A DNA stretch of 64,000 bases from Thalassolituus hydrocarboniclasticus. Lineage in GTDB: Bacteria; Pseudomonadota; Gammaproteobacteria; Pseudomonadales; Oceanobacteraceae. The translations under genes and the position numbers were made by a program. The first letter of the stretch is position 1. Every line of letters begins with the position of its first letter. This document shows positions 1 to 64,000 of this stretch, in pieces. Under the pieces are notes generated by a model. It did no database searches and was not told where the DNA came from. It saw only the letters and a list, made by a program, of their open reading frames with translations. The stretch is taken from NCBI RefSeq assembly GCF_025345565.1, contig NZ_CP054475.1:763501-827500 (forward strand), given 5' to 3'.

Positions 1-71
1 GTGGTGGCTCAAATTGCGTTCCACTAAAGTGTTACGCTGCTTGGCGGCAAATGACTGATATTTAGGAGTGG

Positions 72-91
72 GTGTAACCGAACGGTTACAC
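72..91. promoter_or_regulatory. Perfect 9-bp inverted repeat downstream of cbrB
   Basis: Arms GTGTAACCG and CGGTTACAC flank a central AA. No T-run follows on either strand, so it is not a canonical intrinsic terminator. It could be an operator or an RNA hairpin in the region 3' of cbrB. The rest of bases 1-277 holds no convincing gene. Confidence 0.4.
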
Positions 92-160
92 TTTGGCGGT
101 CTGGCTGGCCTCAGTAACCTGTCTGAGGCTGTGATTGTTACTGACTACTTTCTTTTGCGT

Positions 161-233
161 GGGGTTCCCCGGCATGCGGCGGGGTTCCCCGGCATGCGGC
201 GGGGTTCCCCGGCATGCGGCGGGGTTTCCCGGT
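161..233. repeat. 20-bp tandem repeat, three perfect copies plus a degenerate partial copy
   Basis: The unit GGGGTTCCCCGGCATGCGGC occurs at 161-180, 181-200 and 201-220. A mutated partial copy (GGGGTTTCCCGGTAT) follows at 221-235. The array lies just past the cbrB stop codon, in what would be its 3' untranslated region. Each unit contains the palindrome GCATGC and a GGGG/CCCC pair, so the transcript could fold. Confidence 0.85.
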
Positions 234-277
234 ATCGTGGCGTTCCCGTCAGGGATCGCCTGAAGAATGGCTGGTTG

Positions 278-1675
278 TTACTTACTGCTTTTCTTGCGCG
301 GAATTCCCAGTCGCTGGCGACGTTCCCACAGACTTTTACGTGAGATGCCCAGCTTACGGGCCAGGTCGGTCTCGGTCATGTTGTGTTCGTTTTCCAGCAC
401 GAAGTGCACAAAGTAGTCGTCCAAAGATAGATCGCCCTGCTGGGGTTGACCATCAACTGGCCCGTATTGTTCATTCTGCAGCAGGTTTTCACGCATCGCC
501 GGGCTGACATAGCGGTCCGGTGAGAGATCGATCCCCAGCAGATCAGCGCCGATACTTTCGTCATCGGCAAGAATAACGGCACGCTCTACTGCGTTTTCCA
601 GCTCGCGCACGTTACCCGGCCAGTTGTACTGGCGGATGGCCTGGGTAGCTTCGGCGGTAAAGTGCATTGGCGGTTGCTGCATTTTTTCGCAGGCGCGGGT
701 GAGCATGGCATTGGCAATTTCAACCACATCGTCGCCCCGCTCGCGCAGTGGCGGCAGATGCAGTTCAACCACATTCAGACGGTAGTAAAGGTCTTCACGG
801 AACTCGCCGCGACTGGCCAGATCTTTCAGGTTGCGGTGGGTTGCTGCTACCAGGCGGACATCGACCTTTCTGCTTTGTACTGAGCCTACGCGGCGGATTT
901 CGCCTTCCTGCAGTACGCGCAGCAGGCGTGCCTGAGCCTCGAGTGGCAGTTCACCGATCTCATCAAGAAACAGGGTGCCGCCATCAGCGGCTTCGACCAG
1001 TCCCTGACGCATGGCGTTGGCGCCGGTAAAGGCGCCTTTTTCATGGCCAAACAATTCCGATTCGATCAGGGTTTCCGGAATGGCAGCGCAGTTTACCGAG
1101 ATCATTTCCGCATCGCGGCGCCGGCTCTGATTGTGCAGCGCCCGTGCGACCAGCTCTTTACCGGTGCCGGATTCGCCCTGAATCAGGACGGTGGCGTCGG
1201 TGGGGGCGACTTTGCTGATTTTTTTGAACAGCAACAGCATGGGTTCGCAGCTGCCGATGATGCCGCTGACCGGATACTCTTTGCTGACTTCCTTGCGCAG
1301 ATCGGTATTGGTTGGTTTATGACTGAGGCTGGATTCTTTCAGGATGCGTTTTACCGCCTGAATCATTTCGTCATGGTCGAAAGGTTTGGCGATGTAATCC
1401 ACAGCCCCCATCTTCATGGCGTCAACCGCCGAGCGCAGGCTGGCGTAGCTGGTCATGATCAGGACCGGAGTGTCTCCGGCCAGCTCGACCAGTTCGGTGC
1501 CCATACCGCCGGGCAGGCGCAGATCGCTGATGATCAGGCTGTAGCGGCTCAGGTCTTCATTTTTGGCGGCATCAAGGGAATCCACATCGGTAACTTCGTA
1601 GTCGTGGCGCTGCAACAGGCGGCGCACGGACTGACGGATAATGGCTTCGTCTTCAACAACCAGGATGTGACTCAT
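278..1675 (-). CDS. cbrB: Sigma-54-dependent response regulator CbrB
   Basis: Cytoplasmic NtrC-family regulator of 465 residues, the response partner of CbrA in control of carbon and nitrogen source use. The receiver domain (about 1-120) has the phospho-acceptor Asp51 in IISDLRLPGG and a conserved Lys in YIAKPF. The AAA+ domain (about 140-380) shows Walker A GESGTGKE, the sigma-54 contact loop GAFTGA and Walker B GGTLFLDEIGELP. A Fis-type helix-turn-helix (LARKLGISRKSLWERRQRLG) ends the protein. The ATG overlaps the cbrA stop by 4 bp (ATGA), implying translational coupling. The assignment over other NtrC-type regulators rests on the symporter-kinase partner and the gluQ-dksA synteny. Confidence 0.93.
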   Translation of the reverse strand: MSHILVVEDEAIIRQSVRRLLQRHDYEVTDVDSLDAAKNEDLSRYSLIISDLRLPGGMGTELVELAGDTPVLIMTSYASLRSAVDAMKMGAVDYIAKPFDHDEMIQAVKRILKESSLSHKPTNTDLRKEVSKEYPVSGIIGSCEPMLLLFKKISKVAPTDATVLIQGESGTGKELVARALHNQSRRRDAEMISVNCAAIPETLIESELFGHEKGAFTGANAMRQGLVEAADGGTLFLDEIGELPLEAQARLLRVLQEGEIRRVGSVQSRKVDVRLVAATHRNLKDLASRGEFREDLYYRLNVVELHLPPLRERGDDVVEIANAMLTRACEKMQQPPMHFTAEATQAIRQYNWPGNVRELENAVERAVILADDESIGADLLGIDLSPDRYVSPAMRENLLQNEQYGPVDGQPQQGDLSLDDYFVHFVLENEHNMTETDLARKLGISRKSLWERRQRLGIPRKKSSK

Positions 1676-4602
1676 GCAACGGGTTCCGATTCTTCAGTGT
1701 GATGATAGCGTGGCAGGCTGACTTTAACACAAGTGCCGCGGCCGTCGGCGACCGGACTTTCAATAGCGATGTGGCCGTAATGTTCTTCGATGATCGAATA
1801 CACCAGTGACAGTCCCAGTCCGGTGCCTTTACCGACTTCTTTGGTGGTGAAAAAAGGTTCAAAAATGCGGTCGACTTTGTCGGCTGGAATGCCGTGACCC
1901 TGGTCGATAATGCGCACTATCACCTGATGCTCGTCGGTATCGGCAGTAACCCGGATGTTTTGTCCGGGTTCGCTGGCATCCCGCGCATTACTCAGCAGGT
2001 TAACGAATACCTGCACCAGACGCTGGGCATCACCAAGCACCATAACGTCAGCGGCACATTCGTTGATAAAGGCGATGTCCTGACTGCGTTTACTCAGGCG
2101 CAGCAGCTGCATGGCTTCATCGATAATGTGTGCCAGATTGACCGGTTCATGTTCGGTGGAGTGATGGCCGGCGTGGGCAAAGTTCATCAGCGACTGCACG
2201 ATGCGGGTAACCCGCTTGGTCTGCTCCTGAATCTGGTTGGCCATTTCCAGCAGCTCAGGATTGTCGGTTTCATAGCGGATGGTCTGCGCCAGACAGTCGA
2301 TACCGGTAATGGGGTTGCCGATCTCGTGTGCCACACCGGCCGCCAGACGGCCAATAGAGGCCAAGCGCTCGCTGTGCATCAGCTCGTCTTCCAGCAATTG
2401 GGTTTCAGTCTGATCTTCCATCAGCACGACAATCCCGCCGGGCTGGCCGCCGCTGGGCTTGATTACCGATTTATGCAGACTGTACCAGCGCGGACGGGCG
2501 CCGATATCGACACGCTTTTTGTGTTCGTGCATGGGTTCGTTAAGAACGAAATCCTGCAGCAGCGTATTCCACGGTGGTGGCAGACGGCTGAGATGTGAGC
2601 CGGTGACCTGAGCGGCATCGATCTGGGTCAGCTCAGTCATTGCCTGATTCCACATCAGAATCTCACCGTCATCGGCCAGAGAGCATACCCCCATCGGCAG
2701 GCGCTCCAGTGTCTGGCGGTGATAACGGCGCAGGTTATCCAGCTCGCCGGCCAGACCGCTGAGGCGGTCATGGAAGCCTTCCAGACGCTGCTCAATCTGG
2801 TAGATATCTTCACTGAGTTCGGCATTTTCCTGAAACGGCAGGTAACGGCTGACGATATCGTGCGCTACCGTCGGTCCCATCAGGCCGGATAGATTGGCCT
2901 CCAGTCTGGCGCGCAGACGGCGCAGGGCGTAGGGGCGGTCTTCATAGGAGGGCAGATCGAGGTCACTCAGCGCCTGATAGACCTCGCGTTCGGCGACGTA
3001 GCGTCCCAGCGGTTTACTCAGCGACATAATCACATCATTGGAGTTACCGGCAATCAAAGGGCGGCGGCTGGGGCGTGAGACGGTATCAATGGAACAGGCT
3101 TCGGCAGCGGACATTTCCGAAGCCTTCTGCTTGCTGCTGAGACTCACCAAGACAAACAGCAACAGGTTGATGGCAAAAGCTGACAGTGCGGCCAGATGCC
3201 AGTTGCTTTCATCCACGGCGGCCAGCGGCAGTGGTACTTGCCAGCCCAGTGCCAGTTCAGAAAACGGCAGCAGCATGCCATAAGTCCACACCAGAATACC
3301 GGCGATCAGGCCTGATAAAAAACCTTTGCGGTTGGATTTGGGCCAGTACAGCAACCCCAGTACGCCGGGTAAAAACTGCAGAGCGGCAACAAAGGCAAGA
3401 ATCCCCAGGCGGTTAAGATCCAGATCGGCGCCGACAGAGCGGTAGAAACCGTAGGCCAGCAGCAGAATGCCGGCGATCAGCGAGCGCCGCATCCACAGCA
3501 GCCAGCGATAAAAATCGTGGCGCGGACTGGGCTTGTGGAAAGGCAGCACCAGATGATTGAGGAACATGGCGGCGGTGGCCAGGGTTATCACAATCATGAT
3601 GCCTGAGGCGGCGGCCAGACCGCCGACAAAGGTCAGTATCACCAGAAACGGCGACTCCAGTTTCAGGCCAATGCCAATGGCAAAGTACTCCGCCGGCGTT
3701 TGCACATTGAGGTAGACCCCGGCCCACAGAATCGGCGGTACGGCCATGCTCATGGCCAGCAGAAACAACGGAAAGCCCCAGCTGGCGGGCTTCAGTGCAT
3801 CGTTGTTCAGGTTTTCAGTAAAGGTCACATGGAACATATGTGGCATAACGATGGCCGCGGCAAAAAACACCAGCAACAGCGTACGCCACGGCCCTTCCTG
3901 CAGGGTAATCTGCTGGTTGGACAGACGGTCCTGATTATCGATCAGCCACTGTTCCAGCCCGCCGACCTGATCGAAAATACCAAACAACGCCACGCCGGCC
4001 AGTACCAGAATGGCGGTCAGTTTCAGCAGTGATTCAAAGGCCAGGGCAAATACCAGCCCTTCGTGCTTTTCCCGCGGCGAAACATGACGCGCACCGAACA
4101 GTACGGCAAAGATAATCATGGTGACACAAAAGCCGAAGGCCAGCGTGGTCGCCGGCCACTCGCTGTTGAGCAAATGCAGGGTGTCGGCGATGGCGCTGAT
4201 CTGCAGCGTCAGCATCGGAATCACAACGGCGAGGGTAAATACTGACACCAGCATACCGGCCAGACGCGAGCGGTAACGGAAAGCGAGCAGATCGGCCAAT
4301 GATCCCAGCTGATAAATCCGGGCAATATGCATAATAGGGCGCAGCAGGATCGGCGACATAACAAAGGCGCCGGAGATGCCAAGGTAATAGGCGAGGAAGC
4401 CATAGCCGTACTGGCTGGCCATGCCCACCGAGCCATAAAAAGCCCAGGCGCTGGCATACACGCCAAGCGAGAAAATATACACCAGCGGGTGACGCACCCA
4501 GCGGCGCGGAACCCAGCCGCGTTCAACCGCATAAGCGGTGGTAAACAGTGCGCCGAGGTAGCCTAAAACGATCAGCCCCAGCTGACCCAGACTAAAGCTC
4601 AT
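1672..4602 (-). CDS. cbrA: Symporter-fused sensor histidine kinase CbrA
   Basis: Inner-membrane kinase of about 976 residues. The N-terminal half (roughly 1-500) is a sodium/solute symporter-like module with many hydrophobic segments. A cytoplasmic PAS-like region follows (about 640-720), then an H-box (GVAHEIGNPITG, His near residue 760), an N-box (NLLSNARDAS) and a G-box (GKGTGLGLSLVYS). In Pseudomonas CbrA activates CbrB, and the SSS module can itself transport histidine. I chose the ATG at 4602 because GGGGTG lies just upstream; an in-frame GTG at 4608 is the alternative. The gene overlaps the small upstream cbrX-like gene and cbrB, so it is part of a coupled chain. Confidence 0.93.
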   Translation of the reverse strand: MSFSLGQLGLIVLGYLGALFTTAYAVERGWVPRRWVRHPLVYIFSLGVYASAWAFYGSVGMASQYGYGFLAYYLGISGAFVMSPILLRPIMHIARIYQLGSLADLLAFRYRSRLAGMLVSVFTLAVVIPMLTLQISAIADTLHLLNSEWPATTLAFGFCVTMIIFAVLFGARHVSPREKHEGLVFALAFESLLKLTAILVLAGVALFGIFDQVGGLEQWLIDNQDRLSNQQITLQEGPWRTLLLVFFAAAIVMPHMFHVTFTENLNNDALKPASWGFPLFLLAMSMAVPPILWAGVYLNVQTPAEYFAIGIGLKLESPFLVILTFVGGLAAASGIMIVITLATAAMFLNHLVLPFHKPSPRHDFYRWLLWMRRSLIAGILLLAYGFYRSVGADLDLNRLGILAFVAALQFLPGVLGLLYWPKSNRKGFLSGLIAGILVWTYGMLLPFSELALGWQVPLPLAAVDESNWHLAALSAFAINLLLFVLVSLSSKQKASEMSAAEACSIDTVSRPSRRPLIAGNSNDVIMSLSKPLGRYVAEREVYQALSDLDLPSYEDRPYALRRLRARLEANLSGLMGPTVAHDIVSRYLPFQENAELSEDIYQIEQRLEGFHDRLSGLAGELDNLRRYHRQTLERLPMGVCSLADDGEILMWNQAMTELTQIDAAQVTGSHLSRLPPPWNTLLQDFVLNEPMHEHKKRVDIGARPRWYSLHKSVIKPSGGQPGGIVVLMEDQTETQLLEDELMHSERLASIGRLAAGVAHEIGNPITGIDCLAQTIRYETDNPELLEMANQIQEQTKRVTRIVQSLMNFAHAGHHSTEHEPVNLAHIIDEAMQLLRLSKRSQDIAFINECAADVMVLGDAQRLVQVFVNLLSNARDASEPGQNIRVTADTDEHQVIVRIIDQGHGIPADKVDRIFEPFFTTKEVGKGTGLGLSLVYSIIEEHYGHIAIESPVADGRGTCVKVSLPRYHHTEESEPVA

Positions 4603-4834
4603 CGTCACCCCGCTTATGATTCAGCCAGATATAAAAGCCGATCAGTAACAGCCAGATAGCAAAGGGGCGATACCAGGCGCCGCGATCATCGAGCCACCAG
4701 TCCATCATTATGGGGGAAAACAGATAAATCCCCACCAACAGCGCCAATCCAAGGCGGTAATCGTACATAACCACGTCGTCGCGAAATGAAAGCGGCAAGC
4801 GTACCACAAAGTTGTCAGCCGGCAGACGCTTCAC
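4592..4834 (-). CDS. Small membrane protein, CbrX-like
   Basis: Up to 80 residues with two hydrophobic stretches (YRLGLALLVGIYLFSPIMM and PFAIWLLLIGFYIWL) and a charged C-terminus. Its position directly before cbrA matches the short CbrX reading frame of Pseudomonas, which is coupled to cbrA translation. The end overlaps the cbrA start. If it begins at 4834 it also overlaps the gluQ stop by 20 bp; an internal ATG at 4768 (MYDYRLGLAL) gives a 58-residue protein closer in size to CbrX. The name is from context and the molecular function is unknown. Confidence 0.7.
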   Translation of the reverse strand: MKRLPADNFVVRLPLSFRDDVVMYDYRLGLALLVGIYLFSPIMMDWWLDDRGAWYRPFAIWLLLIGFYIWLNHKRGDDEL

Positions 4835-5756
4835 GTTGAAAGCCCTGTGGTGCCGGGCGCTCGCGCTGGCCGGCCAGAGCCAGTGGCTGCCAGTGCTGAA
4901 CTGCCCACTGCAGCAGTTCGCCGGGCGAGCATGACTGCAGTGGCGGCGGGGGCTGCTGGCCGAGCCAGCTCAGTGCCAGCCACAGGGTCTGGCTGATATT
5001 TTCTGTGGTCAGCGGCTGTGCCAGATTCTGTTTGCTCAGCTTCTGCCCATTAGCCTCCAGCGCTACCGGGATATGGCTGTAGCAGGGCAAGGGATGCTGC
5101 AGTGCCTGGTAGAGCAGGATCTGGCGTGCGGTGGAGTCGATCAGGTCGATACCACGCACGATATGGGTAATGCCCTGATCAATATCGTCGGTAACCACCG
5201 CCAGCTGATAGGACCAGGGGCCATCGCGGCGTTTGATAACAAAATCGCCAATCTCCTGTGTCAGGTCGCTGCACCAGCGGCCCTGTAAACCATCATCAAA
5301 ACACAGCTCACCGGCCGGGCAGAGAAAACGCCAGGCGATATCCGTTGTTGCCTGACAGTGGCAATTACCCTGATGCGGCAAACCGCCAAGCTGTTTGCGC
5401 GAACACTGACAGGGAAAGGCCAGGTCGTTACTGATCAGCTGCTGCAGTACCTGTTGGTAGGCGTCATGACGTTCACTCTGGTAACGCACCTCGCCATCCC
5501 AGTGCAGGCCGTAGGCGTCGAGAATATGCAGAATGGCGCTGGCGGCAGAGGGGTCTTCACGGGGCGGGTCGAGATCTTCGATACGCACCAGCCAGCGACC
5601 GTTATTAGCACGGGCATCGACATAGCTGGCCAGCGCGGCAAGCAGTGAGCCGAAGTGCAAGGGTCCGGTGGGAGAGGGCGCGAAGCGGCCGGTATAGGGA
5701 ACAGATAAAGAGGGATTGGCCATGACGGCAGTGTCTGACATGAAAGGGTCAGTCAT
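4815..5756 (-). CDS. gluQ: Glutamyl-Q tRNA(Asp) synthetase
   Basis: Truncated GluRS paralogue that attaches glutamate to the queuosine at position 34 of tRNA(Asp). The class I fold is clear: GRFAPSPTGPLHFGSLLAAL carries the HIGH-type motif (HFGS) and KLSKQN is the KMSKS equivalent. There is no anticodon-binding domain, as expected at about 300 residues. A zinc site is suggested by CQCSRKQL...PHQGNC, where a His replaces the Tyr ligand I recall from E. coli YadB. The start is uncertain: in-frame ATGs lie at 5756, 5741 and 5723, none with a good ribosome site. A strong terminator separates it from dksA. Confidence 0.92.
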   Translation of the reverse strand: MTDPFMSDTAVMANPSLSVPYTGRFAPSPTGPLHFGSLLAALASYVDARANNGRWLVRIEDLDPPREDPSAASAILHILDAYGLHWDGEVRYQSERHDAYQQVLQQLISNDLAFPCQCSRKQLGGLPHQGNCHCQATTDIAWRFLCPAGELCFDDGLQGRWCSDLTQEIGDFVIKRRDGPWSYQLAVVTDDIDQGITHIVRGIDLIDSTARQILLYQALQHPLPCYSHIPVALEANGQKLSKQNLAQPLTTENISQTLWLALSWLGQQPPPPLQSCSPGELLQWAVQHWQPLALAGQRERPAPQGFQREASAG

Positions 5757-5762
5757 CGGAGG

Positions 5763-5796
5763 AAAAAGAAAGCGCGGATGCCATTGGCAGCCGCGC
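5763..5796 (-). terminator. Intrinsic terminator of dksA
   Basis: Read on the minus strand, arms GCGCGG and CCGCGC enclose a nested TGCC-AAT-GGCA stem and are followed by TTTCTTTTTCC. It sits between dksA and gluQ, so gluQ-cbrXAB is either read through or has its own promoter. Confidence 0.8.
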
Positions 5797-5807
5797 GTTC
5801 AGCCGGA

Positions 5808-6242
5808 TCAGACGCCCAGCTGTCTTTCTTTGATTTCCGCCAGCGTCTTGCAGTCGATGCACAGATCGGCGGTAGGACGGGCTTCCAGACGGCGGATACC
5901 GATTTCCACGCCACAGGCGCTGCAGTAGCCATAGTCGCCTTTGCCGATCAGATCGATGGTTTTCTCGATCTTCTTGATCAGCTTACGCTCACGGTCACGG
6001 GTGCGCAGTTCCAGGTTGAACTCTTCTTCCTGACTGGCACGATCGTTAGGATCGGCGTAGTTGTTCAGCTCGGTTTGCATGTGCTCTTTGGTGCGGTCCA
6101 CTTCTTCCATCAGCTCCTGTTTCCAGTTGCGCAGGATGGTTTCAAAGTGCGCCAGCTGAGCATCACTCATGTATTCTTCATCTTTGCCAATTTCGTAAGG
6201 AGTGAAATCGGACAGGGCAAATTCTTTTTTATCTTGCGGCAT
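5808..6242 (-). CDS. dksA: RNA polymerase-binding transcription factor DksA
   Basis: A 144-residue DksA that binds the RNA polymerase secondary channel and works with ppGpp in the stringent response. The coiled-coil tip contains the two conserved aspartates in ADPNDRAS. The globular end has a full four-cysteine zinc finger: CSAC, 17 residues, then CIDC, so this is the zinc-containing form. Length is close to E. coli DksA (151). It is divergent from the aminotransferase gene across 253 bp, and the dksA-gluQ order matches Pseudomonas. Confidence 0.97.
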   Translation of the reverse strand: MPQDKKEFALSDFTPYEIGKDEEYMSDAQLAHFETILRNWKQELMEEVDRTKEHMQTELNNYADPNDRASQEEEFNLELRTRDRERKLIKKIEKTIDLIGKGDYGYCSACGVEIGIRRLEARPTADLCIDCKTLAEIKERQLGV

Positions 6243-6495
6243 TGCGTTACTGCCTCACCTGGTAAACCGGTTTAACCGGACATCGGGTCCATGCGCCCCG
6301 GGAAATAACACTTCTCTTCCCCGGGCTCCAAATGATAAGGCGGGGAAACTATCAGATAACCTGCCAAGCGCCAACTATTTCCGCAGGGTTTTGTTGGCTT
6401 TGGTTGCTGCCGGTCAGCCATCTGGCACAATAGGCCGGTTATTTTGTTGTCTTCTTTATCGGTTTTCGTCTGTATTTATTGATAGTTGAGTTGTT

Positions 6496-7695
6496 ATGTC
6501 TACCGAACAGGCTCAGGCCTCATCTGCTTCTGCCCGCCGTTGTGCGGATATCAAACCCTTTCAGGTAATGGCCATTCTGGCCGAAGCTCAGGCGCTGCAG
6601 GCGCAGGGGCAGGACATTATTCATCTGGAGGTCGGCGAGCCCGACTTCCCGACGCCACAACCGATGATTGATGCCGCCATCAAGGCGATGAATGCCGGTA
6701 AAACCGGCTACACCCCGGCGCTGGGCCTGCCCGGGTTGCGTCAGAAACTGGCGGATTATTACCACAGCCGTTTTGGTGTCAGCATCAGCCCGAAGCGTAT
6801 TGTGCTGGCACCGGGAGCCTCAGGCGCCTTACTGCTGTTAACGGCGGCACGGTTGAATCCGGGGCAGAAGATGTTGCTGGCCGATCCGGGGTATCCCTGT
6901 AACCGTCACTTTGCCCGGGTGTTTGAAGGCCGCGGGCAGCTGCTGCCCTGTGGTGCGGCGCAGAAGTTTCAGCTGACGGCGGCCGATATTCGTCAGCACT
7001 GGTCGGCAGATACCAAAGTGGCGCTGGTGGCGTCACCGGCCAACCCGACCGGCACCGTGTTGTCGCCGGATGAACTCAGTGCACTGGCGGCGGCTGTACG
7101 GGAACAGCAGGGCGAACTCTGGGTGGATGAAATCTATCAGGGGCTGAATTACACCAGTGCGCCGCAGACGGTCCTGTCAGTGGCGGATGATGCAGTGGTG
7201 CTGAACAGCTTTTCCAAATTTTTTGGTATGACCGGCTGGCGTCTGGGCTGGGCGGTGGTGCCGGAGTCCTGGGTGCCGGATCTGGATACCCTGGCGCAGA
7301 ACCTCTTTCTGGCGCCACCAACACCGGCGCAATACGCTGCGCTGGCGGCCTTTGAGCCAGAGACGATGGCGATTCTTGAGGAGCGCCGGGCGGAGCTGGC
7401 CGAACGCCGTGACTATCTGCTTGAAGCTCTGCCGCAACTGGGTTTTGGCGTGCCGGTCGCACCCGACGGTGCGTTTTATATCTATGCCGATGCCAGCCGC
7501 TTTACCAGCGACAGTCTGAGCTTCTGCTCGCAGGTACTGCGTGAAACCGGCGTGGCCATTACGCCGGGCGTCGACTTTGGCGAACACGAAGCCGGCAGTC
7601 ATGTACGTTTTGCCTTTACCACCCGCCTTGAGCGTTTACAGGAAGCGGTTGCCCGCCTGCAGAACTGGCTGACAGCCGTTGGCGGAGTACGCTGA
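6496..7695 (+). CDS. Class I/II PLP-dependent aminotransferase
   Basis: Cytoplasmic fold-type I aminotransferase of 399 residues. The cofactor lysine lies in SFSKFFGMTGWRLGW, preceded by the substrate/PLP motifs SPANPTGT and VDEIYQGL; a C-terminal Arg for the substrate carboxylate is expected in SHVRFAF. Family members are annotated as aspartate or aromatic aminotransferases, and I cannot assign the amino acid. The stop overlaps the sfsA start (TGATG), so the two are co-translated. The same pair follows dksA in Pseudomonas. Confidence 0.9.
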   Translation: MSTEQAQASSASARRCADIKPFQVMAILAEAQALQAQGQDIIHLEVGEPDFPTPQPMIDAAIKAMNAGKTGYTPALGLPGLRQKLADYYHSRFGVSISPKRIVLAPGASGALLLLTAARLNPGQKMLLADPGYPCNRHFARVFEGRGQLLPCGAAQKFQLTAADIRQHWSADTKVALVASPANPTGTVLSPDELSALAAAVREQQGELWVDEIYQGLNYTSAPQTVLSVADDAVVLNSFSKFFGMTGWRLGWAVVPESWVPDLDTLAQNLFLAPPTPAQYAALAAFEPETMAILEERRAELAERRDYLLEALPQLGFGVPVAPDGAFYIYADASRFTSDSLSFCSQVLRETGVAITPGVDFGEHEAGSHVRFAFTTRLERLQEAVARLQNWLTAVGGVR

Positions 7696-8465
7696 TGCGT
7701 TACGATGCGCCGCTGGTCGGCGGGCGTTTAATCAAACGCTATAAACGTTTTCTGGCCGATATCGTGCTCGACAGCGGTGAGGAAATTACCGCCCACTGCC
7801 CGAACACCGGCTCGATGAAACACTGCGCCGAACCCGGCAGTCGCGTGTGGTTGTGGGACTCCCTGCCATCCGGCGCGGCGGCCAAACGCAAATACCGTTA
7901 CAGCTGGGAATGGGTGGAAATCGCCGGGCGTTATAAAGCCTGCATCAATACCGCCCGCCCGAATCAGCTGGTGGCCGAGGCTCTGGCCGCCGGGCGCATT
8001 GCTGAGCTGGCGGGGGATTATCAGATTCTGCCGGAACCTAAAGTTGAAGACGGGCGGCTGGATTTTCTGCTGCAGCCACAGCAGCTGCAAGAACCCGAGG
8101 TGTATGTTGAGGTCAAGAGCGTTACTCTTCTCGATAACCCTCAGCCCCTACCCCGGCTTGATCAGCCGCAGGCCAGTGATGGCTGGGGCAGTTTTCCGGA
8201 TGCGGTGACCGCTCGCGGCCTGAAGCACCTGCGCCGTCTGGCCGAGTTGCGCCAGCAGGGGTATCGTACCCTGCTGTTATTCTGTGTACCGCATGAGGGC
8301 ATTACCCGGGTGCGCCCGGCGCGGGCCATTGATCCGGCGTATGCTGCGGCACTGGCTGAGGTGATGGAACAGGGCGTTGAGGTGCTGGCTTATCAGGCGC
8401 AGTTTTATGCGAATGCCAGCGGTCTGGAGCTGGGGCAGTGTTTGCCGGTGGATATTGCTGGCTGA
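7695..8465 (+). CDS. sfsA: Sugar fermentation stimulation protein A
   Basis: SfsA family, 256 residues, slightly longer than the usual 230-240. Recognisable blocks are KRYKRFLADI, the conserved HCPNTGSMKHC segment, VYVEVKSVTLL (nuclease-like E-x-K) and FPDAVTARGLKHLRRL. The family has a PD-(D/E)XK-like nuclease fold. It was named for stimulating maltose metabolism in E. coli, but its physiological role remains unclear. It overlaps the aminotransferase by one base. Confidence 0.94.
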   Translation: MRYDAPLVGGRLIKRYKRFLADIVLDSGEEITAHCPNTGSMKHCAEPGSRVWLWDSLPSGAAAKRKYRYSWEWVEIAGRYKACINTARPNQLVAEALAAGRIAELAGDYQILPEPKVEDGRLDFLLQPQQLQEPEVYVEVKSVTLLDNPQPLPRLDQPQASDGWGSFPDAVTARGLKHLRRLAELRQQGYRTLLLFCVPHEGITRVRPARAIDPAYAAALAEVMEQGVEVLAYQAQFYANASGLELGQCLPVDIAG

Positions 8466-8511
8466 TACTGGAACAAATGGCACAACTGATTACAAAAACA
8501 AGGTAAGTACG

Positions 8512-8712
8512 ATGAAACGCAATCTTATTATTCTCATTATTGGTCTTTTACTGGGCGCCTGGATTGGTTCCAATCTGATCCGTGACCGCGATCCGTTCGC
8601 TAATCCGTTTAAATCGGATGCGCTGATTGATCGTCTGAAAGACGGTGGATCGGATCTTCTGGAAGGCGGTAAGGACGTGCTGCAGGACGGTATCGATAAG
8701 CTGAAAAAGTAA
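8512..8712 (+). CDS. Small single-pass membrane protein, unknown function
   Basis: A 66-residue protein starting MKRNLIILIIGLLLGAWIG, then a polar amphipathic tail rich in Asp, Lys and Gly (SDALIDRLKDGGSDLLEGG). The ATG at 8512 is preceded by AAGGTAA, a fair ribosome site. One N-terminal helix would anchor it in the inner membrane. I recognise no family. It follows sfsA by 46 bp and converges on the Rieske gene, leaving 15 bp between the stops. Confidence 0.7.
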   Translation: MKRNLIILIIGLLLGAWIGSNLIRDRDPFANPFKSDALIDRLKDGGSDLLEGGKDVLQDGIDKLKK

Positions 8713-8727
8713 CGGCCGCTTGCGGTG

Positions 8728-9045
8728 TTACAGATCGACCCAGATCCGTCCATCGCGGATTTCGTGCGCAACGGCGGTTAAACGCTGGCCCTGACAGGGG
8801 CCGGCGATGCACTGACCATCTTCAATCAGAAACAATGCACCGTGCATGGCGCACTGAATCAGGCAACCATCGCTGTCGAGAAACTGGTCCGGTAACCATT
8901 CCAGATTAATGCCCAGATGCGGGCACTGATTGTGATAGACGAAGAACTGTCCCTGTTTGTGCACAACAAAGACCGACTGGCCTTCGAGTTCAAAACCTTT
9001 ACTCTGTCCTTCCGCAATTGTGTCTGTGTGGCACAATGCCCGCAT
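8728..9045 (-). CDS. Rieske [2Fe-2S] domain protein
   Basis: A stand-alone Rieske ferredoxin-like protein of 105 residues. The two cluster-binding boxes are CPHLG (Cys, His) and CAMHGA (Cys, His), typical of soluble NirD/ferredoxin-type Rieske proteins. No signal peptide is seen, so it is probably cytoplasmic. I chose the ATG at 9045 (MRALCHTDT) because AGGAAAG lies a few bases upstream; the frame stays open to 9135. It is divergent from the iron permease, with only 32 bp between start codons, so each promoter must reach into the other's coding sequence. Its redox partner is unknown. Confidence 0.88.
   Translation of the reverse strand: MRALCHTDTIAEGQSKGFELEGQSVFVVHKQGQFFVYHNQCPHLGINLEWLPDQFLDSDGCLIQCAMHGALFLIEDGQCIAGPCQGQRLTAVAHEIRDGRIWVDL
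9029..9044 (+). promoter_or_regulatory. Candidate sigma-54 promoter ahead of the iron permease
   Basis: TGGCAC, 5 bases, CCGCA: a perfect -24 half and a GC at -12 with the correct GG-N10-GC spacing. Transcription would start near 9056, 22 bp before the permease ATG. It lies in the first codons of the Rieske gene, so chance similarity is possible. Confidence 0.3.
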
Positions 9046-9077
9046 ATTCTTTCCTGCAGCCTGAGTTAATTCCTGCG

Positions 9078-10073
9078 ATGAACACCGCCCTGAAGCGGCG
9101 CAAGCATATCCTGCTGTTATGCCTGCTGCTACCACTGATCTTTATTCTGCTGGGCCTGGCCAGTGGCAGCCAGAGTCTGGACTGGCTGCTGCATACCGAT
9201 GTTGGCCAGACCATTCTCTGGCAGATCCGCCTGCCACGGGTGCTGATGGCCTTTCTGGTGGGGGCTCTGCTGGCCTGGGCCGGGGTACTGATTCAGGGCA
9301 TGGTGCGCAATCCACTGGCCGATCCGGGGCTGATCGGTGTATCCGGTGGTGCGGCGGTGGCGGCGGCCGTGTTTGTGGTGCTGCAGGCTGCGGGTCTGGC
9401 CTTGCCTTACTGGGCGCAGCCCATCGCCGCCTTTGCCGGTGGTGTGGTGGCGCTGCTGCTGGTGTTGCGCCTCGGCCTGCAGGGTAATTCCCTGCACGCC
9501 ATGAGCTTTCTGATTCTGGCCGGGATTGCGGTGAATGTTCTGGCCGGAGCTTTGATTGGTTTGTTGTCGTATATGGCCAGTGACGATGCACTGCGCCAGA
9601 TTACCTTCTGGTCGCTGGGCAGTTTATCCGGCGCCAACTGGGGTTGGGTCGGGGCGATGAGCGCGGTGCTGCTGGGCGCGGTGATCTTCTGGCCCAAACG
9701 TTTACGCAATCTGGATGCGCTGTTGCTGGGCGAAGTGGAAGCCCGCTCGCTGGGCGTTTCGGTCAGTCGTCTGCAGTGGCAGGTCGTTATCTGGGTTGCG
9801 CTCTGTGTGGCACTGGCGGTATCGGCCAGTGGTGTGATCGGCTTTATTGGCCTGATCAGCCCGCATATTGCTCGTCTGTTAACCGGTGCTGCACACCAGC
9901 GGGTACTGCCGCTGGCGGTGGTGCTGGGCGGCTGTTTGCTGGTGGCGGCTGATATGTTGTCACGGGTGATTGTGGCGCCGGCGGAACTGCCGATCGGTAT
10001 CGTTACCACATTGCTGGGCGCGCCACTGTTTATTGCGCTGATGATTCGCGAGAAGAAGAGGTTGGCATGGTGA
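9078..10073 (+). CDS. FecCD-family iron/haem ABC transporter permease
   Basis: Inner-membrane permease of 331 residues with about ten hydrophobic segments. Family blocks are RLPRVLMAFLVGALLAWAG, RNPLADPGLIGVSGGAA and GLISPHIARLL, typical of BtuC/FhuB/HmuU proteins that import Fe-siderophore, haem or B12. I chose the ATG at 9078 (MNTALKRRK); in-frame ATGs further upstream lie within the divergent Rieske gene. It overlaps the ATPase gene by 7 bp. No substrate-binding protein or TonB receptor is adjacent, so the substrate cannot be fixed. Confidence 0.9.
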   Translation: MNTALKRRKHILLLCLLLPLIFILLGLASGSQSLDWLLHTDVGQTILWQIRLPRVLMAFLVGALLAWAGVLIQGMVRNPLADPGLIGVSGGAAVAAAVFVVLQAAGLALPYWAQPIAAFAGGVVALLLVLRLGLQGNSLHAMSFLILAGIAVNVLAGALIGLLSYMASDDALRQITFWSLGSLSGANWGWVGAMSAVLLGAVIFWPKRLRNLDALLLGEVEARSLGVSVSRLQWQVVIWVALCVALAVSASGVIGFIGLISPHIARLLTGAAHQRVLPLAVVLGGCLLVAADMLSRVIVAPAELPIGIVTTLLGAPLFIALMIREKKRLAW

Positions 10074-10831
10074 GCCCTGACACTCTGATTCAGGCTTCCG
10101 GGCTGGGCTTAAGCCGCGCCGGCGCTGCCATTGTGGATGATGTCGGTTTTCAGCTGGCTCGCGGTGAGCTGGTGATGCTGGTGGGGCCCAACGGCGCGGG
10201 TAAATCGACGCTGATGAATATGCTGGCCGGTATGCTGCAGCCTGATCGTGGCATGCTGCAGTTTAGTCAGCAGGATACCTGTAACTGGCAGCGTCGTGAC
10301 TGGGCGCAACGGGTCACCCTGGTGCCACAGCTGAGTCCGATGAATTTTCCGCTGTCGGTGAGTGAGGTGGTGCAGCTGGGTGGTCTGGCGCACAGTGACT
10401 CGGTGGTGGCGCTGCGCACTCAGGTGCAGGACGCGTTACAGGCCTGGGATATCGCTTATCTGGCCGGGCGCGATGTACGTCTGTTGTCGGGTGGTGAGCA
10501 ACAGCGTTGTCAGCTGGCGCGCAGCTGGATTCAGGTGAATCAGGCTGACAGTCAGCTGTGGCTGCTGGATGAGCCTCTGAGTGCGCTCGATCTGCGCCAT
10601 CAGCAGCAGTGTATGAGCCATATCCGCCAGCTGACGGCCACGGGTAAGAGTGTGCTGATGGTGGTGCACGATCTGAATCTGGCGCGGCGCTATGCCGATC
10701 GTGTGCTGCTGCTCTGTTGTGGTCGTCTGGTCGCGGACGGGCCGGCGCGGGAGGTATTAACGGCGGAGCAGGTCAGTGACACCTTCCGCGTTGAGACGGT
10801 GCTCGAGGGGGATTACCTGCACTGGGTGTGA
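10067..10831 (+). CDS. HmuV/FecE-like ABC transporter ATPase
   Basis: ATP-binding subunit, 254 residues, partner of the preceding permease. Walker A is GPNGAGKST, the Q-loop is in LVPQLS, the signature is LSGGEQQR, Walker B is LWLLDEPLSALD and the switch His is in VVHDLN. The length and LSGGEQQRCQLARSW block resemble the haemin ATPase HmuV, but FecE and FhuC types cannot be excluded. It ends 23 bp before the terminator T-run of a convergent, Fur-type-promoter RNA unit, which supports an iron-related role. Confidence 0.88.
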   Translation: MVSPDTLIQASGLGLSRAGAAIVDDVGFQLARGELVMLVGPNGAGKSTLMNMLAGMLQPDRGMLQFSQQDTCNWQRRDWAQRVTLVPQLSPMNFPLSVSEVVQLGGLAHSDSVVALRTQVQDALQAWDIAYLAGRDVRLLSGGEQQRCQLARSWIQVNQADSQLWLLDEPLSALDLRHQQQCMSHIRQLTATGKSVLMVVHDLNLARRYADRVLLLCCGRLVADGPAREVLTAEQVSDTFRVETVLEGDYLHWV

Positions 10832-10854
10832 ATAAGCCGACGCGGATAGCCGAT

Positions 10855-10890
10855 AAAAAAACGCCCCTCGACTCTGAAAGAGAGAGGGGC
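10855..10890 (-). terminator. Intrinsic terminator of the candidate iron-responsive small RNA
   Basis: Arms GCCCCTC and GAGGGGC (10863-10890) contain a nested CTCT-TTC-AGAG stem and are followed on the minus strand by GTTTTTTT (T7 at 10855-10861). The plus-strand direction has no T-run, so it serves minus-strand transcription. Confidence 0.88.
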
Positions 10891-10978
10891 AAAGCAACCG
10901 TGATTAGCTTGATGAGAGAGATCTCCACCCCGACAACAAAATGAGGTGTTGAACACCGGCGCCATCTCTGACGTCGAT
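10855..10978 (-). ncRNA. Candidate PrrF-like, Fur-repressed small RNA
   Basis: A 124-nt minus-strand unit lies between a consensus-like promoter (TTGACA, 17 bp, TATTGT) overlapped by Fur-type sequences and a strong intrinsic terminator. No plausible reading frame starts within it. The segment CTCATCAAGCTAATCACGG near the 3' third closely resembles, as I recall it, the conserved core of Pseudomonas PrrF RNAs, which pair with mRNAs of iron-using proteins (sodB, sdh, acnB) under iron starvation. A GAGATGGCGCCGGTGTT segment near the 5' end may match another PrrF block. Its neighbour is a haem/iron-type ABC transporter. The start site is estimated from the -10 box. Confidence 0.72.
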
Positions 10979-10984
10979 GGGTAA

Positions 10985-11029
10985 ACAATAATGATTCTCA
11001 AAAACATTGTCAATAATAATTCTCATTTA
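10985..11029 (-). promoter_or_regulatory. Sigma-70 promoter with two Fur-like boxes for the small RNA
   Basis: On the minus strand, -35 TTGACA (11013-11008) and -10 TATTGT (10990-10985) are 17 bp apart. One Fur-like box covers the -10 region (minus strand TTGAGAATCATTATT, 10987-11001); a second (plus strand AATAATAATTCTCATTT, 11012-11028) abuts the -35. TGAGAATCATTATT differs at only two positions from the matching part of the classical Fur consensus. Confidence 0.78.
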
Positions 11030-11062
11030 TATTTGAGGCATTCCTGAGCATATTCAGAGCAC

Positions 11063-11098
11063 AAAAAAGCCGTGGCAGAAAACTGTCACGGCTTTTTT
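11063..11098. terminator. Bidirectional intrinsic terminator after the cyclic-nucleotide-binding gene
   Basis: A 16-bp stem, AAAAAAGCCGTGGCAG against CTGTCACGGCTTTTTT, with loop AAAA and one G-T wobble. It lies 22 bp past the stop of the minus-strand gene at 11120 and isolates it from the small RNA promoter. Confidence 0.88.
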
Positions 11099-11119
11099 GT
11101 TTCCCACAGGGTGCGGCGT

Positions 11120-11914
11120 TTATTCTTTGTCGATCAGTTGCTGATTCATCAGTGTGATGCGGCGCGCCAGGTTTTCAATCAGATTCACCGCCGCTTTCGG
11201 CTGAGCTTCGATCAGCAGGATAAAGTCATGCTGTGGCACAGCCATAATGGTGCACGGCGTGCGGGCAATCACAGTAGCGCTGCGTGGCTCGCCGGTAAAT
11301 ACCGCCATGGCACCGAAGACTTCTTCTTCGCCGATATCGCCGACTTTGACGCCATCAACAAAGACATCCGCTTCACCACTGATAATGGTGTACACATGCT
11401 CCGCCGGGTCACCCTGCTGGATAATGACATCGCCGGGCTGAATGTTCTGGAAGCCGGCGGTTGGCCTTACCTGGGTTTTGAAGGTGTCAGCCAGATAGTT
11501 CAGCAACAGGGCATTCTGGCACACCAGAAAGTGGCTCCAGTAATGCTGGCGGCGTTTGTCGGAATAGACGTGGCGCAGGAAGCGGTCGCGGTCAATCGGG
11601 ATCAGTTCAACGTATTCATCGGTACGCAGTACCGGTAAAGGCAGATCAAAGGAGTGGATGATGCCAATCAGGTCACCTTCGTCAAAACTGACCAGATTCT
11701 GGCCGTTTTTACTCAGGTGCAGCATGCCATCCTGAATCAGAAAAAACTGGTCACGGTCGAAGTGCTCGTAAAGATCGTCGACGCTTTCCAGTGTGATGGG
11801 CGTATTACTCAGTTCAAACCCTTCGAGCAGCAGCCGTACCAGATGAGAAATCCGGTTAATTAACTGTTCGATGGTGTCTGATGGTTTGCCAACCAGAAAC
11901 ATGCTATCCCCCAC
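11120..11914 (-). CDS. Cyclic-nucleotide-binding domain protein without DNA-binding domain
   Basis: A 264-residue cytoplasmic protein. The C-terminal half (about 150-250) is a CRP-type nucleotide-binding barrel with GDVIIQQGDPAEHVYTIISG and the phosphate cassette FGAMAVFTGEPRSATV, in which the PR-S-A-T residues suit cAMP or cGMP. The N-terminal half (about 40-120) resembles a degenerate second barrel (FFLIQDGMLHLSKNG, FDEGDLIG). No helix-turn-helix or catalytic domain follows, so it is probably a sensory or adaptor protein. It is a single-gene unit with its own terminator; a CTGT-N8-ACAG dyad lies 22 bp upstream of the start. Confidence 0.8.
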   Translation of the reverse strand: MGDSMFLVGKPSDTIEQLINRISHLVRLLLEGFELSNTPITLESVDDLYEHFDRDQFFLIQDGMLHLSKNGQNLVSFDEGDLIGIIHSFDLPLPVLRTDEYVELIPIDRDRFLRHVYSDKRRQHYWSHFLVCQNALLLNYLADTFKTQVRPTAGFQNIQPGDVIIQQGDPAEHVYTIISGEADVFVDGVKVGDIGEEEVFGAMAVFTGEPRSATVIARTPCTIMAVPQHDFILLIEAQPKAAVNLIENLARRITLMNQQLIDKE

Positions 11915-11935
11915 ATTTTGCCTCTTCGGGCAATC

Positions 11936-11951
11936 CTGTCATTGATCACAG
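11936..11951. promoter_or_regulatory. CTGT-N8-ACAG dyad, LexA-like or degenerate CRP-like
   Basis: CTGTCATTGATCACAG keeps the outer half-sites of a LexA box but lacks the AT-alternating centre. On the other strand, TGTGATCAATGACAG is also half of a CRP site. It is 22 bp upstream of the cyclic-nucleotide-binding gene. The remaining bases up to 12075 hold nothing else that I recognise. Confidence 0.3.
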
Positions 11952-12075
11952 GAATGTACAGCAAAACCCCGAAGGCTTGAACCTGCCATAACGGAATTTG
12001 CGCAAAAGGTACGATCAGATCAATCAGTGCTTTATAACTGACATAAATGCCAGCAGTGGTGGCGCTGTAATGTCT

Positions 12076-12420
12076 TTATTGTGCCTGGTCGCGCAGCCGG
12101 GTGCCGTGGCTGACCGACAGCAGAATCTCTTCGGCCGGAATACTGGGCGGAAAGTAACAGCCACTGATTTTGGCGTTGGCAAGGCTGACACCATCCATAC
12201 GGCAGCCGCGGAAATCAATGCCGCGCAGGTCGGCGCCGCGGAAATAGGCGTCGGTCAGGTCAATGTCCTTCAGGTTGATATTGCGCAGGTCCAGGCCGCG
12301 CAGATCACAGGCCCGCAGGTCACAGGTTTTGCCGCTTTCCCGCGCTTTATTAAAGCCCTGCACATCGTCGTTGCGCAGCATTTGGTACATGGGATCCTGA
12401 CTTATGATGGGAGTAGGCAT
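12076..12420 (-). CDS. Pentapeptide-repeat protein
   Basis: A 114-residue protein whose centre (about 33-85) is a run of A(D/N)LxX-type pentapeptides: CDLRA, CDLRG, LDLRN, INLKD, IDLTD, AYFRG, ADLRG, IDFRG. Such runs fold into a right-handed quadrilateral beta-helix. At about ten repeats it is shorter than gyrase-protecting Qnr/MfpA proteins, so a gyrase role should not be assumed. It is divergent from polB, with 52 bp between starts. Function is unknown. Confidence 0.82.
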   Translation of the reverse strand: MPTPIISQDPMYQMLRNDDVQGFNKARESGKTCDLRACDLRGLDLRNINLKDIDLTDAYFRGADLRGIDFRGCRMDGVSLANAKISGCYFPPSIPAEEILLSVSHGTRLRDQAQ

Positions 12421-12472
12421 AGGTTATTCCTTAATTACGGTAAACTCCGTTCTTTCAAGTATAGATCGCCCT

Positions 12473-14929
12473 ATGAACAACGCTTTTCTGCTGACCAGCA
12501 GCTGGACCGACCTTCAGGAAAATGACGGCCTGCACACTGTGCTGACGTTCTGGTGGCATACCGCGCACGGACCTGTGCGCCAGCAGATCCGCCAGCCGGC
12601 GGTGTGTTTTATTGACCGTGAACATGCTGCCCGGGCCGCCGATATTGCCCGCACCCTCAACTGGCCGGTGCGCATCGCCGATGTGCCGCTGCACAGTTTT
12701 GCCGCACAGCCGGCCAGTGCCTGTTATCTGCCCTCGTCTTACACCTACCGCTGGCGCGATGTTTTACTTGAGCAGGGCATTATTTGCCGCGAGGTGGATA
12801 TCCGACCGACCGACCGTTATCTGATGGAACGCTTTATTTATGGCGCAGCACAGCTGCCCGACAGACTGGTCGCAGATGAGCAACGGCCGTTTTCACATGA
12901 GCAGAGCGGACGTTTGCGGGCGCTGCCGGCCGGACAGTCGGCGTTTCCCGCACTGCCACCTTTCCGCTGCGTATCACTGGATATCGAAACCTCTTTTCCG
13001 CGCCGCGGAGAGCCTGACCGGCTGTTTTCCATTGGCTTTTATGCCGATGACTGGCAACAGGTGGTGATGGTTGACGAAGGGCAGACTGTTGAGGATCAGG
13101 CTGGTGAGGATCAGGAAAAGCATGACGGACTGGAGCTGGTGGCCGATGAGGCGGCGTTACTGCGGCGTTTTCTGCAATTAATAGCCGACTACGATCCGGA
13201 CGTAATCATGGGCTGGAACGTTATTCAGTTCGATTTTGATTTTTTACGGCGCAAATGCGTTGAGCACAGCATTCCATTCACTATTGGCCGTGACGGCAGC
13301 GAGTTAAGCTGGCGGGTCAGTGCCAATAATCCCGACCGGATTTTTCTGCATATTGCCGGCCGTGTCGTGCTTGACGGCATCGACCTGCTGCGTAATGCCA
13401 CCTGGCAGTTTGAGAGTTTTGCCCTGAATGATGTTGCCCAGTATTTTCTCGGTGACAGCAAGCTGCTGCAGAGCGATGACCGCGGCGGTGATATTGAATA
13501 TTTATTTATTCATGATAAAGCCGCTTTGGCGGCTTATAACCTGAAAGACTGCGAACTGGTCTGGCGGATTTTTGAAAAGGCCGACCTGCTGAACTTTACC
13601 ATCGAACGTGCCCATATGACTGGCCTCAGCATGGACCGTATGGGCGGTTCGGTTGCAGCCTTTGAAAATATGTATCTGCCGCGCCTGCACCGCGCAGGTT
13701 TTGTGGCGCCTAATATTGGTGAAGGTTATCACGCGCAGAAAAGCCCCGGTGGTTATGTGATGGATTCACGCCCCGGATTATTTGAGCATGTGCTGGTACT
13801 GGATTTTAAGAGTCTGTACCCGTCGATTATCCGCACCTTTAAAATTGATCCGATGGGCCTGGCTGAAGGCCTGCGTCTGGCGGAAAAAAGCACCGAAGCC
13901 CGCGATATTGTGCCTGGCTTTTTTGGCGCGCAGTTTCATCAAGAGCAACATATCCTGCCGGAACTTATCCGGGTACTGGGTGATAAACGCGAGCAGGCGA
14001 AAAAAGCCGGTAATAAAGCCCTGAGTCAGGCGATTAAAGTGATTATGGCTTCCTGTTATGGCGTACTGGGCTCCGACGGTTGCCGGTTTTACGATACCCG
14101 TCTGGCCAGTTCCATTACCCTGCGCGGCCATCAGATTATTCAGCAGAGCTCAGCCTGGATTGAAGAGCAGGGCTTTGATGTGATTTATGGCGATACCGAT
14201 TCGGTCTTTGTCTGGCTCAAGCGCAGTGTCAGCGATGCTGAAGCGGACAGCCTTGGTCAGCGCCTGGTACGCGAACTGAACCAGTGGTGGGCTGAACGTT
14301 TACCGCAGGAATTTGGCATCGAAAGTTTTCTGGAAATGGAATACGAAACCCATTACCGGCGCTTTTTTATGCCCTCTATCCGCGGGGAAGAAACCGGCAG
14401 CAAAAAGCGCTATGCCGGTCTGATAAAAAATAGCAGTGGTGAAAGCGAACTGGTGTTTAAAGGACTGGAAGCGGTCCGTTCCGACTGGACACCGCTGGCG
14501 CGCCAGTTTCAGACGGAATTATACCGCCGTATTTTTTTGCAGGAACCTTATCAGGACTGGCTGCGCGAACAGGTGCAGAGCCTGTTAACCGGCAAGCTGG
14601 ATCATTTGCTGACTTATCGCCGGCGTCTGCGCCGGCCGTTACCCGCGTATCAGAAAAATATTCCGCCCCATGCCCAGGCCGCGGCCAAGCTGGAGCAATG
14701 GCTGGCATTAAAAGGGTTACCTTCGCGTTTTGCCGAGCGTGGCGGCTGGATTACCTATCGCTGGACGGTGAACGGCCCGGAACCGGTCTGGCCGGATGGC
14801 AGTGCAGGTGCCGCGGCGGATTATCATCATTATCTGGAAAAACAGCTGAAACCCACGGCGGATGCTATTTTTCATTACATCGACGATGATTTTACCGCCC
14901 TGGCCGGACAGCAGATGGCTTTGTTCTGA
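12473..14929 (+). CDS. polB: DNA polymerase II (family B)
   Basis: An 818-residue family B polymerase with proofreading, used in replication restart and lesion bypass. Exonuclease motifs are LDIETSFPRRG (Exo I), NVIQFDFDFLRR (Exo II) and YNLKDCELVW (Exo III). Polymerase motifs are DFKSLYPSIIRTFKIDP (A), KVIMASCYGVLGSDG (B) and YGDTDSVF (C). All catalytic acidic residues are present. The ATG at 12473 (MNNAFLLTSSW) fits the family start; the frame is open upstream. In E. coli polB is SOS-induced, but I see no LexA box in the 52 bp upstream. Confidence 0.95.
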   Translation: MNNAFLLTSSWTDLQENDGLHTVLTFWWHTAHGPVRQQIRQPAVCFIDREHAARAADIARTLNWPVRIADVPLHSFAAQPASACYLPSSYTYRWRDVLLEQGIICREVDIRPTDRYLMERFIYGAAQLPDRLVADEQRPFSHEQSGRLRALPAGQSAFPALPPFRCVSLDIETSFPRRGEPDRLFSIGFYADDWQQVVMVDEGQTVEDQAGEDQEKHDGLELVADEAALLRRFLQLIADYDPDVIMGWNVIQFDFDFLRRKCVEHSIPFTIGRDGSELSWRVSANNPDRIFLHIAGRVVLDGIDLLRNATWQFESFALNDVAQYFLGDSKLLQSDDRGGDIEYLFIHDKAALAAYNLKDCELVWRIFEKADLLNFTIERAHMTGLSMDRMGGSVAAFENMYLPRLHRAGFVAPNIGEGYHAQKSPGGYVMDSRPGLFEHVLVLDFKSLYPSIIRTFKIDPMGLAEGLRLAEKSTEARDIVPGFFGAQFHQEQHILPELIRVLGDKREQAKKAGNKALSQAIKVIMASCYGVLGSDGCRFYDTRLASSITLRGHQIIQQSSAWIEEQGFDVIYGDTDSVFVWLKRSVSDAEADSLGQRLVRELNQWWAERLPQEFGIESFLEMEYETHYRRFFMPSIRGEETGSKKRYAGLIKNSSGESELVFKGLEAVRSDWTPLARQFQTELYRRIFLQEPYQDWLREQVQSLLTGKLDHLLTYRRRLRRPLPAYQKNIPPHAQAAAKLEQWLALKGLPSRFAERGGWITYRWTVNGPEPVWPDGSAGAAADYHHYLEKQLKPTADAIFHYIDDDFTALAGQQMALF

Positions 14930-15024
14930 CAAGGCATTAGCAGTAACAGCATTGACTGAGCAGAGGTTTTCCCCGACCTTTGTCTCTGACGTTTATGTAT
15001 CGCCCTATCGGCAAGGAGAAACCT

Positions 15025-15990
15025 GTGATCAGGACAATATTAATTAACGCACAGGGGCAGATCAGCAGTGGCGGAGCCGAGCTGATTGAGCTCTGGCGGA
15101 CGCAGCCTGAAAGCCGTATCTGGGTTGACAGTCAGCAGGCCGATGCCGAACAGGAGCGCGATATATTACAGACCTTTGGTTGTCATCCGCTGGCCATCAA
15201 AGACGCCCTGCGTGACCGTCACCCGCCGAAACTGGAAGAGTTTTCCGATCATATTTTTATTCTCTACCGTGGTATTGCAGGTTTTGATGCCGGGCTGAAT
15301 TATACCGGTCAGTCGCTGTCGTTTTTTGTCGGCGAACGTTTTCTGCTGACCCGTCATCCGCAGGCCGCCCAGAGTATCGATCGTTTGCTGGCCGATAATG
15401 GCGGTATTTATCTGCAGCGCAGTCCGGCACAGCTGGCATTGAAAATTATGCATACCTCGGCCGGGATCTATCTGGATAATATTCTGGCCTTTGAAGAACG
15501 TCTGGGTGAGCTCGAAGATGAACTGTCAGAAGCGGGCAGTGACGAGCATATGCGTGAGCTGATGAATTATAAATCACGGCTGGTGAAGTTACGCCGTACC
15601 TTTAATTATCATAAAAACATCACCGACGAGTTACGCACCGGGGAATATGCCTTTTTCCCGGACGATGAAAACATGCGCCATGTGATTAACGATCTGCACG
15701 ATCGTTTTGAGCGTCTGCACAGTCTGACTCAGATGTTTTATGATCTTTGCGGTGATCTGGTGGATGGTTATATTTCCATTACCTCGCATCAGCTGAACAG
15801 TACCATGCGCGTACTGACGGTAATTACCGCGATCTTTGTGCCACTGAGTTTTCTCGCCGGGCTTTACGGTATGAACTTTGAGTATATTCCTGAGCTTAAA
15901 TTTCAGCATGGCTATTTTATCCTGCTCGGTTTTATGGGATTTCTGGCGGTTGGATTACTCTGGCTGTTCCGGCGTATGCGCTGGCTCTGA
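15025..15990 (+). CDS. corA: CorA-family magnesium/cobalt channel
   Basis: A 321-residue inner-membrane protein. A long soluble alpha/beta and helical region precedes two C-terminal transmembrane helices. The pore signature GMN sits in LYGMNFEYIPELKFQHGY, matching CorA (YGMNF, with the MPEL loop here IPEL). CorA forms pentamers for passive Mg2+ uptake; a ZntB-like zinc role is possible because the two are hard to tell apart by eye. I chose the GTG at 15025 since AAGGAG lies six bases upstream; in-frame ATGs at 14980 and 14995 lack such a site. It ends at a bidirectional terminator. Confidence 0.88.
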   Translation: MIRTILINAQGQISSGGAELIELWRTQPESRIWVDSQQADAEQERDILQTFGCHPLAIKDALRDRHPPKLEEFSDHIFILYRGIAGFDAGLNYTGQSLSFFVGERFLLTRHPQAAQSIDRLLADNGGIYLQRSPAQLALKIMHTSAGIYLDNILAFEERLGELEDELSEAGSDEHMRELMNYKSRLVKLRRTFNYHKNITDELRTGEYAFFPDDENMRHVINDLHDRFERLHSLTQMFYDLCGDLVDGYISITSHQLNSTMRVLTVITAIFVPLSFLAGLYGMNFEYIPELKFQHGYFILLGFMGFLAVGLLWLFRRMRWL

Positions 15991-16023
15991 GGCCGGTTTC
16001 ACGTCACAGCAACAGGCAGGCAT

Positions 16024-16060
16024 AAAAAATGCCGGGGTGGAAACGCACCGGCATTTTTTT
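16024..16060. terminator. Bidirectional terminator between corA and the porin gene
   Basis: AAAAAATGCCGG pairs with CCGGCATTTTTT around a GC-rich loop. T-runs exist on both strands, fitting two convergent genes. Confidence 0.88.
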
Positions 16061-16099
16061 ATGACAAGTCTCAGAACTCTCTTTAAATAGCAGTCCCGA

Positions 16100-17284
16100 T
16101 CAGAACATATAACCCATCCCCAGATTAAAGCCATCGGCGTTACCGGCGTCTTGATTCTGTTGCTGGATATCGGCTTTAAATACAATGCCCTCAACCGGAT
16201 AATAATTAACACCGGCATCGCTCTGACTGGCGTTCATATCATCCTTCTGTGACCAGGCGCTCTGGCGGGCAAAAAATCCCCATTGTTCGTTCAGGCGGTA
16301 ATTCACTTCAACATAACCACCATCCTGCAGCGCTTTACCGGCAGCATCGGCGGCATTGCCACCCAGATCCCAGCGTGCGTAAAGCGCTTTGGTGGTGATA
16401 TCACCCAGCTGATAAATCATATGGGCGCCAACCAGTGTCGCATCGTCGGCATAAGAGATTTCTGCGCTCTGATCCAGATCCGGCTGATACTGCGCGTAAG
16501 CCGCCAGTTCCAGACCGGCGGTGCCGCGATAAACAACGCGCCCGGTTACGGCCAGATCGAAGGCATCGGCAAAAGAACCTTTCTGCTTACCGGATTTCAG
16601 ATCAAACGGATCGGCACTGCTGTCGTAGGTTGGATCATCGGTTTTCAGACCTTCAGAAATCATCAGGTCGTAACTGATGCCATTATCCAGCTGGTGGGTC
16701 AGGCTGATACCGGCCGAATACCAGGTGGTCGGGATAATGGTGGTTTCAATCACCGGTCGCTCAACACCGTAAAATGTCGGTGGCTCGTGGGTTTCATTAA
16801 TCATGCCTACCGGCATCAGCATCACACCGCTGCGGAACTGCATATTGCTCATCAGGTCGAGTTCAACGTAGGCCTGTTCAATTTCTACCGCGCCACGGGC
16901 GCCATCGCTGACCAGCGTGTGTTCCACTTCAAATTCAGACACAAAGCGTGCGCGGTCACTGAAGTCGTAGCCAAAAAACAGCACCATACGGTGTAAATCA
17001 ATCTGGCGGGTATCGGTGCCATCGACATCCAGATGGTTGTAATGCATTTCGCCATAACCGCCGATATGCACGTTTTTATTTGTCCCGGAAGATTGCTGAG
17101 CGGCCACGCTGTCCATGCTGTCGGCCATCGCATTCAGGCGTTCGTTCATGCTCTGTTCAAGCTGTTCGATACGTTTCTGCAGCTCGATAATGGTTTGCTG
17201 ATCATCAGCCTGAGCCAGTTGTGTATTGGCCAGTAATACCGCACCGGCTAACAGGGCGGCGTGTTTTTTCAGGTTGGCTTTCAT
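16100..17284 (-). CDS. Outer-membrane porin with N-terminal coiled coil
   Basis: A 394-residue outer-membrane beta-barrel. A signal peptide (LLAGAVLLANTQLAQA) is followed by a short coiled coil (IIELQKRIEQLEQSMNERL) and then alternating amphipathic strands ending in GMGYMF, with the C-terminal Phe needed for barrel assembly. The coiled-coil-plus-barrel layout recalls DcaP-like and OprO/OprP-like trimeric porins. It is the last gene of the imelysin cluster, 32 bp after the second imelysin gene, which suggests a solute handled by that system. Substrate is unknown. Confidence 0.82.
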   Translation of the reverse strand: MKANLKKHAALLAGAVLLANTQLAQADDQQTIIELQKRIEQLEQSMNERLNAMADSMDSVAAQQSSGTNKNVHIGGYGEMHYNHLDVDGTDTRQIDLHRMVLFFGYDFSDRARFVSEFEVEHTLVSDGARGAVEIEQAYVELDLMSNMQFRSGVMLMPVGMINETHEPPTFYGVERPVIETTIIPTTWYSAGISLTHQLDNGISYDLMISEGLKTDDPTYDSSADPFDLKSGKQKGSFADAFDLAVTGRVVYRGTAGLELAAYAQYQPDLDQSAEISYADDATLVGAHMIYQLGDITTKALYARWDLGGNAADAAGKALQDGGYVEVNYRLNEQWGFFARQSAWSQKDDMNASQSDAGVNYYPVEGIVFKADIQQQNQDAGNADGFNLGMGYMF

Positions 17285-17316
17285 TGACTATCTGCCCTTA
17301 TAAAATAATTAAAAAA

Positions 17317-18399
17317 TTAATCGCCGTCGGTAAAGTTGATGCCCAGATCAACTTCCAGCCCGTCCGGAATTTCACGTTTAAAATTGCCATCCAACTGCGC
17401 CGCCGAGGATTTAAATAACAGGGCATCCTGATTGCTGATGTTGTCCCGTGCGGCTGTAATATTCGAGCGCACAGCACTGACCGCCGCGTCGTAACCGGCG
17501 GCCGTCATCAGTGAGAACAGGCTCAGGGTGCTGGCGCTGTTGCCCTGTAAAATTTCTTCAATGCTGTCGATAGCGGTGGCCATTAACGGCCAGTTGTAAC
17601 CACTGCTTTGTGCGGCAACGGTGGCAACATTGCGTTGTTGTAAATAATCGAGAAATTCCTGCGCGCTGGTCAGCAGCTGGGTCAGGGCGGGGGTGCCATC
17701 ATCCAGTTGATTACTGAGAAATAACTCACGGTAAGGTTTGCCGGTGGCTTTGTGATTCAGCGTCCAGCCATTGTGGATGTAATCGGCTTTCACCTGCAGG
17801 GCGTTGCTGAGGCCGGTGAGAATGCCGCATTTGCGCGGCTGGGCCTGATATTCCGCAACAATATCGGCGGCGTTTGTGCTGGCATCGGCAGCGCGTTCAA
17901 ATACAGCAATTTCCAGTGCCAATAATCCCACGTACTGAAAATTACGGTTATCAAAGTAGCTGCTGTTTAATTCTGTAGTGTTGCCCAGCAGGGTATTGAT
18001 TTCACTTCTTACCGTGGCGCTGTAGTTATTACCGCGCTGGCGCAGGGAGTCGATATAAATGTATGGCGGAAATACCAGGTCGTCGTCGGCCGGGCCGAAA
18101 TTTAACGGCAATAAGCGATACCAGCTGTCGGCCAGTGTTCGCCATTGTTGTTGCACAGCCGTCAGTCCGGCGGCATCCGGAGCGCTGCAGAACGCTTCAG
18201 CCTGATTGGTTAATGCAGCGCTTTGGCTGGCGAAATCATTAACCGCCGGAATAATGCTGTTGTCGGTCAGTTCCTGCAGCGCCTTATCCAGTGATGATTG
18301 CGTGACGGTGACCGGATCATTAACGCGTTCTCCACCGCAGGCGGTTAATAACAATCCGGCAGCAGAAAACAGGAGTGAACGAAACAATAAAAAATTCAT
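17317..18399 (-). CDS. Imelysin-family lipoprotein (second copy)
   Basis: A 360-residue periplasmic lipoprotein: lipobox LLLTAC at about residue 21, followed by a helical imelysin domain. The family motif region reads GLLALEIAVFE, where related proteins have GxHxxE; the His is therefore not conserved here while the Glu is. Imelysins include EfeO-like iron-binding proteins and the IcmP protein of Pseudomonas. It lies 7 bp after the DUF1513 gene in a five-gene operon. I infer a metal-binding or scaffold role rather than a protease role. Confidence 0.85.
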   Translation of the reverse strand: MNFLLFRSLLFSAAGLLLTACGGERVNDPVTVTQSSLDKALQELTDNSIIPAVNDFASQSAALTNQAEAFCSAPDAAGLTAVQQQWRTLADSWYRLLPLNFGPADDDLVFPPYIYIDSLRQRGNNYSATVRSEINTLLGNTTELNSSYFDNRNFQYVGLLALEIAVFERAADASTNAADIVAEYQAQPRKCGILTGLSNALQVKADYIHNGWTLNHKATGKPYRELFLSNQLDDGTPALTQLLTSAQEFLDYLQQRNVATVAAQSSGYNWPLMATAIDSIEEILQGNSASTLSLFSLMTAAGYDAAVSAVRSNITAARDNISNQDALLFKSSAAQLDGNFKREIPDGLEVDLGINFTDGD

Positions 18400-18406
18400 G
18401 GGTTGC

Positions 18407-19627
18407 TCAACTGATGGTGTTCAGGGTTAAAGAAATCATGTGATTGTCCCAGTGCATTGCAGGAATCTGCAGCCGCAGACCGGGCTGTTCCTGCAGGGTT
18501 TTTGCATCGATACGGCGCAGCTGGCCGGCGGAATTGGACAATACAAAACAGCGCTGATCATGGCTTACGGTCAGGCCGCAGACATCGTGAAAGGCGTGAT
18601 AGCCGAGCAGTTCATAGCGGTCGAGATGCCAGAAAGCGACCAGATTGCCACGCGGGCTGCTGAAACCGGCAATGCGCTCGCCGTTATGCACGGCAACACT
18701 GCCCATGTAGTCGTTAAACTGACTGAGCAGCGGCACAGGGGCTGGCAGCGGCTGCAGTGTTTTACCCGGTGTGTGCACGGCTCCGGGGGCGACAATATGG
18801 TTGTCTGCCATCGCGGCCCGCTGCACCTGAGTGGCCACGGCGACGGTGCCGTCGGCGGCAATATCCAGATGGCGGATGCTGGCTTTGGCTTCGGTCAGGG
18901 TCTGTTCGTCGAGCAATACACCATCGCTGGCGCGCAGGTAGCTCAGGCTGGAACGCATGGTGTCGAGGTTAAGAATTTTACGTCCGCTGTCCGGGTGGGT
19001 GCGCAGACCGCCGTTGGCGACGACCAGTGTTTTTCCATCGGGCATCATTTTTAATTCGTGCGGACCAATACCGTGGCTGTCGAACTCCCCCAGCCATTGA
19101 TAGGTGCTGGCATCGCGTACCACGATTTTTCCCCGGCCGGAGACAAAATCAGACTCTGTGGTAAACAGCTGCCGGCCATCGGCGCTGAAGCAGGCATGAC
19201 CGTGCAGATGGCGTCCGGGCTGACAGGCAAAACGGGCCGTTATGTCGCCACTGAGCAGATTAACCTCCACGCACTCGGTGCCGGGCTGGCGCGAGACCAT
19301 CAGCACGGAATCCGGGCGCAATGGATGCTGTACTGCGCCATGGCCGCGGAAACCACTGACTGCGGCATGGGCGCTCTGGCCTGCAGAGCCTGCCGCGGGC
19401 TGCACCCAGCCCAGGCCGAACTGGCTGGCATCACGGCCCTGAGCGGAGACCCAGAATTCCTGCGCTGCGGAGGATGAGTCGGGTGCTTTATTGCAGGCGC
19501 TGAGCAAGCCGGCGGTTGCCGGTGCAAGGCCCAGAGCCAGCAGTGTTTTTAAGGTCTGGCGGCGTTGCTGACCCTGTTTATGCAGGTCAGTCGCCGTTGA
19601 AGCTGAAGATCTGGATTTCATATTCAT
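18407..19627 (-). CDS. DUF1513 exported beta-propeller-like protein
   Basis: A 406-residue exported protein. The N-terminus has RRQTLKTLLALGLAPATAG and then LLSAC, which reads as a lipoprotein signal, possibly Tat-type through the RR pair. The rest shows repeated propeller-like blades (GHACFSADGRQLFTTESDF, KMMPDGKTLVVANGG, LDIAADGTVAVATQ). DUF1513 proteins are commonly found beside imelysin and di-heme DUF1111 genes. Activity is unknown. Starts at codon 1 or codon 3 are equally possible. It follows the di-heme gene by 5 bp. Confidence 0.85.
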   Translation of the reverse strand: MNMKSRSSASTATDLHKQGQQRRQTLKTLLALGLAPATAGLLSACNKAPDSSSAAQEFWVSAQGRDASQFGLGWVQPAAGSAGQSAHAAVSGFRGHGAVQHPLRPDSVLMVSRQPGTECVEVNLLSGDITARFACQPGRHLHGHACFSADGRQLFTTESDFVSGRGKIVVRDASTYQWLGEFDSHGIGPHELKMMPDGKTLVVANGGLRTHPDSGRKILNLDTMRSSLSYLRASDGVLLDEQTLTEAKASIRHLDIAADGTVAVATQVQRAAMADNHIVAPGAVHTPGKTLQPLPAPVPLLSQFNDYMGSVAVHNGERIAGFSSPRGNLVAFWHLDRYELLGYHAFHDVCGLTVSHDQRCFVLSNSAGQLRRIDAKTLQEQPGLRLQIPAMHWDNHMISLTLNTIS

Positions 19628-19632
19628 TCCAC

Positions 19633-21153
19633 TTACAGCGATTGGACAAAGCGGATCAGAGCCTTGCGCTCATCGGCCGGCAGATTAACAAAGGCCTGGC
19701 GTGCACCAAGGGCTTCACCGCCGTGCCAGACAATGGCTTCTTCGACTGAGCGGGCGCGGCCATCGTGCAGCAGAGTGGTGCTGCCATTGATCTGTTGGCT
19801 CAGGCCCAGTCCCCACAGTGGTGGCGTCCGCCATTCGCGGCCATCGGCGGCGTAGTCCGGGCGCTGGTCGGCCAGTTCTTCGCCCATGTCGTGCAACAGC
19901 AGATCACTGTATGGCCAGATAATCTGCTTACTCAGATGAGGGAATTCGCGGCTTTCGCCGGTGACAAAGGATGGCTGATGGCAGCCCGCACAGCCGCTCC
20001 GATAAAACAGTGAGCGCCCGGCAATAACGTCTGCATGATCGGCATCCCGGCGTTGTGGCACTGCCAGATTGCGGTTGAAATTGATCACCAGCTGCAGCAG
20101 TTTTTGCGGCAGCTCCGTTCCCTGTTGATCATTGCCCTGCTCATCATTGCCAGTAGCTTGCTGCAAACAGATGGTTTGCGCGTCGGTGCAGGGCTGAGCC
20201 GGAAACAGTGGGTTACTGATGCCAACGTCGTTGGCAAAGGCACCGGCGACCACCATCGCCATGGTTGGGCGGTTGGCTTTCAGGCCAAAACGACCGGGGA
20301 CGGTTTTGTGTTGCTCGACATCCCAGACCTGATTGACCCGGCCGGAAATACCGTCCTGATTGCGGTCGTGTTCATCGGCCAAAGCATCAATATCGGCCTG
20401 AGCAATTAACTCCAGCAAACCCATGCCATGAATCGGCGGCGCGACCCTGAGACTGAACAGTGTGTGCTCGTGCAGCGGACCATAACCCAGCTTGCGGATA
20501 TCGGCTTCGGGCCAGCGCAATTCAATCTGCTGGCCGTCGGGGTAAGTAAACCAGCGGGTCTGCCAATTGAGATAAACGTAGGCTTCCGGTGCGACTTCAT
20601 CGGTTCTGGCCAGATCGTTCTGACTGCTGCGCAGCTGATGGGACAGTGCGGTTGACTGGCTTTGCAGCTGATCGCCATACACAGGTTCGGGAATGACACC
20701 GGCAACCGGATCAGACCCCGGCAGACTCAGCCGCAGGAAGGCATTAAACAGCGGGCTGTTGTTATCGGCCGGAACCGAACCACGGCCGCCGTTAATGTGG
20801 CAGGCCAGGCAGGTGCGGGCGTTATACAGCGGGCCCAGACCATCGCGTGCGGTGGTGGCGGTCGGCGCCTTTACCCAGGGTTGGTGCGCCAGTGCTTTAC
20901 CAGCAAAAAAGTCGGCTTTGGCACTGACGGGTAAATTGGTGACGGGTTTTTCGTAGCTGGCAAAGGGCATGATGGCACTGCTGCCCGTGCCACCGGGCAG
21001 GCGTTCACTGTCGCTTAATGCGGGTATAACTGGCCCCGCTTCTGCATTTTCTGATGCTACATCAGGCTGGCAGGCACTCAGGCTCAGTACGGCAGAAAAG
21101 ACAAAAGCCAGCCGGGTAAAACCCGGCTGGCTGAGTATCGATAATGCGTTCAT
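19633..21153 (-). CDS. Di-heme c-type oxidoreductase, DUF1111 family
   Basis: A 506-residue periplasmic lipoprotein with two c-type haem motifs: CLACH (about residue 116) and CAGCH (about 385). A signal peptide with lipobox LSLSAC precedes them. The family is called di-heme oxidoreductase or 'thiol oxidoreductase', but its substrate is not established. I chose the ATG at 21153 (MNALSILSQPG), which gives a normal signal peptide; the frame is open to 21264 and overlaps the upstream imelysin gene. It lies 10 bp after that gene, so the two are co-transcribed. Confidence 0.88.
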   Translation of the reverse strand: MNALSILSQPGFTRLAFVFSAVLSLSACQPDVASENAEAGPVIPALSDSERLPGGTGSSAIMPFASYEKPVTNLPVSAKADFFAGKALAHQPWVKAPTATTARDGLGPLYNARTCLACHINGGRGSVPADNNSPLFNAFLRLSLPGSDPVAGVIPEPVYGDQLQSQSTALSHQLRSSQNDLARTDEVAPEAYVYLNWQTRWFTYPDGQQIELRWPEADIRKLGYGPLHEHTLFSLRVAPPIHGMGLLELIAQADIDALADEHDRNQDGISGRVNQVWDVEQHKTVPGRFGLKANRPTMAMVVAGAFANDVGISNPLFPAQPCTDAQTICLQQATGNDEQGNDQQGTELPQKLLQLVINFNRNLAVPQRRDADHADVIAGRSLFYRSGCAGCHQPSFVTGESREFPHLSKQIIWPYSDLLLHDMGEELADQRPDYAADGREWRTPPLWGLGLSQQINGSTTLLHDGRARSVEEAIVWHGGEALGARQAFVNLPADERKALIRFVQSL

Positions 21154-21163
21154 TGGCGGGTGA

Positions 21164-22648
21164 TTATTCGTCACAGGATACCAGCGGGTCCTTTGTATCA
21201 CAGGCGGATGCGTCAGGATCAACAACAGAACCACTGATGCCGAGGGTGGTGGCAATTTCTGCAATCAGTGCCGACTGAGTATTGAGCGCAGTGATGGTTT
21301 TATAGACCGGGTTATTGGCGGTCTGATTGGCGGCCATAATCAGCACGTCAAAGGGTTCGCCGGCACGGGCCTTAGCATCAATGGCCGTGTAGTGGGTTGC
21401 GGTGGTGGTCAGCGCTGTTTCGACACGGGTGGCCAGTTCTGCTTTACCGGCATCGCGCAGGTAATCGTCGATACCATAGCCATTGGTAATGGCACGGGTG
21501 GTGACGTTGTCGGTACCGTCCAGTGTGCTGTCGTAACCGGCATAAGCACCGTAGTAACTGTTGGCTACGCCTTCTGCATCCAGCCAGATATCACGGTGGG
21601 TGTTATCGGAGAAGCAGCTGTGTTCGTCTTCCTGAGAGTTGGCGCTGAAGGCAATCTGCATACGCTCACCGGCCAGTTCGCCTTCGGACAGCGTGCCCAT
21701 ACCGGTCAGAATTTCTGCCAGTTTTTGTTTGGCCTGTGCTTCGCTGGTCACCGTGGTGAAGGCGGTGCGGTAAGCCGCACCGGCTTTCCAGCCATCGCGT
21801 ACGGCTTCGAGATCGGCAATCAGTTTATCCACCGCAACGGCCATAAACTGGTGACGACGATGGGAGAGGGTATTGGCGTTGTAGTCTGTGGTTGTGCCAT
21901 CAAAACCCGGAACGAAATCGCTCAGCGGACGCTGGCCACCGTGGTTAAACACATAAGATTTCACGGCGCTGTCACGGTCTGTACCGTCAGTCGTGTTGCC
22001 GGTGGTGTTCAGATCCTGACCCCACAGCATAAATTCGATGGCGTGGTAGCCGGCAATCACATCGTGCTCATCATCGGCGGTGGCGGTATTGGCCAGCAAA
22101 TCAGCGTTAATGATCACATTGGTGTTGCCAATGATGTTGTCAGCATCGTTGTTGGTGGCGTGGGTCGCATCAATGGCGCCGTTGCCGTTAATGCCGGCGC
22201 TGTTGGCGGTCACACCAATCTGGTCGGTACCAAAGTCGCTGCTGTTGGTTTTGACGTAATCGATCAGGGCTTCACCCAATGGCCAGGCGTTGATATCGCC
22301 TTCCGGGCCGTTTTCGCTGCTGTAGTCTGTTGAGTCAATCGGGCTGTTACGGAAACGATAAACTTCGCTCTGGCCGTAAGGTTCGCGCGCAACCAGCCAG
22401 GCTTTCTTCGCTGCTTCCAGGTTGGCTTCAGTCGGATCTGCACGGAAGGTTGCCAGTGCAGTTTTCAGGTCGATGGCGGTATCGACGGCATCACTGTAAA
22501 CGGCCAGGGCGATATCGGCATTGGTATTCAGAACCTTCTGCACATTCGGCAGGTTGATAACGGAGGAGTCTGAGTCGCTGGATGATCCACCGCAAGCGGT
22601 CAGCAGTGTGGCGGTGGTGATACAGGCTGCAAGCTGTGTCAGTTTCAT
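21164..22648 (-). CDS. Imelysin-family lipoprotein (IrpA/IcmP-like)
   Basis: A 494-residue lipoprotein and first gene of its operon. Lipobox LLTACGG at residue 17-23 is followed by an acidic linker and an imelysin domain. The GxHxxE motif is intact in GYHAIEFMLWGQDLN. Relatives include cyanobacterial iron-regulated IrpA and Pseudomonas IcmP (insulin-cleaving metalloproteinase). The ATG at 22648 (MKLTQLAACI) follows CAGGATC. A promoter with a Fur-like palindrome over its -35 lies about 110 bp upstream, so iron control is likely but not shown. Confidence 0.88.
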   Translation of the reverse strand: MKLTQLAACITTATLLTACGGSSSDSDSSVINLPNVQKVLNTNADIALAVYSDAVDTAIDLKTALATFRADPTEANLEAAKKAWLVAREPYGQSEVYRFRNSPIDSTDYSSENGPEGDINAWPLGEALIDYVKTNSSDFGTDQIGVTANSAGINGNGAIDATHATNNDADNIIGNTNVIINADLLANTATADDEHDVIAGYHAIEFMLWGQDLNTTGNTTDGTDRDSAVKSYVFNHGGQRPLSDFVPGFDGTTTDYNANTLSHRRHQFMAVAVDKLIADLEAVRDGWKAGAAYRTAFTTVTSEAQAKQKLAEILTGMGTLSEGELAGERMQIAFSANSQEDEHSCFSDNTHRDIWLDAEGVANSYYGAYAGYDSTLDGTDNVTTRAITNGYGIDDYLRDAGKAELATRVETALTTTATHYTAIDAKARAGEPFDVLIMAANQTANNPVYKTITALNTQSALIAEIATTLGISGSVVDPDASACDTKDPLVSCDE

Positions 22649-22753
22649 GATCGGATCCTGTTTGGGCAGAAATGAATGGCGGTGACAGTTGTAAGCCGGG
22701 TAATGCAGGCTGGACTGGCTGTCGTACATCTGTAAAAAAGTGTCAGGATGCGC

Positions 22754-22787
22754 AATCTAGTGCAAATGCAAATAGTTTGCAACTGCA
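22754..22787 (-). promoter_or_regulatory. Imelysin-operon promoter overlapped by a Fur-like palindrome
   Basis: On the minus strand, -35 TTGCAA (22782-22777) and -10 TAGATT (22759-22754) are 17 bp apart. The palindrome at 22761-22787 has inner arms TGCAAA and TTTGCA around TAG and outer TGCA repeats. By my count it matches 11 of 19 positions of the Fur consensus. It lies between divergent genes and may also act on the MauG-like gene. Confidence 0.55.
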
Positions 22788-22875
22788 TAGGTTAATGTTG
22801 TTGATTCGTATTTTATATCCACACTCTGTGTAGTAGCATTGCCGCCTGAATTGTTGCTGTCAGGCGGATTGGGTT

Positions 22876-24120
22876 ATGAATAAAGGGTTGTTTTTTCCGT
22901 TGTATGTCGCTCTGGCGGTGGCTGTAGTGGCCGTTAGCGGCTGCGGTGGCAGCAGTGGCGGCTCTGACAGTCCGGCCTTTGCCAGCAAAGAAGCGTTGGG
23001 TGAAAGCCTGTTTCATGACACCCGTTTGTCTGCCAACCGCACTCAGTCCTGTGCGACCTGCCACAACCCCGAGCATGGTTTTGTTGATAACCGCAGTGGC
23101 GCAGACGGCAAGGTGAGCCCGGTTTCCCGTGGCGATAACGGCACGTCGTTTGGTGATCGCAATGCTCCGACTGCAGCCTATGCGCGCTTCAGTCCGGCGT
23201 TCAGTCAGGGCAGCCATACCCGCGCAGCGGAAACCGTGCCGGGCAGCCTGAAAGAATACAGCGGTTATATTGGTGGTCAGTTTCACGATGGCCGCGCCAG
23301 TGGTCTGGCACAGCAGGCTGCCGGGCCACCACTGAACCCGATAGAAATGGGCATGGAAAACAAAACAGCCGTGGTTAACCGGTTGCTGGAAAATAATGAC
23401 TACGCTGAGGCTTTCAGTCAGTTGTATGGACTGGATCTGACCGCTGATGCTGATGCCGCCTATGCAGCAATGACCGATGCCATTGCGGCTTTTGAGCGCA
23501 GTAATACCTTTGCCCCTTTCGATTCGAAATACGACCGCTCGTTACTGCCAGTGGGGGATGCTAATCGCTATGTTTACGATGCGCTGGATAAAGCCACGCT
23601 GGGCAAGTCACTGTTTTTCAGTCAGTTCACTAACTGTGGCGCCTGTCATCAGTTAAAAGCCAAGGGGATGCGCGGGGAAACCTTCAGTAATTACGAGTAC
23701 CACAACATTGGCGTACCGGTGAATGCCGCTGCCCGTGCGCTGAGCGGAGTAAGCGACAGCGATGATGGCCTGCTGGCGAATCCGGACGTCACGGATGAGA
23801 TGCAGCGCGGTAAATTTAAAGTTCCGACACTGCGTAACGTCGCGGTCACCGGCCCCTATATGCATAACGGCGTGTTTGCCGATCTGGCGACGGTGGTACA
23901 GTTTTACGATCACTTTAAGACCGGGTCGGATTTTGCGGAAAATCCGGAAACCGGGCTGCCCTGGGCCGAGCCGGAAATCAGCGCCAACATGAGTAACGAC
24001 GATTTGCAGCAGGCACGGACTTTATCGGAGACAGAAGTCACCGCACTGGTCTGTTTCCTGCGCACCCTGACCGACGCCCGCTATGAGCCTTTGTTACCGG
24101 ACGATGGCTTGTGTGACTGA
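22876..24120 (+). CDS. MauG/cytochrome c peroxidase-family di-heme lipoprotein
   Basis: A 414-residue periplasmic lipoprotein: lipobox VAVSGC near residue 22, then two haem c sites, CATCH (about residue 56) and CGACH (about 256). The C-terminal VPTLRNVAVTGPYMHNG is typical of bacterial cytochrome c peroxidase and MauG relatives. Members reduce H2O2 or carry out oxidative protein modification. It is divergent from the imelysin operon and shares the intergenic operator, so it probably belongs to the same system. Substrate is unknown. Confidence 0.88.
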   Translation: MNKGLFFPLYVALAVAVVAVSGCGGSSGGSDSPAFASKEALGESLFHDTRLSANRTQSCATCHNPEHGFVDNRSGADGKVSPVSRGDNGTSFGDRNAPTAAYARFSPAFSQGSHTRAAETVPGSLKEYSGYIGGQFHDGRASGLAQQAAGPPLNPIEMGMENKTAVVNRLLENNDYAEAFSQLYGLDLTADADAAYAAMTDAIAAFERSNTFAPFDSKYDRSLLPVGDANRYVYDALDKATLGKSLFFSQFTNCGACHQLKAKGMRGETFSNYEYHNIGVPVNAAARALSGVSDSDDGLLANPDVTDEMQRGKFKVPTLRNVAVTGPYMHNGVFADLATVVQFYDHFKTGSDFAENPETGLPWAEPEISANMSNDDLQQARTLSETEVTALVCFLRTLTDARYEPLLPDDGLCD

Positions 24121-24205
24121 GAACCACTGAGCAGATAAACGCAATTCTGCGCCAGCTGTTGTAGGCTGTCTGTGACCGGATTGAGCGACAGGCGGAGGAA
24201 GCGTT

Positions 24206-24985
24206 ATGCAGGCGGTTCTCTTTGATATCGATGGTGTGCTGTTATTTAAAGGCGCAGCACTGCCCGGTGCTGCGCAAACCCTGAGTTGGGTGCAGCAGCA
24301 GGGCATTCCTTACCGGTTTTTAACCAATACCACCTCCAAACCCGCCAGCCGTATTGCGGCCGATCTGCAGGCCGCCGGTATTGCTGCGCACGAAGCCGAT
24401 GTTCTGACCCCGCCGATTGCCGCGCGGCTGTGGCTGCAGCAACAGCGCAAGCAGCGTCTGCATGTGCTGTTACCGCAGGCGGTGTACAGCGAATTCGGCA
24501 TGTTTGAACTGAACGGCGGTGAGGAGGCCGAGGCGCTGGTAATCGGTGATATGGGGACGGGTTTTACCTTTGAGGTGCTGAATCAGGCGTTCCGGGTGCT
24601 GATGGCTGATCCTGATATTCCCTTGCTGGCGTTAGGTATGACGCGCTATTTCGCTGCCGCCGATGGGCTGCAGCTGGATGTCGGTCCCTTTGTGAAAGCG
24701 CTGGAATACGCGACTGGGCGTGAGGCGCTGGTGATGGGCAAGCCGGCGGCCTCATTTTTTCAGCAGGCCTTAGCGGCACTGAATGTTACGGCAGCGCAAA
24801 CCCTGATGATCGGTGATGACCGCCTCGGTGATGTGCTGGGCGCTCAGGCCTGTGGCATTCATGGCGCACTGGTGCGTACCGGCAAATACCGGCCGGGTGA
24901 TGAAGACGCCGACAGTGCCGGATTGCAGCCGCAATACCTGCTGGATTCTGTCGCTGCTTTACCAGAGCTCTGGCGCAGCTTATAG
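24206..24985 (+). CDS. HAD-superfamily class IIA phosphatase (NagD/LHPP-like)
   Basis: A 259-residue cytoplasmic HAD hydrolase. Motif I is FDIDGVLL (nucleophile Asp and acid/base Asp), motif II is FLTNTTSK, motif III Lys is in MGKPAASFF and motif IV is MIGDDRLGDVLGAQ. The IIA cap fits NagD-type sugar/nucleotide phosphatases or LHPP-type phosphohistidine phosphatases; I cannot choose. GGAGGAAG precedes the ATG by a good distance. It appears to be transcribed with or just before tapT. Confidence 0.87.
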   Translation: MQAVLFDIDGVLLFKGAALPGAAQTLSWVQQQGIPYRFLTNTTSKPASRIAADLQAAGIAAHEADVLTPPIAARLWLQQQRKQRLHVLLPQAVYSEFGMFELNGGEEAEALVIGDMGTGFTFEVLNQAFRVLMADPDIPLLALGMTRYFAAADGLQLDVGPFVKALEYATGREALVMGKPAASFFQQALAALNVTAAQTLMIGDDRLGDVLGAQACGIHGALVRTGKYRPGDEDADSAGLQPQYLLDSVAALPELWRSL

Positions 24986-25058
24986 CCGTCTTCGCGTTAG
25001 CCCCTGTGCAGGGTAGAATGCGCGCCTTTTCTTTATTCACCTGTGGGTAACAACGCCA

Positions 25059-25790
25059 ATGCATCGTAACTCTGTCGCTGATCTGCGCCTGCAGGAACTG
25101 GCGAAATCCCGCCGTGCTTTCCTGGCGCGTGGCAGCAAAACCGTGCGTTGTCCGCAGTGTCTGCTGGGCGTCAGCAATTGCATCTGTGCCGAGCGGCCGG
25201 AGGTCAGCAGCCGCAGCGCGTTTGTTTTTATCATGTATCACGGTGAAGTCTTTAAACCGAGCAATACCGGGCGGCTGATTGCCGATGTGGTGGCCGATAA
25301 TTACGCTTATCAGTGGCAGCGTACCGTGCATGATCCGGAACTGCTGGCGCTGCTGCAGGATGAGCGTTATGCCCCCATTGTGGTATTTCCGCATCAGTAT
25401 GCGGAGCCTGAACGCTGTATTCACTCTCCGGCGCAGTTGCCAGCCGTGCAGCAGGACAAAATTCCGCTGTTTGTGATGCTCGACGGCACCTGGCGTGAAG
25501 CAAAAAAAATGTTCCGCAGCCCCTATCTGCAGACTCTGCCGGTGCTCGGCATTCAGCCGGAAAAAGGCTCAGAATATCAGCTGCGCGAAGCCGCACACCT
25601 GCATCAGTTATGCACGGCTGAGGTGGGTGTGGAGGTATTAAAACTGGCCGAAGACCACGCGGCTGCGCAGGCACTGGCAGACTATTTTGCGGTTTTCCGT
25701 GAGCGTTATTTAGCCGGTAAAGCCAATATCAATGAGAAACCACAACGGCAGATGAGCACGTTGTTTGGTGCGGAATACGATGGCCGCTGA
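25059..25790 (+). CDS. tapT: DTW-domain tRNA-uridine aminocarboxypropyltransferase
   Basis: A 243-residue enzyme of the DTW/TDD family. TapT (YfiP) makes acp3U at tRNA position 47 using S-adenosylmethionine. The name-giving motif is LDGTWREAKKM. An N-terminal zinc-finger-like CPQCLLGVSNCIC supplies four cysteines. Positively charged segments elsewhere would suit tRNA binding. The family contains several paralogues, so the exact position modified is inferred. It is convergent with the next gene, 15 bp between stops. Confidence 0.85.
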   Translation: MHRNSVADLRLQELAKSRRAFLARGSKTVRCPQCLLGVSNCICAERPEVSSRSAFVFIMYHGEVFKPSNTGRLIADVVADNYAYQWQRTVHDPELLALLQDERYAPIVVFPHQYAEPERCIHSPAQLPAVQQDKIPLFVMLDGTWREAKKMFRSPYLQTLPVLGIQPEKGSEYQLREAAHLHQLCTAEVGVEVLKLAEDHAAAQALADYFAVFRERYLAGKANINEKPQRQMSTLFGAEYDGR

Positions 25791-25805
25791 AGGGCCGGAG
25801 TGTAT

Positions 25806-26666
25806 TCAGTTGCTACCGGCCTGTTTGCCGCTGAGGCAGTCACCGCCGTTGAAGCAATAGCTGTCATACGGCCAGTATTTATTCTGATATAACGCTTTGT
25901 TCAGGCTGCCATCACGGCGCATCGCTGCCAGTGTCTGCTGTAACGGTTTTACCCATTCCGCCTGTAATGCATGGCGGGCGACATAGAGGTCGGCGCGGGC
26001 GGTAAATAATGGCAACGCCAGCTGGATATCTTTGCTGTTTATCCCTGCGCTGTACATGGCAAACAGCAGCGAATGTTCGGTGCTGGCCATCGCATCCAGA
26101 CGTCCGGCCAGCAGCATTTTCAGCCCTTGCTCAACATCCGTCAGCGCCACGCGGGTAATACCGGGATGGGTATCAAAGGCCTGGCCGTATTTCGAACCAC
26201 GCACCTGCCCAATAATCTGCCCGCTGAAATCATCCAGTGAGCGGTATTCTTTACTGCCGGCTTTTACCACGATAACGATGCGTTCGTTGAGGACAAATCC
26301 CAGCGAGTGGGCAATGCGTTCAGCCTGTGGGCTGACAAACATAACAGCGATGTCAGCGTCGCCTTTTTCAATATCCTGAATTACCCGCGGATAAGGTTCC
26401 AGCAGGTTGTTGAATTCAATATTGGCGCGGGCAAACAGAGTATTCTGAAAATCGATCAGAATGCCTTTATTGGCTTTGTCAGAATCAGAAAACCCCCAGG
26501 GTTTAACTGTCGAGGTCACAACCAGCGGCGTGCTACGCACTATCTCCGGATTTTCTCCGGCCGCGGGTGTTGATGGCGGCAGGGCGAATAAAAGCGCGGC
26601 GGGGAATAATATTCCGAATGCCGGAAAAAAGCTTTTTGATAATAAACGGAATAGCATGAATTTCAT
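25806..26666 (-). CDS. Family 3 periplasmic solute-binding protein
   Basis: A 286-residue secreted protein with an N-terminal hydrophobic signal (FPAFGILFPAALLFALPPST). The body follows the SBP_bac_3 pattern: an early KPWGFSDSD binding segment, a KGILIDFQNTLF block, DADIAVMFVSPQAER, and a hinge near GQVRGSKYGQAF. No transporter genes are adjacent, so it may serve a distant ABC system or act as a sensor-type binding protein. Ligand is unknown. Confidence 0.8.
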   Translation of the reverse strand: MKFMLFRLLSKSFFPAFGILFPAALLFALPPSTPAAGENPEIVRSTPLVVTSTVKPWGFSDSDKANKGILIDFQNTLFARANIEFNNLLEPYPRVIQDIEKGDADIAVMFVSPQAERIAHSLGFVLNERIVIVVKAGSKEYRSLDDFSGQIIGQVRGSKYGQAFDTHPGITRVALTDVEQGLKMLLAGRLDAMASTEHSLLFAMYSAGINSKDIQLALPLFTARADLYVARHALQAEWVKPLQQTLAAMRRDGSLNKALYQNKYWPYDSYCFNGGDCLSGKQAGSN

Positions 26667-26774
26667 CGGCCAAGCTTACCAGAAGAGTGGCGGCGATAAG
26701 AAGTAGCCAGCGGCAACAGTCTGTACATAGGGTGTCAGCAGAGAGTGTTAATCCGTAGCGGCGTATTTCCCTGC

Positions 26775-26814
26775 ATAAACAATAAAGCCGGCGGTTGCCG
26801 GCTTTATTGTTTAT
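26775..26814. terminator. Perfect 18-bp inverted repeat, terminator-like
   Basis: The arms (ATAAACAATAAAGCCGGC and its exact complement) flank a GGTT loop. The stem is GC-rich at the top and ends in TTTATTGTTTAT on both strands. It lies past the stop of the minus-strand FAD oxidase and upstream of the solute-binding gene start; no other element is seen in 26667-26840. Confidence 0.75.
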
Positions 26815-26840
26815 CGCGCGATTATTTACTGCAGTTAAGT

Positions 26841-28262
26841 TCAGCTGACGCCCAGCGTTGAACGCAGATGGTCATTCAGAAACAGTCCTTGTGGGTCCAT
26901 TTCTTTGCGTACGCGCAGGAAGTCATTAAAGCGCTCATAACGGGCGGCAAATTCAGCGGCTTTCAGCGTATGAATTTTACCCCAGTGCGGACGGCCGTCG
27001 TACTTCCAGAAAATCGGCTCGATTGCGGCAAAGTACTTTTTATAGTCTTTGTCGTGGAAGTTATGGCAGCTGATGGCAAAGCCATCGCGCTTATAAAACG
27101 GGCTCAGCCAGACATCGTCGCCTTTAATGTAGCGGGCTTCGATCGGGAAAATCACCGGAATATTCTGCTTTTTAATGGTCTGCAGAATTTCACGCAGACA
27201 TTGCGGGCCCACTTCAGCCGGCACGGTGTATTCCATTTCGTTAAAACGGATATCACGCAGATTACCGAAAATATCATGTGATCTGCCGTAGCGGGTTTCC
27301 GGTTCGACGCCACCGGCACCAAAGTTCACCAGCCAGCTGCGGGCGAACGGCATATAGTCGATCAGGTTCGACATCATGCGGAAGGCTTCATACGCATCGC
27401 CGCTTGGCTCAGGCTGATCGGCCGGAATTTCAGACGGATCAATTTTATCGATGGCGATACCGAGCATGTAGTCACTGTGTGGCAGCGCATACATTTCGTA
27501 ATGGCGGTGAGCATCGCGTAATTCTTCGGCACGTTCCAGACCTTCGTCTTCCGACATCATCCAGCTGTGTTCTTTCAGATAGTAGGCTTTATCGGCATTA
27601 ATACGGGCTTTGGTTACCACACCCAGTGCGCCCAGGTTGTTACGGGCAGCATTGAACAGATCGGCGTTCTGGCTGGCACTGCACTCCAGAATATCGCCGG
27701 CGGCATTGGCAATGCGCAGGGTTTTAACGTGGGTCGACAGGGTGCCAAGGTCTTTACCTGTACCATGGGTCGAGGTCGCCAGCGCGCCGCCAAAGGCCTG
27801 GGTGTCGATGTCGGACATATTGATGGTGGATAAACCGTGCTCCCACAGCTTGTCGCCGATCTGCGACAGGCGGGTACCGGCCCAGACATCGGCTTCCATC
27901 GCGTCGCTGTCGATGTTCTCGACACCGCGCAGACGCGCCAGCGACAGCAGGGTCTGATTGGTTGGCACCAGCGCGCTGAAACTGTGGCCGGAGCCAACGC
28001 TGCGGATTGGCTGGGTGGCATTGCGCAGAATGTTCAGTAATTCATCTTCGTTGCGCGGTACCAGGCGCTCATTCGGCTGGCAGGACTGGTTTCCGGACCA
28101 GTTGCTCCACGGCAGCACCCGCTTGCCATCTTTACCAATGATACCCGGGCTTTCCTGGGGTTTGACGCTGGAACTGCAGCCAGCAGTACCGGCGGCAACC
28201 AGGCCGGCACCGGCGGCTTTTAACAGATTACGGCGGTTAAGTTGAATACGGTCGAAATTCAC
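26841..28262 (-). CDS. Tat-exported FAD-dependent sugar-lactone oxidase (ALO/GULO family)
   Basis: A 473-residue flavoprotein. NRRNLLKAAGAG is a Tat signal and TAGC a lipobox, so it is a folded, exported lipoprotein. The FAD-binding PP-loop is seen in SVGSGHSFSALVP and ALATSTHGTGKDLGTLS, and the HWGK motif near the C-terminus is typical of D-arabinono-lactone and L-gulono-lactone oxidases. I chose the GTG at 28262 with AGGAG eight bases upstream; the start is 2 bp after the cytochrome c stop, so the two are coupled. The cytochrome is the likely electron acceptor. The sugar substrate is unknown. Confidence 0.88.
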   Translation of the reverse strand: MNFDRIQLNRRNLLKAAGAGLVAAGTAGCSSSVKPQESPGIIGKDGKRVLPWSNWSGNQSCQPNERLVPRNEDELLNILRNATQPIRSVGSGHSFSALVPTNQTLLSLARLRGVENIDSDAMEADVWAGTRLSQIGDKLWEHGLSTINMSDIDTQAFGGALATSTHGTGKDLGTLSTHVKTLRIANAAGDILECSASQNADLFNAARNNLGALGVVTKARINADKAYYLKEHSWMMSEDEGLERAEELRDAHRHYEMYALPHSDYMLGIAIDKIDPSEIPADQPEPSGDAYEAFRMMSNLIDYMPFARSWLVNFGAGGVEPETRYGRSHDIFGNLRDIRFNEMEYTVPAEVGPQCLREILQTIKKQNIPVIFPIEARYIKGDDVWLSPFYKRDGFAISCHNFHDKDYKKYFAAIEPIFWKYDGRPHWGKIHTLKAAEFAARYERFNDFLRVRKEMDPQGLFLNDHLRSTLGVS

Positions 28263-28264
28263 GG

Positions 28265-28561
28265 CTATTGCTCCTGTGCCATATAAAGAATGATGTCTTC
28301 CAGATCTTCGGCGCTGCATTCTGCACAGGTGCCCATGGGCGGCATATTGCCGATACCATTAATAGCGTTGTTGACCAGGGTGGTGATGCCCTTGTCGAGC
28401 CGGTCTTCCCATTCCGAAGTAAAAGATTGTGGTGCGCCGGAGGCGGCGACAGCGTGACAGGCGGTACAGTAGAGTTCGTACAGTTCTTTGCTGTAGTCAT
28501 CGGTGGCATTGGCACTGCTGGCGATTACCAGAAGCAGACCTGCGCTGAATTTTTTTATCAT
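28265..28561 (-). CDS. Cytochrome c5-like monohaem protein
   Basis: A 98-residue periplasmic cytochrome with signal peptide FSAGLLLVIASSANA. The haem motif is CTACH; the axial Met is in NMPPMG, directly before CAEC, an extra CxxC that forms a disulfide in the c5 family. It immediately precedes the FAD oxidase gene, so I infer that it takes electrons from that enzyme. The upstream region 28562-28728 holds a weak promoter candidate (TTGTAC, 17 bp, TACTCT) and nothing else seen. Confidence 0.9.
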   Translation of the reverse strand: MIKKFSAGLLLVIASSANATDDYSKELYELYCTACHAVAASGAPQSFTSEWEDRLDKGITTLVNNAINGIGNMPPMGTCAECSAEDLEDIILYMAQEQ

Positions 28562-28728
28562 TATTTGCCCCTCATAAAATCCCGTTCAGAGTATCCAAAA
28601 CAAAACGACCGTACAAGTATCGGGGCGTACCAAAACACGGCTATTTACAGTCTTTTACGGTCAGTCATGATCATTTGTGTCCTGACCCGATATAACGGCG
28701 CTTTTGCAGCATCCGTTCAGATCTGATT

Positions 28729-29607
28729 TCAGGGCTGCAGGCTGGCTCCGGAGGTGCGCAGCAGGTAGCGTGACGGTGCCAGCGCCGGGGGTTGCAGAGG
28801 CAGCCATAAGCGCTGCTGCAAAAAGTGGTCAATACGGCTGAGGCGTACCTGCCGGGCGTTCAGGTTGGGCAACTCGCGGGCAAGAAAATCCAGCGTCTCG
28901 GGATAAGGGTGGCCAATCAGAACCGCATAACCACGGCGTTTGGCCAGCTGCACCGCCTGACGGAACTGACGCTCCAGCGCCTCTGGACGGGTGTCATTAT
29001 CGAGAAACACATCGCGCTCCAGAGCGGGAATGCCAGCGGCTCTGGCCTGCTGCAGCGCTACGCTTTTCGGACTGGTGAGGCTGTCGACAAAGAACAGTCC
29101 CTGTTGCTGCGCGACCTGCATCACCCAGCGCATGGCATCGGGCTTTTGGGTCAGCAGGCTGCCCATATGATTATTCAGCCCCTGTACATGGGGGATGGCC
29201 GCCAGACTGCTGGTTAATGTCTGCTGCAGGCTGGCCTGATCCATCTCGCCGGTCAGGGCGCCGGGACCGAGGCGGGCGCCTTTTTCATTGGCCATCGGCG
29301 CGTGCAGCAGAATGCCGTGTTGCCGGCTGAAAGCGGCTGCAGCGAGATGAGCGGCATGGGGCGTGTGTGGCAGAAAGGCCAGATTCAGCGGGCCAGGCAG
29401 TTCGACGGCGCGTTGCCCGAGCCGCTGGTTGTTACCGATATCATCGAGGATAAGCAATAACTCGGCATAGCCTGCTGTTGTTGCTGCAGTTTCCGGGGCG
29501 CGCTTTTGAATGGGTGCTGCATCACCGGTCGGGGAGGCAGCTGCAGCTATCAGACTGAACAGGGTAAACAGGCTGGCCATGGCCAGCCGCGGGAACACAG
29601 ACAGCAA
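28729..29607 (-). CDS. Divergent polysaccharide deacetylase family protein
   Basis: A 292-residue exported protein with signal peptide LFTLFSLIAAAA. The family motif LLLILDDIGNN and later LNNHMGSLLT, LFFVDSLTSP and VLIGHPYPETLDFL give the pattern of the YibQ/DUF610 group, a divergent NodB-type deacetylase fold. Activity has not been defined. The ATG directly follows the ctpA stop codon without a gap. The order gpmI-envC-ctpA-this gene is conserved in many gammaproteobacteria and points to cell-wall work. Confidence 0.88.
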   Translation of the reverse strand: MLSVFPRLAMASLFTLFSLIAAAASPTGDAAPIQKRAPETAATTAGYAELLLILDDIGNNQRLGQRAVELPGPLNLAFLPHTPHAAHLAAAAFSRQHGILLHAPMANEKGARLGPGALTGEMDQASLQQTLTSSLAAIPHVQGLNNHMGSLLTQKPDAMRWVMQVAQQQGLFFVDSLTSPKSVALQQARAAGIPALERDVFLDNDTRPEALERQFRQAVQLAKRRGYAVLIGHPYPETLDFLARELPNLNARQVRLSRIDHFLQQRLWLPLQPPALAPSRYLLRTSGASLQP

Positions 29608-30966
29608 TCAGGCCTCCGGACGAGGGCTGAGGATGGTTACGCCACGCAGCAGGGTGTGGGCTTCATACAGCTGGAAGTCTTTTTTCAGTAATTCGCTGTT
29701 TGGATCTTTGTTGTCGTTGTCTGACTTGGCTTTACCGTCTTTGCGGGTCGGGTTGCTCAGGTGGCCGGGAAGATCGGCCTCTTTATAAAAGCGCTGTTCG
29801 TAAGGCGTTACTTCGCTTTGTTCAACCCAGATATCCGGCTTGATGCCCTGCGCCTGAATAGAGCGGCCATTGGGGGTGAAATAACGCGCGGTGGTGAGCT
29901 TAATGGCACGTTCTTCGGTGATTGGCAGCACACTCTGTACCGAGCCTTTGCCAAACGACTGAGTACCGACGATCACAGCACGCTGATGATCCTGCAGCGC
30001 ACCGGCGACAATTTCTGATGCTGAAGCCGATCCGCCGTTAATCAGTACCACTACAGGTACGTCGCCGGCGGCCGTGTGGTTGGTGGCAGAATAACTGACT
30101 TCGGCGCTTGCTGTGCGGCCCTTGGTGTACACAATCAGGCCCTGACTGATAAAGCTGTCGACCACGTCAACGGCGGCATCGAGAACGCCACCCGGATTAT
30201 TGCGCAGATCGAGAATAATGCCGTTCAGATTGTCTTTAGCGCGCCAGTCTTCAATGGCAGCGGCCAGCTCGCTGCCGGTGTGTTCCTGAAACTGGGTAAT
30301 GCGCACATAACCAACGTTACCGCTGAGCATATCGGTGCGCACACTGGCGACTTTGATTTCGGCGCGGGCGAGGGTAAAGGTCAGCAGTTCTTTTTCATTT
30401 TTACGGCGGATTTCCAGGGTAATCTCAGAACCCGGAGCACCGCGCATACGTTCAACGGCATCGTTCAGGCTCATGCCCATCACCGCTTCGCCATCCAGCG
30501 AAACAATTAAGTCGCCGGCGCGGATACCGGCTTTTTGTGCGGGCGTGTCATCAATCGGGGTAACGACCAGAATCAGGCCATCTTCCTGGCCGACTTCAAT
30601 GCCGAGACCGCCGAATTTACCTGAGGTATTTTCCTGCAGATCCGAAAATGCCTCCGGCTGCAGGTACGCGGAATGCGGATCAAGGGAGGTAAGCATGCCG
30701 TTAATGGCATATTCGAGCAGGGTTTTATCATCCACCTCTTCAACATAGGCGGTGCGGATGCGCTCAAAAATCTCGGTGAAATTACGCAGTTCCTGTAATG
30801 GCAGCTGGCCTTGCAGGCGGGCTGCCTGTTCGGCGGCATCACTGGCTGCGGCAGTGTCTTCTGCAGGCTGGGCATTCACCTGAGTCAGGCCCAGCGACAG
30901 CACGCAGACCGCAGTACAGGCAAAGCGGGAAACAAGACGCGGGGACGGAACAGCAAATAACGACAT
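29608..30966 (-). CDS. ctpA: S41 carboxy-terminal processing protease
   Basis: A 452-residue periplasmic protease with a signal peptide, a PDZ domain (about 100-180: GLGIEVGQEDGLILVVTPI, AGIRAGDLIVSLDG) and a C-terminal S41 catalytic domain. The Ser/Lys dyad lies in NGGSASASEIVAGAL and GTQSFGKGSVQ. CtpA-type proteases degrade peptidoglycan hydrolases in Pseudomonas. I chose the ATG at 30966; the longer frame begins with TTG at 30978. It follows envC by 81 bp, linking it to septal wall processing. Confidence 0.93.
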   Translation of the reverse strand: MSLFAVPSPRLVSRFACTAVCVLSLGLTQVNAQPAEDTAAASDAAEQAARLQGQLPLQELRNFTEIFERIRTAYVEEVDDKTLLEYAINGMLTSLDPHSAYLQPEAFSDLQENTSGKFGGLGIEVGQEDGLILVVTPIDDTPAQKAGIRAGDLIVSLDGEAVMGMSLNDAVERMRGAPGSEITLEIRRKNEKELLTFTLARAEIKVASVRTDMLSGNVGYVRITQFQEHTGSELAAAIEDWRAKDNLNGIILDLRNNPGGVLDAAVDVVDSFISQGLIVYTKGRTASAEVSYSATNHTAAGDVPVVVLINGGSASASEIVAGALQDHQRAVIVGTQSFGKGSVQSVLPITEERAIKLTTARYFTPNGRSIQAQGIKPDIWVEQSEVTPYEQRFYKEADLPGHLSNPTRKDGKAKSDNDNKDPNSELLKKDFQLYEAHTLLRGVTILSPRPEA

Positions 30967-31047
30967 GGGAATACTCAATTCAGGTCAATGCGTTGAAGAA
31001 TGGCACAAAAGTCAGAACCTGTTAAGGCAGCCGCAGCGCCGCTGGCA

Positions 31048-32172
31048 TCAGCGTCTCAGCCAGGCGGCCGGGTCCTGTGGTTTACCTTTATAACGGATCT
31101 CAAAATACAGCCCCGGTTCCGCATTGCCACCACTGCGACCGATAGTGGCAATACTGTCACCCTGATTGACCCAGGCGCCGACATCGCGCAGCAGGGTCTG
31201 ATTATGGGCGTACAGACTGAGATAGCCCTGGCCGTGATCAATAATGGTGATTAAACCAAAACCGCGCAGCCAGTCGGAATACACCACCCGGCCATGGTGA
31301 ATAGCACGCACCGGCAGTCCTTCCGGGGCGCTCATCACCCAGCCTTCCCAGCGTGTCATGCTGTCGTTGTTACGGTTGCCGAAGGCATACAGTACACGGC
31401 CATCAACCGGGCGTGGCAGTTTGCCTCTCAGCGCCGTAATCGGCCGGGCATCTTCTTTACGCGGGCTGTTAACCAGCAGGGTCTGTACTTCGTTAAGCAG
31501 GGCTTCCAGACGCTTGCGGTCGGCCTGTTTCTGGCTCAGACGCTGTTGTTCGGTTTTCATCTGCCCGGCGAGTTTAGCCAGTAACTGTTGCTGTTCCTGC
31601 TTACGTGCGGCGATTTCGCGGTTTTTACCCAGCAGCTTTTTCTCGGTCTCCAGCAGTTGCTGTTCCTGCTGTGCAATCAGCTCGGCGAGGTTATCCAGCC
31701 GTTCAAGTTCGGCCAGAATCTGGTTGATATGCTCAATGCGGGCGTTATTGAAATAACTGAAGTAGCGCAGCATTCGCTGCGCCTGTTGCGGATCGTCCTG
31801 ATTAAGCAGCAGCTTAAGCGGCCCTTCTGAGCCGATACGCTGCGCGGCGCGCAGCTGCTCAGCGAGGTGCAGGCGATGTTTGTCCTGTAACTGACGGAGC
31901 TGTCCCTGCTCCTGTCTGAGCTTTTTTAGGCGGTCTTTCTCCTCCTGCAGGCGGGCACGGGTCTGCTCGATCTGCTTGCTCAGCTCAGCAATGTCTTTAT
32001 CCGATTTACGCAGCGCGTCGTTCAGCTGGCTGTACTCATCTTTTGCTGAGTTCAGCCATTGTTCGAGCTTGGCAATTTCGGTTTTCAGCGCATCCAGTTT
32101 CGCTTCGTCGTCGGCGTGAGCCGGCAAACACAACAGCGCCAGGCAGAAGCCGCTCAGCAACAGTGATTTCAT
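31048..32172 (-). CDS. envC: Murein hydrolase activator EnvC
   Basis: A 374-residue periplasmic protein: signal peptide, long coiled coils (about 25-245) and a C-terminal LytM/M23 domain. The LytM domain is degenerate: the usual metal ligands of the HxGxD and LHFE motifs are replaced (WEGWV, LYFEIRY), so it should activate amidases (AmiA/B) at the septum rather than cut peptidoglycan itself. It sits between gpmI (1 bp away) and ctpA, as in Pseudomonas. Confidence 0.93.
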   Translation of the reverse strand: MKSLLLSGFCLALLCLPAHADDEAKLDALKTEIAKLEQWLNSAKDEYSQLNDALRKSDKDIAELSKQIEQTRARLQEEKDRLKKLRQEQGQLRQLQDKHRLHLAEQLRAAQRIGSEGPLKLLLNQDDPQQAQRMLRYFSYFNNARIEHINQILAELERLDNLAELIAQQEQQLLETEKKLLGKNREIAARKQEQQQLLAKLAGQMKTEQQRLSQKQADRKRLEALLNEVQTLLVNSPRKEDARPITALRGKLPRPVDGRVLYAFGNRNNDSMTRWEGWVMSAPEGLPVRAIHHGRVVYSDWLRGFGLITIIDHGQGYLSLYAHNQTLLRDVGAWVNQGDSIATIGRSGGNAEPGLYFEIRYKGKPQDPAAWLRR

Positions 32173-32173
32173 A

Positions 32174-33718
32174 TCAGTTGCCGTAGCTGACCAGACTGTT
32201 GCCGTCCATTTCTGCCGGCTGCTCCAGACCCATCATGCTCAGCAGGGTTGGTGACACGTCACACAGACGACCCGGATTCAGCTGTACGGCTTCGGCGCGG
32301 TCGTGCACGTAGATCAGGTTAACCGGACCTGTGGTGTGCTGGGTCATGGCTTCGCCATTGTCATCCAGCATCTGCTCAGCGTTGCCGTGGTCGGCGGTGA
32401 TCAGGCATTCGCCACCCACTTCCAGCAGGGCATCGGTCACGCGCTTAATGCATTCATCGATGCACTCGGCGGCTTTTACCGCGGCGTCGTAAACGCCGGT
32501 ATGACCAACCATATCGCCGTTGGCGTAGTTGCAGACGATCAGATCGAATTCGCGGTTTTTAATGGCAGCGACCAGTTTGTCGGTCACTTCCGGGGCGCTC
32601 ATCTCAGGCTGCAGATCATAGGTGGCTACATCCGGGGATTTCACCAGAATGCGGGTTTCGCCGGCGTATTCTTCTTCGCGGCCACCGGAGAAGAAGAAGG
32701 TAACGTGGGCGTATTTTTCGGTTTCGGCAATGCGCAGCTGGGTCAGGCCCAGATTGGATACGTATTCGCCAATGCCGTTGCTCAGCGTGGCCGGCGGGAA
32801 GGCACAGCTGGCTTTAATATCGGCGGCGTATTCGGTCAGCATGACAAAGTCGGCTAACTGCGGACGGGCAGCGCGTGCAAAGCCTTTGAACTCATCGCCG
32901 GAGACAAAGGCGCGGGTCAGTTCGCGGGCGCGGTCAGGGCGGAAATTAAAGAAGATAACGGAATCGTTATCCTGCACACGGCCGTCGGCACCTTCAATGA
33001 CGGTGGCTTTCACGAACTCGTCGTTTTCGTCACGGCTATAAGCATTGGCCAGAGCTTCGCTGGCGGAGGCGGCGCGGAATTCGGCGCTGCCCAGCGTCAT
33101 GGCATCGTAGCCGGCCTGTACCCGTTCCCAGCGGTTATCGCGGTCCATTGAGAAGAAGCGGCCGATCACCGTTGCGATCTGGCCATTACCCAGACGGGCA
33201 AAGGTGTCTTCAATTTTTTTGATGGAAGGTGCGGCAGAGCGTGGTGGCATATCGCGGCCATCAAGAATGGCGTGCACATAGGCGCGCTCAGCGCCACGGG
33301 CTTTGGCCATTTCCAGCAGCGCCACCAGATGGTCTTCATGGCTGTGCACACCGCCCGGTGACAGCAGACCGGTAAAGTGTACGGCACCGCCTTTGGCAAC
33401 GGCTTTGTCGATGGCGGCACAGAGCGCTTCGTTCTGCGCCAGCTCGTTGTCTTTGATGGCTTTGTTGATGCGGGTGAAATTCTGGTAAACGATGCGTCCG
33501 GCACCCAGATTCATATGGCCCACTTCGGAGTTACCCATCTGGCCGTCGGGCAGGCCCACGGCTTCGCCGGAGGTCTGGATCAGTACGTTAGGGTACTGCT
33601 TGAGCAGACGGTCCCAGGTAGGGGTATTGGCGTTGGCAATGGCGTTGTTGGCGGTTTCTTCACGATAGCCCCAGCCATCGAGAATGATCAGAGCAGTAGG
33701 TACAGGACGCGATTTCAT
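32174..33718 (-). CDS. gpmI: 2,3-bisphosphoglycerate-independent phosphoglycerate mutase
   Basis: A 514-residue Mn-dependent glycolytic enzyme converting 3- to 2-phosphoglycerate. The alkaline-phosphatase-like metal site is visible in [17 protein letters not shown], the phosphorylated Ser in [16 protein letters not shown], and more ligands in [13 protein letters not shown] and [12 protein letters not shown] chose the ATG at 33718: it gives the family length, and the upstream ATG at 33757 coincides with a probable -10 box (TACAAT). It starts the gpmI-envC-ctpA-deacetylase operon. Confidence 0.95.
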
Positions 33719-33862
33719 TAAAACAGACTCGGTTACGTTGCCACGAAAGTCCGCCATTGTACCTAAAAAACACGGCGTTCGTCGCCCTGCTGAGCAGGCA
33801 AAAATCGTGCTCAGCCATTGATTTTATCTCTTGCCGCGATAGTGCCGGCGGCAGGTCTTGTT

Positions 33863-34216
33863 TTCTGGCCTTCTTTGCTGAGGTAAACAGTCCGGTGGTT
33901 GCGCAGGTGGCAGGCGTTGTGTTCTGGCCTTCTTTGCTGAGGTAAACAGTCCGGTGGTTGTGCAGGTGGCAGGCGTTGTGTTCTGGCCTTCTTTGCTGAG
34001 GTAAACAGTCCGGTGGTTGTGCAGGTGGCAGGCGTTGTGTTCTGGCCTTCTTTGCTGAGGTAAACAGTCCGGTGGTTGCGCAGGTGGCAGGCGTTGTGTT
34101 CTGGCCTTCTTTGCTGAGGTAAACAGTCCGGTGGTTGTGCAGGTGGCAGGCGTTGTGTTCTGGCCTTCTTTGCTGAGGTAAACAGTCCGGTGGTTCCGCA
34201 GGCAGGCAGGCGTTAT
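33863..34216. repeat. Six-copy 59-bp tandem repeat (minisatellite)
   Basis: Near-identical 59-bp units start with TTCTGGCC at 33863, 33922, 33981, 34040, 34099 and 34158. Units differ mainly at a CG/TG site (GGTTGCGCAGG or GGTTGTGCAGG). The last unit diverges at its end into GCAGGCAGGCAGGCGTTATACT, which includes the likely rhodanese -10 box. 59 is not a multiple of three and every frame shifts between copies, so the array is not protein-coding. It fills most of the 535-bp gap between divergent gpmI and the rhodanese gene; there are no spacers, so it is not CRISPR. Confidence 0.95.
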
Positions 34217-34219
34217 ACT
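34214..34219 (+). promoter_or_regulatory. Probable -10 box of the rhodanese-secB unit
   Basis: TATACT lies 35 bp before the rhodanese ATG, at the degenerate edge of the 59-bp array. No good -35 is seen 17 bp upstream (TGGTTC). Confidence 0.4.
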
Positions 34220-34253
34220 GCCGCCTTCTTTTTTCCACTGATGATGAGTAGTT

Positions 34254-34667
34254 ATGGATCGTCTGTTTGAATTTGTGGGCAACCACCTTGAGCTGGTGGC
34301 TATCTGGGGTGTGTTTCTGGCTGCTCTGCTGTGGGACAACAGCCGCCGCAGCGGCCAGACGGTTTCGACTGCTCAGGCCACGTTAATGATCAATAAAGAA
34401 AACGCTGTCGTGCTGGATATCCGCGACAAGAAAGATTTCAGCGCTGGCCATCTGGCCAATGCCATGAACATTCCGTACAGCAATCTGGCCAGCCGCCTGA
34501 ATGAACTGGATGCTCATAAAGAGCGGCCGATCATTCTGGTGTGCAAGACCGGCCAGACTGTCGGTGTGGCAGGCAAGATGCTGCGCGAAAAGGGCTTCAA
34601 CGCTGTGCGCCTGAGTGGCGGCATGATGGAGTGGACCAATCAGAACCTGCCGGTGGTACGCAGCTGA
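34254..34667 (+). CDS. Membrane-anchored rhodanese (YibN-like)
   Basis: A 137-residue protein with one N-terminal transmembrane helix (LELVAIWGVFLAALLW) and a single rhodanese domain. The catalytic Cys is in the loop CKTGQTV; DIRDKKDFSAGHLANAMNI is the usual substrate-side motif. It probably carries persulfide sulfur at the inner membrane, but the acceptor is unknown. It is 39 bp before secB. In Pseudomonas a glutaredoxin gene lies between the two; it is absent here. Confidence 0.9.
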   Translation: MDRLFEFVGNHLELVAIWGVFLAALLWDNSRRSGQTVSTAQATLMINKENAVVLDIRDKKDFSAGHLANAMNIPYSNLASRLNELDAHKERPIILVCKTGQTVGVAGKMLREKGFNAVRLSGGMMEWTNQNLPVVRS

Positions 34668-34706
34668 GGCTGCTCCGGCGCATAATAATCAGAAGGACAT
34701 TACGAC

Positions 34707-35180
34707 ATGGCCGACAATCAACAGCCGCAGTTTGCGCTGCAACGTATCTACATTAAGGATGCTTCATTTGAAGCGCCAAACTCACCGCAGGCGTTCACCA
34801 AAGAGTGGAAGCCGGAGATCAAACTGGATCTGAACAGCGGTGCGCGTAAGCTCGACGATAACCATTACGAAGTGTCTGTTAAGGTCACTGTTACTGCGAC
34901 CAATGACGGCGAAACCGCTTTTCTGGTTGAGCTGGTGCAGGCCGGACTGTTTGCCATGGTGAACATCCCTGAGCAGCAGCTGAAGCCGATGCTGGGTGCT
35001 ATGTGCCCGAACATCCTGTTCCCTTACCTGCGTGAAAGCATCGACAGCCTGGTGGTGAAAGGTGGCTTCCCGGCACTGATGCTGGCACCGATTAACTTCG
35101 ATGCCCTGTTCCAGCAGCGTATGCAGCAGGAAGCTCAGCAGGCTCAGGCAGAACCTGCCGAGCAGGAAACCACTCACTGA
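34707..35180 (+). CDS. secB: Protein-export chaperone SecB
   Basis: A 157-residue cytoplasmic tetrameric chaperone that keeps preproteins unfolded and hands them to SecA. Family blocks are LQRIYIKDASFEAPNSPQAF, NHYEVSVKVTVTA and FPYLRESIDSLVVKGGFPAL. The C-terminal acidic, Gln/Ala-rich tail is typical. It ends at an intrinsic terminator 45 bp downstream and is the last gene of the rhodanese-secB unit. Confidence 0.97.
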   Translation: MADNQQPQFALQRIYIKDASFEAPNSPQAFTKEWKPEIKLDLNSGARKLDDNHYEVSVKVTVTATNDGETAFLVELVQAGLFAMVNIPEQQLKPMLGAMCPNILFPYLRESIDSLVVKGGFPALMLAPINFDALFQQRMQQEAQQAQAEPAEQETTH

Positions 35181-35224
35181 GCTGAGTGGCTTCCCTTGCG
35201 CAGATGATTCTGCGCAGCATAAAT

Positions 35225-35255
35225 AAAGGCCGCAACCCGTCAGGGTGCGGCCTTT
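35225..35255 (+). terminator. Intrinsic terminator of secB
   Basis: AAAGGCCGCA pairs with TGCGGCCTTT, with an inner CCC/GGG, and is followed by GTTGTTT. It may also serve the convergent sugar dehydrogenase gene. Confidence 0.82.
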
Positions 35256-35277
35256 GTTGTTTATGGACGCGGCCGCT

Positions 35278-36366
35278 TTAATAGCGCAGCAGGCGGCCGC
35301 TGTCGGTAGCGATATAGAGTTTGCCGCTGCTGTCGGTTGCCAGTGCTCTCATGCGTTCGTTCAGGTCGGTCAGCAGCCGTTCTTCTGCCACGGCCTGTGG
35401 CTGGCTCGGGGTTCCGCCCAGTGTGATGCGATTCAGGTGGGTTAATTTAAGCGCCCCGGCTAACAGGTTGCCCTGCCATTGCGGGTGGGCTTTTCCCTGA
35501 TAAAACAGCAATGAACCGGGCGCGATTGACGGGTCGTACATCTTGACCGGATCGGTCATATCCGGGCGGCTGCGGGCTTCGCCGACATACATCGGGTTCC
35601 AGTATTCCTTGCCCCACGATACAACCGGCCAGCCGTAGTTATGGCCTTTTATGATGAGATTGATTTCATCTCCGCCGCGCGGCCCATGCTCAATCGCCCA
35701 CAGACGCTGGTTAGCTGCATCGTAGGCCAGGCCCTGCGGATTGCGGTGTCCGTAACTCCAGATCTCTGCCAGGGCTCCGGGTTTATTGATAAAGGGATTG
35801 TCGGCGGGGATATTGCCGTTACGGGTCAGGCGCAGAATTTTTCCGGCGTGGGTCGTCAGGCGCTGGCCGTTGTCACGCTCGCCTCTGTCGCCGATGCTGA
35901 AAAATACGTGTTGTTCATCGAAGGCAATGCGGCTGCCAAAATGCTGACCACTGTTACTTGCCGACTGGCTGATCAGCAGTGTCTGCCAGTCTGTAAGGTG
36001 CAGAGGGCGCTGGCTGACATCAAGACGGGCCCGCCCCAGAGCGGTGGCGGCCCGCCCCTCTGGCAGGGGCGCACTCCAGGTGAAATAAATCCAGCCGCCC
36101 GGCTGATAGTCGGCGGCCACGGCAACATCCAGCAGACCTCCCTGACCATCGGACCATACCTTTGGTGCTCCCTGTACCCTGTGTAATTGCCGTTGTCCGG
36201 CGTCGAACAATTTAAGCTGGCCGCTGCGCTCACTGATCAACAGCTGGCCGGGAGCGACAAAAGCCATACCCCAGGGGCGGCTGAGCTTATCAGTGAGTAC
36301 TTCGTGGGTGCTTGCTGCATGCAGCAGCGGAGTGAGAAGGGTAGCGATCAGCAGCAGGAATTTCAT
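35278..36366 (-). CDS. PQQ-dependent soluble aldose sugar dehydrogenase (YliI-like)
   Basis: A 362-residue periplasmic six-bladed propeller enzyme. Signal peptide MKFLLLIATLLTPLLHAAS is followed by GSDH/sorbosone dehydrogenase blocks: LSRPWGMAFVAPGQLLISER, RIAFDEQHVFFSIGDRG, WSYGHRNPQGLAYD and EHGPRGGDEINLI. E. coli Asd (YliI) oxidises aldoses with PQQ and calcium. No PQQ synthesis genes are in the window. It is convergent with secB and 15 bp after trmL, so it may be co-transcribed with it. Confidence 0.88.
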   Translation of the reverse strand: MKFLLLIATLLTPLLHAASTHEVLTDKLSRPWGMAFVAPGQLLISERSGQLKLFDAGQRQLHRVQGAPKVWSDGQGGLLDVAVAADYQPGGWIYFTWSAPLPEGRAATALGRARLDVSQRPLHLTDWQTLLISQSASNSGQHFGSRIAFDEQHVFFSIGDRGERDNGQRLTTHAGKILRLTRNGNIPADNPFINKPGALAEIWSYGHRNPQGLAYDAANQRLWAIEHGPRGGDEINLIIKGHNYGWPVVSWGKEYWNPMYVGEARSRPDMTDPVKMYDPSIAPGSLLFYQGKAHPQWQGNLLAGALKLTHLNRITLGGTPSQPQAVAEERLLTDLNERMRALATDSSGKLYIATDSGRLLRY

Positions 36367-36381
36367 GGCGGTACTCCCGGA

Positions 36382-36846
36382 TCAGGAGCCGCCAGTATAC
36401 CCAAGTTGCCGCCAGGCTTCATAAACCATCACCGCCACCGCATTGGACAGGTTCATACTGCGGCTGTCGGGCATCATCGGTAATCGCAGCCAGTGTTCAA
36501 ACGGCAGACTCATGCGCACATCTTCCGGTAAGCCACGGGTTTCCGGGCCAAACATCAGGTAGTCGCCAGCGCTGAAGGCGACGTCGGAATGGGTGCGGCG
36601 GCCCTTGGTGGTCAGGGCAAACAGGCGCTGTGGCTGTTCGGCTGCGAGAAAGGCGTCATAGTTGGGGTGGATTTTTACGCTGGCCCATTCGCTGTAGTCC
36701 AGTCCGGCGCGGCGCAGGCTCTTTTCTTCCATATTGAAGCCCAGGGGTTCAATCAGATGCAGCCGGCAGCCGGTGTTGGCGCACAGGCGGATGATATTGC
36801 CGGTATTGGGCGGAATTTCGGGTTCGAACAGAACGATATTAAACAT
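36382..36846 (-). CDS. trmL: tRNA (cytidine/uridine-34-2'-O)-methyltransferase
   Basis: A 154-residue SPOUT-class enzyme that methylates the wobble ribose of tRNA-Leu isoacceptors. It shows the short TrmL form without an extra RNA-binding domain. Knot motifs are [30 protein letters not shown] and [17 protein letters not shown]. It is divergent from mshI, with 117 bp between starts. Confidence 0.95.
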
Positions 36847-36963
36847 AGTGCCTGGCCTTAAAAGCAGGCGCGCATTATAGGTGTGAATACCGACCGCTGG
36901 CCATCCTGCGCCAGAATCATGGTCTACACTCTCTTTAGATTATTTTGTTTTAAAGAGGTGGCA

Positions 36964-37926
36964 ATGCGCTGGCCCTGGCAGAAAAAAAGTCTTCAGGATT
37001 CACGCTGTCTGGGCATCGAACTGCATCAGGGTAAGGGCTTTGCTGTGTTGCGTGAAGCCGGGGTGGTGCGGGAATGTTACCGTCCGGCGGAAACCGATCA
37101 GGGGCTGGATGGTCTGGCGACCTGGATTGCCGCACAGCAGTTGCGGGGTGTCAGCACCGTATTGTCACTGGATGCGCTGGACTATGAGTTACATCTGGTT
37201 GAGGCACCGGCGGTGAGTGATGACGAACTCGCGGATGCGCTGCGTTTCCGTATGCGTGATCTGCTGCCACAGGGCGCGGAGAAGAAAGTTATTCAGGGCT
37301 TTCGTCTGCCGGCGGATGCTTATCGCCGGCGACTGGAAATGGCCTTTGCGGCGGTTATTGATCACCGCCGAGTTAAAGATCTTGTGCGCTGGTGTGAACA
37401 GCAGGAGCTGGCTTTGCACAGCATCACCATTCCCGAGCTCAGTCTGTTGCATCTGGTTGCGGAGGTCGCTCCGGAAACCGCCGTTGGCGTGCTGCGGCTG
37501 GATGCCGAAGACGGCATGATTTACCTCTACCGTGATGGCGGTCTTTATCTTTCGCGCCGCCTGAATACCGGTACTCAGAGTCTGGGGGGACATGCCGTCG
37601 CTGAGGGGGGATTCAGCCTGGAAAGCGACAGTCGTATTGATGCTCTGGCGCTGGATATTCAGCGCTCGCTGGATTATTTCGACAGCCAGCTGGGGATGGG
37701 CATGGTCGGACAAATCTGGGTTCTGGTGCCGGACAATGCGGATGTCAGTGAGCTGTTACCTGAGCTGGAGCGCAGTGTGAATATTCCGGTCCGCAGTCTG
37801 CTGCTGGACTCCGTTGCCCGCCAGCAGGGAGGTGAAGATCTGACTGCATCTCTCGCCATTGCTCTGGGCAATGCCCTGTTAATTGAACAGGGCAGGGCGG
37901 CAACCGCCGCCGGGAAGGTGGCCTGA
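36964..37926 (+). CDS. mshI: MSHA biogenesis protein MshI (PilM-like)
   Basis: A 320-residue cytoplasmic actin-like protein, first gene of the pilus operon. It starts MRWPWQKKSL after GAGG and contains CLGIELHQGKGFAVL (phosphate 1-like segment), then a region typical of PilM (ALRFRMRDLLPQ, DIQRSLDYFDSQLG). In type IV pili PilM binds the N-terminus of PilN to couple the motor to the alignment complex. The ATG at 36964 is supported by its ribosome site; the frame is open from 36883. It overlaps mshI2 by one base. Confidence 0.9.
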   Translation: MRWPWQKKSLQDSRCLGIELHQGKGFAVLREAGVVRECYRPAETDQGLDGLATWIAAQQLRGVSTVLSLDALDYELHLVEAPAVSDDELADALRFRMRDLLPQGAEKKVIQGFRLPADAYRRRLEMAFAAVIDHRRVKDLVRWCEQQELALHSITIPELSLLHLVAEVAPETAVGVLRLDAEDGMIYLYRDGGLYLSRRLNTGTQSLGGHAVAEGGFSLESDSRIDALALDIQRSLDYFDSQLGMGMVGQIWVLVPDNADVSELLPELERSVNIPVRSLLLDSVARQQGGEDLTASLAIALGNALLIEQGRAATAAGKVA

Positions 37927-38612
37927 TGACCTGGCAGATTCAGCAGCGGGTTAACTTTTATATCGAGGAGTTCCGCCCTCCCGCTTTACCGCAGAATATC
38001 CGCCGTCTGTTACTGCAGCTGGCCGCCAGTGCTGCGCTGATGTTGCTGCTGACGCTGCTGCTTTTGGGGTATCTGCAATGGCTGCACTACCAACAGCAGC
38101 AGGAAAACCAGCGCTTTGAATTACTGAGCAGCCAGCTGCAGGAAGAAATTGCCCGCCATCCGCCGCTGGTGGCCGATAGTGGCTTGCAGCAACAGCTGGA
38201 ACAGGCGCGGATGCAGTTGGCAGCCAGCCAGAAAATTCTCTTTTATCTCGGCCGTGAGCAGTTGCAGCAGAGCCAGTCTTTTACACCGCTGATTGCTCAG
38301 CTGGGCGAACAGCAGGTGCGGGGGGTATGGCTGCAGGGGTTCCGTGTGAGCGACGCCGGGCAGCAGGTCAGGCTTGAAGGTTTTGTTGATGAGCCGGAAA
38401 AGTTGTCGCGCTATGTCACAGAGTTGCTGCAGCGCAGCGCTTATAGCGGTAAATCATTCAGTCAGATTGATGTACGGCGCAGCGGTCAGCGCTGGCTCAG
38501 TTTTGTACTGGACACCGCAGCGCCGGCGCCGGATGAAGAAACGGCTGTTACCCCGTTGCAGAAAAAACTTTCCCGTCTGCAGTCACAGGCCGGTAGCGGA
38601 GATGGCTTATGA
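37926..38612 (+). CDS. mshI2: MSHA biogenesis protein MshI2 (PilN-like)
   Basis: A 228-residue inner-membrane protein with a short cytoplasmic N-terminus (INFYIEEFRP-type segment, here VNFYIEEFRP), one transmembrane helix (about 30-50), a Gln-rich coiled coil and a ferredoxin-like periplasmic domain (GVWLQGFRVSDAGQQVRLEG). This matches PilN, partner of PilM and PilO. It starts on the TGATG junction with mshI and overlaps mshJ by 4 bp. Confidence 0.87.
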   Translation: MTWQIQQRVNFYIEEFRPPALPQNIRRLLLQLAASAALMLLLTLLLLGYLQWLHYQQQQENQRFELLSSQLQEEIARHPPLVADSGLQQQLEQARMQLAASQKILFYLGREQLQQSQSFTPLIAQLGEQQVRGVWLQGFRVSDAGQQVRLEGFVDEPEKLSRYVTELLQRSAYSGKSFSQIDVRRSGQRWLSFVLDTAAPAPDEETAVTPLQKKLSRLQSQAGSGDGL

Positions 38613-39286
38613 GCCTGCGTAATCAGCAAGCGTGGTGGCGTCACCCGTCCGCAGAGAAACTGATCAGGGCGTACAACAAACTGTTACCACGCGAACAGAT
38701 TCTGCTGCAGATCATTCTGCACAGTGTCGTCGTTGCATTGTTTGCCCTACTGCTGCTGGAGCCTGTCTGGCAGCGCAGTGAAATTCTGCAGCAGGCGATT
38801 TCCGGCCAGCAGCAACAGATCCGCCAGTCAGAAGGGCAGCTGCAACAACTGCAACAACAGGCGGTTAACGATCCCAACCAACCATTACGCGATGAGCTGG
38901 CGCGTCTGCAGGTACAGCAGGGTGATATGAATCTGCGTATCTCCAGACTGACGGATGCCCTGGTGTCACCGGCGCAGATGGTGCCTTTACTGGAGCAGAT
39001 GCTGAAGCAGGATAAACGTCTGCAGCTGAAAAGCCTGGTGAATCTGCCGCGCGAACGGCTCGGTCTGGGCGAAGAGTTTGCCGATGTGCAGCTCTACCGT
39101 CACGGACTGCGCCTGACTCTGAGCGCCAGTTACGACGGTCTGCTGAGGTATCTGCAACGACTGGATGCCATGCCATGGCGGCTGTTCTGGCAGGAGCTTG
39201 ATTTTACCGTGGAGCAGCATCCGCAGGGGGAACTGACACTTGAGGTGTACACCCTGAGCATGCGCGAGGAGGTTCTGGGTGGCTGA
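38609..39286 (+). CDS. mshJ: MSHA biogenesis protein MshJ (PilO-like)
   Basis: A 225-residue inner-membrane protein. A short cytoplasmic end is followed by one helix (LHSVVVALFALLLLEPVW), a coiled coil rich in Gln (about 60-125) and a small alpha/beta periplasmic domain. The layout equals PilO/GspM and the position equals mshJ in Vibrio. It should pair with MshI2 in the alignment subcomplex. It overlaps its neighbours at both ends. Confidence 0.87.
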   Translation: MSLRNQQAWWRHPSAEKLIRAYNKLLPREQILLQIILHSVVVALFALLLLEPVWQRSEILQQAISGQQQQIRQSEGQLQQLQQQAVNDPNQPLRDELARLQVQQGDMNLRISRLTDALVSPAQMVPLLEQMLKQDKRLQLKSLVNLPRERLGLGEEFADVQLYRHGLRLTLSASYDGLLRYLQRLDAMPWRLFWQELDFTVEQHPQGELTLEVYTLSMREEVLGG

Positions 39287-39632
39287 TACTGTTGTTCTGA
39301 TAAAGGGTTTTTACCGCTTACGGTTACTGCTGGCGGTGTTTGCCATGCAGTCTCCGGCGCTGGTGCTGGCCGCCGACCCGACGCAGCCACCACCCTGGCT
39401 GCAACAGGCTCCGGTCAGAACGGAGACGGTTGAGACTCCTTTAGTGGTGCAGCAGATCCTGATCCGCGAGGGTGATAACCGTGCGGTGATCAATGGCCAG
39501 TTGGTGCGAAGCGGCGATGTTGTTGACGGGGCTCAGGTTATGACGATTTCTGCGGATAAAGTCGTGGTGAAAATCCGGCAAAAACGGCGCGAACTGTCTT
39601 TACTTGTTAATACACGACGTATTTCTGAATAG
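39279..39632 (+). CDS. mshK: MSHA biogenesis protein MshK (PilP-like)
   Basis: A 117-residue protein with an N-terminal hydrophobic signal/anchor (LLLAVFAMQSPALVLAADP) and a small beta-rich domain (QQILIREGDNRAVINGQLV, VVKIRQKRRELSLLV) similar to PilP/GspC homology regions, which link the inner-membrane complex to the secretin. It overlaps mshJ by 8 bp and its stop abuts the mshL start. Confidence 0.85.
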   Translation: MADTVVLIKGFYRLRLLLAVFAMQSPALVLAADPTQPPPWLQQAPVRTETVETPLVVQQILIREGDNRAVINGQLVRSGDVVDGAQVMTISADKVVVKIRQKRRELSLLVNTRRISE

Positions 39633-41273
39633 GTGCTTATTTTGTCAGCTGTTATTGCACGTTGCTCTGCCTTTTGGCGCATATTCTCTCTGCTGACTCT
39701 GGCATCTTTACTGCCGGGGTTAAGTGGTTGTGCTGCGCCGGCTGCGAAAGAGCAGCGCGAGCAAGAGACAGATAATGCGCTGCTGCTGCAAACCGAAAAT
39801 GTGTCTGTGCCGGACAGTCTGGATCTGCAGCAATTATTGCCGCCACTGGATCAGCCACCAGAGGCTGCGCCACAGCGTTTTGATGTATTGGCTGATCGCA
39901 CCCCGGCGACCGCATTTTTCAACAGTCTGATTGACGGAACCGGTTATAACCTGGTGGTTCACCCGGGTGTCAGTGGTGAAATCAGCCTGAATTTAAAAGA
40001 CGTTACCCTGCTGCAAACATTGCAGGCGGTACGCGATATTTATGGTTTTGATTTTGTGCAGTCCGCTTATGGCGTACAGATTTTACCGCGTCAGCAGCAG
40101 ACGCGGATTTTCCCGATTAATTATCTCAACGTAAAACGCGCCGGCCGCTCCGGTATGCATGTCAGCAGCGGTCAGGTGACATCGACCGACTCGCGCCAGA
40201 GCAGTACCCAGACCAATACCACGACCTCTGGCAGCAGCTCGCAGACCATTAACAGCAGTGAGGTGGGAACCGAGTCCAGTACCGATTTCTGGCAGGGGCT
40301 GAAAAATACCCTGCAACTGATGCTGGCCCAGGAAACGGATGCGCAGGTGGTGGTGGATGCTCACGCCGGTATTGTGGTGGTAAAAGCCATGCCGGGGACG
40401 CTCAATCATATTGCCAGTTATCTGGAAAAAGCCGAATTAAGCGTGCAGAAACAAGTATTAATCGAGGCGAAAATCGTTGAAGTAACCCTGAGTGATGGTT
40501 TTCAGTCAGGCATTAACTGGTCAGCATTTGGCGGAAAAAATTACCGCGGCACAACCTATTCATCCGATAACAGCCTGAGTTCCGCTGCGCTGGAAAATAC
40601 CGACCTGATAGAAGGTATTTTTACCGCCAATTTTGCGTTAGGTGATTTCACTGGCGCCCTGCAGTTATTGCGTACGCAGGGGGATGTAAAAGTTTTATCC
40701 AGCCCGCGTATTGCTACAGTGAATAATCAGAAAGCAGTAATCAAAGTCGGCTCAGACGAATTCTTTGTGACCAATGTCACCAATACAACCACCTCCACGA
40801 CCACCGGCAGTTCGAATACCCCGGATATCGAATTAACGCCATTTTTCTCCGGTATTGCTCTTGATGTGACGCCACAGATTGGTTCCGATCAGGAAGTGAC
40901 ATTGCATGTACACCCGACGGTGACGGAAGTGGAAGAAAAAATTAAAACCGTACAGCTGAATAACGATGACTACACCCTGCCGCTTGCCTATAGCACCGTG
41001 CGTGAAACGGATTCGATTGTCCGTGCCCGCTCAGGTCAGGTGGTGGTGATTGGCGGTCTGATGCAGAACCGTAAAGTGCGTACCGATGCCAGCGTTCCCT
41101 GGTTGGGAAATATTCCCCTGTTAGGCTGGTTCTTCCGTCAGACCCGGGAAGAAATGGTACAGAGTGAGCTGGTTATTCTGATTCAGCCCAAAGTAATTGA
41201 TTCTGCGCTGAGCCGTGAACAGGTAGATGAGCTTAACAGGCGCTATTCGCGGCTGATGCCAGCCCGGAGGTAA
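39633..41273 (+). CDS. mshL: MSHA outer-membrane secretin MshL
   Basis: A 546-residue lipoprotein secretin forming the outer-membrane pore. Lipobox GLSGC near residue 33 is followed by an N-domain (LVVHPGVSGEISLNLKDVTL), a Ser/Thr/Gln linker (about 175-215) and the secretin core (VLSSPRIATVNNQKAVIKVG, VRARSGQVVVIGGLM, VPWLGNIPLLGWFF). A GTG at 39633 directly follows the mshK stop; a TTG at 39642 has AGGTG six bases upstream and may be the true start. Confidence 0.93.
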   Translation: MLILSAVIARCSAFWRIFSLLTLASLLPGLSGCAAPAAKEQREQETDNALLLQTENVSVPDSLDLQQLLPPLDQPPEAAPQRFDVLADRTPATAFFNSLIDGTGYNLVVHPGVSGEISLNLKDVTLLQTLQAVRDIYGFDFVQSAYGVQILPRQQQTRIFPINYLNVKRAGRSGMHVSSGQVTSTDSRQSSTQTNTTTSGSSSQTINSSEVGTESSTDFWQGLKNTLQLMLAQETDAQVVVDAHAGIVVVKAMPGTLNHIASYLEKAELSVQKQVLIEAKIVEVTLSDGFQSGINWSAFGGKNYRGTTYSSDNSLSSAALENTDLIEGIFTANFALGDFTGALQLLRTQGDVKVLSSPRIATVNNQKAVIKVGSDEFFVTNVTNTTTSTTTGSSNTPDIELTPFFSGIALDVTPQIGSDQEVTLHVHPTVTEVEEKIKTVQLNNDDYTLPLAYSTVRETDSIVRARSGQVVVIGGLMQNRKVRTDASVPWLGNIPLLGWFFRQTREEMVQSELVILIQPKVIDSALSREQVDELNRRYSRLMPARR

Positions 41274-42185
41274 ATGATGGAGATGACCCGGCTTAGTCGT
41301 GCCTGCGAGCAATATTATGGTCTGCAACAGTCTCCTTTTGGTCTGACTCCCAACACCGAATTTTATGTTGAATTGCCCAGCCAGCAGCAGGCGTTTGAGT
41401 TGTTGCTGTTTGCGCTGTCATCCGGTGAAGGCTTTATTAAAATTACCGGCGAAGTGGGAACCGGAAAGACATTACTCTGCCGGCGTTTACTCAACTCCCT
41501 CGCGGCTGACAATATCTGCAGTGCGTATATTCCCAATCCGGCGCTGAGTGCTGAGGGGCTGTGGCGGGCGATTGCGCGCGAACTCGGCTTAAACAGCGAC
41601 GATAAAAGCGAACTTCAGGTGCAGGAAGATATTCAGCAGCGACTGTTGCAGTTTGCCCTGACCGGGCAGCCAGTGACGCTGATTATTGACGAAGCTCAGT
41701 GTATGCCGGACGACACGCTGGAAGCGCTGCGGCTGATTTCTAATCTGGAAACCGAGCGTCAGAAACTGGTGCAGATTGTGTTGTTCGGTCAGCCAGAACT
41801 GAATGTCACTCTGGCCAAGCCTCGCTTCCGTCAGTTGTTGCAGCGCATTACCTACAGCGCTGATTTAGGCCCACTGAATAACAGTGAAGCCTTAGCGGTT
41901 TATCTGCAGCAGCGTCTGAGCATCGCCGGTTACCGCGGTATGCCACTGTTTCAGACATCGGCACTTAAGCATTTATGGCAGGCCAGCCGTGGTATTCCGC
42001 GACTGGTTAATATTCTTGCGGCCAAAACATTGCTGGTGGGGTACGGCAATGGCAGCCGTCAGCTGGAGTCACACCATGTTGCCCGTGCCGTGGCTGATAC
42101 CGAAGGTGCTTATCCGGCACCTCCTGATTGGTCCTGGTTGCGTTTTACCACTCTGTTTGCGGCTGTGCTTCTGGTGCTGATATGA
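41274..42185 (+). CDS. mshM: MSHA biogenesis ATPase MshM (ExeA-like)
   Basis: A 303-residue AAA+ ATPase. YGLQQSPFGLTPNTEFYV is the typical ExeA/MshM opening; Walker A is GEVGTGKT, Walker B is LIIDEAQCM. A C-terminal hydrophobic segment (FTTLFAAVLLVLI) suggests a membrane anchor, but the peptidoglycan-binding domain of ExeA is lacking. It helps secretin assembly. Two adjacent ATGs exist (41274, 41283). The stop overlaps mshN (ATGA). Confidence 0.9.
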   Translation: MMEMTRLSRACEQYYGLQQSPFGLTPNTEFYVELPSQQQAFELLLFALSSGEGFIKITGEVGTGKTLLCRRLLNSLAADNICSAYIPNPALSAEGLWRAIARELGLNSDDKSELQVQEDIQQRLLQFALTGQPVTLIIDEAQCMPDDTLEALRLISNLETERQKLVQIVLFGQPELNVTLAKPRFRQLLQRITYSADLGPLNNSEALAVYLQQRLSIAGYRGMPLFQTSALKHLWQASRGIPRLVNILAAKTLLVGYGNGSRQLESHHVARAVADTEGAYPAPPDWSWLRFTTLFAAVLLVLI

Positions 42186-43168
42186 GTCTGTTGCATCAGG
42201 TTCTGCAGGATATTGATAAGCGCGACGCTGACAGACTTATGTTGCCGCCGTCTCTGCAACTGGACGATTCGGCTTCCGGCCTCAACCCGGCGACAGAGTA
42301 CTCCTCTGCGGTTTTTCCCGCACATCCGCGTTACCGCCGCTATCAGCCACTGTTTTGGTTATTGTTAGTGTTAACGCTGGGAATCTTTTTTTTATCGGAT
42401 GATTTCTCCGGAAATCCGGAAAATTCTTCGGATTTACCGGGCTTTATTGACCGTCAGGCTCAGTCTGATTCTGCCAGTATTTCGCTGAAAAACAGTGCGC
42501 CGGCAAATAGCAAACAAAGTACGGCGGATTTAAACCCGGAAAAGCCCTTGTCGTCTGAGCAACCAGTGTCTTCAGTTCCCCCGGTGCTTACCGAGAAAAC
42601 CATGCCTGCAGAAAGAACGCTGCCAGAGCAATCAACACCAGCCGAAGCCTCCGGCCAAAAAGCGCCAGCAAAAGAACCGGAGTTAAATCGTAATGTGTCG
42701 GTTGTGCGCAGCGACCAGCAGGCACAGGAATACTACCTGCAGGCAATGGATGAGCTGAGCCGTAAGCAATTTTCACCGGCGCTGGAGCATATTGATCAGG
42801 CGCTGGCCTTAACAGTTCGCGATGATTATCTGGCGATAAAATTGCGTATTTATCTGGAACAGAAGGAGCAGGAAAAATTTCTGCAGTTGTATGCCACGCA
42901 CGCCTCCGTTCTTCATCCTTACTGGCTGGCCGTAGCCGCACCGGGTTTACACCTGTTCGGACGTTATGACGATGCCGCACGTGTTTATCAGCAGTTGATT
43001 CTCGCGCAGCCTGAAATTGTCAACTGGCCGCTGGCACTGGCGCAGGCGCTGCATTCGGCCGGACGTAATCAACAGGCGCGCAGTGTGCTGGAAAATCTGT
43101 ATCAGCAGAATCGCCTGACCCCGGAGCAGAAGCGCTGGGTTGAGCAACGACTGAAAAATCTAAGGTAA
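42182..43168 (+). CDS. mshN: MSHA biogenesis protein MshN (TPR protein)
   Basis: A 328-residue membrane protein. A cytoplasmic start (MSLLHQVLQDIDKRD) is followed by one helix (YQPLFWLLLVLTLGIFFL), a long low-complexity Pro/Ser/Glu linker and C-terminal tetratricopeptide-type repeats (AQEYYLQAMDELSRKQFSPA and later helices). The same layout is found in Vibrio MshN. The ATG at 42182 overlaps the mshM stop; the frame is open from 42128. Confidence 0.88.
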   Translation: MSLLHQVLQDIDKRDADRLMLPPSLQLDDSASGLNPATEYSSAVFPAHPRYRRYQPLFWLLLVLTLGIFFLSDDFSGNPENSSDLPGFIDRQAQSDSASISLKNSAPANSKQSTADLNPEKPLSSEQPVSSVPPVLTEKTMPAERTLPEQSTPAEASGQKAPAKEPELNRNVSVVRSDQQAQEYYLQAMDELSRKQFSPALEHIDQALALTVRDDYLAIKLRIYLEQKEQEKFLQLYATHASVLHPYWLAVAAPGLHLFGRYDDAARVYQQLILAQPEIVNWPLALAQALHSAGRNQQARSVLENLYQQNRLTPEQKRWVEQRLKNLR

Positions 43169-43171
43169 TCT

Positions 43172-44893
43172 ATGGAAACGCCAAGCCGTAAACGTGTCCG
43201 TGTCGGGGATCTTCTGCTGGAGAAGAACCTGATCAGTGATGAACAACTGAATCAGGCTCTGGCGGAGCAGAAAAAAACCGGCAAAAAGCTGGGCCGGGCC
43301 ATTACCGATCTGGGTTTCGTCAAAGAAGATGAACTGCTGCGTACTCTGGCAGACTTTTTTAATTATCCGTTTATCGATCTGGCCCGTTTCCGTATTCATA
43401 ATCACCTTGTTCAGCGACTGCCGGAAACCCATGCACGGCGTTATCGCTGCCTGGTGTTATCGGAAGAAAACGGTGGTCTTCTGGTTGGCATGGCAGATCC
43501 TACCGATCTGATGGTGATCGACGATCTGCAACGAATTCTGAAAACGCCGGTATTTCCGGCTTTTATCCGCGAGCAGGAACTGCTTTCTATTCTGGATACT
43601 GTTTATCGCCGTCAGGAGCAGATGGCGAGTATCGCCGGCGAACTGGAAGGCGAGTTACGTGGCAGTGAATTCGATATTGATCAGATGGCACAGTCATCTG
43701 ATGTTAATGAAGCTCCGGTTGTACGCTTGCTGCAGAGCCTGTTTGAAGATGCGGTGCAGATTAAAGCATCGGATATTCATATTGAGCCTGAAGAAAGCCA
43801 GCTGCGTATTCGTCTGCGTGTTGATGGCGAATTGCAGGAACAGGTTATGAAAGAAAAACGGGTGGCATCGGCTCTGGTATCCCGCCTGAAAATTATGTCT
43901 GGCCTGGATATTTCAGAGAAACGTTTGCCGCAGGACGGCCGCTTTAATATCCGCGTATCGAATAAAAATATTGATGTGCGTGTGTCGACCATGCCGGTGC
44001 AGTTTGGCGAATCGGTGGTGATGCGTCTGCTCGATCAGAGCGCTGGAATTCTCAGTATGGAAATTCTGGGTATGCCGGCAAAACTGCAGAAGCGTTTTGA
44101 ATATCTGATTCATCGCCCACACGGCCTTATTCTGGTTACTGGCCCGACCGGTAGCGGTAAAACCACGACGCTGTACGCTGCGCTCAGTCTGCTGAATCAG
44201 CCGGAAAAGAAAATTATTACCGCAGAAGATCCGATCGAATACCGCTTGCCAAGGGTTAATCAGGTGCAGGTTAACAGTAAAGTCGGGCTGGAATTTTCGA
44301 CGGTATTACGGGCGGCACTGCGTCAGGACCCGGATATCGTACTGGTCGGGGAAATCCGCGATCACGAAACGGCCGAAATTGGTCTGCGCGCAGCCATGAC
44401 GGGCCATATGGTGTTGTCGACGCTGCACACCAACGATGCGGTATCGACCGTTGCGCGGTTAATGGATATGGGGGTCGACCGCTATCTGGTGGCATCTTCA
44501 TTGCGGGCGGTTGTAGCTCAGCGTCTTGTTAAGAAACTCTGTCAGCACTGTCAGCAGCCGCACGTGATGGATGCACAGGAAAAATCCTGGCTTGATGTGC
44601 TTGAACGCGGTGCCAGTGAGCAGAATTATCTCAGTGGACGTGGTTGCCACCATTGCCACAATACCGGTTATCAGGGACGTATCGGTATTTACGAGTTGTT
44701 GGAAATGACACCGGAGCTGGTTGCTTCATTGCGTCGGGATGACACTCAGTTATTTGCTGAGCAGGCGCTGGCTCAGCCTGGATTCCGCTCTCTGGCACTG
44801 TGCGCACTGGATTATGCCCGTGCAGGTGTGACCTCGCTGGAAGAGGTATTCCGGGTGTCGGCGACTCTGGAGGAGGAGCTGTCCCTTGACTGA
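43172..44893 (+). CDS. mshE: MSHA extension ATPase MshE
   Basis: A 573-residue hexameric GspE/PilB-type ATPase powering pilus extension. The N-terminal MshEN domain carries two c-di-GMP-binding motifs starting RVGDLLLEKNLI and KLGRAITDLGFV; the first has Asn where the consensus Gly is expected. Catalytic motifs are GPTGSGKTTT (Walker A), ITAEDPIEYRL (Asp box), VGEIRDHETAEIGL (Walker B) and LSTLHTNDAVST (His box). A CQHC and CHHC tetracysteine zinc motif follows. It overlaps mshG by 8 bp. Confidence 0.95.
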   Translation: METPSRKRVRVGDLLLEKNLISDEQLNQALAEQKKTGKKLGRAITDLGFVKEDELLRTLADFFNYPFIDLARFRIHNHLVQRLPETHARRYRCLVLSEENGGLLVGMADPTDLMVIDDLQRILKTPVFPAFIREQELLSILDTVYRRQEQMASIAGELEGELRGSEFDIDQMAQSSDVNEAPVVRLLQSLFEDAVQIKASDIHIEPEESQLRIRLRVDGELQEQVMKEKRVASALVSRLKIMSGLDISEKRLPQDGRFNIRVSNKNIDVRVSTMPVQFGESVVMRLLDQSAGILSMEILGMPAKLQKRFEYLIHRPHGLILVTGPTGSGKTTTLYAALSLLNQPEKKIITAEDPIEYRLPRVNQVQVNSKVGLEFSTVLRAALRQDPDIVLVGEIRDHETAEIGLRAAMTGHMVLSTLHTNDAVSTVARLMDMGVDRYLVASSLRAVVAQRLVKKLCQHCQQPHVMDAQEKSWLDVLERGASEQNYLSGRGCHHCHNTGYQGRIGIYELLEMTPELVASLRRDDTQLFAEQALAQPGFRSLALCALDYARAGVTSLEEVFRVSATLEEELSLD

Positions 44894-46112
44894 GTTTACC
44901 TACCGCGGCCGTGATCAGCGTGGCCAGGCAGTGACGGGTGTGATTGCCGCAGGCAGCAGTCAGTCGGCGCTGGAGCAGTTACAGCAACAACAGATTATTG
45001 TACTGGCGCTGGATGAGGCGGAAGAAGTTAAAGAGTCGGCTGGCTTTAATATCACCTTATGGGGCAGAGAACGTATCAGCCCCGATGAACTTATCCTGTT
45101 CACCCGGCAATTATATTCTTTGACTAAGGCCGGTGTGCCTATTATCCGGGCGCTTACCGGTCTGGCCGAATCGTCGGTGAATCCGGCGGTAAAAAATACC
45201 CTGAATGGCATCAGCCATTCACTGATATCAGGCTCTGATCTGGTAACCGCATTCCGCCAGTATCCACAATATTTTTCCCCGATTTTTATCAGCATGGTTC
45301 ATATCGGTGAAACCACCGGTAATTTATCCGATGCACTACTGAAGCTGGTGGCGCATCTGGAAATGGAACGTGAAACACGTAAGCGGATTAAAACGGCATT
45401 GCGTTACCCGACGATGGTGGTTGGCAGTATCAGCATTGCACTGATTGTTATCACCATGTTTGTTATTCCCAGTTTCAGCAGTGTTTTTAATAACCTGGGC
45501 GCGCAGTTGCCCTGGGCTACCCGTGTGCTTATGGGGACCTCACAGTTTATGCAGGATTACTGGATGCTGTTGACGGTGTTTATGGGACTCGCATTTTTCG
45601 CTTTCCGGCGCTACATAAAAACAGCTGAAGGTGCGCTGTTCTGGGATGAAAAGAAACTGAAAATTCCCTTATTAGGCAGTATTTTCGAGCGCATTGCTCT
45701 GGCGCGTTTTTCGCGTTCGTTTGCCATGCTGATGGCTGCAGGCGTTCCTATCCTGCAGGGGCTCTCTATTGTCGCTGACAGTGTCGGTAACCGCTTTATT
45801 GGTGTTGCGGTCAAAAGTATGCAGCACGGCATTGAGCGCGGAGATCGTCTGACCAATACCGCCATTGCCACCGGGCTGTTTACCCCGCTGGTTTTACAGA
45901 TGATGTCGGTTGGCGAAGAAACCGGTTCTGTTGACCGTTTGCTGGATGAGGTTGCCGATTTCTATGAACAGGAAATTGACTATGACCTGAAGCGTCTGGC
46001 CGACGCAATTGAGCCCATTCTGCTGGTATTTCTCGGCATCATGGTACTGATTCTGGCGCTGGGCGTGTTTTTGCCAATCTGGGATCTCAGCCGTGTGGCG
46101 ACAGGGCGTTAG
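44886..46112 (+). CDS. mshG: MSHA inner-membrane platform protein MshG (GspF/PilC-like)
   Basis: A 408-residue polytopic protein with two GspF domains (about 75-200 and 280-400) and three transmembrane helices. Family blocks are LFTRQLYSLTKAGVPIIRAL and RFSRSFAMLMAAGVPILQGL. It starts with TTG at 44886, supported by GAGGAG seven bases upstream. It is the rotor/platform turned by MshE. A 108-bp gap to mshF follows, the longest in the locus. Confidence 0.93.
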   Translation: MTEFTYRGRDQRGQAVTGVIAAGSSQSALEQLQQQQIIVLALDEAEEVKESAGFNITLWGRERISPDELILFTRQLYSLTKAGVPIIRALTGLAESSVNPAVKNTLNGISHSLISGSDLVTAFRQYPQYFSPIFISMVHIGETTGNLSDALLKLVAHLEMERETRKRIKTALRYPTMVVGSISIALIVITMFVIPSFSSVFNNLGAQLPWATRVLMGTSQFMQDYWMLLTVFMGLAFFAFRRYIKTAEGALFWDEKKLKIPLLGSIFERIALARFSRSFAMLMAAGVPILQGLSIVADSVGNRFIGVAVKSMQHGIERGDRLTNTAIATGLFTPLVLQMMSVGEETGSVDRLLDEVADFYEQEIDYDLKRLADAIEPILLVFLGIMVLILALGVFLPIWDLSRVATGR

Positions 46113-46154
46113 CAATCTTTGATCAGGCTCAGTAATTCACCAGCTAAAGACAGA

Positions 46155-46180
46155 TTTGTGTTTAATTTCGTAAATACAAA
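46155..46180. promoter_or_regulatory. Inverted repeat before mshF, possible operator
   Basis: TTTGTGTTTA and TAAATACAAA pair at 9 of 10 positions around ATTTCG. It is the only AT-rich palindrome in the largest gap of the locus, just before the pilin genes, and could hold an internal promoter or regulator site. Confidence 0.35.
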
Positions 46181-46220
46181 CGGCAAAAAAAAATCACTGA
46201 GCTAAGGTTTGAGTAGGCTT

Positions 46221-46826
46221 ATGGATGGTATCCGCTTTTGCTGGACCCGTGCTTACACCAAGCTGGAATTTGCAGCGGCCATCGCTCTGCTTGCTGCCAT
46301 GCTGGCGCTGCTGTTACCGCGCTATCTGGATCTGCTGAACGAGGCCCGTAAGGCTGAAGTGGTGGCGCAGGGCAGCAGCCTTAAGTCAGCAGTACTGGCG
46401 GTACATGAACGCTGGTATCTGAATGGGCAGCCAGAAACTGTAGCTCCGCTAAGTGTTTTTGGCCGTCAGGATATTCTGGTATCAGCATCAGGCTGGCCAC
46501 TGGATGTGGCATCTGCCGGCGGTAATGTTTCCGGACAGAATACCGGTCTGGCCCCTGAAAATACCATCGCAGCCACTGCCCGCTGTATGAGGTTATGGCA
46601 GGCATTACTGCAGGATACGGCCCCGGCGTTATATACCGGGTATGAATTTGCGGTGGCAGGCAGCTATCGCGCGAGCTGGATTTCCGGTGTCTGCCGCTAC
46701 ACTCAGGTAACGGCAGATAACCACGGAAAAACCGTCGGTCAGGATATCGGCGGGCATGATCAAGGGAAGGCGTTTTACATTGAATATAACGCGGCTAATG
46801 GCCGGGTCACATGGTTTATCCGATAA
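46221..46826 (+). CDS. mshF: MSHA biogenesis protein MshF (pilin-like)
   Basis: A 201-residue protein with an N-terminal helix resembling a pilin (TKLEFAAAIALLAAMLALLL, then PRYLDLLNEARKAEV) but without a Gly-Phe prepilin peptidase site, so it is probably not processed. The remainder includes LAVHERWYLNGQPETV and SASGWPLDV, the pattern I associate with MshF. An ATG at 46221 or a TTG at 46209 could start it. Position between mshG and the pilin genes agrees. Confidence 0.75.
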   Translation: MDGIRFCWTRAYTKLEFAAAIALLAAMLALLLPRYLDLLNEARKAEVVAQGSSLKSAVLAVHERWYLNGQPETVAPLSVFGRQDILVSASGWPLDVASAGGNVSGQNTGLAPENTIAATARCMRLWQALLQDTAPALYTGYEFAVAGSYRASWISGVCRYTQVTADNHGKTVGQDIGGHDQGKAFYIEYNAANGRVTWFIR

Positions 46827-46843
46827 GCAGCAGGAGTCGGAAT

Positions 46844-47299
46844 ATGAAGAAGCAAGCAGGTTTTACACTGATCGAACTGATCATGGTAATTGTAATTCTC
46901 GGCGTACTGTCGGCTTTTGCTTTGCCCCGTTTTGCAGATTTTGGTGGTGATGCGCGTACAGCCAGTGTTAATGCTCTGGCTGGTGCATTACGTTCAGCGG
47001 CGAATATAGCCCACGCACAGCAACTGGCTAATGGTTCGACAGCCAATACCGCCGTTACCCTGGAAGGTACGTCTATCGATATGCTGAATGGCTACCCGAG
47101 CGTAACGGGTATTAAGGTTGCCGCTCAGGTTTCTTCCGGTACACAAACACAGTTTGATGATGGCGAGGTCGATTATGTTGAAGCCGTCAGCACAACCGTG
47201 TCGGTAACTTATTCACTGCGTGCGAGTTGCCAGGTTGTTTATACCGCCGCCACAACCTCGGCTTCTCCTGTGGTTGCCGTTACCACCAGTGGCTGTTAA
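46844..47299 (+). CDS. mshA: Major MSHA pilin MshA
   Basis: A 151-residue type IVa pilin. MKKQAG is a short leader and cleavage before Phe gives FTLIELIMVIVILGVLSAFA with the essential Glu5. The globular part has a disulfide-bonded C-terminal loop (CQVVYTAAT...SGC). It follows AGGAG. Only one pilin of this type is present where Vibrio has mshB and mshA, so the MshB role is either missing or shared. The prepilin peptidase is not in this window. Confidence 0.88.
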   Translation: MKKQAGFTLIELIMVIVILGVLSAFALPRFADFGGDARTASVNALAGALRSAANIAHAQQLANGSTANTAVTLEGTSIDMLNGYPSVTGIKVAAQVSSGTQTQFDDGEVDYVEAVSTTVSVTYSLRASCQVVYTAATTSASPVVAVTTSGC

Positions 47300-47311
47300 C
47301 CCGCTGCTGCT

Positions 47312-47776
47312 ATGAAAACACGCCTGTCGGGCTTCACCCTGGTAGAACTGGTGATGGTGCTGGTTCTGCTGGGGGTTCTGAGTGCGATAGGCGGCAGTCT
47401 TTTTTCCCGCCCTGATAGTTTTTCCGCTCTTACCGCCCGTGATCAGTTGCAGGCGATTACTCTGCTTGCTCAGCAACGCGCACTGGCCAATACCGGTAAT
47501 TCTCCGGTCGTGCTCAGCGTGGGGCAGGATAACAAACACTGGCTGTTCGGACTTCGTCAGGGCGCCGATGTGTTCAGCGAACGAAAATCCCCCCGGCATA
47601 ACGCAAACCTTACTTTGGATGGCTCAGTATTCAGTAATGGCCAGGTCAGCACCTTTACCTTTGCCAGCGATGCGGCAGTGGGCAGAAATTATCAGTTTAT
47701 TTTTTCTTCCGACAGTAATCACTCCCTGTGTCTGGCTGCAACGGGTTTTGCATATCCGGCAACGTGTCAGCCCTGA
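47312..47776 (+). CDS. mshC: MSHA minor pilin MshC
   Basis: A 154-residue prepilin: leader MKTRLSG, then FTLVELVMVLVLLGVLSAIG. The body includes LQAITLLAQQRALANTG and a Cys pair near the end (SLCLAATGFAYPATC). Minor pilins of this type initiate pilus assembly. It starts 12 bp after mshA and is followed by a 76-bp gap. Confidence 0.87.
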   Translation: MKTRLSGFTLVELVMVLVLLGVLSAIGGSLFSRPDSFSALTARDQLQAITLLAQQRALANTGNSPVVLSVGQDNKHWLFGLRQGADVFSERKSPRHNANLTLDGSVFSNGQVSTFTFASDAAVGRNYQFIFSSDSNHSLCLAATGFAYPATCQP

Positions 47777-47852
47777 TCGGCTAGACTTAAAAGGTATTTA
47801 TGATTCTCGTCTGCCAGGCAGTGGCAGGCTCTGATATTTCAGGCGCAATATT

Positions 47853-48335
47853 ATGAACAGGCAGCATGGACTGACCCTGGTCGAGCTGGTGATCATGATG
47901 GTTATTATCAGTATTGCTCTGGTAGCCAGTCTGCGGGCATTTTCGTTGTTGTCAGGCCGTAGTGCAGATGCTTTGTTACAAAGCAGGGTCACCAGCCTGG
48001 CACAGATTTATCTGGATGAAATACTGGCCCGCCAGTTTGATGAAAACACGGGTCCCGCCGGCGTTCCGCCTTATACCGGCGTATGCCGCATCACCGACGA
48101 TGGCGAAAACCGCGAACAATACGATGATGTGGATGATTACAATGGTCTTAATGAAAGTCCGGCATTAATGGATCAGGATCTGGCTGCACTGTACAGCGGT
48201 TATCAGGTCAGTGTTGAAGTGCATTGCGATGATTCCGTTGGTGTTAATCCGGGCGGTGCGAAACGCATTGACCTGGCTATTCTCGCTCCCAATGGTCAGG
48301 CAAGCCACTTTACGGCTTACAAAGGCAATTTCTGA
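47853..48335 (+). CDS. mshD: MSHA minor pilin MshD
   Basis: A 160-residue prepilin: leader MNRQHG, then LTLVELVIMMVIISIALVA, with Leu instead of Phe at mature position 1. The C-terminal part has an acidic segment (YDDVDDYNGLNESP) that could bind calcium, and the order matches Vibrio mshD. It overlaps mshO by one base. Confidence 0.87.
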   Translation: MNRQHGLTLVELVIMMVIISIALVASLRAFSLLSGRSADALLQSRVTSLAQIYLDEILARQFDENTGPAGVPPYTGVCRITDDGENREQYDDVDDYNGLNESPALMDQDLAALYSGYQVSVEVHCDDSVGVNPGGAKRIDLAILAPNGQASHFTAYKGNF

Positions 48336-49159
48336 TGTCAGGCCTGCGCAGCTCATACTATCAACGCCTTTCGTGCGGTTTTACCCTGATTGAATTACTG
48401 ATTGCCCTGGTCGTGGGCAGCATTATTGCCATTGTGTCTGTGCGCTTTGTCAGTGAAAGCGGCCGCATGTTACTCGACAGTGGTGCACGTCAGCAGTTGG
48501 CTGCCACGGCGGCGATTATCAGTGAGAAAATCAGCCGTCAGTTACGTCCGGCGCTGCCGGGCAGTATCCGGGTCACGGCCGATGGCCGTTGTGTCGAATA
48601 TATTCCGGTAACAGCTGCCTCGGTTTATACCGATCTTGCCCTTAATACACCGGTCAGCAGTTTCTCTGTGGTGCCGGTATCGGCGTCTCAGAACCACAGT
48701 GGCTATGCGGTGATTTATCCTGTTAATCAGAATGAGCTGTATCAGCCGGCGGCAAGAGGTGCACTGACTCAGGCGACGGCGGTTTTGCCTGCCGGTAACG
48801 CCGAGGTTGTTGTCAGTTTATCCTCCGCCCATGAATTTTCAGCCGATTCGCCGCTCCGGCGTTTTTATCTGGTCGGCTCGCCGCAGGCGATCTGCCAACA
48901 GGGAAATTTTCTCTATCATTTCCGGGATTATGGCTTTATTGCCAATGTTAATGCTTTAGCTGATTTTTTGCCTTCGTCGCAGGCTGACGGGCGCGATGTT
49001 CTGGCCTTTCCCCTGCAGAATAATTCGCTGAATTTCAGCTATCAGCCGCAGACCTTGCAGCGTAATGGTTTGGTTACCTTTTCTTATGTTCTGGAAAGCC
49101 CGGCCAGCGCGGATCAGTTGCAGCAGACTCAGGAGGTACAGATACGCAATGTTCCCTGA
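48335..49159 (+). CDS. mshO: MSHA minor pilin MshO
   Basis: A 274-residue prepilin with a longer leader ending SCG and mature start FTLIELLIALVVGSIIAIV. The large globular domain is typical of PilW/GspJ-class tip pilins. It overlaps mshD at its start and mshP at its end. Confidence 0.87.
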   Translation: MSGLRSSYYQRLSCGFTLIELLIALVVGSIIAIVSVRFVSESGRMLLDSGARQQLAATAAIISEKISRQLRPALPGSIRVTADGRCVEYIPVTAASVYTDLALNTPVSSFSVVPVSASQNHSGYAVIYPVNQNELYQPAARGALTQATAVLPAGNAEVVVSLSSAHEFSADSPLRRFYLVGSPQAICQQGNFLYHFRDYGFIANVNALADFLPSSQADGRDVLAFPLQNNSLNFSYQPQTLQRNGLVTFSYVLESPASADQLQQTQEVQIRNVP

Positions 49160-49589
49160 AAACATGCTGAGTAAACGCTCTGTCGGCCGTCAGTCCGGAT
49201 TTGGTTTGCCAGTTGCTATCTTTGTGGTGGTTGTTCTGGCACTGGTGATTGCGGCGATGTCACAGCTGCAGCAAAGCAGCAGTGAAGGCAGCAGTTTGCA
49301 GCTGCAATCGCAGCGGGCTTTTTATGCGGCTGAATCGGGGCTGCAGCTTAGTCTGAATTTATTATTGCCGCCGGATGGCAGTACCGGGAAAAACTGCAGT
49401 ATTTCACCTTTTTATGCCCGCGACTTTTCATCGTTATCTTCTTCTTATGGCTTAAGAGGCTGCAGCGTCCGCGTTGAATGTCAGTCGCTTACGGTCAGCA
49501 GTGAACTGTATTTTACACTTACCTCAACAGGCAGTTGTGGCAGCGGCACTGATAACGCCCGGCGTACAACCGAAGTGAGGGTTAAATAA
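49149..49589 (+). CDS. mshP: MSHA minor pilin MshP
   Basis: A 146-residue pilin-like protein of the PilX/GspK class: leader ends GRQSG, then FGLPVAIFVVVVLALVIAAM without Glu5, as in GspK-type tip subunits. The body keeps RAFYAAESGLQLSLNLLLP, a hallmark of this class. The ATG at 49149 lies inside the end of mshO after AGGAGG; one at 49164 is an alternative. It overlaps mshQ by one base. Confidence 0.85.
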   Translation: MFPENMLSKRSVGRQSGFGLPVAIFVVVVLALVIAAMSQLQQSSSEGSSLQLQSQRAFYAAESGLQLSLNLLLPPDGSTGKNCSISPFYARDFSSLSSSYGLRGCSVRVECQSLTVSSELYFTLTSTGSCGSGTDNARRTTEVRVK

Positions 49590-52500
49590 TGCGTATTGCG
49601 CTCCGTTTACTCTTATCTAACTGTTTTCTGTTGTGGCTTCTATTGAGCAATATCGCTGCTTTCGCAGCTCCCGGCGATATTATTTTCAGCGATGATTTTG
49701 AACGTAACACACTTGGTCCAAACTGGGCCGTCAGCAGCGGCAGCAATGCCGGGATCAGTAATGCGACAGCAAATTCCCAATCACGCAGTTTATTTTTACG
49801 CTGGGATACCGTTAGCGTTGATACACCAGTATTTGATATGACGGGAAAAAACGGTGCGACATTATCGTTCTGGTGGCGGCGCGGCGATGACAGTTTCAGT
49901 GAAGATCCGGATGGTAATGAAGATCTGATCATTTATATCTTATTGAATAATACAACCTGGGTAGAGCTGGACCGTTTTGCTGGTAATGGTACGGCTGGAG
50001 AATCCGGACTGGCTGAATACGAATTACCGGCGGCTGCAATGTACACCGGTTTGCGTATCCGTTTTCAGCTTGATCGTGGTAATGGCCCTGATAATGATTA
50101 TTGGCATGTTGATGACGTCAAACTGACCGAGAGTCGCGGTTACTGTGGCGATGATTTTGTTATTTTTTGCGATGATTTTGAGCGCAGCAGTCTGGGGGCT
50201 GATTGGTCCGTAACGTCTGCTGGAGGCAATGCCGGAATTTCCAGTGCCACTTCCAGAAGCCCGACTCGTTCATTAAATACCAACAGCGGTATTGTCGGTG
50301 TGCAGCTGAAAACCCTGGATTTAAGCTTTTATTCAGAAGTGACTGTTGAATACTGGTGGCGGCGCGGAGACGATGCTTTCAGTGAAGATCCGGATCCCGG
50401 TGAAGATCTGGTGGCTGAATACCGCACTGATAATGGCAGCTGGATTGTACTGCAAACCATTCTGGGAAATGGCCTGACCGGCGATACCGGAAACAGTTCT
50501 TTTACCCTGCCTGCCAGTGCGCTGAGCAGCAATTTTCAGTTCCGCTTCCGTCAGACCGGGGGCAACAGTGGCGGTAATGATTACTTCCACCTGGACGATC
50601 TGCGTATTAAAGCCGACAGCGCGCCACTGACCTGTTTTACCGATGATTTTAACCGCTCGTCAGCGGGTAATGACTGGGTTACTTCAGCGGTGTCCGGCAG
50701 CTTTACGCCCTCGCTGGTAAATAACCGTTTGCGCCTGACACAGGATGTTACCTATCAATCCACGGCTTCGACACTGCAGCGTTTATTCCCTGCGGCCAAT
50801 AATATTGTGGTGATTGAATTCACCCATTACGCCTGGTCAACTTCCTTTTTTGGTACCGGTGCTGACGGTATCTCGGTGGTCTTCTCTGATGCCACGATTA
50901 CCCCGCAGTCCGGCAGCTTTGGTGGCTCACTGGGTTATGCGCAACGGGACAATGGTGATCCTGGCTTTGCCGGCGGTTGGCTGGGAATTGGTTTGGATGA
51001 GTACGGAAACTTTTCCAATCCGACCGAAGGCCGGATTGGGGGGCCGGGCGCCAGATCCGACAGCGTAACCATCCGTGGTTCGGGCAGTGGCAGCAGTGGC
51101 TATCGTTATCTGACAGGCACCAACAGCTTATCTCCGGGGGTGGATCAACGGCCAACATCCTCTGCGGGTGGCCCGGCTCACCGTTATCGTTTTGTTATTG
51201 ATTCCCGTGTTGCCGGACAATCGCTTGTCAGCGTACAGCGCGATACCGGCTCAGGTTATGCCACGCTGGTGGCGCCGGTAAATATTGCCAATATTAATGG
51301 GCAGGCGGCTATTCCACAGAATTTACTGTTGTCACTGACCGGCTCTACCGGCGCCTCCAGTAATAATCATGAGATAGATCGGTTACGGGTCTGCGCCAAT
51401 ACGATTAATCCGATCGGGCCGATTGTTCATCATTTCGAAATGGATTACGCCAGCAGTGGCCTGACCTGTTCGCCGCAGGAAGTACTTATTCGTGCCTGTG
51501 CCAATGCCAGCTGTTCCAGTCTGTATACTGATCCGGTCACGGTGACACTGGCGCCTTCCGGCTGGCAGGGAGGAAATGTACAAACTTTCAGTGGTGGTTC
51601 GGCGACGCTGGCTTTGCGTCAGAACATTGCAGGCAGTGTGAATCTGCAGGTGTTGTCGTCGGTTCCGGTATCGCAGGCGTTTACGTCTAATCTTTGCTCG
51701 CGTGACGGTGGCGCATTATCGACCAACTGCAGCATGACCTTTGCAGACTCTGGTTTTGTGCTGGATATTCCGGATTTTCCTGCAGGGCTGGGCACCAGTG
51801 ATGTACTGCTGAAAGCCGTTAAAAAAGATGACTCGACACAGGCCTGCGTACCGGGGTTTGCTAATGTCAGTCGCGATGTTGTGCTTAATTCACAATATAT
51901 CGACCCTGGTAATTCTTCCCGGGTAGTGTCCTGGCCGGTAACGGTTAATGGCAATAACATCGCTGATATTTCCGCATCACCGGTGACACTCACACTGAAT
52001 TTTGATGCCAATGGCCAGACCCCGCTGCAGATAAATTATGCGGATGCAGGGCTGATGCAGCTGAATGTCCGCTATGAGGGCAGTGGCAGTGAAGCCGGGC
52101 TGGTTATGAGTGGTAACGACCGCTTTGTCAGTTATCCGGCCGGTTTCTGTATTCAGACCGATGCCAATGCCGGCGAATGCAACCCGGCCAGTGCTGCAAA
52201 CTATGCCGGTTGTCCGGCCTTTGCTAAAGCCGGCGATAATTTTAATCTGAATATTTCTGCCGTCGGCTGGCAGAGTGCTGCCGATACTGATTTTTGCGAT
52301 AACACGCCAACCCCCGGTTTTGCACTGACAGATATGGCTCTGAGTACGGAGCTGGTTGCCCCATCCGGTGGAGTTAATGCCGTACTCACACCGGCACAAT
52401 ATAATCACAATGCTGCTGTGGATAATAAAAATATTCTGGCCGCGAATGTCTCTGAAGTCGGAGTATTTAATATCCGTTTAACAGCGGGCAGTAATTATCA

Positions 52501-53455
52501 TGGCGTGACCCTGCCTGCCGCAGTCAGTACGGCAATCGGCCGTTTTTATCCGCATCATTTTGCCGTCAGCGAACAGAGTGGTGGACAGCTGAAGCCGTTC
52601 TGTTCTGTCAGTGCTCCATTTGCTTACAGCGGCCAGGATATTCGCTGGGAGCTTGCGCCGGTGCTCAGACTCGAAGCGCAGAATGCTGCCAATGTCACGA
52701 CTCTTAATTACACGCAAAGCGGATTTATGAAGTTGCTGGCTGGTAATGCCCAGTTTATGGTTCCGGCAGAAGACAATAGTGCCTTGGCAAATGACGGGTT
52801 GCCAATCACACTCAGCACCGTACTGCAAAGCGGTAATCTGGCGGTCAGTGCCGACGCCGGTGTTCTGAATTACACCCTCAACGTTTTGCAGGATAGTTTT
52901 ACCTATACGAAAGAAACGAGGGCGAAAATCAATCCATTTTCACCGGATATTACGTTAATCCTGAGCCGTTTTGCCGATGCCGATAATACCGATATCAGTG
53001 CACCTCTGGCGTTGAATCCGGCCGCCGCTTTTGAGCTGCGTTATGGGCGCTTATGGCTGGAAGACAGTTATGGTCCGGAGACGCAACCTTTACAGATGCC
53101 AGCGCGAACGGAATATTTTTCTGATGGCCGCTTCTGGCAAAATAACGACGACAGCTGCTGGAATTATAACAGCATCATTAATGCCAGCGTGTTACCGTCA
53201 ACCCTGACCAGTGTGCTGGGTAACAGCCGGACATTGGCCAGTGGCCGCAATACGGATGCGGTGTTACTGCAGGCTCCGGTTTTACACAGCGGCACACCGG
53301 ATACCGGTACGGCGACGGTTAGTTTTTCTGTGCCTGTATGGCTGCAGGATGATTTTGATAATAACGGCTCGCTGGACGAGCCTGAGGCGATGGCCACCTT
53401 TGGTATTTACCGTGGTCATGACCGGGTGATTTACTGGCGTGAAGTCAGGCCCTGA
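49589..53455 (+). CDS. mshQ: MSHA tip adhesin-like protein MshQ
   Basis: A 1288-residue secreted protein, last gene of the locus. Signal peptide LLWLLLSNIAAFAAPG. The N-terminal part has three related beta-sandwich modules opening SDDFERNTLGPNW, CDDFERSSLGADW and TDDFNRSSAGNDW (about residues 30, 190 and 350); the first two share WWRRGDD.FSEDPD. The third continues as a legume-lectin-like fold (GISVVFSDA, GGWLGIGLDEYG). The C-terminal half, from VHHFEMDYASSGLTC, fits the DUF6701 region of MshQ proteins. I infer a pilus-associated adhesin. Ligand is unknown. Confidence 0.9.
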   Translation: MRIALRLLLSNCFLLWLLLSNIAAFAAPGDIIFSDDFERNTLGPNWAVSSGSNAGISNATANSQSRSLFLRWDTVSVDTPVFDMTGKNGATLSFWWRRGDDSFSEDPDGNEDLIIYILLNNTTWVELDRFAGNGTAGESGLAEYELPAAAMYTGLRIRFQLDRGNGPDNDYWHVDDVKLTESRGYCGDDFVIFCDDFERSSLGADWSVTSAGGNAGISSATSRSPTRSLNTNSGIVGVQLKTLDLSFYSEVTVEYWWRRGDDAFSEDPDPGEDLVAEYRTDNGSWIVLQTILGNGLTGDTGNSSFTLPASALSSNFQFRFRQTGGNSGGNDYFHLDDLRIKADSAPLTCFTDDFNRSSAGNDWVTSAVSGSFTPSLVNNRLRLTQDVTYQSTASTLQRLFPAANNIVVIEFTHYAWSTSFFGTGADGISVVFSDATITPQSGSFGGSLGYAQRDNGDPGFAGGWLGIGLDEYGNFSNPTEGRIGGPGARSDSVTIRGSGSGSSGYRYLTGTNSLSPGVDQRPTSSAGGPAHRYRFVIDSRVAGQSLVSVQRDTGSGYATLVAPVNIANINGQAAIPQNLLLSLTGSTGASSNNHEIDRLRVCANTINPIGPIVHHFEMDYASSGLTCSPQEVLIRACANASCSSLYTDPVTVTLAPSGWQGGNVQTFSGGSATLALRQNIAGSVNLQVLSSVPVSQAFTSNLCSRDGGALSTNCSMTFADSGFVLDIPDFPAGLGTSDVLLKAVKKDDSTQACVPGFANVSRDVVLNSQYIDPGNSSRVVSWPVTVNGNNIADISASPVTLTLNFDANGQTPLQINYADAGLMQLNVRYEGSGSEAGLVMSGNDRFVSYPAGFCIQTDANAGECNPASAANYAGCPAFAKAGDNFNLNISAVGWQSAADTDFCDNTPTPGFALTDMALSTELVAPSGGVNAVLTPAQYNHNAAVDNKNILAANVSEVGVFNIRLTAGSNYHGVTLPAAVSTAIGRFYPHHFAVSEQSGGQLKPFCSVSAPFAYSGQDIRWELAPVLRLEAQNAANVTTLNYTQSGFMKLLAGNAQFMVPAEDNSALANDGLPITLSTVLQSGNLAVSADAGVLNYTLNVLQDSFTYTKETRAKINPFSPDITLILSRFADADNTDISAPLALNPAAAFELRYGRLWLEDSYGPETQPLQMPARTEYFSDGRFWQNNDDSCWNYNSIINASVLPSTLTSVLGNSRTLASGRNTDAVLLQAPVLHSGTPDTGTATVSFSVPVWLQDDFDNNGSLDEPEAMATFGIYRGHDRVIYWREVRP

Positions 53456-53465
53456 GGCCTGACTT
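53442..53465. terminator. Hairpin between convergent mshQ and ntrC
   Basis: AAGTCAGGCC pairs perfectly with GGCCTGACTT around CTGA, spanning the mshQ stop. Neither strand has a T-run after it, so it is a weak or factor-assisted terminator at best. Confidence 0.5.
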
Positions 53466-53475
53466 ATAAAAGGAC

Positions 53476-54906
53476 TTACTCGTCGCTGTCATCGTCATCA
53501 TCAGAACCGTGGCCATCCATATTCAGTTCTTTGATTTTACGGGTCAGCGTATTACGTCCCCAGCCCAGCAGGTTGGCGGCATCACGGCGGCGCCCGGCGG
53601 TATGCTTGAGTGCCGTTTCAATCATAATGCGTTCAAACACCGGTACGGCGGTATCCAGCAGATTGGTAACACCATTGGCCAGTTGCTGGTCTGCCCAGTA
53701 GCGCAGCGTCTGCTCCCAGTTGCCGGAGGTATGAATGCTGCCCTGCTGTTCCAAAAGTTCCGGTGGCAGGTCACTGATCAATACTTCACGGCCGGACGCC
53801 ATGACGGTAATCCAGCGGCAGGTATTTTCCAGCTGACGGACGTTGCCCGGCCAGTCGAGCGAGCTTAAATAATCTTCGGTTTCGCTGCGCAGGGTTTTGG
53901 CTTCGACTTCCAGCTCTTCGGCGGCACGCTTTAAAAAGTGTGACAATAATTTCGGAATATCTTCGCGGCGATCCGCCAGACGTGGCAGATGAATACGGAT
54001 AACGTTAAGACGGTGGAATAAATCCTCGCGGAAACGTCCTTCTTTAACCAGACCTTCAAGGTTCTGGTGAGTTGCGGCAATAATCCGTACATTCACTTTG
54101 ACCGGCGTGGTACCACCTACGCGGTAAAATTCACCATCGGCCAGAACACGCAATAAACGGGTCTGGGTATCGGCCGGCATATCACCGATTTCGTCGAGAA
54201 ATAACGTACCGCCATTGGCCTGTTCAAAACGACCGCGGCGCTGACCGCCGGCACCGGTGAAGGAGCCTTTTTCGTGGCCGAATAATTCTGACTCGATCAG
54301 GTCTTTGGGAATAGCCGCCATATTCAGGGCAATAAATGGCTGCGCTGAACGCGGGCTGTGTTTGTGCAGGGCATGGGCAACCAGTTCTTTACCGGTACCG
54401 GATTCACCGTTAATTAATACGGTAATATTGGATTGCGACAAGCGGCCGATAGCACGGAAAACTTCCTGCATAGCCGGCGCTTCGCCAATAATTTCATGCT
54501 CTTCGGTTTCTTCCGCGCTCTGTGGCGCATTGGCGTTTAATTCGGCGAAGTGGGCAATCGCACGGTGAATCAGACTAACGGCTTCATCCACGTCGAATGG
54601 CTTGGGTAAATATTCAAACGCACCCTGCTGATAGGACGATACCGCGCTTTCCAGGTCGGAATGGGCGGTCATAATAATCACCGGTAAATCCGGGTGAGCT
54701 TCGTGCGCATGGCGTAATAACGCCAGACCATCCATGCCGGGCATACGGATATCGGAAATAATGGCATCCGGATGTTCGCGCTTTAATGCTGCCAGTGCCG
54801 GTTCCGCCTGTTCAAACACGCGGGTGGTGATATTGGCCTGTTCCAGAGCTTTTTCCAGAACCCAGCGGATTGATTTGTCGTCGTCGATAATCCAGACAGT
54901 GCTCAT
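53476..54906 (-). CDS. ntrC: Nitrogen regulatory protein NtrC
   Basis: A 476-residue sigma-54 activator of nitrogen assimilation. The receiver domain has phospho-acceptor Asp52 in IISDIRMPGMDG. The AAA+ domain has GESGTGKE, the sigma-54 loop as GSFTGA (Ser for the usual Ala) and GGTLFLDEIGDMP. The Fis-type helix-turn-helix is RRDAANLLGWGRNTLTRKIK, with an acidic tail GSDDDDDSDE. It begins 2 bp after ntrB and is convergent with mshQ. Confidence 0.96.
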   Translation of the reverse strand: MSTVWIIDDDKSIRWVLEKALEQANITTRVFEQAEPALAALKREHPDAIISDIRMPGMDGLALLRHAHEAHPDLPVIIMTAHSDLESAVSSYQQGAFEYLPKPFDVDEAVSLIHRAIAHFAELNANAPQSAEETEEHEIIGEAPAMQEVFRAIGRLSQSNITVLINGESGTGKELVAHALHKHSPRSAQPFIALNMAAIPKDLIESELFGHEKGSFTGAGGQRRGRFEQANGGTLFLDEIGDMPADTQTRLLRVLADGEFYRVGGTTPVKVNVRIIAATHQNLEGLVKEGRFREDLFHRLNVIRIHLPRLADRREDIPKLLSHFLKRAAEELEVEAKTLRSETEDYLSSLDWPGNVRQLENTCRWITVMASGREVLISDLPPELLEQQGSIHTSGNWEQTLRYWADQQLANGVTNLLDTAVPVFERIMIETALKHTAGRRRDAANLLGWGRNTLTRKIKELNMDGHGSDDDDDSDE

Positions 54907-54908
54907 AG

Positions 54909-55985
54909 TTATTCCAGAGGTAAATAAATAGAGAAGACGGTTTTACTGGCGTCACTGACAAATTCAATGATGCCGTTCTTCTGATTGATAATGGATTGTG
55001 AGATCGATAATCCCAGTCCGGTGCCGTCGGCGCGGCCGCTGACCATCGGGTAGAAAAGATTTTCACGTAATTCTTCGGGGATGCCCGGGCCGTTGTCGCT
55101 GATGTCGATTTGTGCGACCAGACGGTGACGCTGATGGCCAATGGTAAACTGGCGCACGGTGCGGGTGCGCAAACTCAGCTGTGGCTGTGCCAGTGGTGGC
55201 TGGGCTTCGAGCATTGCCTGCATGGCGTTGCGGCAGATATTCAGCAGCGCCTGAATCAGCTGACCTTTGTCGGCCTCAAGCTCCGGAATGGATGGATCGT
55301 AATCGCGTTCGATATTGATGCGTCCGCCAGATTCAACATCAATCAGCTGGCAGACTCGTTCCAGCACTTCGTGAATATTAACCTGTTCCTGTTTCGGAAT
55401 CTGACGCGGGCCAAGCAGACGGTCGACCAGGTCACGCAGGCGGTCGGCCTCTTCAATAATAATGTTGGTGTATTCCTTCAGGTCGGCCGAAGGCAGTTCA
55501 CGCTCCAGCAATTGCGCCGCGCCGCGGATACCACCGAGAGGATTCTTGATTTCGTGGGCCAGACCGCGCACCAGCGAGCGGGTGGTTTCCTGTTTGGCGA
55601 TCAGCTGTTCTTCACGGCTGATACGCATCAGCCGGTCACGGCCCTGCAGTTCGATCAGCAGCGATGGCAGGCGGCTTTCCGGATGGGACACCGGGCTGAC
55701 GCTGTAATCCAGAGTCATCTGTTGCTGATTGTGCAGCTGAATAGTGGCTTCACGTTTGGTGTAGGAGTGGCCGGTAATAATGGCCTGTTCCAGTGCGCTG
55801 GTCGCCTCTTCAGATTCGATGGCGAGTTCAAAAAAGGGTACGCCGAGACAGCGTTTGCCGCTCATTTCCAGCAGGGCTTCGGCCGCCGGGTTCATATAAA
55901 GAACCGTCAGGTCGGCATCCAGCAGCAGAACCCCGGTATTGAGGTGCTCCAGTAGACGTTGATTGATGATCGGGCTGGCCAGCAT
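54909..55985 (-). CDS. ntrB: Nitrogen regulatory sensor kinase NtrB
   Basis: A 358-residue cytoplasmic kinase/phosphatase for NtrC, controlled by PII in other bacteria. An N-terminal PAS domain (GVLLLDADLTVLYMNPAAEA) precedes the H-box LVRGLAHEIKNPLGG (His144), an N-box NICRNAMQAM, and G-boxes DNGPGIPEEL and GRADGTGLGLSISQS. No transmembrane segment is present. A sigma-54 promoter and NtrC-like sites lie upstream, pointing to autoregulation. Confidence 0.96.
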   Translation of the reverse strand: MLASPIINQRLLEHLNTGVLLLDADLTVLYMNPAAEALLEMSGKRCLGVPFFELAIESEEATSALEQAIITGHSYTKREATIQLHNQQQMTLDYSVSPVSHPESRLPSLLIELQGRDRLMRISREEQLIAKQETTRSLVRGLAHEIKNPLGGIRGAAQLLERELPSADLKEYTNIIIEEADRLRDLVDRLLGPRQIPKQEQVNIHEVLERVCQLIDVESGGRINIERDYDPSIPELEADKGQLIQALLNICRNAMQAMLEAQPPLAQPQLSLRTRTVRQFTIGHQRHRLVAQIDISDNGPGIPEELRENLFYPMVSGRADGTGLGLSISQSIINQKNGIIEFVSDASKTVFSIYLPLE

Positions 55986-56113
55986 GCTTATCTCCGTTTG
56001 CTGCCTGTATTAACGCCGTGTCAGGCGTGGGTCAGACCACTCCATCTGCAGGAATACCAGAGGGCAGTCGTGGCCATCTGTCAGGCCGCTGAAACATTGT
56101 GCACATGGCTTTC

Positions 56114-56129
56114 AGCAAAAACTGAGCCA
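56114..56129 (-). promoter_or_regulatory. Sigma-54 promoter of ntrBC
   Basis: The minus strand reads TGGCTC, AGTTT, TTGCT: one mismatch from TGGCAC-N5-TTGCT, with the required GG-N10-GC spacing. Predicted start near 56103, giving a leader of about 118 nt to the ntrB ATG. Confidence 0.72.
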
Positions 56130-56153
56130 TATATAAAAGGTTATTACCTGGGT

Positions 56154-56273
56154 GCACAATATTAGCGCCAGAGTGGGCGGTTCATGTTGCTAAGTCGAAC
56201 ATGAGGGAACATACAGGAGATTTTCGCGCACAAAAACAGTGCCTTTGATTATTTTGGTGCGCGAAATTGGTGC
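56154..56273 (-). promoter_or_regulatory. Three NtrC-like enhancer sites
   Basis: GCAC-N7-GTGC-type dyads, as in enteric glnA enhancers: 56154-56168 (second half GCGC), 56228-56242 (perfect) and 56259-56273 (first half GCGC). Centres are 74 and 31 bp apart, close to 7 and 3 helical turns, and about 58, 132 and 163 bp upstream of the predicted start. Confidence 0.65.
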
Positions 56274-56279
56274 CTTGTG

Positions 56280-56810
56280 TCAGCGACCTGAACGGTTCAG
56301 TACCGAAGCGCGCTGCACATAGATGGTTACCACATTGCTGCTGGTAATGGTGTTGCCGGCTTTATCACGCACGACCAGTTGCAGGGCGTGTTCGCCACGG
56401 CTGAGATTGGTGAGCTGAAAGGCCGTTTGTCGTCCCTGTCGCAACACTTCGCCGTTATCCAGCAGATAGAGGGTGTCAGCTTCACGCAGAGCCGGGCTGA
56501 GGACGCCGGAGACCTCGACATTACCGGCAAAGCCGGTGGGAATATCCTGGCCATTGGTTGGCGTGATAATGGTCAGGCTGGTGTAGTTAAAGCTGGGTTC
56601 ATTCACCTTCGCTGGCTGGTGAGCAGTGGGAGGGGCGACATAGGCCGGAATGGAAGGCAGCTCTTTCACCGCGTGCTTTTCAGAGTTTTTCCCCGGCTTA
56701 TCACTGAAGATAACGTTGCCGTTGGCATCGCGGCTGATGTACACCTCGGTCGCCAGACTGGTGCAGGCTGTTAGTAAGAGAATGAGTGACATCAGTGTCT
56801 TTTTAGTCAT
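56280..56810 (-). CDS. DUF4124-domain lipoprotein
   Basis: A 176-residue exported protein. LILLLTACTS reads as a lipobox. The N-terminal DUF4124 domain is EVYISRDANGNVIFSDKPG; a Pro-rich linker and an Ig-like beta domain (VEVSGVLSPALREADTLYLL to GEHALQLVVRDKAGNTI) follow. DUF4124 genes are often next to glnA-ntrBC in gammaproteobacteria; glnA itself is not here. Function is unknown. The 294 bp between it and dtd show no gene or clear signal. Confidence 0.85.
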   Translation of the reverse strand: MTKKTLMSLILLLTACTSLATEVYISRDANGNVIFSDKPGKNSEKHAVKELPSIPAYVAPPTAHQPAKVNEPSFNYTSLTIITPTNGQDIPTGFAGNVEVSGVLSPALREADTLYLLDNGEVLRQGRQTAFQLTNLSRGEHALQLVVRDKAGNTITSSNVVTIYVQRASVLNRSGR

Positions 56811-57104
56811 GATAATCCTGCATATTTAAGTCGGTTGTCCGGAAGAAGTATGGCCGCAGAACTCCAGCGTACACCCGTTGGGCTGTTTCCGTATCTGCTA
56901 TATTGCCGCCCGGAGGTTATATCAGCAAGGCGGAGCCGCGGGCGCGACCCGGTTATCACTGAGACAGCATTTATCGGCTGATGATCCGTTATGGCAGACG
57001 AATCCGCCAGCCGGATGGCTATCTTTGGCGGTATATGACCAGAGGCTTGCGCCTGTGTGCTGAGCGGTTATTCTCTGCGCTTTTGTGTTCTGGGCAGAGT
57101 ATCT

Positions 57105-57539
57105 ATGATCGGATTGATTCAGCGCGTCAGCAATGCCAGCGTGGTGGTGGATGGCGAAACCACAGGAGCCATTGGCGACGGCATTCTGTTATTACTGGGT
57201 GTGCAGCGCGATGATACGCCGGCCAGCGCCGATAAGCTGCTGAATAAAGTACTGAACTACCGTATTTTTGCCGATGAGCAGGGGCGCATGAACCGCAGCC
57301 TGCTTGATTGCGGTTATGAGTTGCTGGTGGTGTCGCAGTTCACGCTGGCGGCTGATACCGGCAAAGGCACCCGCCCGGGTTTTTCCCGCGCAGCAGCGCC
57401 GGAGCTGGCCGATGAGTTATACCGCTATTTTCTGCAGCAGGCGGCGTTGCAGGTAACCACCGCCAGCGGTCGCTTTGGTGCGGACATGAAAGTATCTCTG
57501 ACCAACGATGGCCCGGTGACCTTCTGGCTCGAAGTCTGA
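57105..57539 (+). CDS. dtd: D-aminoacyl-tRNA deacylase
   Basis: A 144-residue dimeric enzyme that hydrolyses D-aminoacyl-tRNAs and recycles the tRNA. Family motifs are MIGLIQRVSNASVVVDGE at the start, LLVVSQFTLAADTGKGTRPG (SQFTL) and the chirality-proofreading Gly-cisPro motif in TNDGPVTFWLEV. The ATG at 57105 gives the normal length; the frame is open from 57057. Confidence 0.96.
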   Translation: MIGLIQRVSNASVVVDGETTGAIGDGILLLLGVQRDDTPASADKLLNKVLNYRIFADEQGRMNRSLLDCGYELLVVSQFTLAADTGKGTRPGFSRAAAPELADELYRYFLQQAALQVTTASGRFGADMKVSLTNDGPVTFWLEV

Positions 57540-57690
57540 CATGTCTCCACACAGGCCAGCTTGGCGTGCTCTTTGTGTTGGCGGGTGAATCGGCGCGCAC
57601 TTCTTGCTATGCTCGCGACCCATTTTTATCCGACCGTTGTCAGCTTGTGCTGAGCTGTAGTTAACAACGGCGTGTATAGCGGAGAACATC

Positions 57691-58065
57691 GTGGATTACT
57701 CTGTACTGAAACACTCACATGCGGGCTTTGCCTATTTAACCGTCCTGCTGTTTGCCGGCCGCTTTATGCTGTTTTATTTCGCACCGGTCTGGCGCCGGAA
57801 CAAACTGCTGAAAATACTGCCTCATGTGCTCGATACCCTGCTGCTGGTGTTTGCCATTATGCTGTGTATCCGCATTGCCCAGTACCCGCTGACCGATGCC
57901 TGGCTGACCGCTAAAGTCATTGGCTTGTTGCTGTACATCGGTTTTGGCACCGCCGCGATCAAGCGCGCCAGCCGCAGTGCCTTTTTTATGGCGTTATTGA
58001 GTTATGCCTATGTTCTTGGCGTAGCAAAAACGCATAATGTTGTATCCTGGTTTTCGTATTTCTGA
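57691..58065 (+). CDS. SirB-family membrane protein
   Basis: A 124-residue inner-membrane protein with four hydrophobic helices. The pattern HSHAGFAYLTVLLFAGRF, VLDTLLLVFAIML and GLLLYIGFGTAAIKRA matches SirB2-type proteins, named for a Salmonella regulator locus but of unclear biochemical role. It starts with GTG at 57691 after GGAGAACATC. It precedes the copper genes by 19 bp and may be transcribed with them. Confidence 0.82.
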   Translation: MDYSVLKHSHAGFAYLTVLLFAGRFMLFYFAPVWRRNKLLKILPHVLDTLLLVFAIMLCIRIAQYPLTDAWLTAKVIGLLLYIGFGTAAIKRASRSAFFMALLSYAYVLGVAKTHNVVSWFSYF

Positions 58066-58084
58066 TCAATAACAGGACAGAAAC

Positions 58085-58555
58085 TTGCAGACACTGAGCC
58101 TCTCATCCATCAACCGCCGGCTGCGCGGCCCTTTTTATGGGCTGCTGGTACTGTCGTTGGTGTTTGCAGTGGTGCTGAGTGCCAACAGCCAGGCGCTGAT
58201 GCTCTGGCAAATGACAGCGCAGAATGAGCTGGTACAGATGAAGGCGGGCGGCGATTCTCAGATGCCTGCTGATATGCCTGCCTGTCACAGCATGATGGCT
58301 ATGGATGATATGAGCGGTGCTCAGCACGTCTCATACAACAGCAATATGCACAGCGCCGGTGAACATAGTAGCGTCACGATGACCGACTGTGATGCATCCT
58401 GCCCCTGCTGTGCCGGTGCCTGTTCTTCTTTTGCCATGACGCTGGATATGCCGCGTGCCATACGCAGCAAACAGCAGAGTTTTTCCCGCTATGACCCACG
58501 CCCGGCTGCGGCCGTGGTGCTGGCCCTGCCGCAACGTCCCCCCATTTTCAGCTGA
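58085..58555 (+). CDS. Small Met/His/Cys-rich membrane-anchored protein, putative copper handling
   Basis: A 156-residue protein with one N-terminal hydrophobic helix (FYGLLVLSLVFAVVLSANS), then a segment rich in metal-binding residues: MPADMPACHSMMAMDDMSG, NMHSAGEHSS and DCDASCPCCAGACSS. Its position just before cusC suggests copper or silver binding in the periplasm. It resembles short DUF2946-type proteins, which I cannot confirm. The start is TTG at 58085, after CAGGACAG; no ATG fits. Confidence 0.72.
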   Translation: MQTLSLSSINRRLRGPFYGLLVLSLVFAVVLSANSQALMLWQMTAQNELVQMKAGGDSQMPADMPACHSMMAMDDMSGAQHVSYNSNMHSAGEHSSVTMTDCDASCPCCAGACSSFAMTLDMPRAIRSKQQSFSRYDPRPAAAVVLALPQRPPIFS

Positions 58556-58641
58556 ATCATCGCTACAGAACCGCATGGATATTGGCGACAACCGCCGCTG
58601 ATCTGTGTGTTTTTTTGATTTGCTGAAAGTGGAGTATTTCC

Positions 58642-60048
58642 ATGATGTCGTTTTTTACCGGCCGCCACCCCGCCGCGCAGGCCATTATGTTTGCGCTGCT
58701 GTGCTGGCCAGCGCTCAGTATGCAGGCCGCAGAGCCGGACCTGAGTCTGGAGCAGACGCGCAGTTACGCGTTGCAGTCGGACCCGGCACTGCGCAGCCAG
58801 CGTCAGCTGGAACAGGCCTATCGCCAGGACAGCGCCGCCAGTCGTTACTGGCCTAATCCGAAAATCGCGCTGAATGCGCAGAATCTACCTACCGACTCCT
58901 GGTCGTTTGAGCAGGAACCCATGACCCAGATCCAGCTGGGGATCAGCCAGATGCTGCCGCGCGGTGACAGCCTCGGCCTGCAGGCACAGAAGCAAAGTCT
59001 GATGGCCGGCCTCAGCCGCGAAAATCAGGCGCTGCGGGCCCGCGAGCTGCGTCGTGAAGTGTCACTGCTGTGGCTCGAAGCCGCCCGTGCGCAGGCGGCG
59101 GAACAGCTGACCGCTGGTCATCTGCAGCATTTGCAGCAGCAGGCTGCGGTGCTGAACCGCCGTTACCGTAATGCCAGCGGACTGAATGCCGACAGCGGGC
59201 CGCAGCAACAGGATTTGCTGCGCGTTGAGCTGGAAACCCAGCGTATCCGTGAGCGCCTGCTGAATCTGCAGCAGCAGTATCAGGCTGCGCGTCAGCGGCT
59301 GAATGAATGGCTGCCGGATAATGAGGCGGCGAGTGCCCTGACACTGTCGGATGCCCCGGCGTTTGAACCGTCAGAGGTGCTGGCCGGCATCATGGCCGAC
59401 GATCAGGCGCTGGCAGCACTGCTTATGCAGCACCCGCTGTTGGCGCAGGCAGAAAACCGCGTTGCCAGTGCCGCCGCCGATATCGAACTGGCGCGTCAGG
59501 AGAACAAGGCACAATGGGGTATTCAGGCCAGTTATGGCTATCGCGGTGATGATGCGATGGGGAACGACCGTGCGGATTTTGTTTCCGTGGGTGTCAGCGT
59601 CGACCTGCCGTTGTTTAACGGCGAGCGCAACGAGCGCAAAGTGGCCGCCAGCGTACGCCGCCGCGAAGCCGAGCAGACCCGCCAGCAACTGTTGTTACGC
59701 CAGCTGCTCAGCGCAGTGCGCAACGAATGGGCTCAGTATCAGCTGCAGCGCCAGCGGCTGGAATTTTACGATCAGACGTTGCTGCCACAGATCAGCCGTC
59801 AGCAGCAGGCCGTGGAGAGCAGCTACGGCCAGGACCGGAATGACTTTAACGATGTCATCCGTGCGCTGATGGAGCGTCTCAATGGCGATATCGAACGCCT
59901 TAACCTTTTGCGTGAACTGCACAAAACCGCAATCCGCCTTGAATTTTATGCCCCCGGATTTTCTGAACTGCCACCTGCCGCCCCTGCAGAACCCGCCTCT
60001 GCGGCGCAGCTGAGCATGAAATTCGGCCACGGCACTGAACAGGAATAA
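58642..60048 (+). CDS. cusC: CusC-like outer-membrane efflux protein (TolC family)
   Basis: A 468-residue outer-membrane channel component. Signal region IMFALLCWPALSMQAAEP is followed by two TolC-type repeats of long helices and strands (QTRSYALQSDPALRSQRQLE, SRYWPNPKIALNAQNLP; and AQWGIQASYGYRGDDAMGN, VSVGVSVDLPLFNGERN). GGAG precedes the ATG. With the two genes after it, it forms a tripartite heavy-metal export pump. CzcC-type specificity is possible; Cus is favoured by the adaptor and pump. Confidence 0.87.
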   Translation: MMSFFTGRHPAAQAIMFALLCWPALSMQAAEPDLSLEQTRSYALQSDPALRSQRQLEQAYRQDSAASRYWPNPKIALNAQNLPTDSWSFEQEPMTQIQLGISQMLPRGDSLGLQAQKQSLMAGLSRENQALRARELRREVSLLWLEAARAQAAEQLTAGHLQHLQQQAAVLNRRYRNASGLNADSGPQQQDLLRVELETQRIRERLLNLQQQYQAARQRLNEWLPDNEAASALTLSDAPAFEPSEVLAGIMADDQALAALLMQHPLLAQAENRVASAAADIELARQENKAQWGIQASYGYRGDDAMGNDRADFVSVGVSVDLPLFNGERNERKVAASVRRREAEQTRQQLLLRQLLSAVRNEWAQYQLQRQRLEFYDQTLLPQISRQQQAVESSYGQDRNDFNDVIRALMERLNGDIERLNLLRELHKTAIRLEFYAPGFSELPPAAPAEPASAAQLSMKFGHGTEQE

Positions 60049-60053
60049 ACGTT

Positions 60054-61685
60054 ATGACAATGAAACAACAATGGCCGTTATTACTGGCTCTGGCAGTAGG
60101 TACCGGCCTCGGCGCCGGCCTGATGTCGGTACAGCAAACAGAAGTGGCAGCAACACCGACCGACGCTGAACCGCAGCCGCTGTACTGGGTTGCGCCGATG
60201 GACCCTAACTACCGTCGCCCGGAACCCGGTCTGTCACCAATGGGTATGGAGCTGGTGCCGGTCTACGCCGATGACAACAGCGGCGCTGAAGATGCGCCGG
60301 GCACCATTCGTATCAGTCCTGCGGTGGTGCAGAATCTGGGCGTACAGAGCGCTGCAGCAGAGCGGGTGCCGCTGGTGCAGCAGGCGCTGGCGCTGGCAGA
60401 AATTCAGGTGAATCCGCAGTACGAACAGCAGATTCAGGTGCGCAGCGAAGGCTGGATCAGCCGCCAGCAGGTGTTTGCCGTGGGCGAGCGGGTCAGCGCC
60501 GGACAGACGCTGTTTGAGTTTTACAGCCCGCGCATTATCAGCGCGCAGGAAGAACTTTTGGGTGCACTGGAAGCCCGTCAGCCGGCGCTGATCCGCGCGG
60601 CGGAGAGCCGTCTGTTAGCACTGGGTGTGGATGCCGGCTGGCTGCAGCAGCTGCGCCGTGAACGCAAGGTGCGCCAGCAGGTGGCGATCGTGGCGCCGCA
60701 GGATGGTGTGATTACCCAGCTGAGTCTGACACCGGGTGCCCGGGTAATGCCGGAGCAGGCGTTATTACGGATCGCGGATCTCAGCCGCCTGTGGGTGGAT
60801 GTGCGTTTACCGGGGTCGCTGGCCGGCTGGCTCAGCGCTGGTGACCGGGTTGTGCTGCAACGGCGTGACGGGCTGTCGGCCGAGCTTGACGTCGACAGTG
60901 TGTATCCTCTGCTGAACAGCGAGCTGCGCAGCCAGACAATACGCCTGCAGCTGGATAATCAGAGCGGTCACTGGCGCCCGGGTGATTTTGCTCAGGCACA
61001 ACTGCAGAAACAGAGTGAACCGGTGCTGCAGGTGCCGCGTAATGCCCTGATTGATGACGGCGTGCAGCCACGGGTTGTACTGGCGTTGGGTGATGGCCGC
61101 TTCCGTTCTCAGGCGGTTATGGTTGGCCGCAGCGGACAGGATAACGTCGAAATTCTGCGCGGCCTGAAAGAAGGCCAGCAGGTGGTGACCAGTGCGCAGT
61201 TTATGCTGGATTCTGAATCGGCCATCGGTGCCGACCTGAGCCGCTTTGACGATGAAATGGATCATTCGAACATGGATCACTCGAACATGGATCACTCGAA
61301 CATGGATCATTCGCAGATGGATCATTCACAGATGGATCATTCGCAGATGGATCATTCGAACATGGATCATTCGAACATGGATCATTCGAATATGGATCAC
61401 TCGAACATGGATCATTCGCAGATGGATCATTCACAGATGGATCATTCGCAGATGGATCACTCGAACATGGATCACTCGAACATGGATCATTCGAACATGG
61501 ATCACTCGAATATGGATCACTCGAATATGGATCACTCGAATATGGATCACTCGAATATGGATCACTCGAATATGGATCATTCGAACATGGATCATTCGAA
61601 TATGGATCATTCGCAAATGAATCATGAGCAGATGGAAAACGATAACCAGCCAGCGGAGGTGATGCATGATCACAGCCATCATTGA
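60054..61685 (+). CDS. cusB: CusB-like periplasmic adaptor with a 24-repeat Met/His tail
   Basis: A 543-residue membrane-fusion protein anchored at its N-terminus. Residues about 40-70 form a heavy-metal-binding domain ([20 protein letters not shown], then GMELVPVY). Barrel-sandwich, hairpin and beta-barrel domains follow (about 90-390). The unusual part is residues 402-521: 24 consecutive MDHSN or MDHSQ pentapeptides, then MNHEQ and a C-terminal MHDHSHH. Ordinary CusB lacks this tail. Met and His suit Cu(I)/Ag(I) binding, so the tail may be a metal sponge feeding the pump. The end overlaps cusA by 20 bp. Confidence 0.9.
61257..61616 (+). repeat. 24 tandem 15-bp repeats encoding MDHS(N/Q)
   Basis: The unit ATGGATCAYTCRMAN is repeated in frame without interruption. 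In order the units end N3 Q3 N4 Q3 N10 Q1, so larger blocks appear to have been duplicated. Synonymous CAT/CAC and AAC/AAT changes show some age and partial homogenisation. A degenerate copy (MNHEQ) follows at 61617-61631. Confidence 0.98.
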
Positions 61686-64000
61686 TTGGTCGGTACGCAA
61701 CCGCCTGCTGGTGCTGCTGCTCAGTCTGATGCTGGTTGGTGGCGGTTTTTACGCCTTATCGCGTACACCGGTGGATGCGATTCCCGATTTATCCGACGTG
61801 CAGGTGATTGTTAAAACCAGTTACCCCGGCCAGGCACCGGAGGTGGTGCAGGAGCAGGTGACTTATCCGCTGACCTCAGCATTAATGTCGGTGCCGGGTG
61901 CAGAAACCGTGCGCGGTTTTTCCTTTTTCGGCGATTCCTATGTGTACGTTATTTTTAATGACGACACCGATCTGTACTGGGCGCGCTCGCGTGTGCTGGA
62001 ATATTTAAGCCAGATTGCGCCCAGTCTGCCTGAGGCTGCGCGGCCGCAGTTAGGCCCGGATGCGACCGGTGTCGGCTGGGTATTTATTTATGCCCTGAGT
62101 GACCCTTCTGGTCAGCATTCATTGGCGGATCTGCGCGCTTATCAGGACTGGTTTTTAAAATTCGAATTACAGAGTCTGCCGGGTGTTGCCGAAATTGCGC
62201 CATTAGGTGGCATGGTGAAGCAATACCAGATTCAGCTCGATCCGGTGGCGCTGGCAGCATATAAAATCCCGCTGTCGCTGGTGGTGAGTGCGCTGCAGTT
62301 ATCGAATCAGGAAAGCGGAGCCTCGGTGATTGAAATGGCTGAAGCGGAAACAATGCTGCGTGCGACCGGCTTTATACGCAGCATTACTGATCTGGAAAAT
62401 ATTCCGTTGGGTATCGACAGTGCCGGCGTGCCGTTATTGCTGAAAGATGTTGCCACTATCAGCACCGGTCCGCAGATGCGTCGCGGTATTGCCGAACTGA
62501 ACGGCGATGGCGAAGTGGTGGGCGGCATTGTGGTAATGCGCTTTGGCGAAAATGCCAAGTCGACCATTGCCGGCGTTAAACAGCGCCTTGAGAGTTTAAA
62601 AAGTTCGCTGCCGGCCGGTATCGAAATTACCACAGTGTATGACCGTACCCGCCTGATCGATAACGCTATCGATAATTTATGGCAAAAACTCAGCGAAGAG
62701 TTCGTTGTGGTTGCCATTGTCTGTGCGTTGTTTTTATTTCATCTGCGTTCGTCGCTGGTCATTGTACTGAGTTTGCCGGTGGGTATTCTGGCCGCCTTTG
62801 TGCTGATGAAATGGCAGGGAATTAACGCCAATATTATGTCCCTTGGCGGTATCGCCATTGCCATTGGTGCCATGGTCGATGGTGCCATTGTGATGATAGA
62901 GAACCTGCATAAACATCTGGAAGCCGAAGAACAAAAGCCAGCCGCCGAACGCAGTGAACGCTGGGCACTGATCAGCCGCTCGGCGCAGGAAGTTGGCCCG
63001 GCGCTGTTTTTCAGTCTGCTGATTATCACCCTGAGTTTTCTGCCGGTGTTTGCCCTCGAAGCGCAGGAAGGGCGGATGTTTGCTCCGCTGGCCTTTACCA
63101 AAACCTATGCCATGGGCGCGGCGGCCATTCTGGCCATTACCCTGGTACCGGTATTAATGGGGTATTTTGTTCGCGGCCAGATTCAGCCTGAGCATAAAAA
63201 CCCGCTTAACCGCGCTTTGCAGGCACTGTATCTGCCGCTGTTGCAACGGGTTCTTGCGCGTCCGAAAACACTGCTGGTACTGGTGCTGCTGGTGGCGCTT
63301 TCCAGCCTTTATCCGCTGAAAAATATCGGCAGCGAATTTATGCCGCCACTGGATGAAGGCGATTTAATGTATATGCCGACCACCTATCCTGGTTTATCCA
63401 TTGGTGAAGCGCGGCAGTTATTGCAGCAGACCGATAAATTAATCCGCAGTGTGCCGGAAGTGGAAACGGTGCTGGGCAAGATTGGCCGTGCGGAAACGGC
63501 GACCGACCCGGCGCCGTTAACCATGATCGAAACCTTTATTCAGCTGAAGCCGAGAGATCAGTGGCGCGAGGGAATTTCCACCGCCGATATCCGTGCGGAG
63601 CTGGAAAATAAAGTGCAGTTTCCGGGGCTGAGTAATGCCTGGGTTATGCCGATCAAAACCCGTATTGATATGCTGGCGACCGGTATTAAAACCCCGGTCG
63701 GGTTAAAAATTGCGGGGCCGGATCTGCAGCAGATTCAGGCAATAGGTCAGCAGCTTGAAGGCATTATTAAAACGGTACCGGGTACGGTATCGGCCTATGC
63801 TGAGCGGGTCGCAGGTGGCCGTTATTTAACGCTGGATATCCGCCGTGAGCAGGCCGCGCGTTATGGTCTGAGTGTGGCGCAGCTGCAGCAGATTATTACC
63901 ACCACCATTGGCGGCAAAAATATTATTGAAACCGTCGAAGGGCTGGAGCGTTACGGCGTCAATCTGCGTTATCCACAGGCCTACCGCGACTCCCCAGAAG
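61666..64000 (+). CDS. cusA: CusA-like heavy-metal RND pump (3' end outside window)
   Basis: The first 778 codons of an inner-membrane proton-driven metal exporter; the full family length is about 1040. It starts [20 protein letters not shown], inside the end of cusB (20-bp overlap). HME-RND hallmarks are [48 protein letters not shown] and the TM4 segment [20 protein letters not shown] with the proton-relay Asp. Other details point to the monovalent-metal (Cu/Ag) branch, but Zn/Co-type CzcA cannot be fully excluded without the missing C-terminus. Confidence 0.93.

Follow-up and report, generated by a model that had tools for sequence, protein, structure and literature searches.

A PrrF orthologue in Thalassolituus hydrocarboniclasticus, a predicted iron-sparing small RNA

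The marine oil degrader Thalassolituus hydrocarboniclasticus carries, with a probability that we put at about 0.9, an orthologue of PrrF that would act as a Fur-repressed, Hfq-assisted, iron-sparing small RNA. Its homology to PrrF, the covariation of its helices, its synteny, its distribution and the conserved complementarity of its core to sodB and sdhC were established by computation. Earlier work describes PrrF from Pseudomonas and names ArrF and NrrF as iron-repressed homologues (PMC2851614, PMC4211561); here PrrF-like RNAs are predicted across about ten families of the order. No report of a native PrrF in Oceanospirillales or Halomonas was found in the open-access literature, where the mention of Halomonas concerns the engineered PrrF1 of P. 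aeruginosa; an earlier report elsewhere is possible.

The transcription unit and its match to the PrrF family

The window, which is the whole stretch of 64,000 nucleotides that was analysed, contains the following features at and around the locus.

9018..10073, plus strand: FecCD-family permease in the HmuU/PhuU position, start codon uncertain
10067..10831, plus strand: HmuV/PhuV-like ABC ATPase, convergent with PrrF (NCBIfam model; synteny)
10855..10978, minus strand: PrrF orthologue, predicted 124-nt transcript (match to the PrrF covariance model and to our own covariance model, R1)
10855..10890, minus strand: Rho-independent terminator, GC stem and seven Ts (GCCCCTC...GAGGGGC-G-TTTTTTT)
10894..10923, minus strand: antisense core GATCTCTCTCATCAAGCTAATCACGGTTGC, nearly invariant in 28 copies and common to Pseudomonadaceae PrrF
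10922..10952, minus strand: second hairpin (helix 2), both-sided changes in 7 of 9 pairs
10955..10978, minus strand: 5' hairpin (helix 1), compensatory changes
10985..10990, minus strand: -10 hexamer TATTGT, from the sequence
10986..11000, minus strand: Fur-like box B, TGAGAATCATTATTG, overlapping the -10 (7-1-7, three mismatches)
11008..11013, minus strand: -35 hexamer TTGACA, from the sequence
11011..11025, minus strand: Fur-like box A, TGAGAATTATTATTG, overlapping the -35 (7-1-7, three mismatches; similar boxes in related loci)
11061..11101, no strand assigned: inverted repeat AAAAAAGCCGTG...CACGGCTTTTTT, from the sequence; probably the upstream gene's terminator
11120..11914, minus strand: cyclic-nucleotide-binding protein gene, a conserved neighbour just upstream of PrrF

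The promoter, the two Fur-like boxes, the 124-nt unit and the seven-T terminator that an earlier note had described are all present at the positions it gave, with a 17-nt spacer between TTGACA and TATTGT on the minus strand. The unit (10978-10855) folds better than its shuffles (z -2.5), and its terminator closes an RNA in the range of about 110-125 nt that is typical of PrrF. It was also said to contain no reading frame; the open reading frames listed across it begin at TTG and extend beyond the terminator. Fur-like 7-1-7 sites are found seven times in the 64-kb window versus 1.7 expected, although this count would be weak as the sole support for the boxes; paired boxes at the -35 and -10 are also present in most of the related loci. 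By analogy, the predicted unit would be repressed by Fur and would respond to iron. Further Fur-box-like sites with two mismatches each lie on the plus strand at 50089-50103, 47896-47910 and 16197-16211 of the window.

A search of the window with Rfam at its curated cut-offs reported no match, and would have left a false negative. The PrrF model (RF00444) has a gathering cut-off of 90 bits, which is a curator's choice and not a biological feature, and with all scores shown it aligns to 10854-11013 from end to end (model positions 1-150) with 50.4 bits, below that cut-off. Searched across all 4.07 Mb of the genome, the model matches this one place (E 2.3e-7); the next-best RF00444 match has an E of 2.1, and no second copy was found with this model. 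These results bear out the earlier proposal of a PrrF-class RNA, present in a single copy and outside classical Pseudomonas. With the promoter removed the score is still 32.3 bits, and hence the match does not merely reflect a Fur box and a terminator. The core, whose resemblance to PrrF had been suggested earlier, aligns with the family as AUCUC-UC-AUCA-GCUAAUCACGGUU, and this aligned core, AUCUC(U)CUCAUCAAGCUAAUCACGGUU, is identical to it nearly letter for letter. The RyhB and NrrF models are absent among the 15 Rfam families listed up to E 10. Weak plus-strand matches (Thr_leader, rli61 and others) come from the inverted repeat that spans 11061-11101 and were set aside.

When 28 oriented copies are aligned, the core GATCTCTCTCATCAAGCTAATCACGGTTGC is almost invariant and its flanks are variable. 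Covariation is found in the predicted helices, mainly in the two 5' hairpins, with 94.5% of the cells paired and 61 double-changed cells versus 17.6 in shuffles; none of 500 shuffles reaches any of the five covariation measures, and controls with a slid structure fall far lower. Conservation is therefore not restricted to the terminator, since the core is nearly invariant and the hairpins covary.

Proposed mechanism and predicted targets

The proposed mechanism is modelled on Pseudomonas and on general small-RNA biology, and the genome encodes both Fur and Hfq. When iron is present, iron-loaded Fur would occupy both boxes, over the -35 and the -10, and keep the promoter off, and under iron starvation this repression would be released and the 124-nt RNA made. 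The two hairpins would leave the pyrimidine-rich core open, probably with the help of Hfq, and the core would then pair with messages for dispensable iron enzymes at their Shine-Dalgarno and start regions, with UCUCUCUC directed to the ribosome-binding site and GCUAAUCACGGUUGC to upstream or start-codon sequence. Such pairing would block translation and lead to decay of the message, and iron would thereby be spared.

Judged from the sequences, sodB is the best-supported candidate target, followed by sdhC. The sodB leaders of the family contain GCAACC...GGAGA ahead of the ATG, where GCAACC is complementary to GGUUGC of the core and GGAGA to UCUCU, while in Oceanobacter the intervening UAGC and UGAU add pairing with GCUA and AUCA. 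This complementarity is kept across seven genera despite differing leader sequences, and none of 200 dinucleotide-shuffled cores is as good as the true one (z -4.4, averaged over genomes, with genera g4 and g7 left out). In sdhC, the GUG start lies within CCGUGAAUAGC, a site that makes 10 of 11 possible core pairs in seven of the eight genera (z -2.35, with 5 of 200 shuffled cores doing as well). By contrast, the complementarity to acnB is not significant, with 25 of 200 shuffled cores doing as well as the true core; of the three leaders proposed earlier for a pairing check, sodB and sdhC are supported.

Within the genome itself the signal is less distinct. Among 403 starts ranked by pairing energy, drawn as a background from twenty spread 20-kb stretches, sodB, sdhC and acnB take ranks 32, 23 and 73, so that a prediction from one genome alone would be unconvincing. 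By plain duplex energy, with accessibility ignored, the targets did not stand out, and a genome scan for 19-nt near-perfect anti-core sites gave 23 matches versus 28 in the reversed control, which is no excess.

The best core pairing among 402 sampled starts of the genome belongs to an IorA-like [2Fe-2S] subunit gene (L186:10934-11497; G000:C1:3310934), with the pairing sequence GGCAACC-AUGAUCAG. This pairing is kept in close relatives, where none of 200 shuffles is as good, and it lends some weight to the explanation that the RNA is real and works mainly on other messages, such as those for haem or iron uptake or for the IorA-like protein, and that the complementarity to sodB and sdhC is incidental. 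We consider this very improbable, because the sodB complementarity persists over seven genera whose leaders differ, IorA is itself an iron protein that fits the same iron-sparing role, and the gene was picked for ranking first, which biases the test. The start of the IorA-like gene, GGCAACC-AUGAUCAGGCU, is a candidate new PrrF target in its own right.

Gene neighbourhood, relation to known systems and distribution

The best NCBIfam model for the ATPase at 10067-10831 is the haem transporter ATPase, with 259.5 bits versus a cut-off of 261, and the label of a convergent HmuV-like gene is thus fair. The permease at 9018..10073 scores best as BtuC-like, and therefore a haem substrate is inferred from synteny. 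The cyclic-nucleotide-binding gene lies directly upstream of PrrF and co-directional with it in most genomes of the family of Thalassolituus, and the neighbours of PrrF in Bacterioplanes are those of Thalassolituus. The same upstream gene in the same orientation is found in Stutzerimonas, other Pseudomonadaceae and three further families, and the corresponding neighbour of prrF in P. aeruginosa is presumably PA4704/cbpA. A convergent haem ABC ATPase and permease stand next to PrrF in Pseudomonadaceae (L227, L228) and in one further family (L232); in L227 genes for a substrate-binding protein and a HutX-matching protein come next in the operon, which faces a haem-receptor-like gene. In P. aeruginosa, prrF has been reported downstream of the phu haem operon (PMC5835353). 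Taken with this report, the same order of cyclic-nucleotide-binding gene, PrrF and convergent haem ABC genes in Pseudomonadaceae indicates that the setting is ancestral, and not new as had been supposed. The near-invariant core, the covarying flanking helices and these common neighbours argue for orthology to PrrF, which is well supported; a formal RF00444 hit is not claimed.

PrrF1 and PrrF2 of P. aeruginosa (RF00444) have in common with the Thalassolituus RNA a Fur-like promoter, two 5' hairpins, a GC-rich terminator and a place beside haem ABC genes, and their targets sodB and sdh are predicted targets in Thalassolituus (P. aeruginosa features and targets: PMC2851614, PMC5835353, PMC13104616). 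Published accounts confine tandem prrF genes to P. aeruginosa or to a few Pseudomonas (PMC2851614, PMC4211561). The P. aeruginosa core CUCAUCARGCUAAUCACGGUU is common to both, with A for G in Thalassolituus. The two are similar in length (114-116 nt in P. aeruginosa, 124 nt in Thalassolituus). They differ in copy number (a tandem pair versus one) and hairpin sequence, and Thalassolituus has UCUCUCUC where P. aeruginosa has UCUCCUC, a GGUUGC that lengthens the pairing to the right of the core, and an RF00444 score of 50 bits versus at least 127 in Pseudomonadaceae. Azotobacter belongs to the Pseudomonadaceae, and its ArrF, likened here by description, adds no range beyond that family, unlike the Thalassolituus PrrF. 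ArrF of Azotobacter vinelandii has been described as an iron-repressed PrrF homologue that controls sodB (reference in PMC2851614).

RyhB of enterobacteria and Vibrio and NrrF of Neisseria follow the same logic, being Fur-repressed and iron-sparing with sodB/sdh messages, but they have no sequence or covariance match to the Thalassolituus RNA and are analogues, not relatives. An independently arisen Fur-regulated RNA of this kind, whose likeness to PrrF reflects convergence on a pyrimidine core and a Fur box, could account for a score under the Rfam cut-off, for a 5' half unlike that of Pseudomonas in sequence, and for a UCUC core, which is expected in any anti-Shine-Dalgarno RNA. However, pairing with a ribosome-binding site leaves the common string AUCA-GCUAAUCACGGUU unexplained, the same two genes flank PrrF in Pseudomonadaceae, other families bridge the scores with 36-84 bits, and the RyhB and NrrF models give no match. 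Synteny and core identity largely refute an independent origin, which we regard as very improbable. That the locus is a decayed, non-expressed prrF relic or a 3'-UTR fragment is hardly credible, given that the promoter, the Fur boxes, the core and the terminator all remain intact under strong constraint in nine Thalassolituus genomes and beyond.

PrrF-like RNAs extend well past this genus. The exact 21-nt core string occurs in 22 stretches among 84,980 species genomes, carried by Thalassolituus/Thalassobium, Oceanobacter, Bacterioplanes, Oleispira, less precisely named records and one Stutzerimonas; the flanking proteins share 97-100% identity with those of T. alkanivorans. The R1 model, built from the 28-copy set, was run on 294 genomes of the order and detects PrrF-like RNAs in 47 of them, spread over about ten families. 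In a class-wide sample of 274 genomes it matches three, all from Pseudomonadales, with no match outside the order. On the same 294 genomes RF00444 matches 41 at E up to 1e-4, of which 12 exceed 90 bits. All 12 are Pseudomonadaceae, the family with Stutzerimonas, with 127-162 bits, and the scores in other families range from 36 to a best of 84 bits, so that the cut-off draws its line around Pseudomonadaceae and not between PrrF and non-PrrF.

Core variants, tandem copies and significance

In the neighbouring genus g2 (L023, L028, L033, L034, L192-L194), a hairpin of 17-32 nt lies inside the PrrF core, between CUCAUC and GCUAAUCACGG. The insert sits at one fixed point in four different sequences, all of which fold, with one compensatory C-G to A-U change, and the sodB leaders of this genus keep complementarity to both halves of the core. 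Tandem copies are found as well, with five within 1.3 kb in L011 (G013, 957-2211), where every copy has a core and a terminator of its own, three in Oceanobacter kriegii (L018/L040) and two in Bacterioplanes sanyensis (L027). The split cores of g2 and the five-copy array of G013 are more unusual than the Thalassolituus locus. In genus g4 (L190, L191, L032) the right half of the core is degraded to GCUAAUCACAUUG, GCUAAUCACUGCU and GCUAAUCACUUGU; in this eighth genus, where PrrF has diverged or goes undetected, sdhC is without the CCGUGAAUAGC site, which looks like a co-loss of the right half and the sdhC site.

PrrF likely belongs to the order as a whole (GTDB Pseudomonadales) and not to Pseudomonas in particular, with one ancestral locus between cyclic-nucleotide-binding and haem-uptake genes. 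Its core would consist of two separable pairing modules, UCUCUCAUC for the ribosome-binding site and GCUAAUCACGGUUGC for sequence upstream or at the start, which one genus has split by a hairpin, inserted at a single point in four sequences, while the sodB complementarity of each half was kept.

Most of the PrrF family goes unseen at the public RNA-family threshold, and natural variants, including split cores and up to five tandem copies, are material with which the target choice of the core may be tested. A textbook small RNA linked to virulence would no longer be a peculiarity of Pseudomonas but a long-standing regulator that spares iron in marine and soil-dwelling relatives, which include hydrocarbon degraders whose alkane metabolism is iron-dependent.
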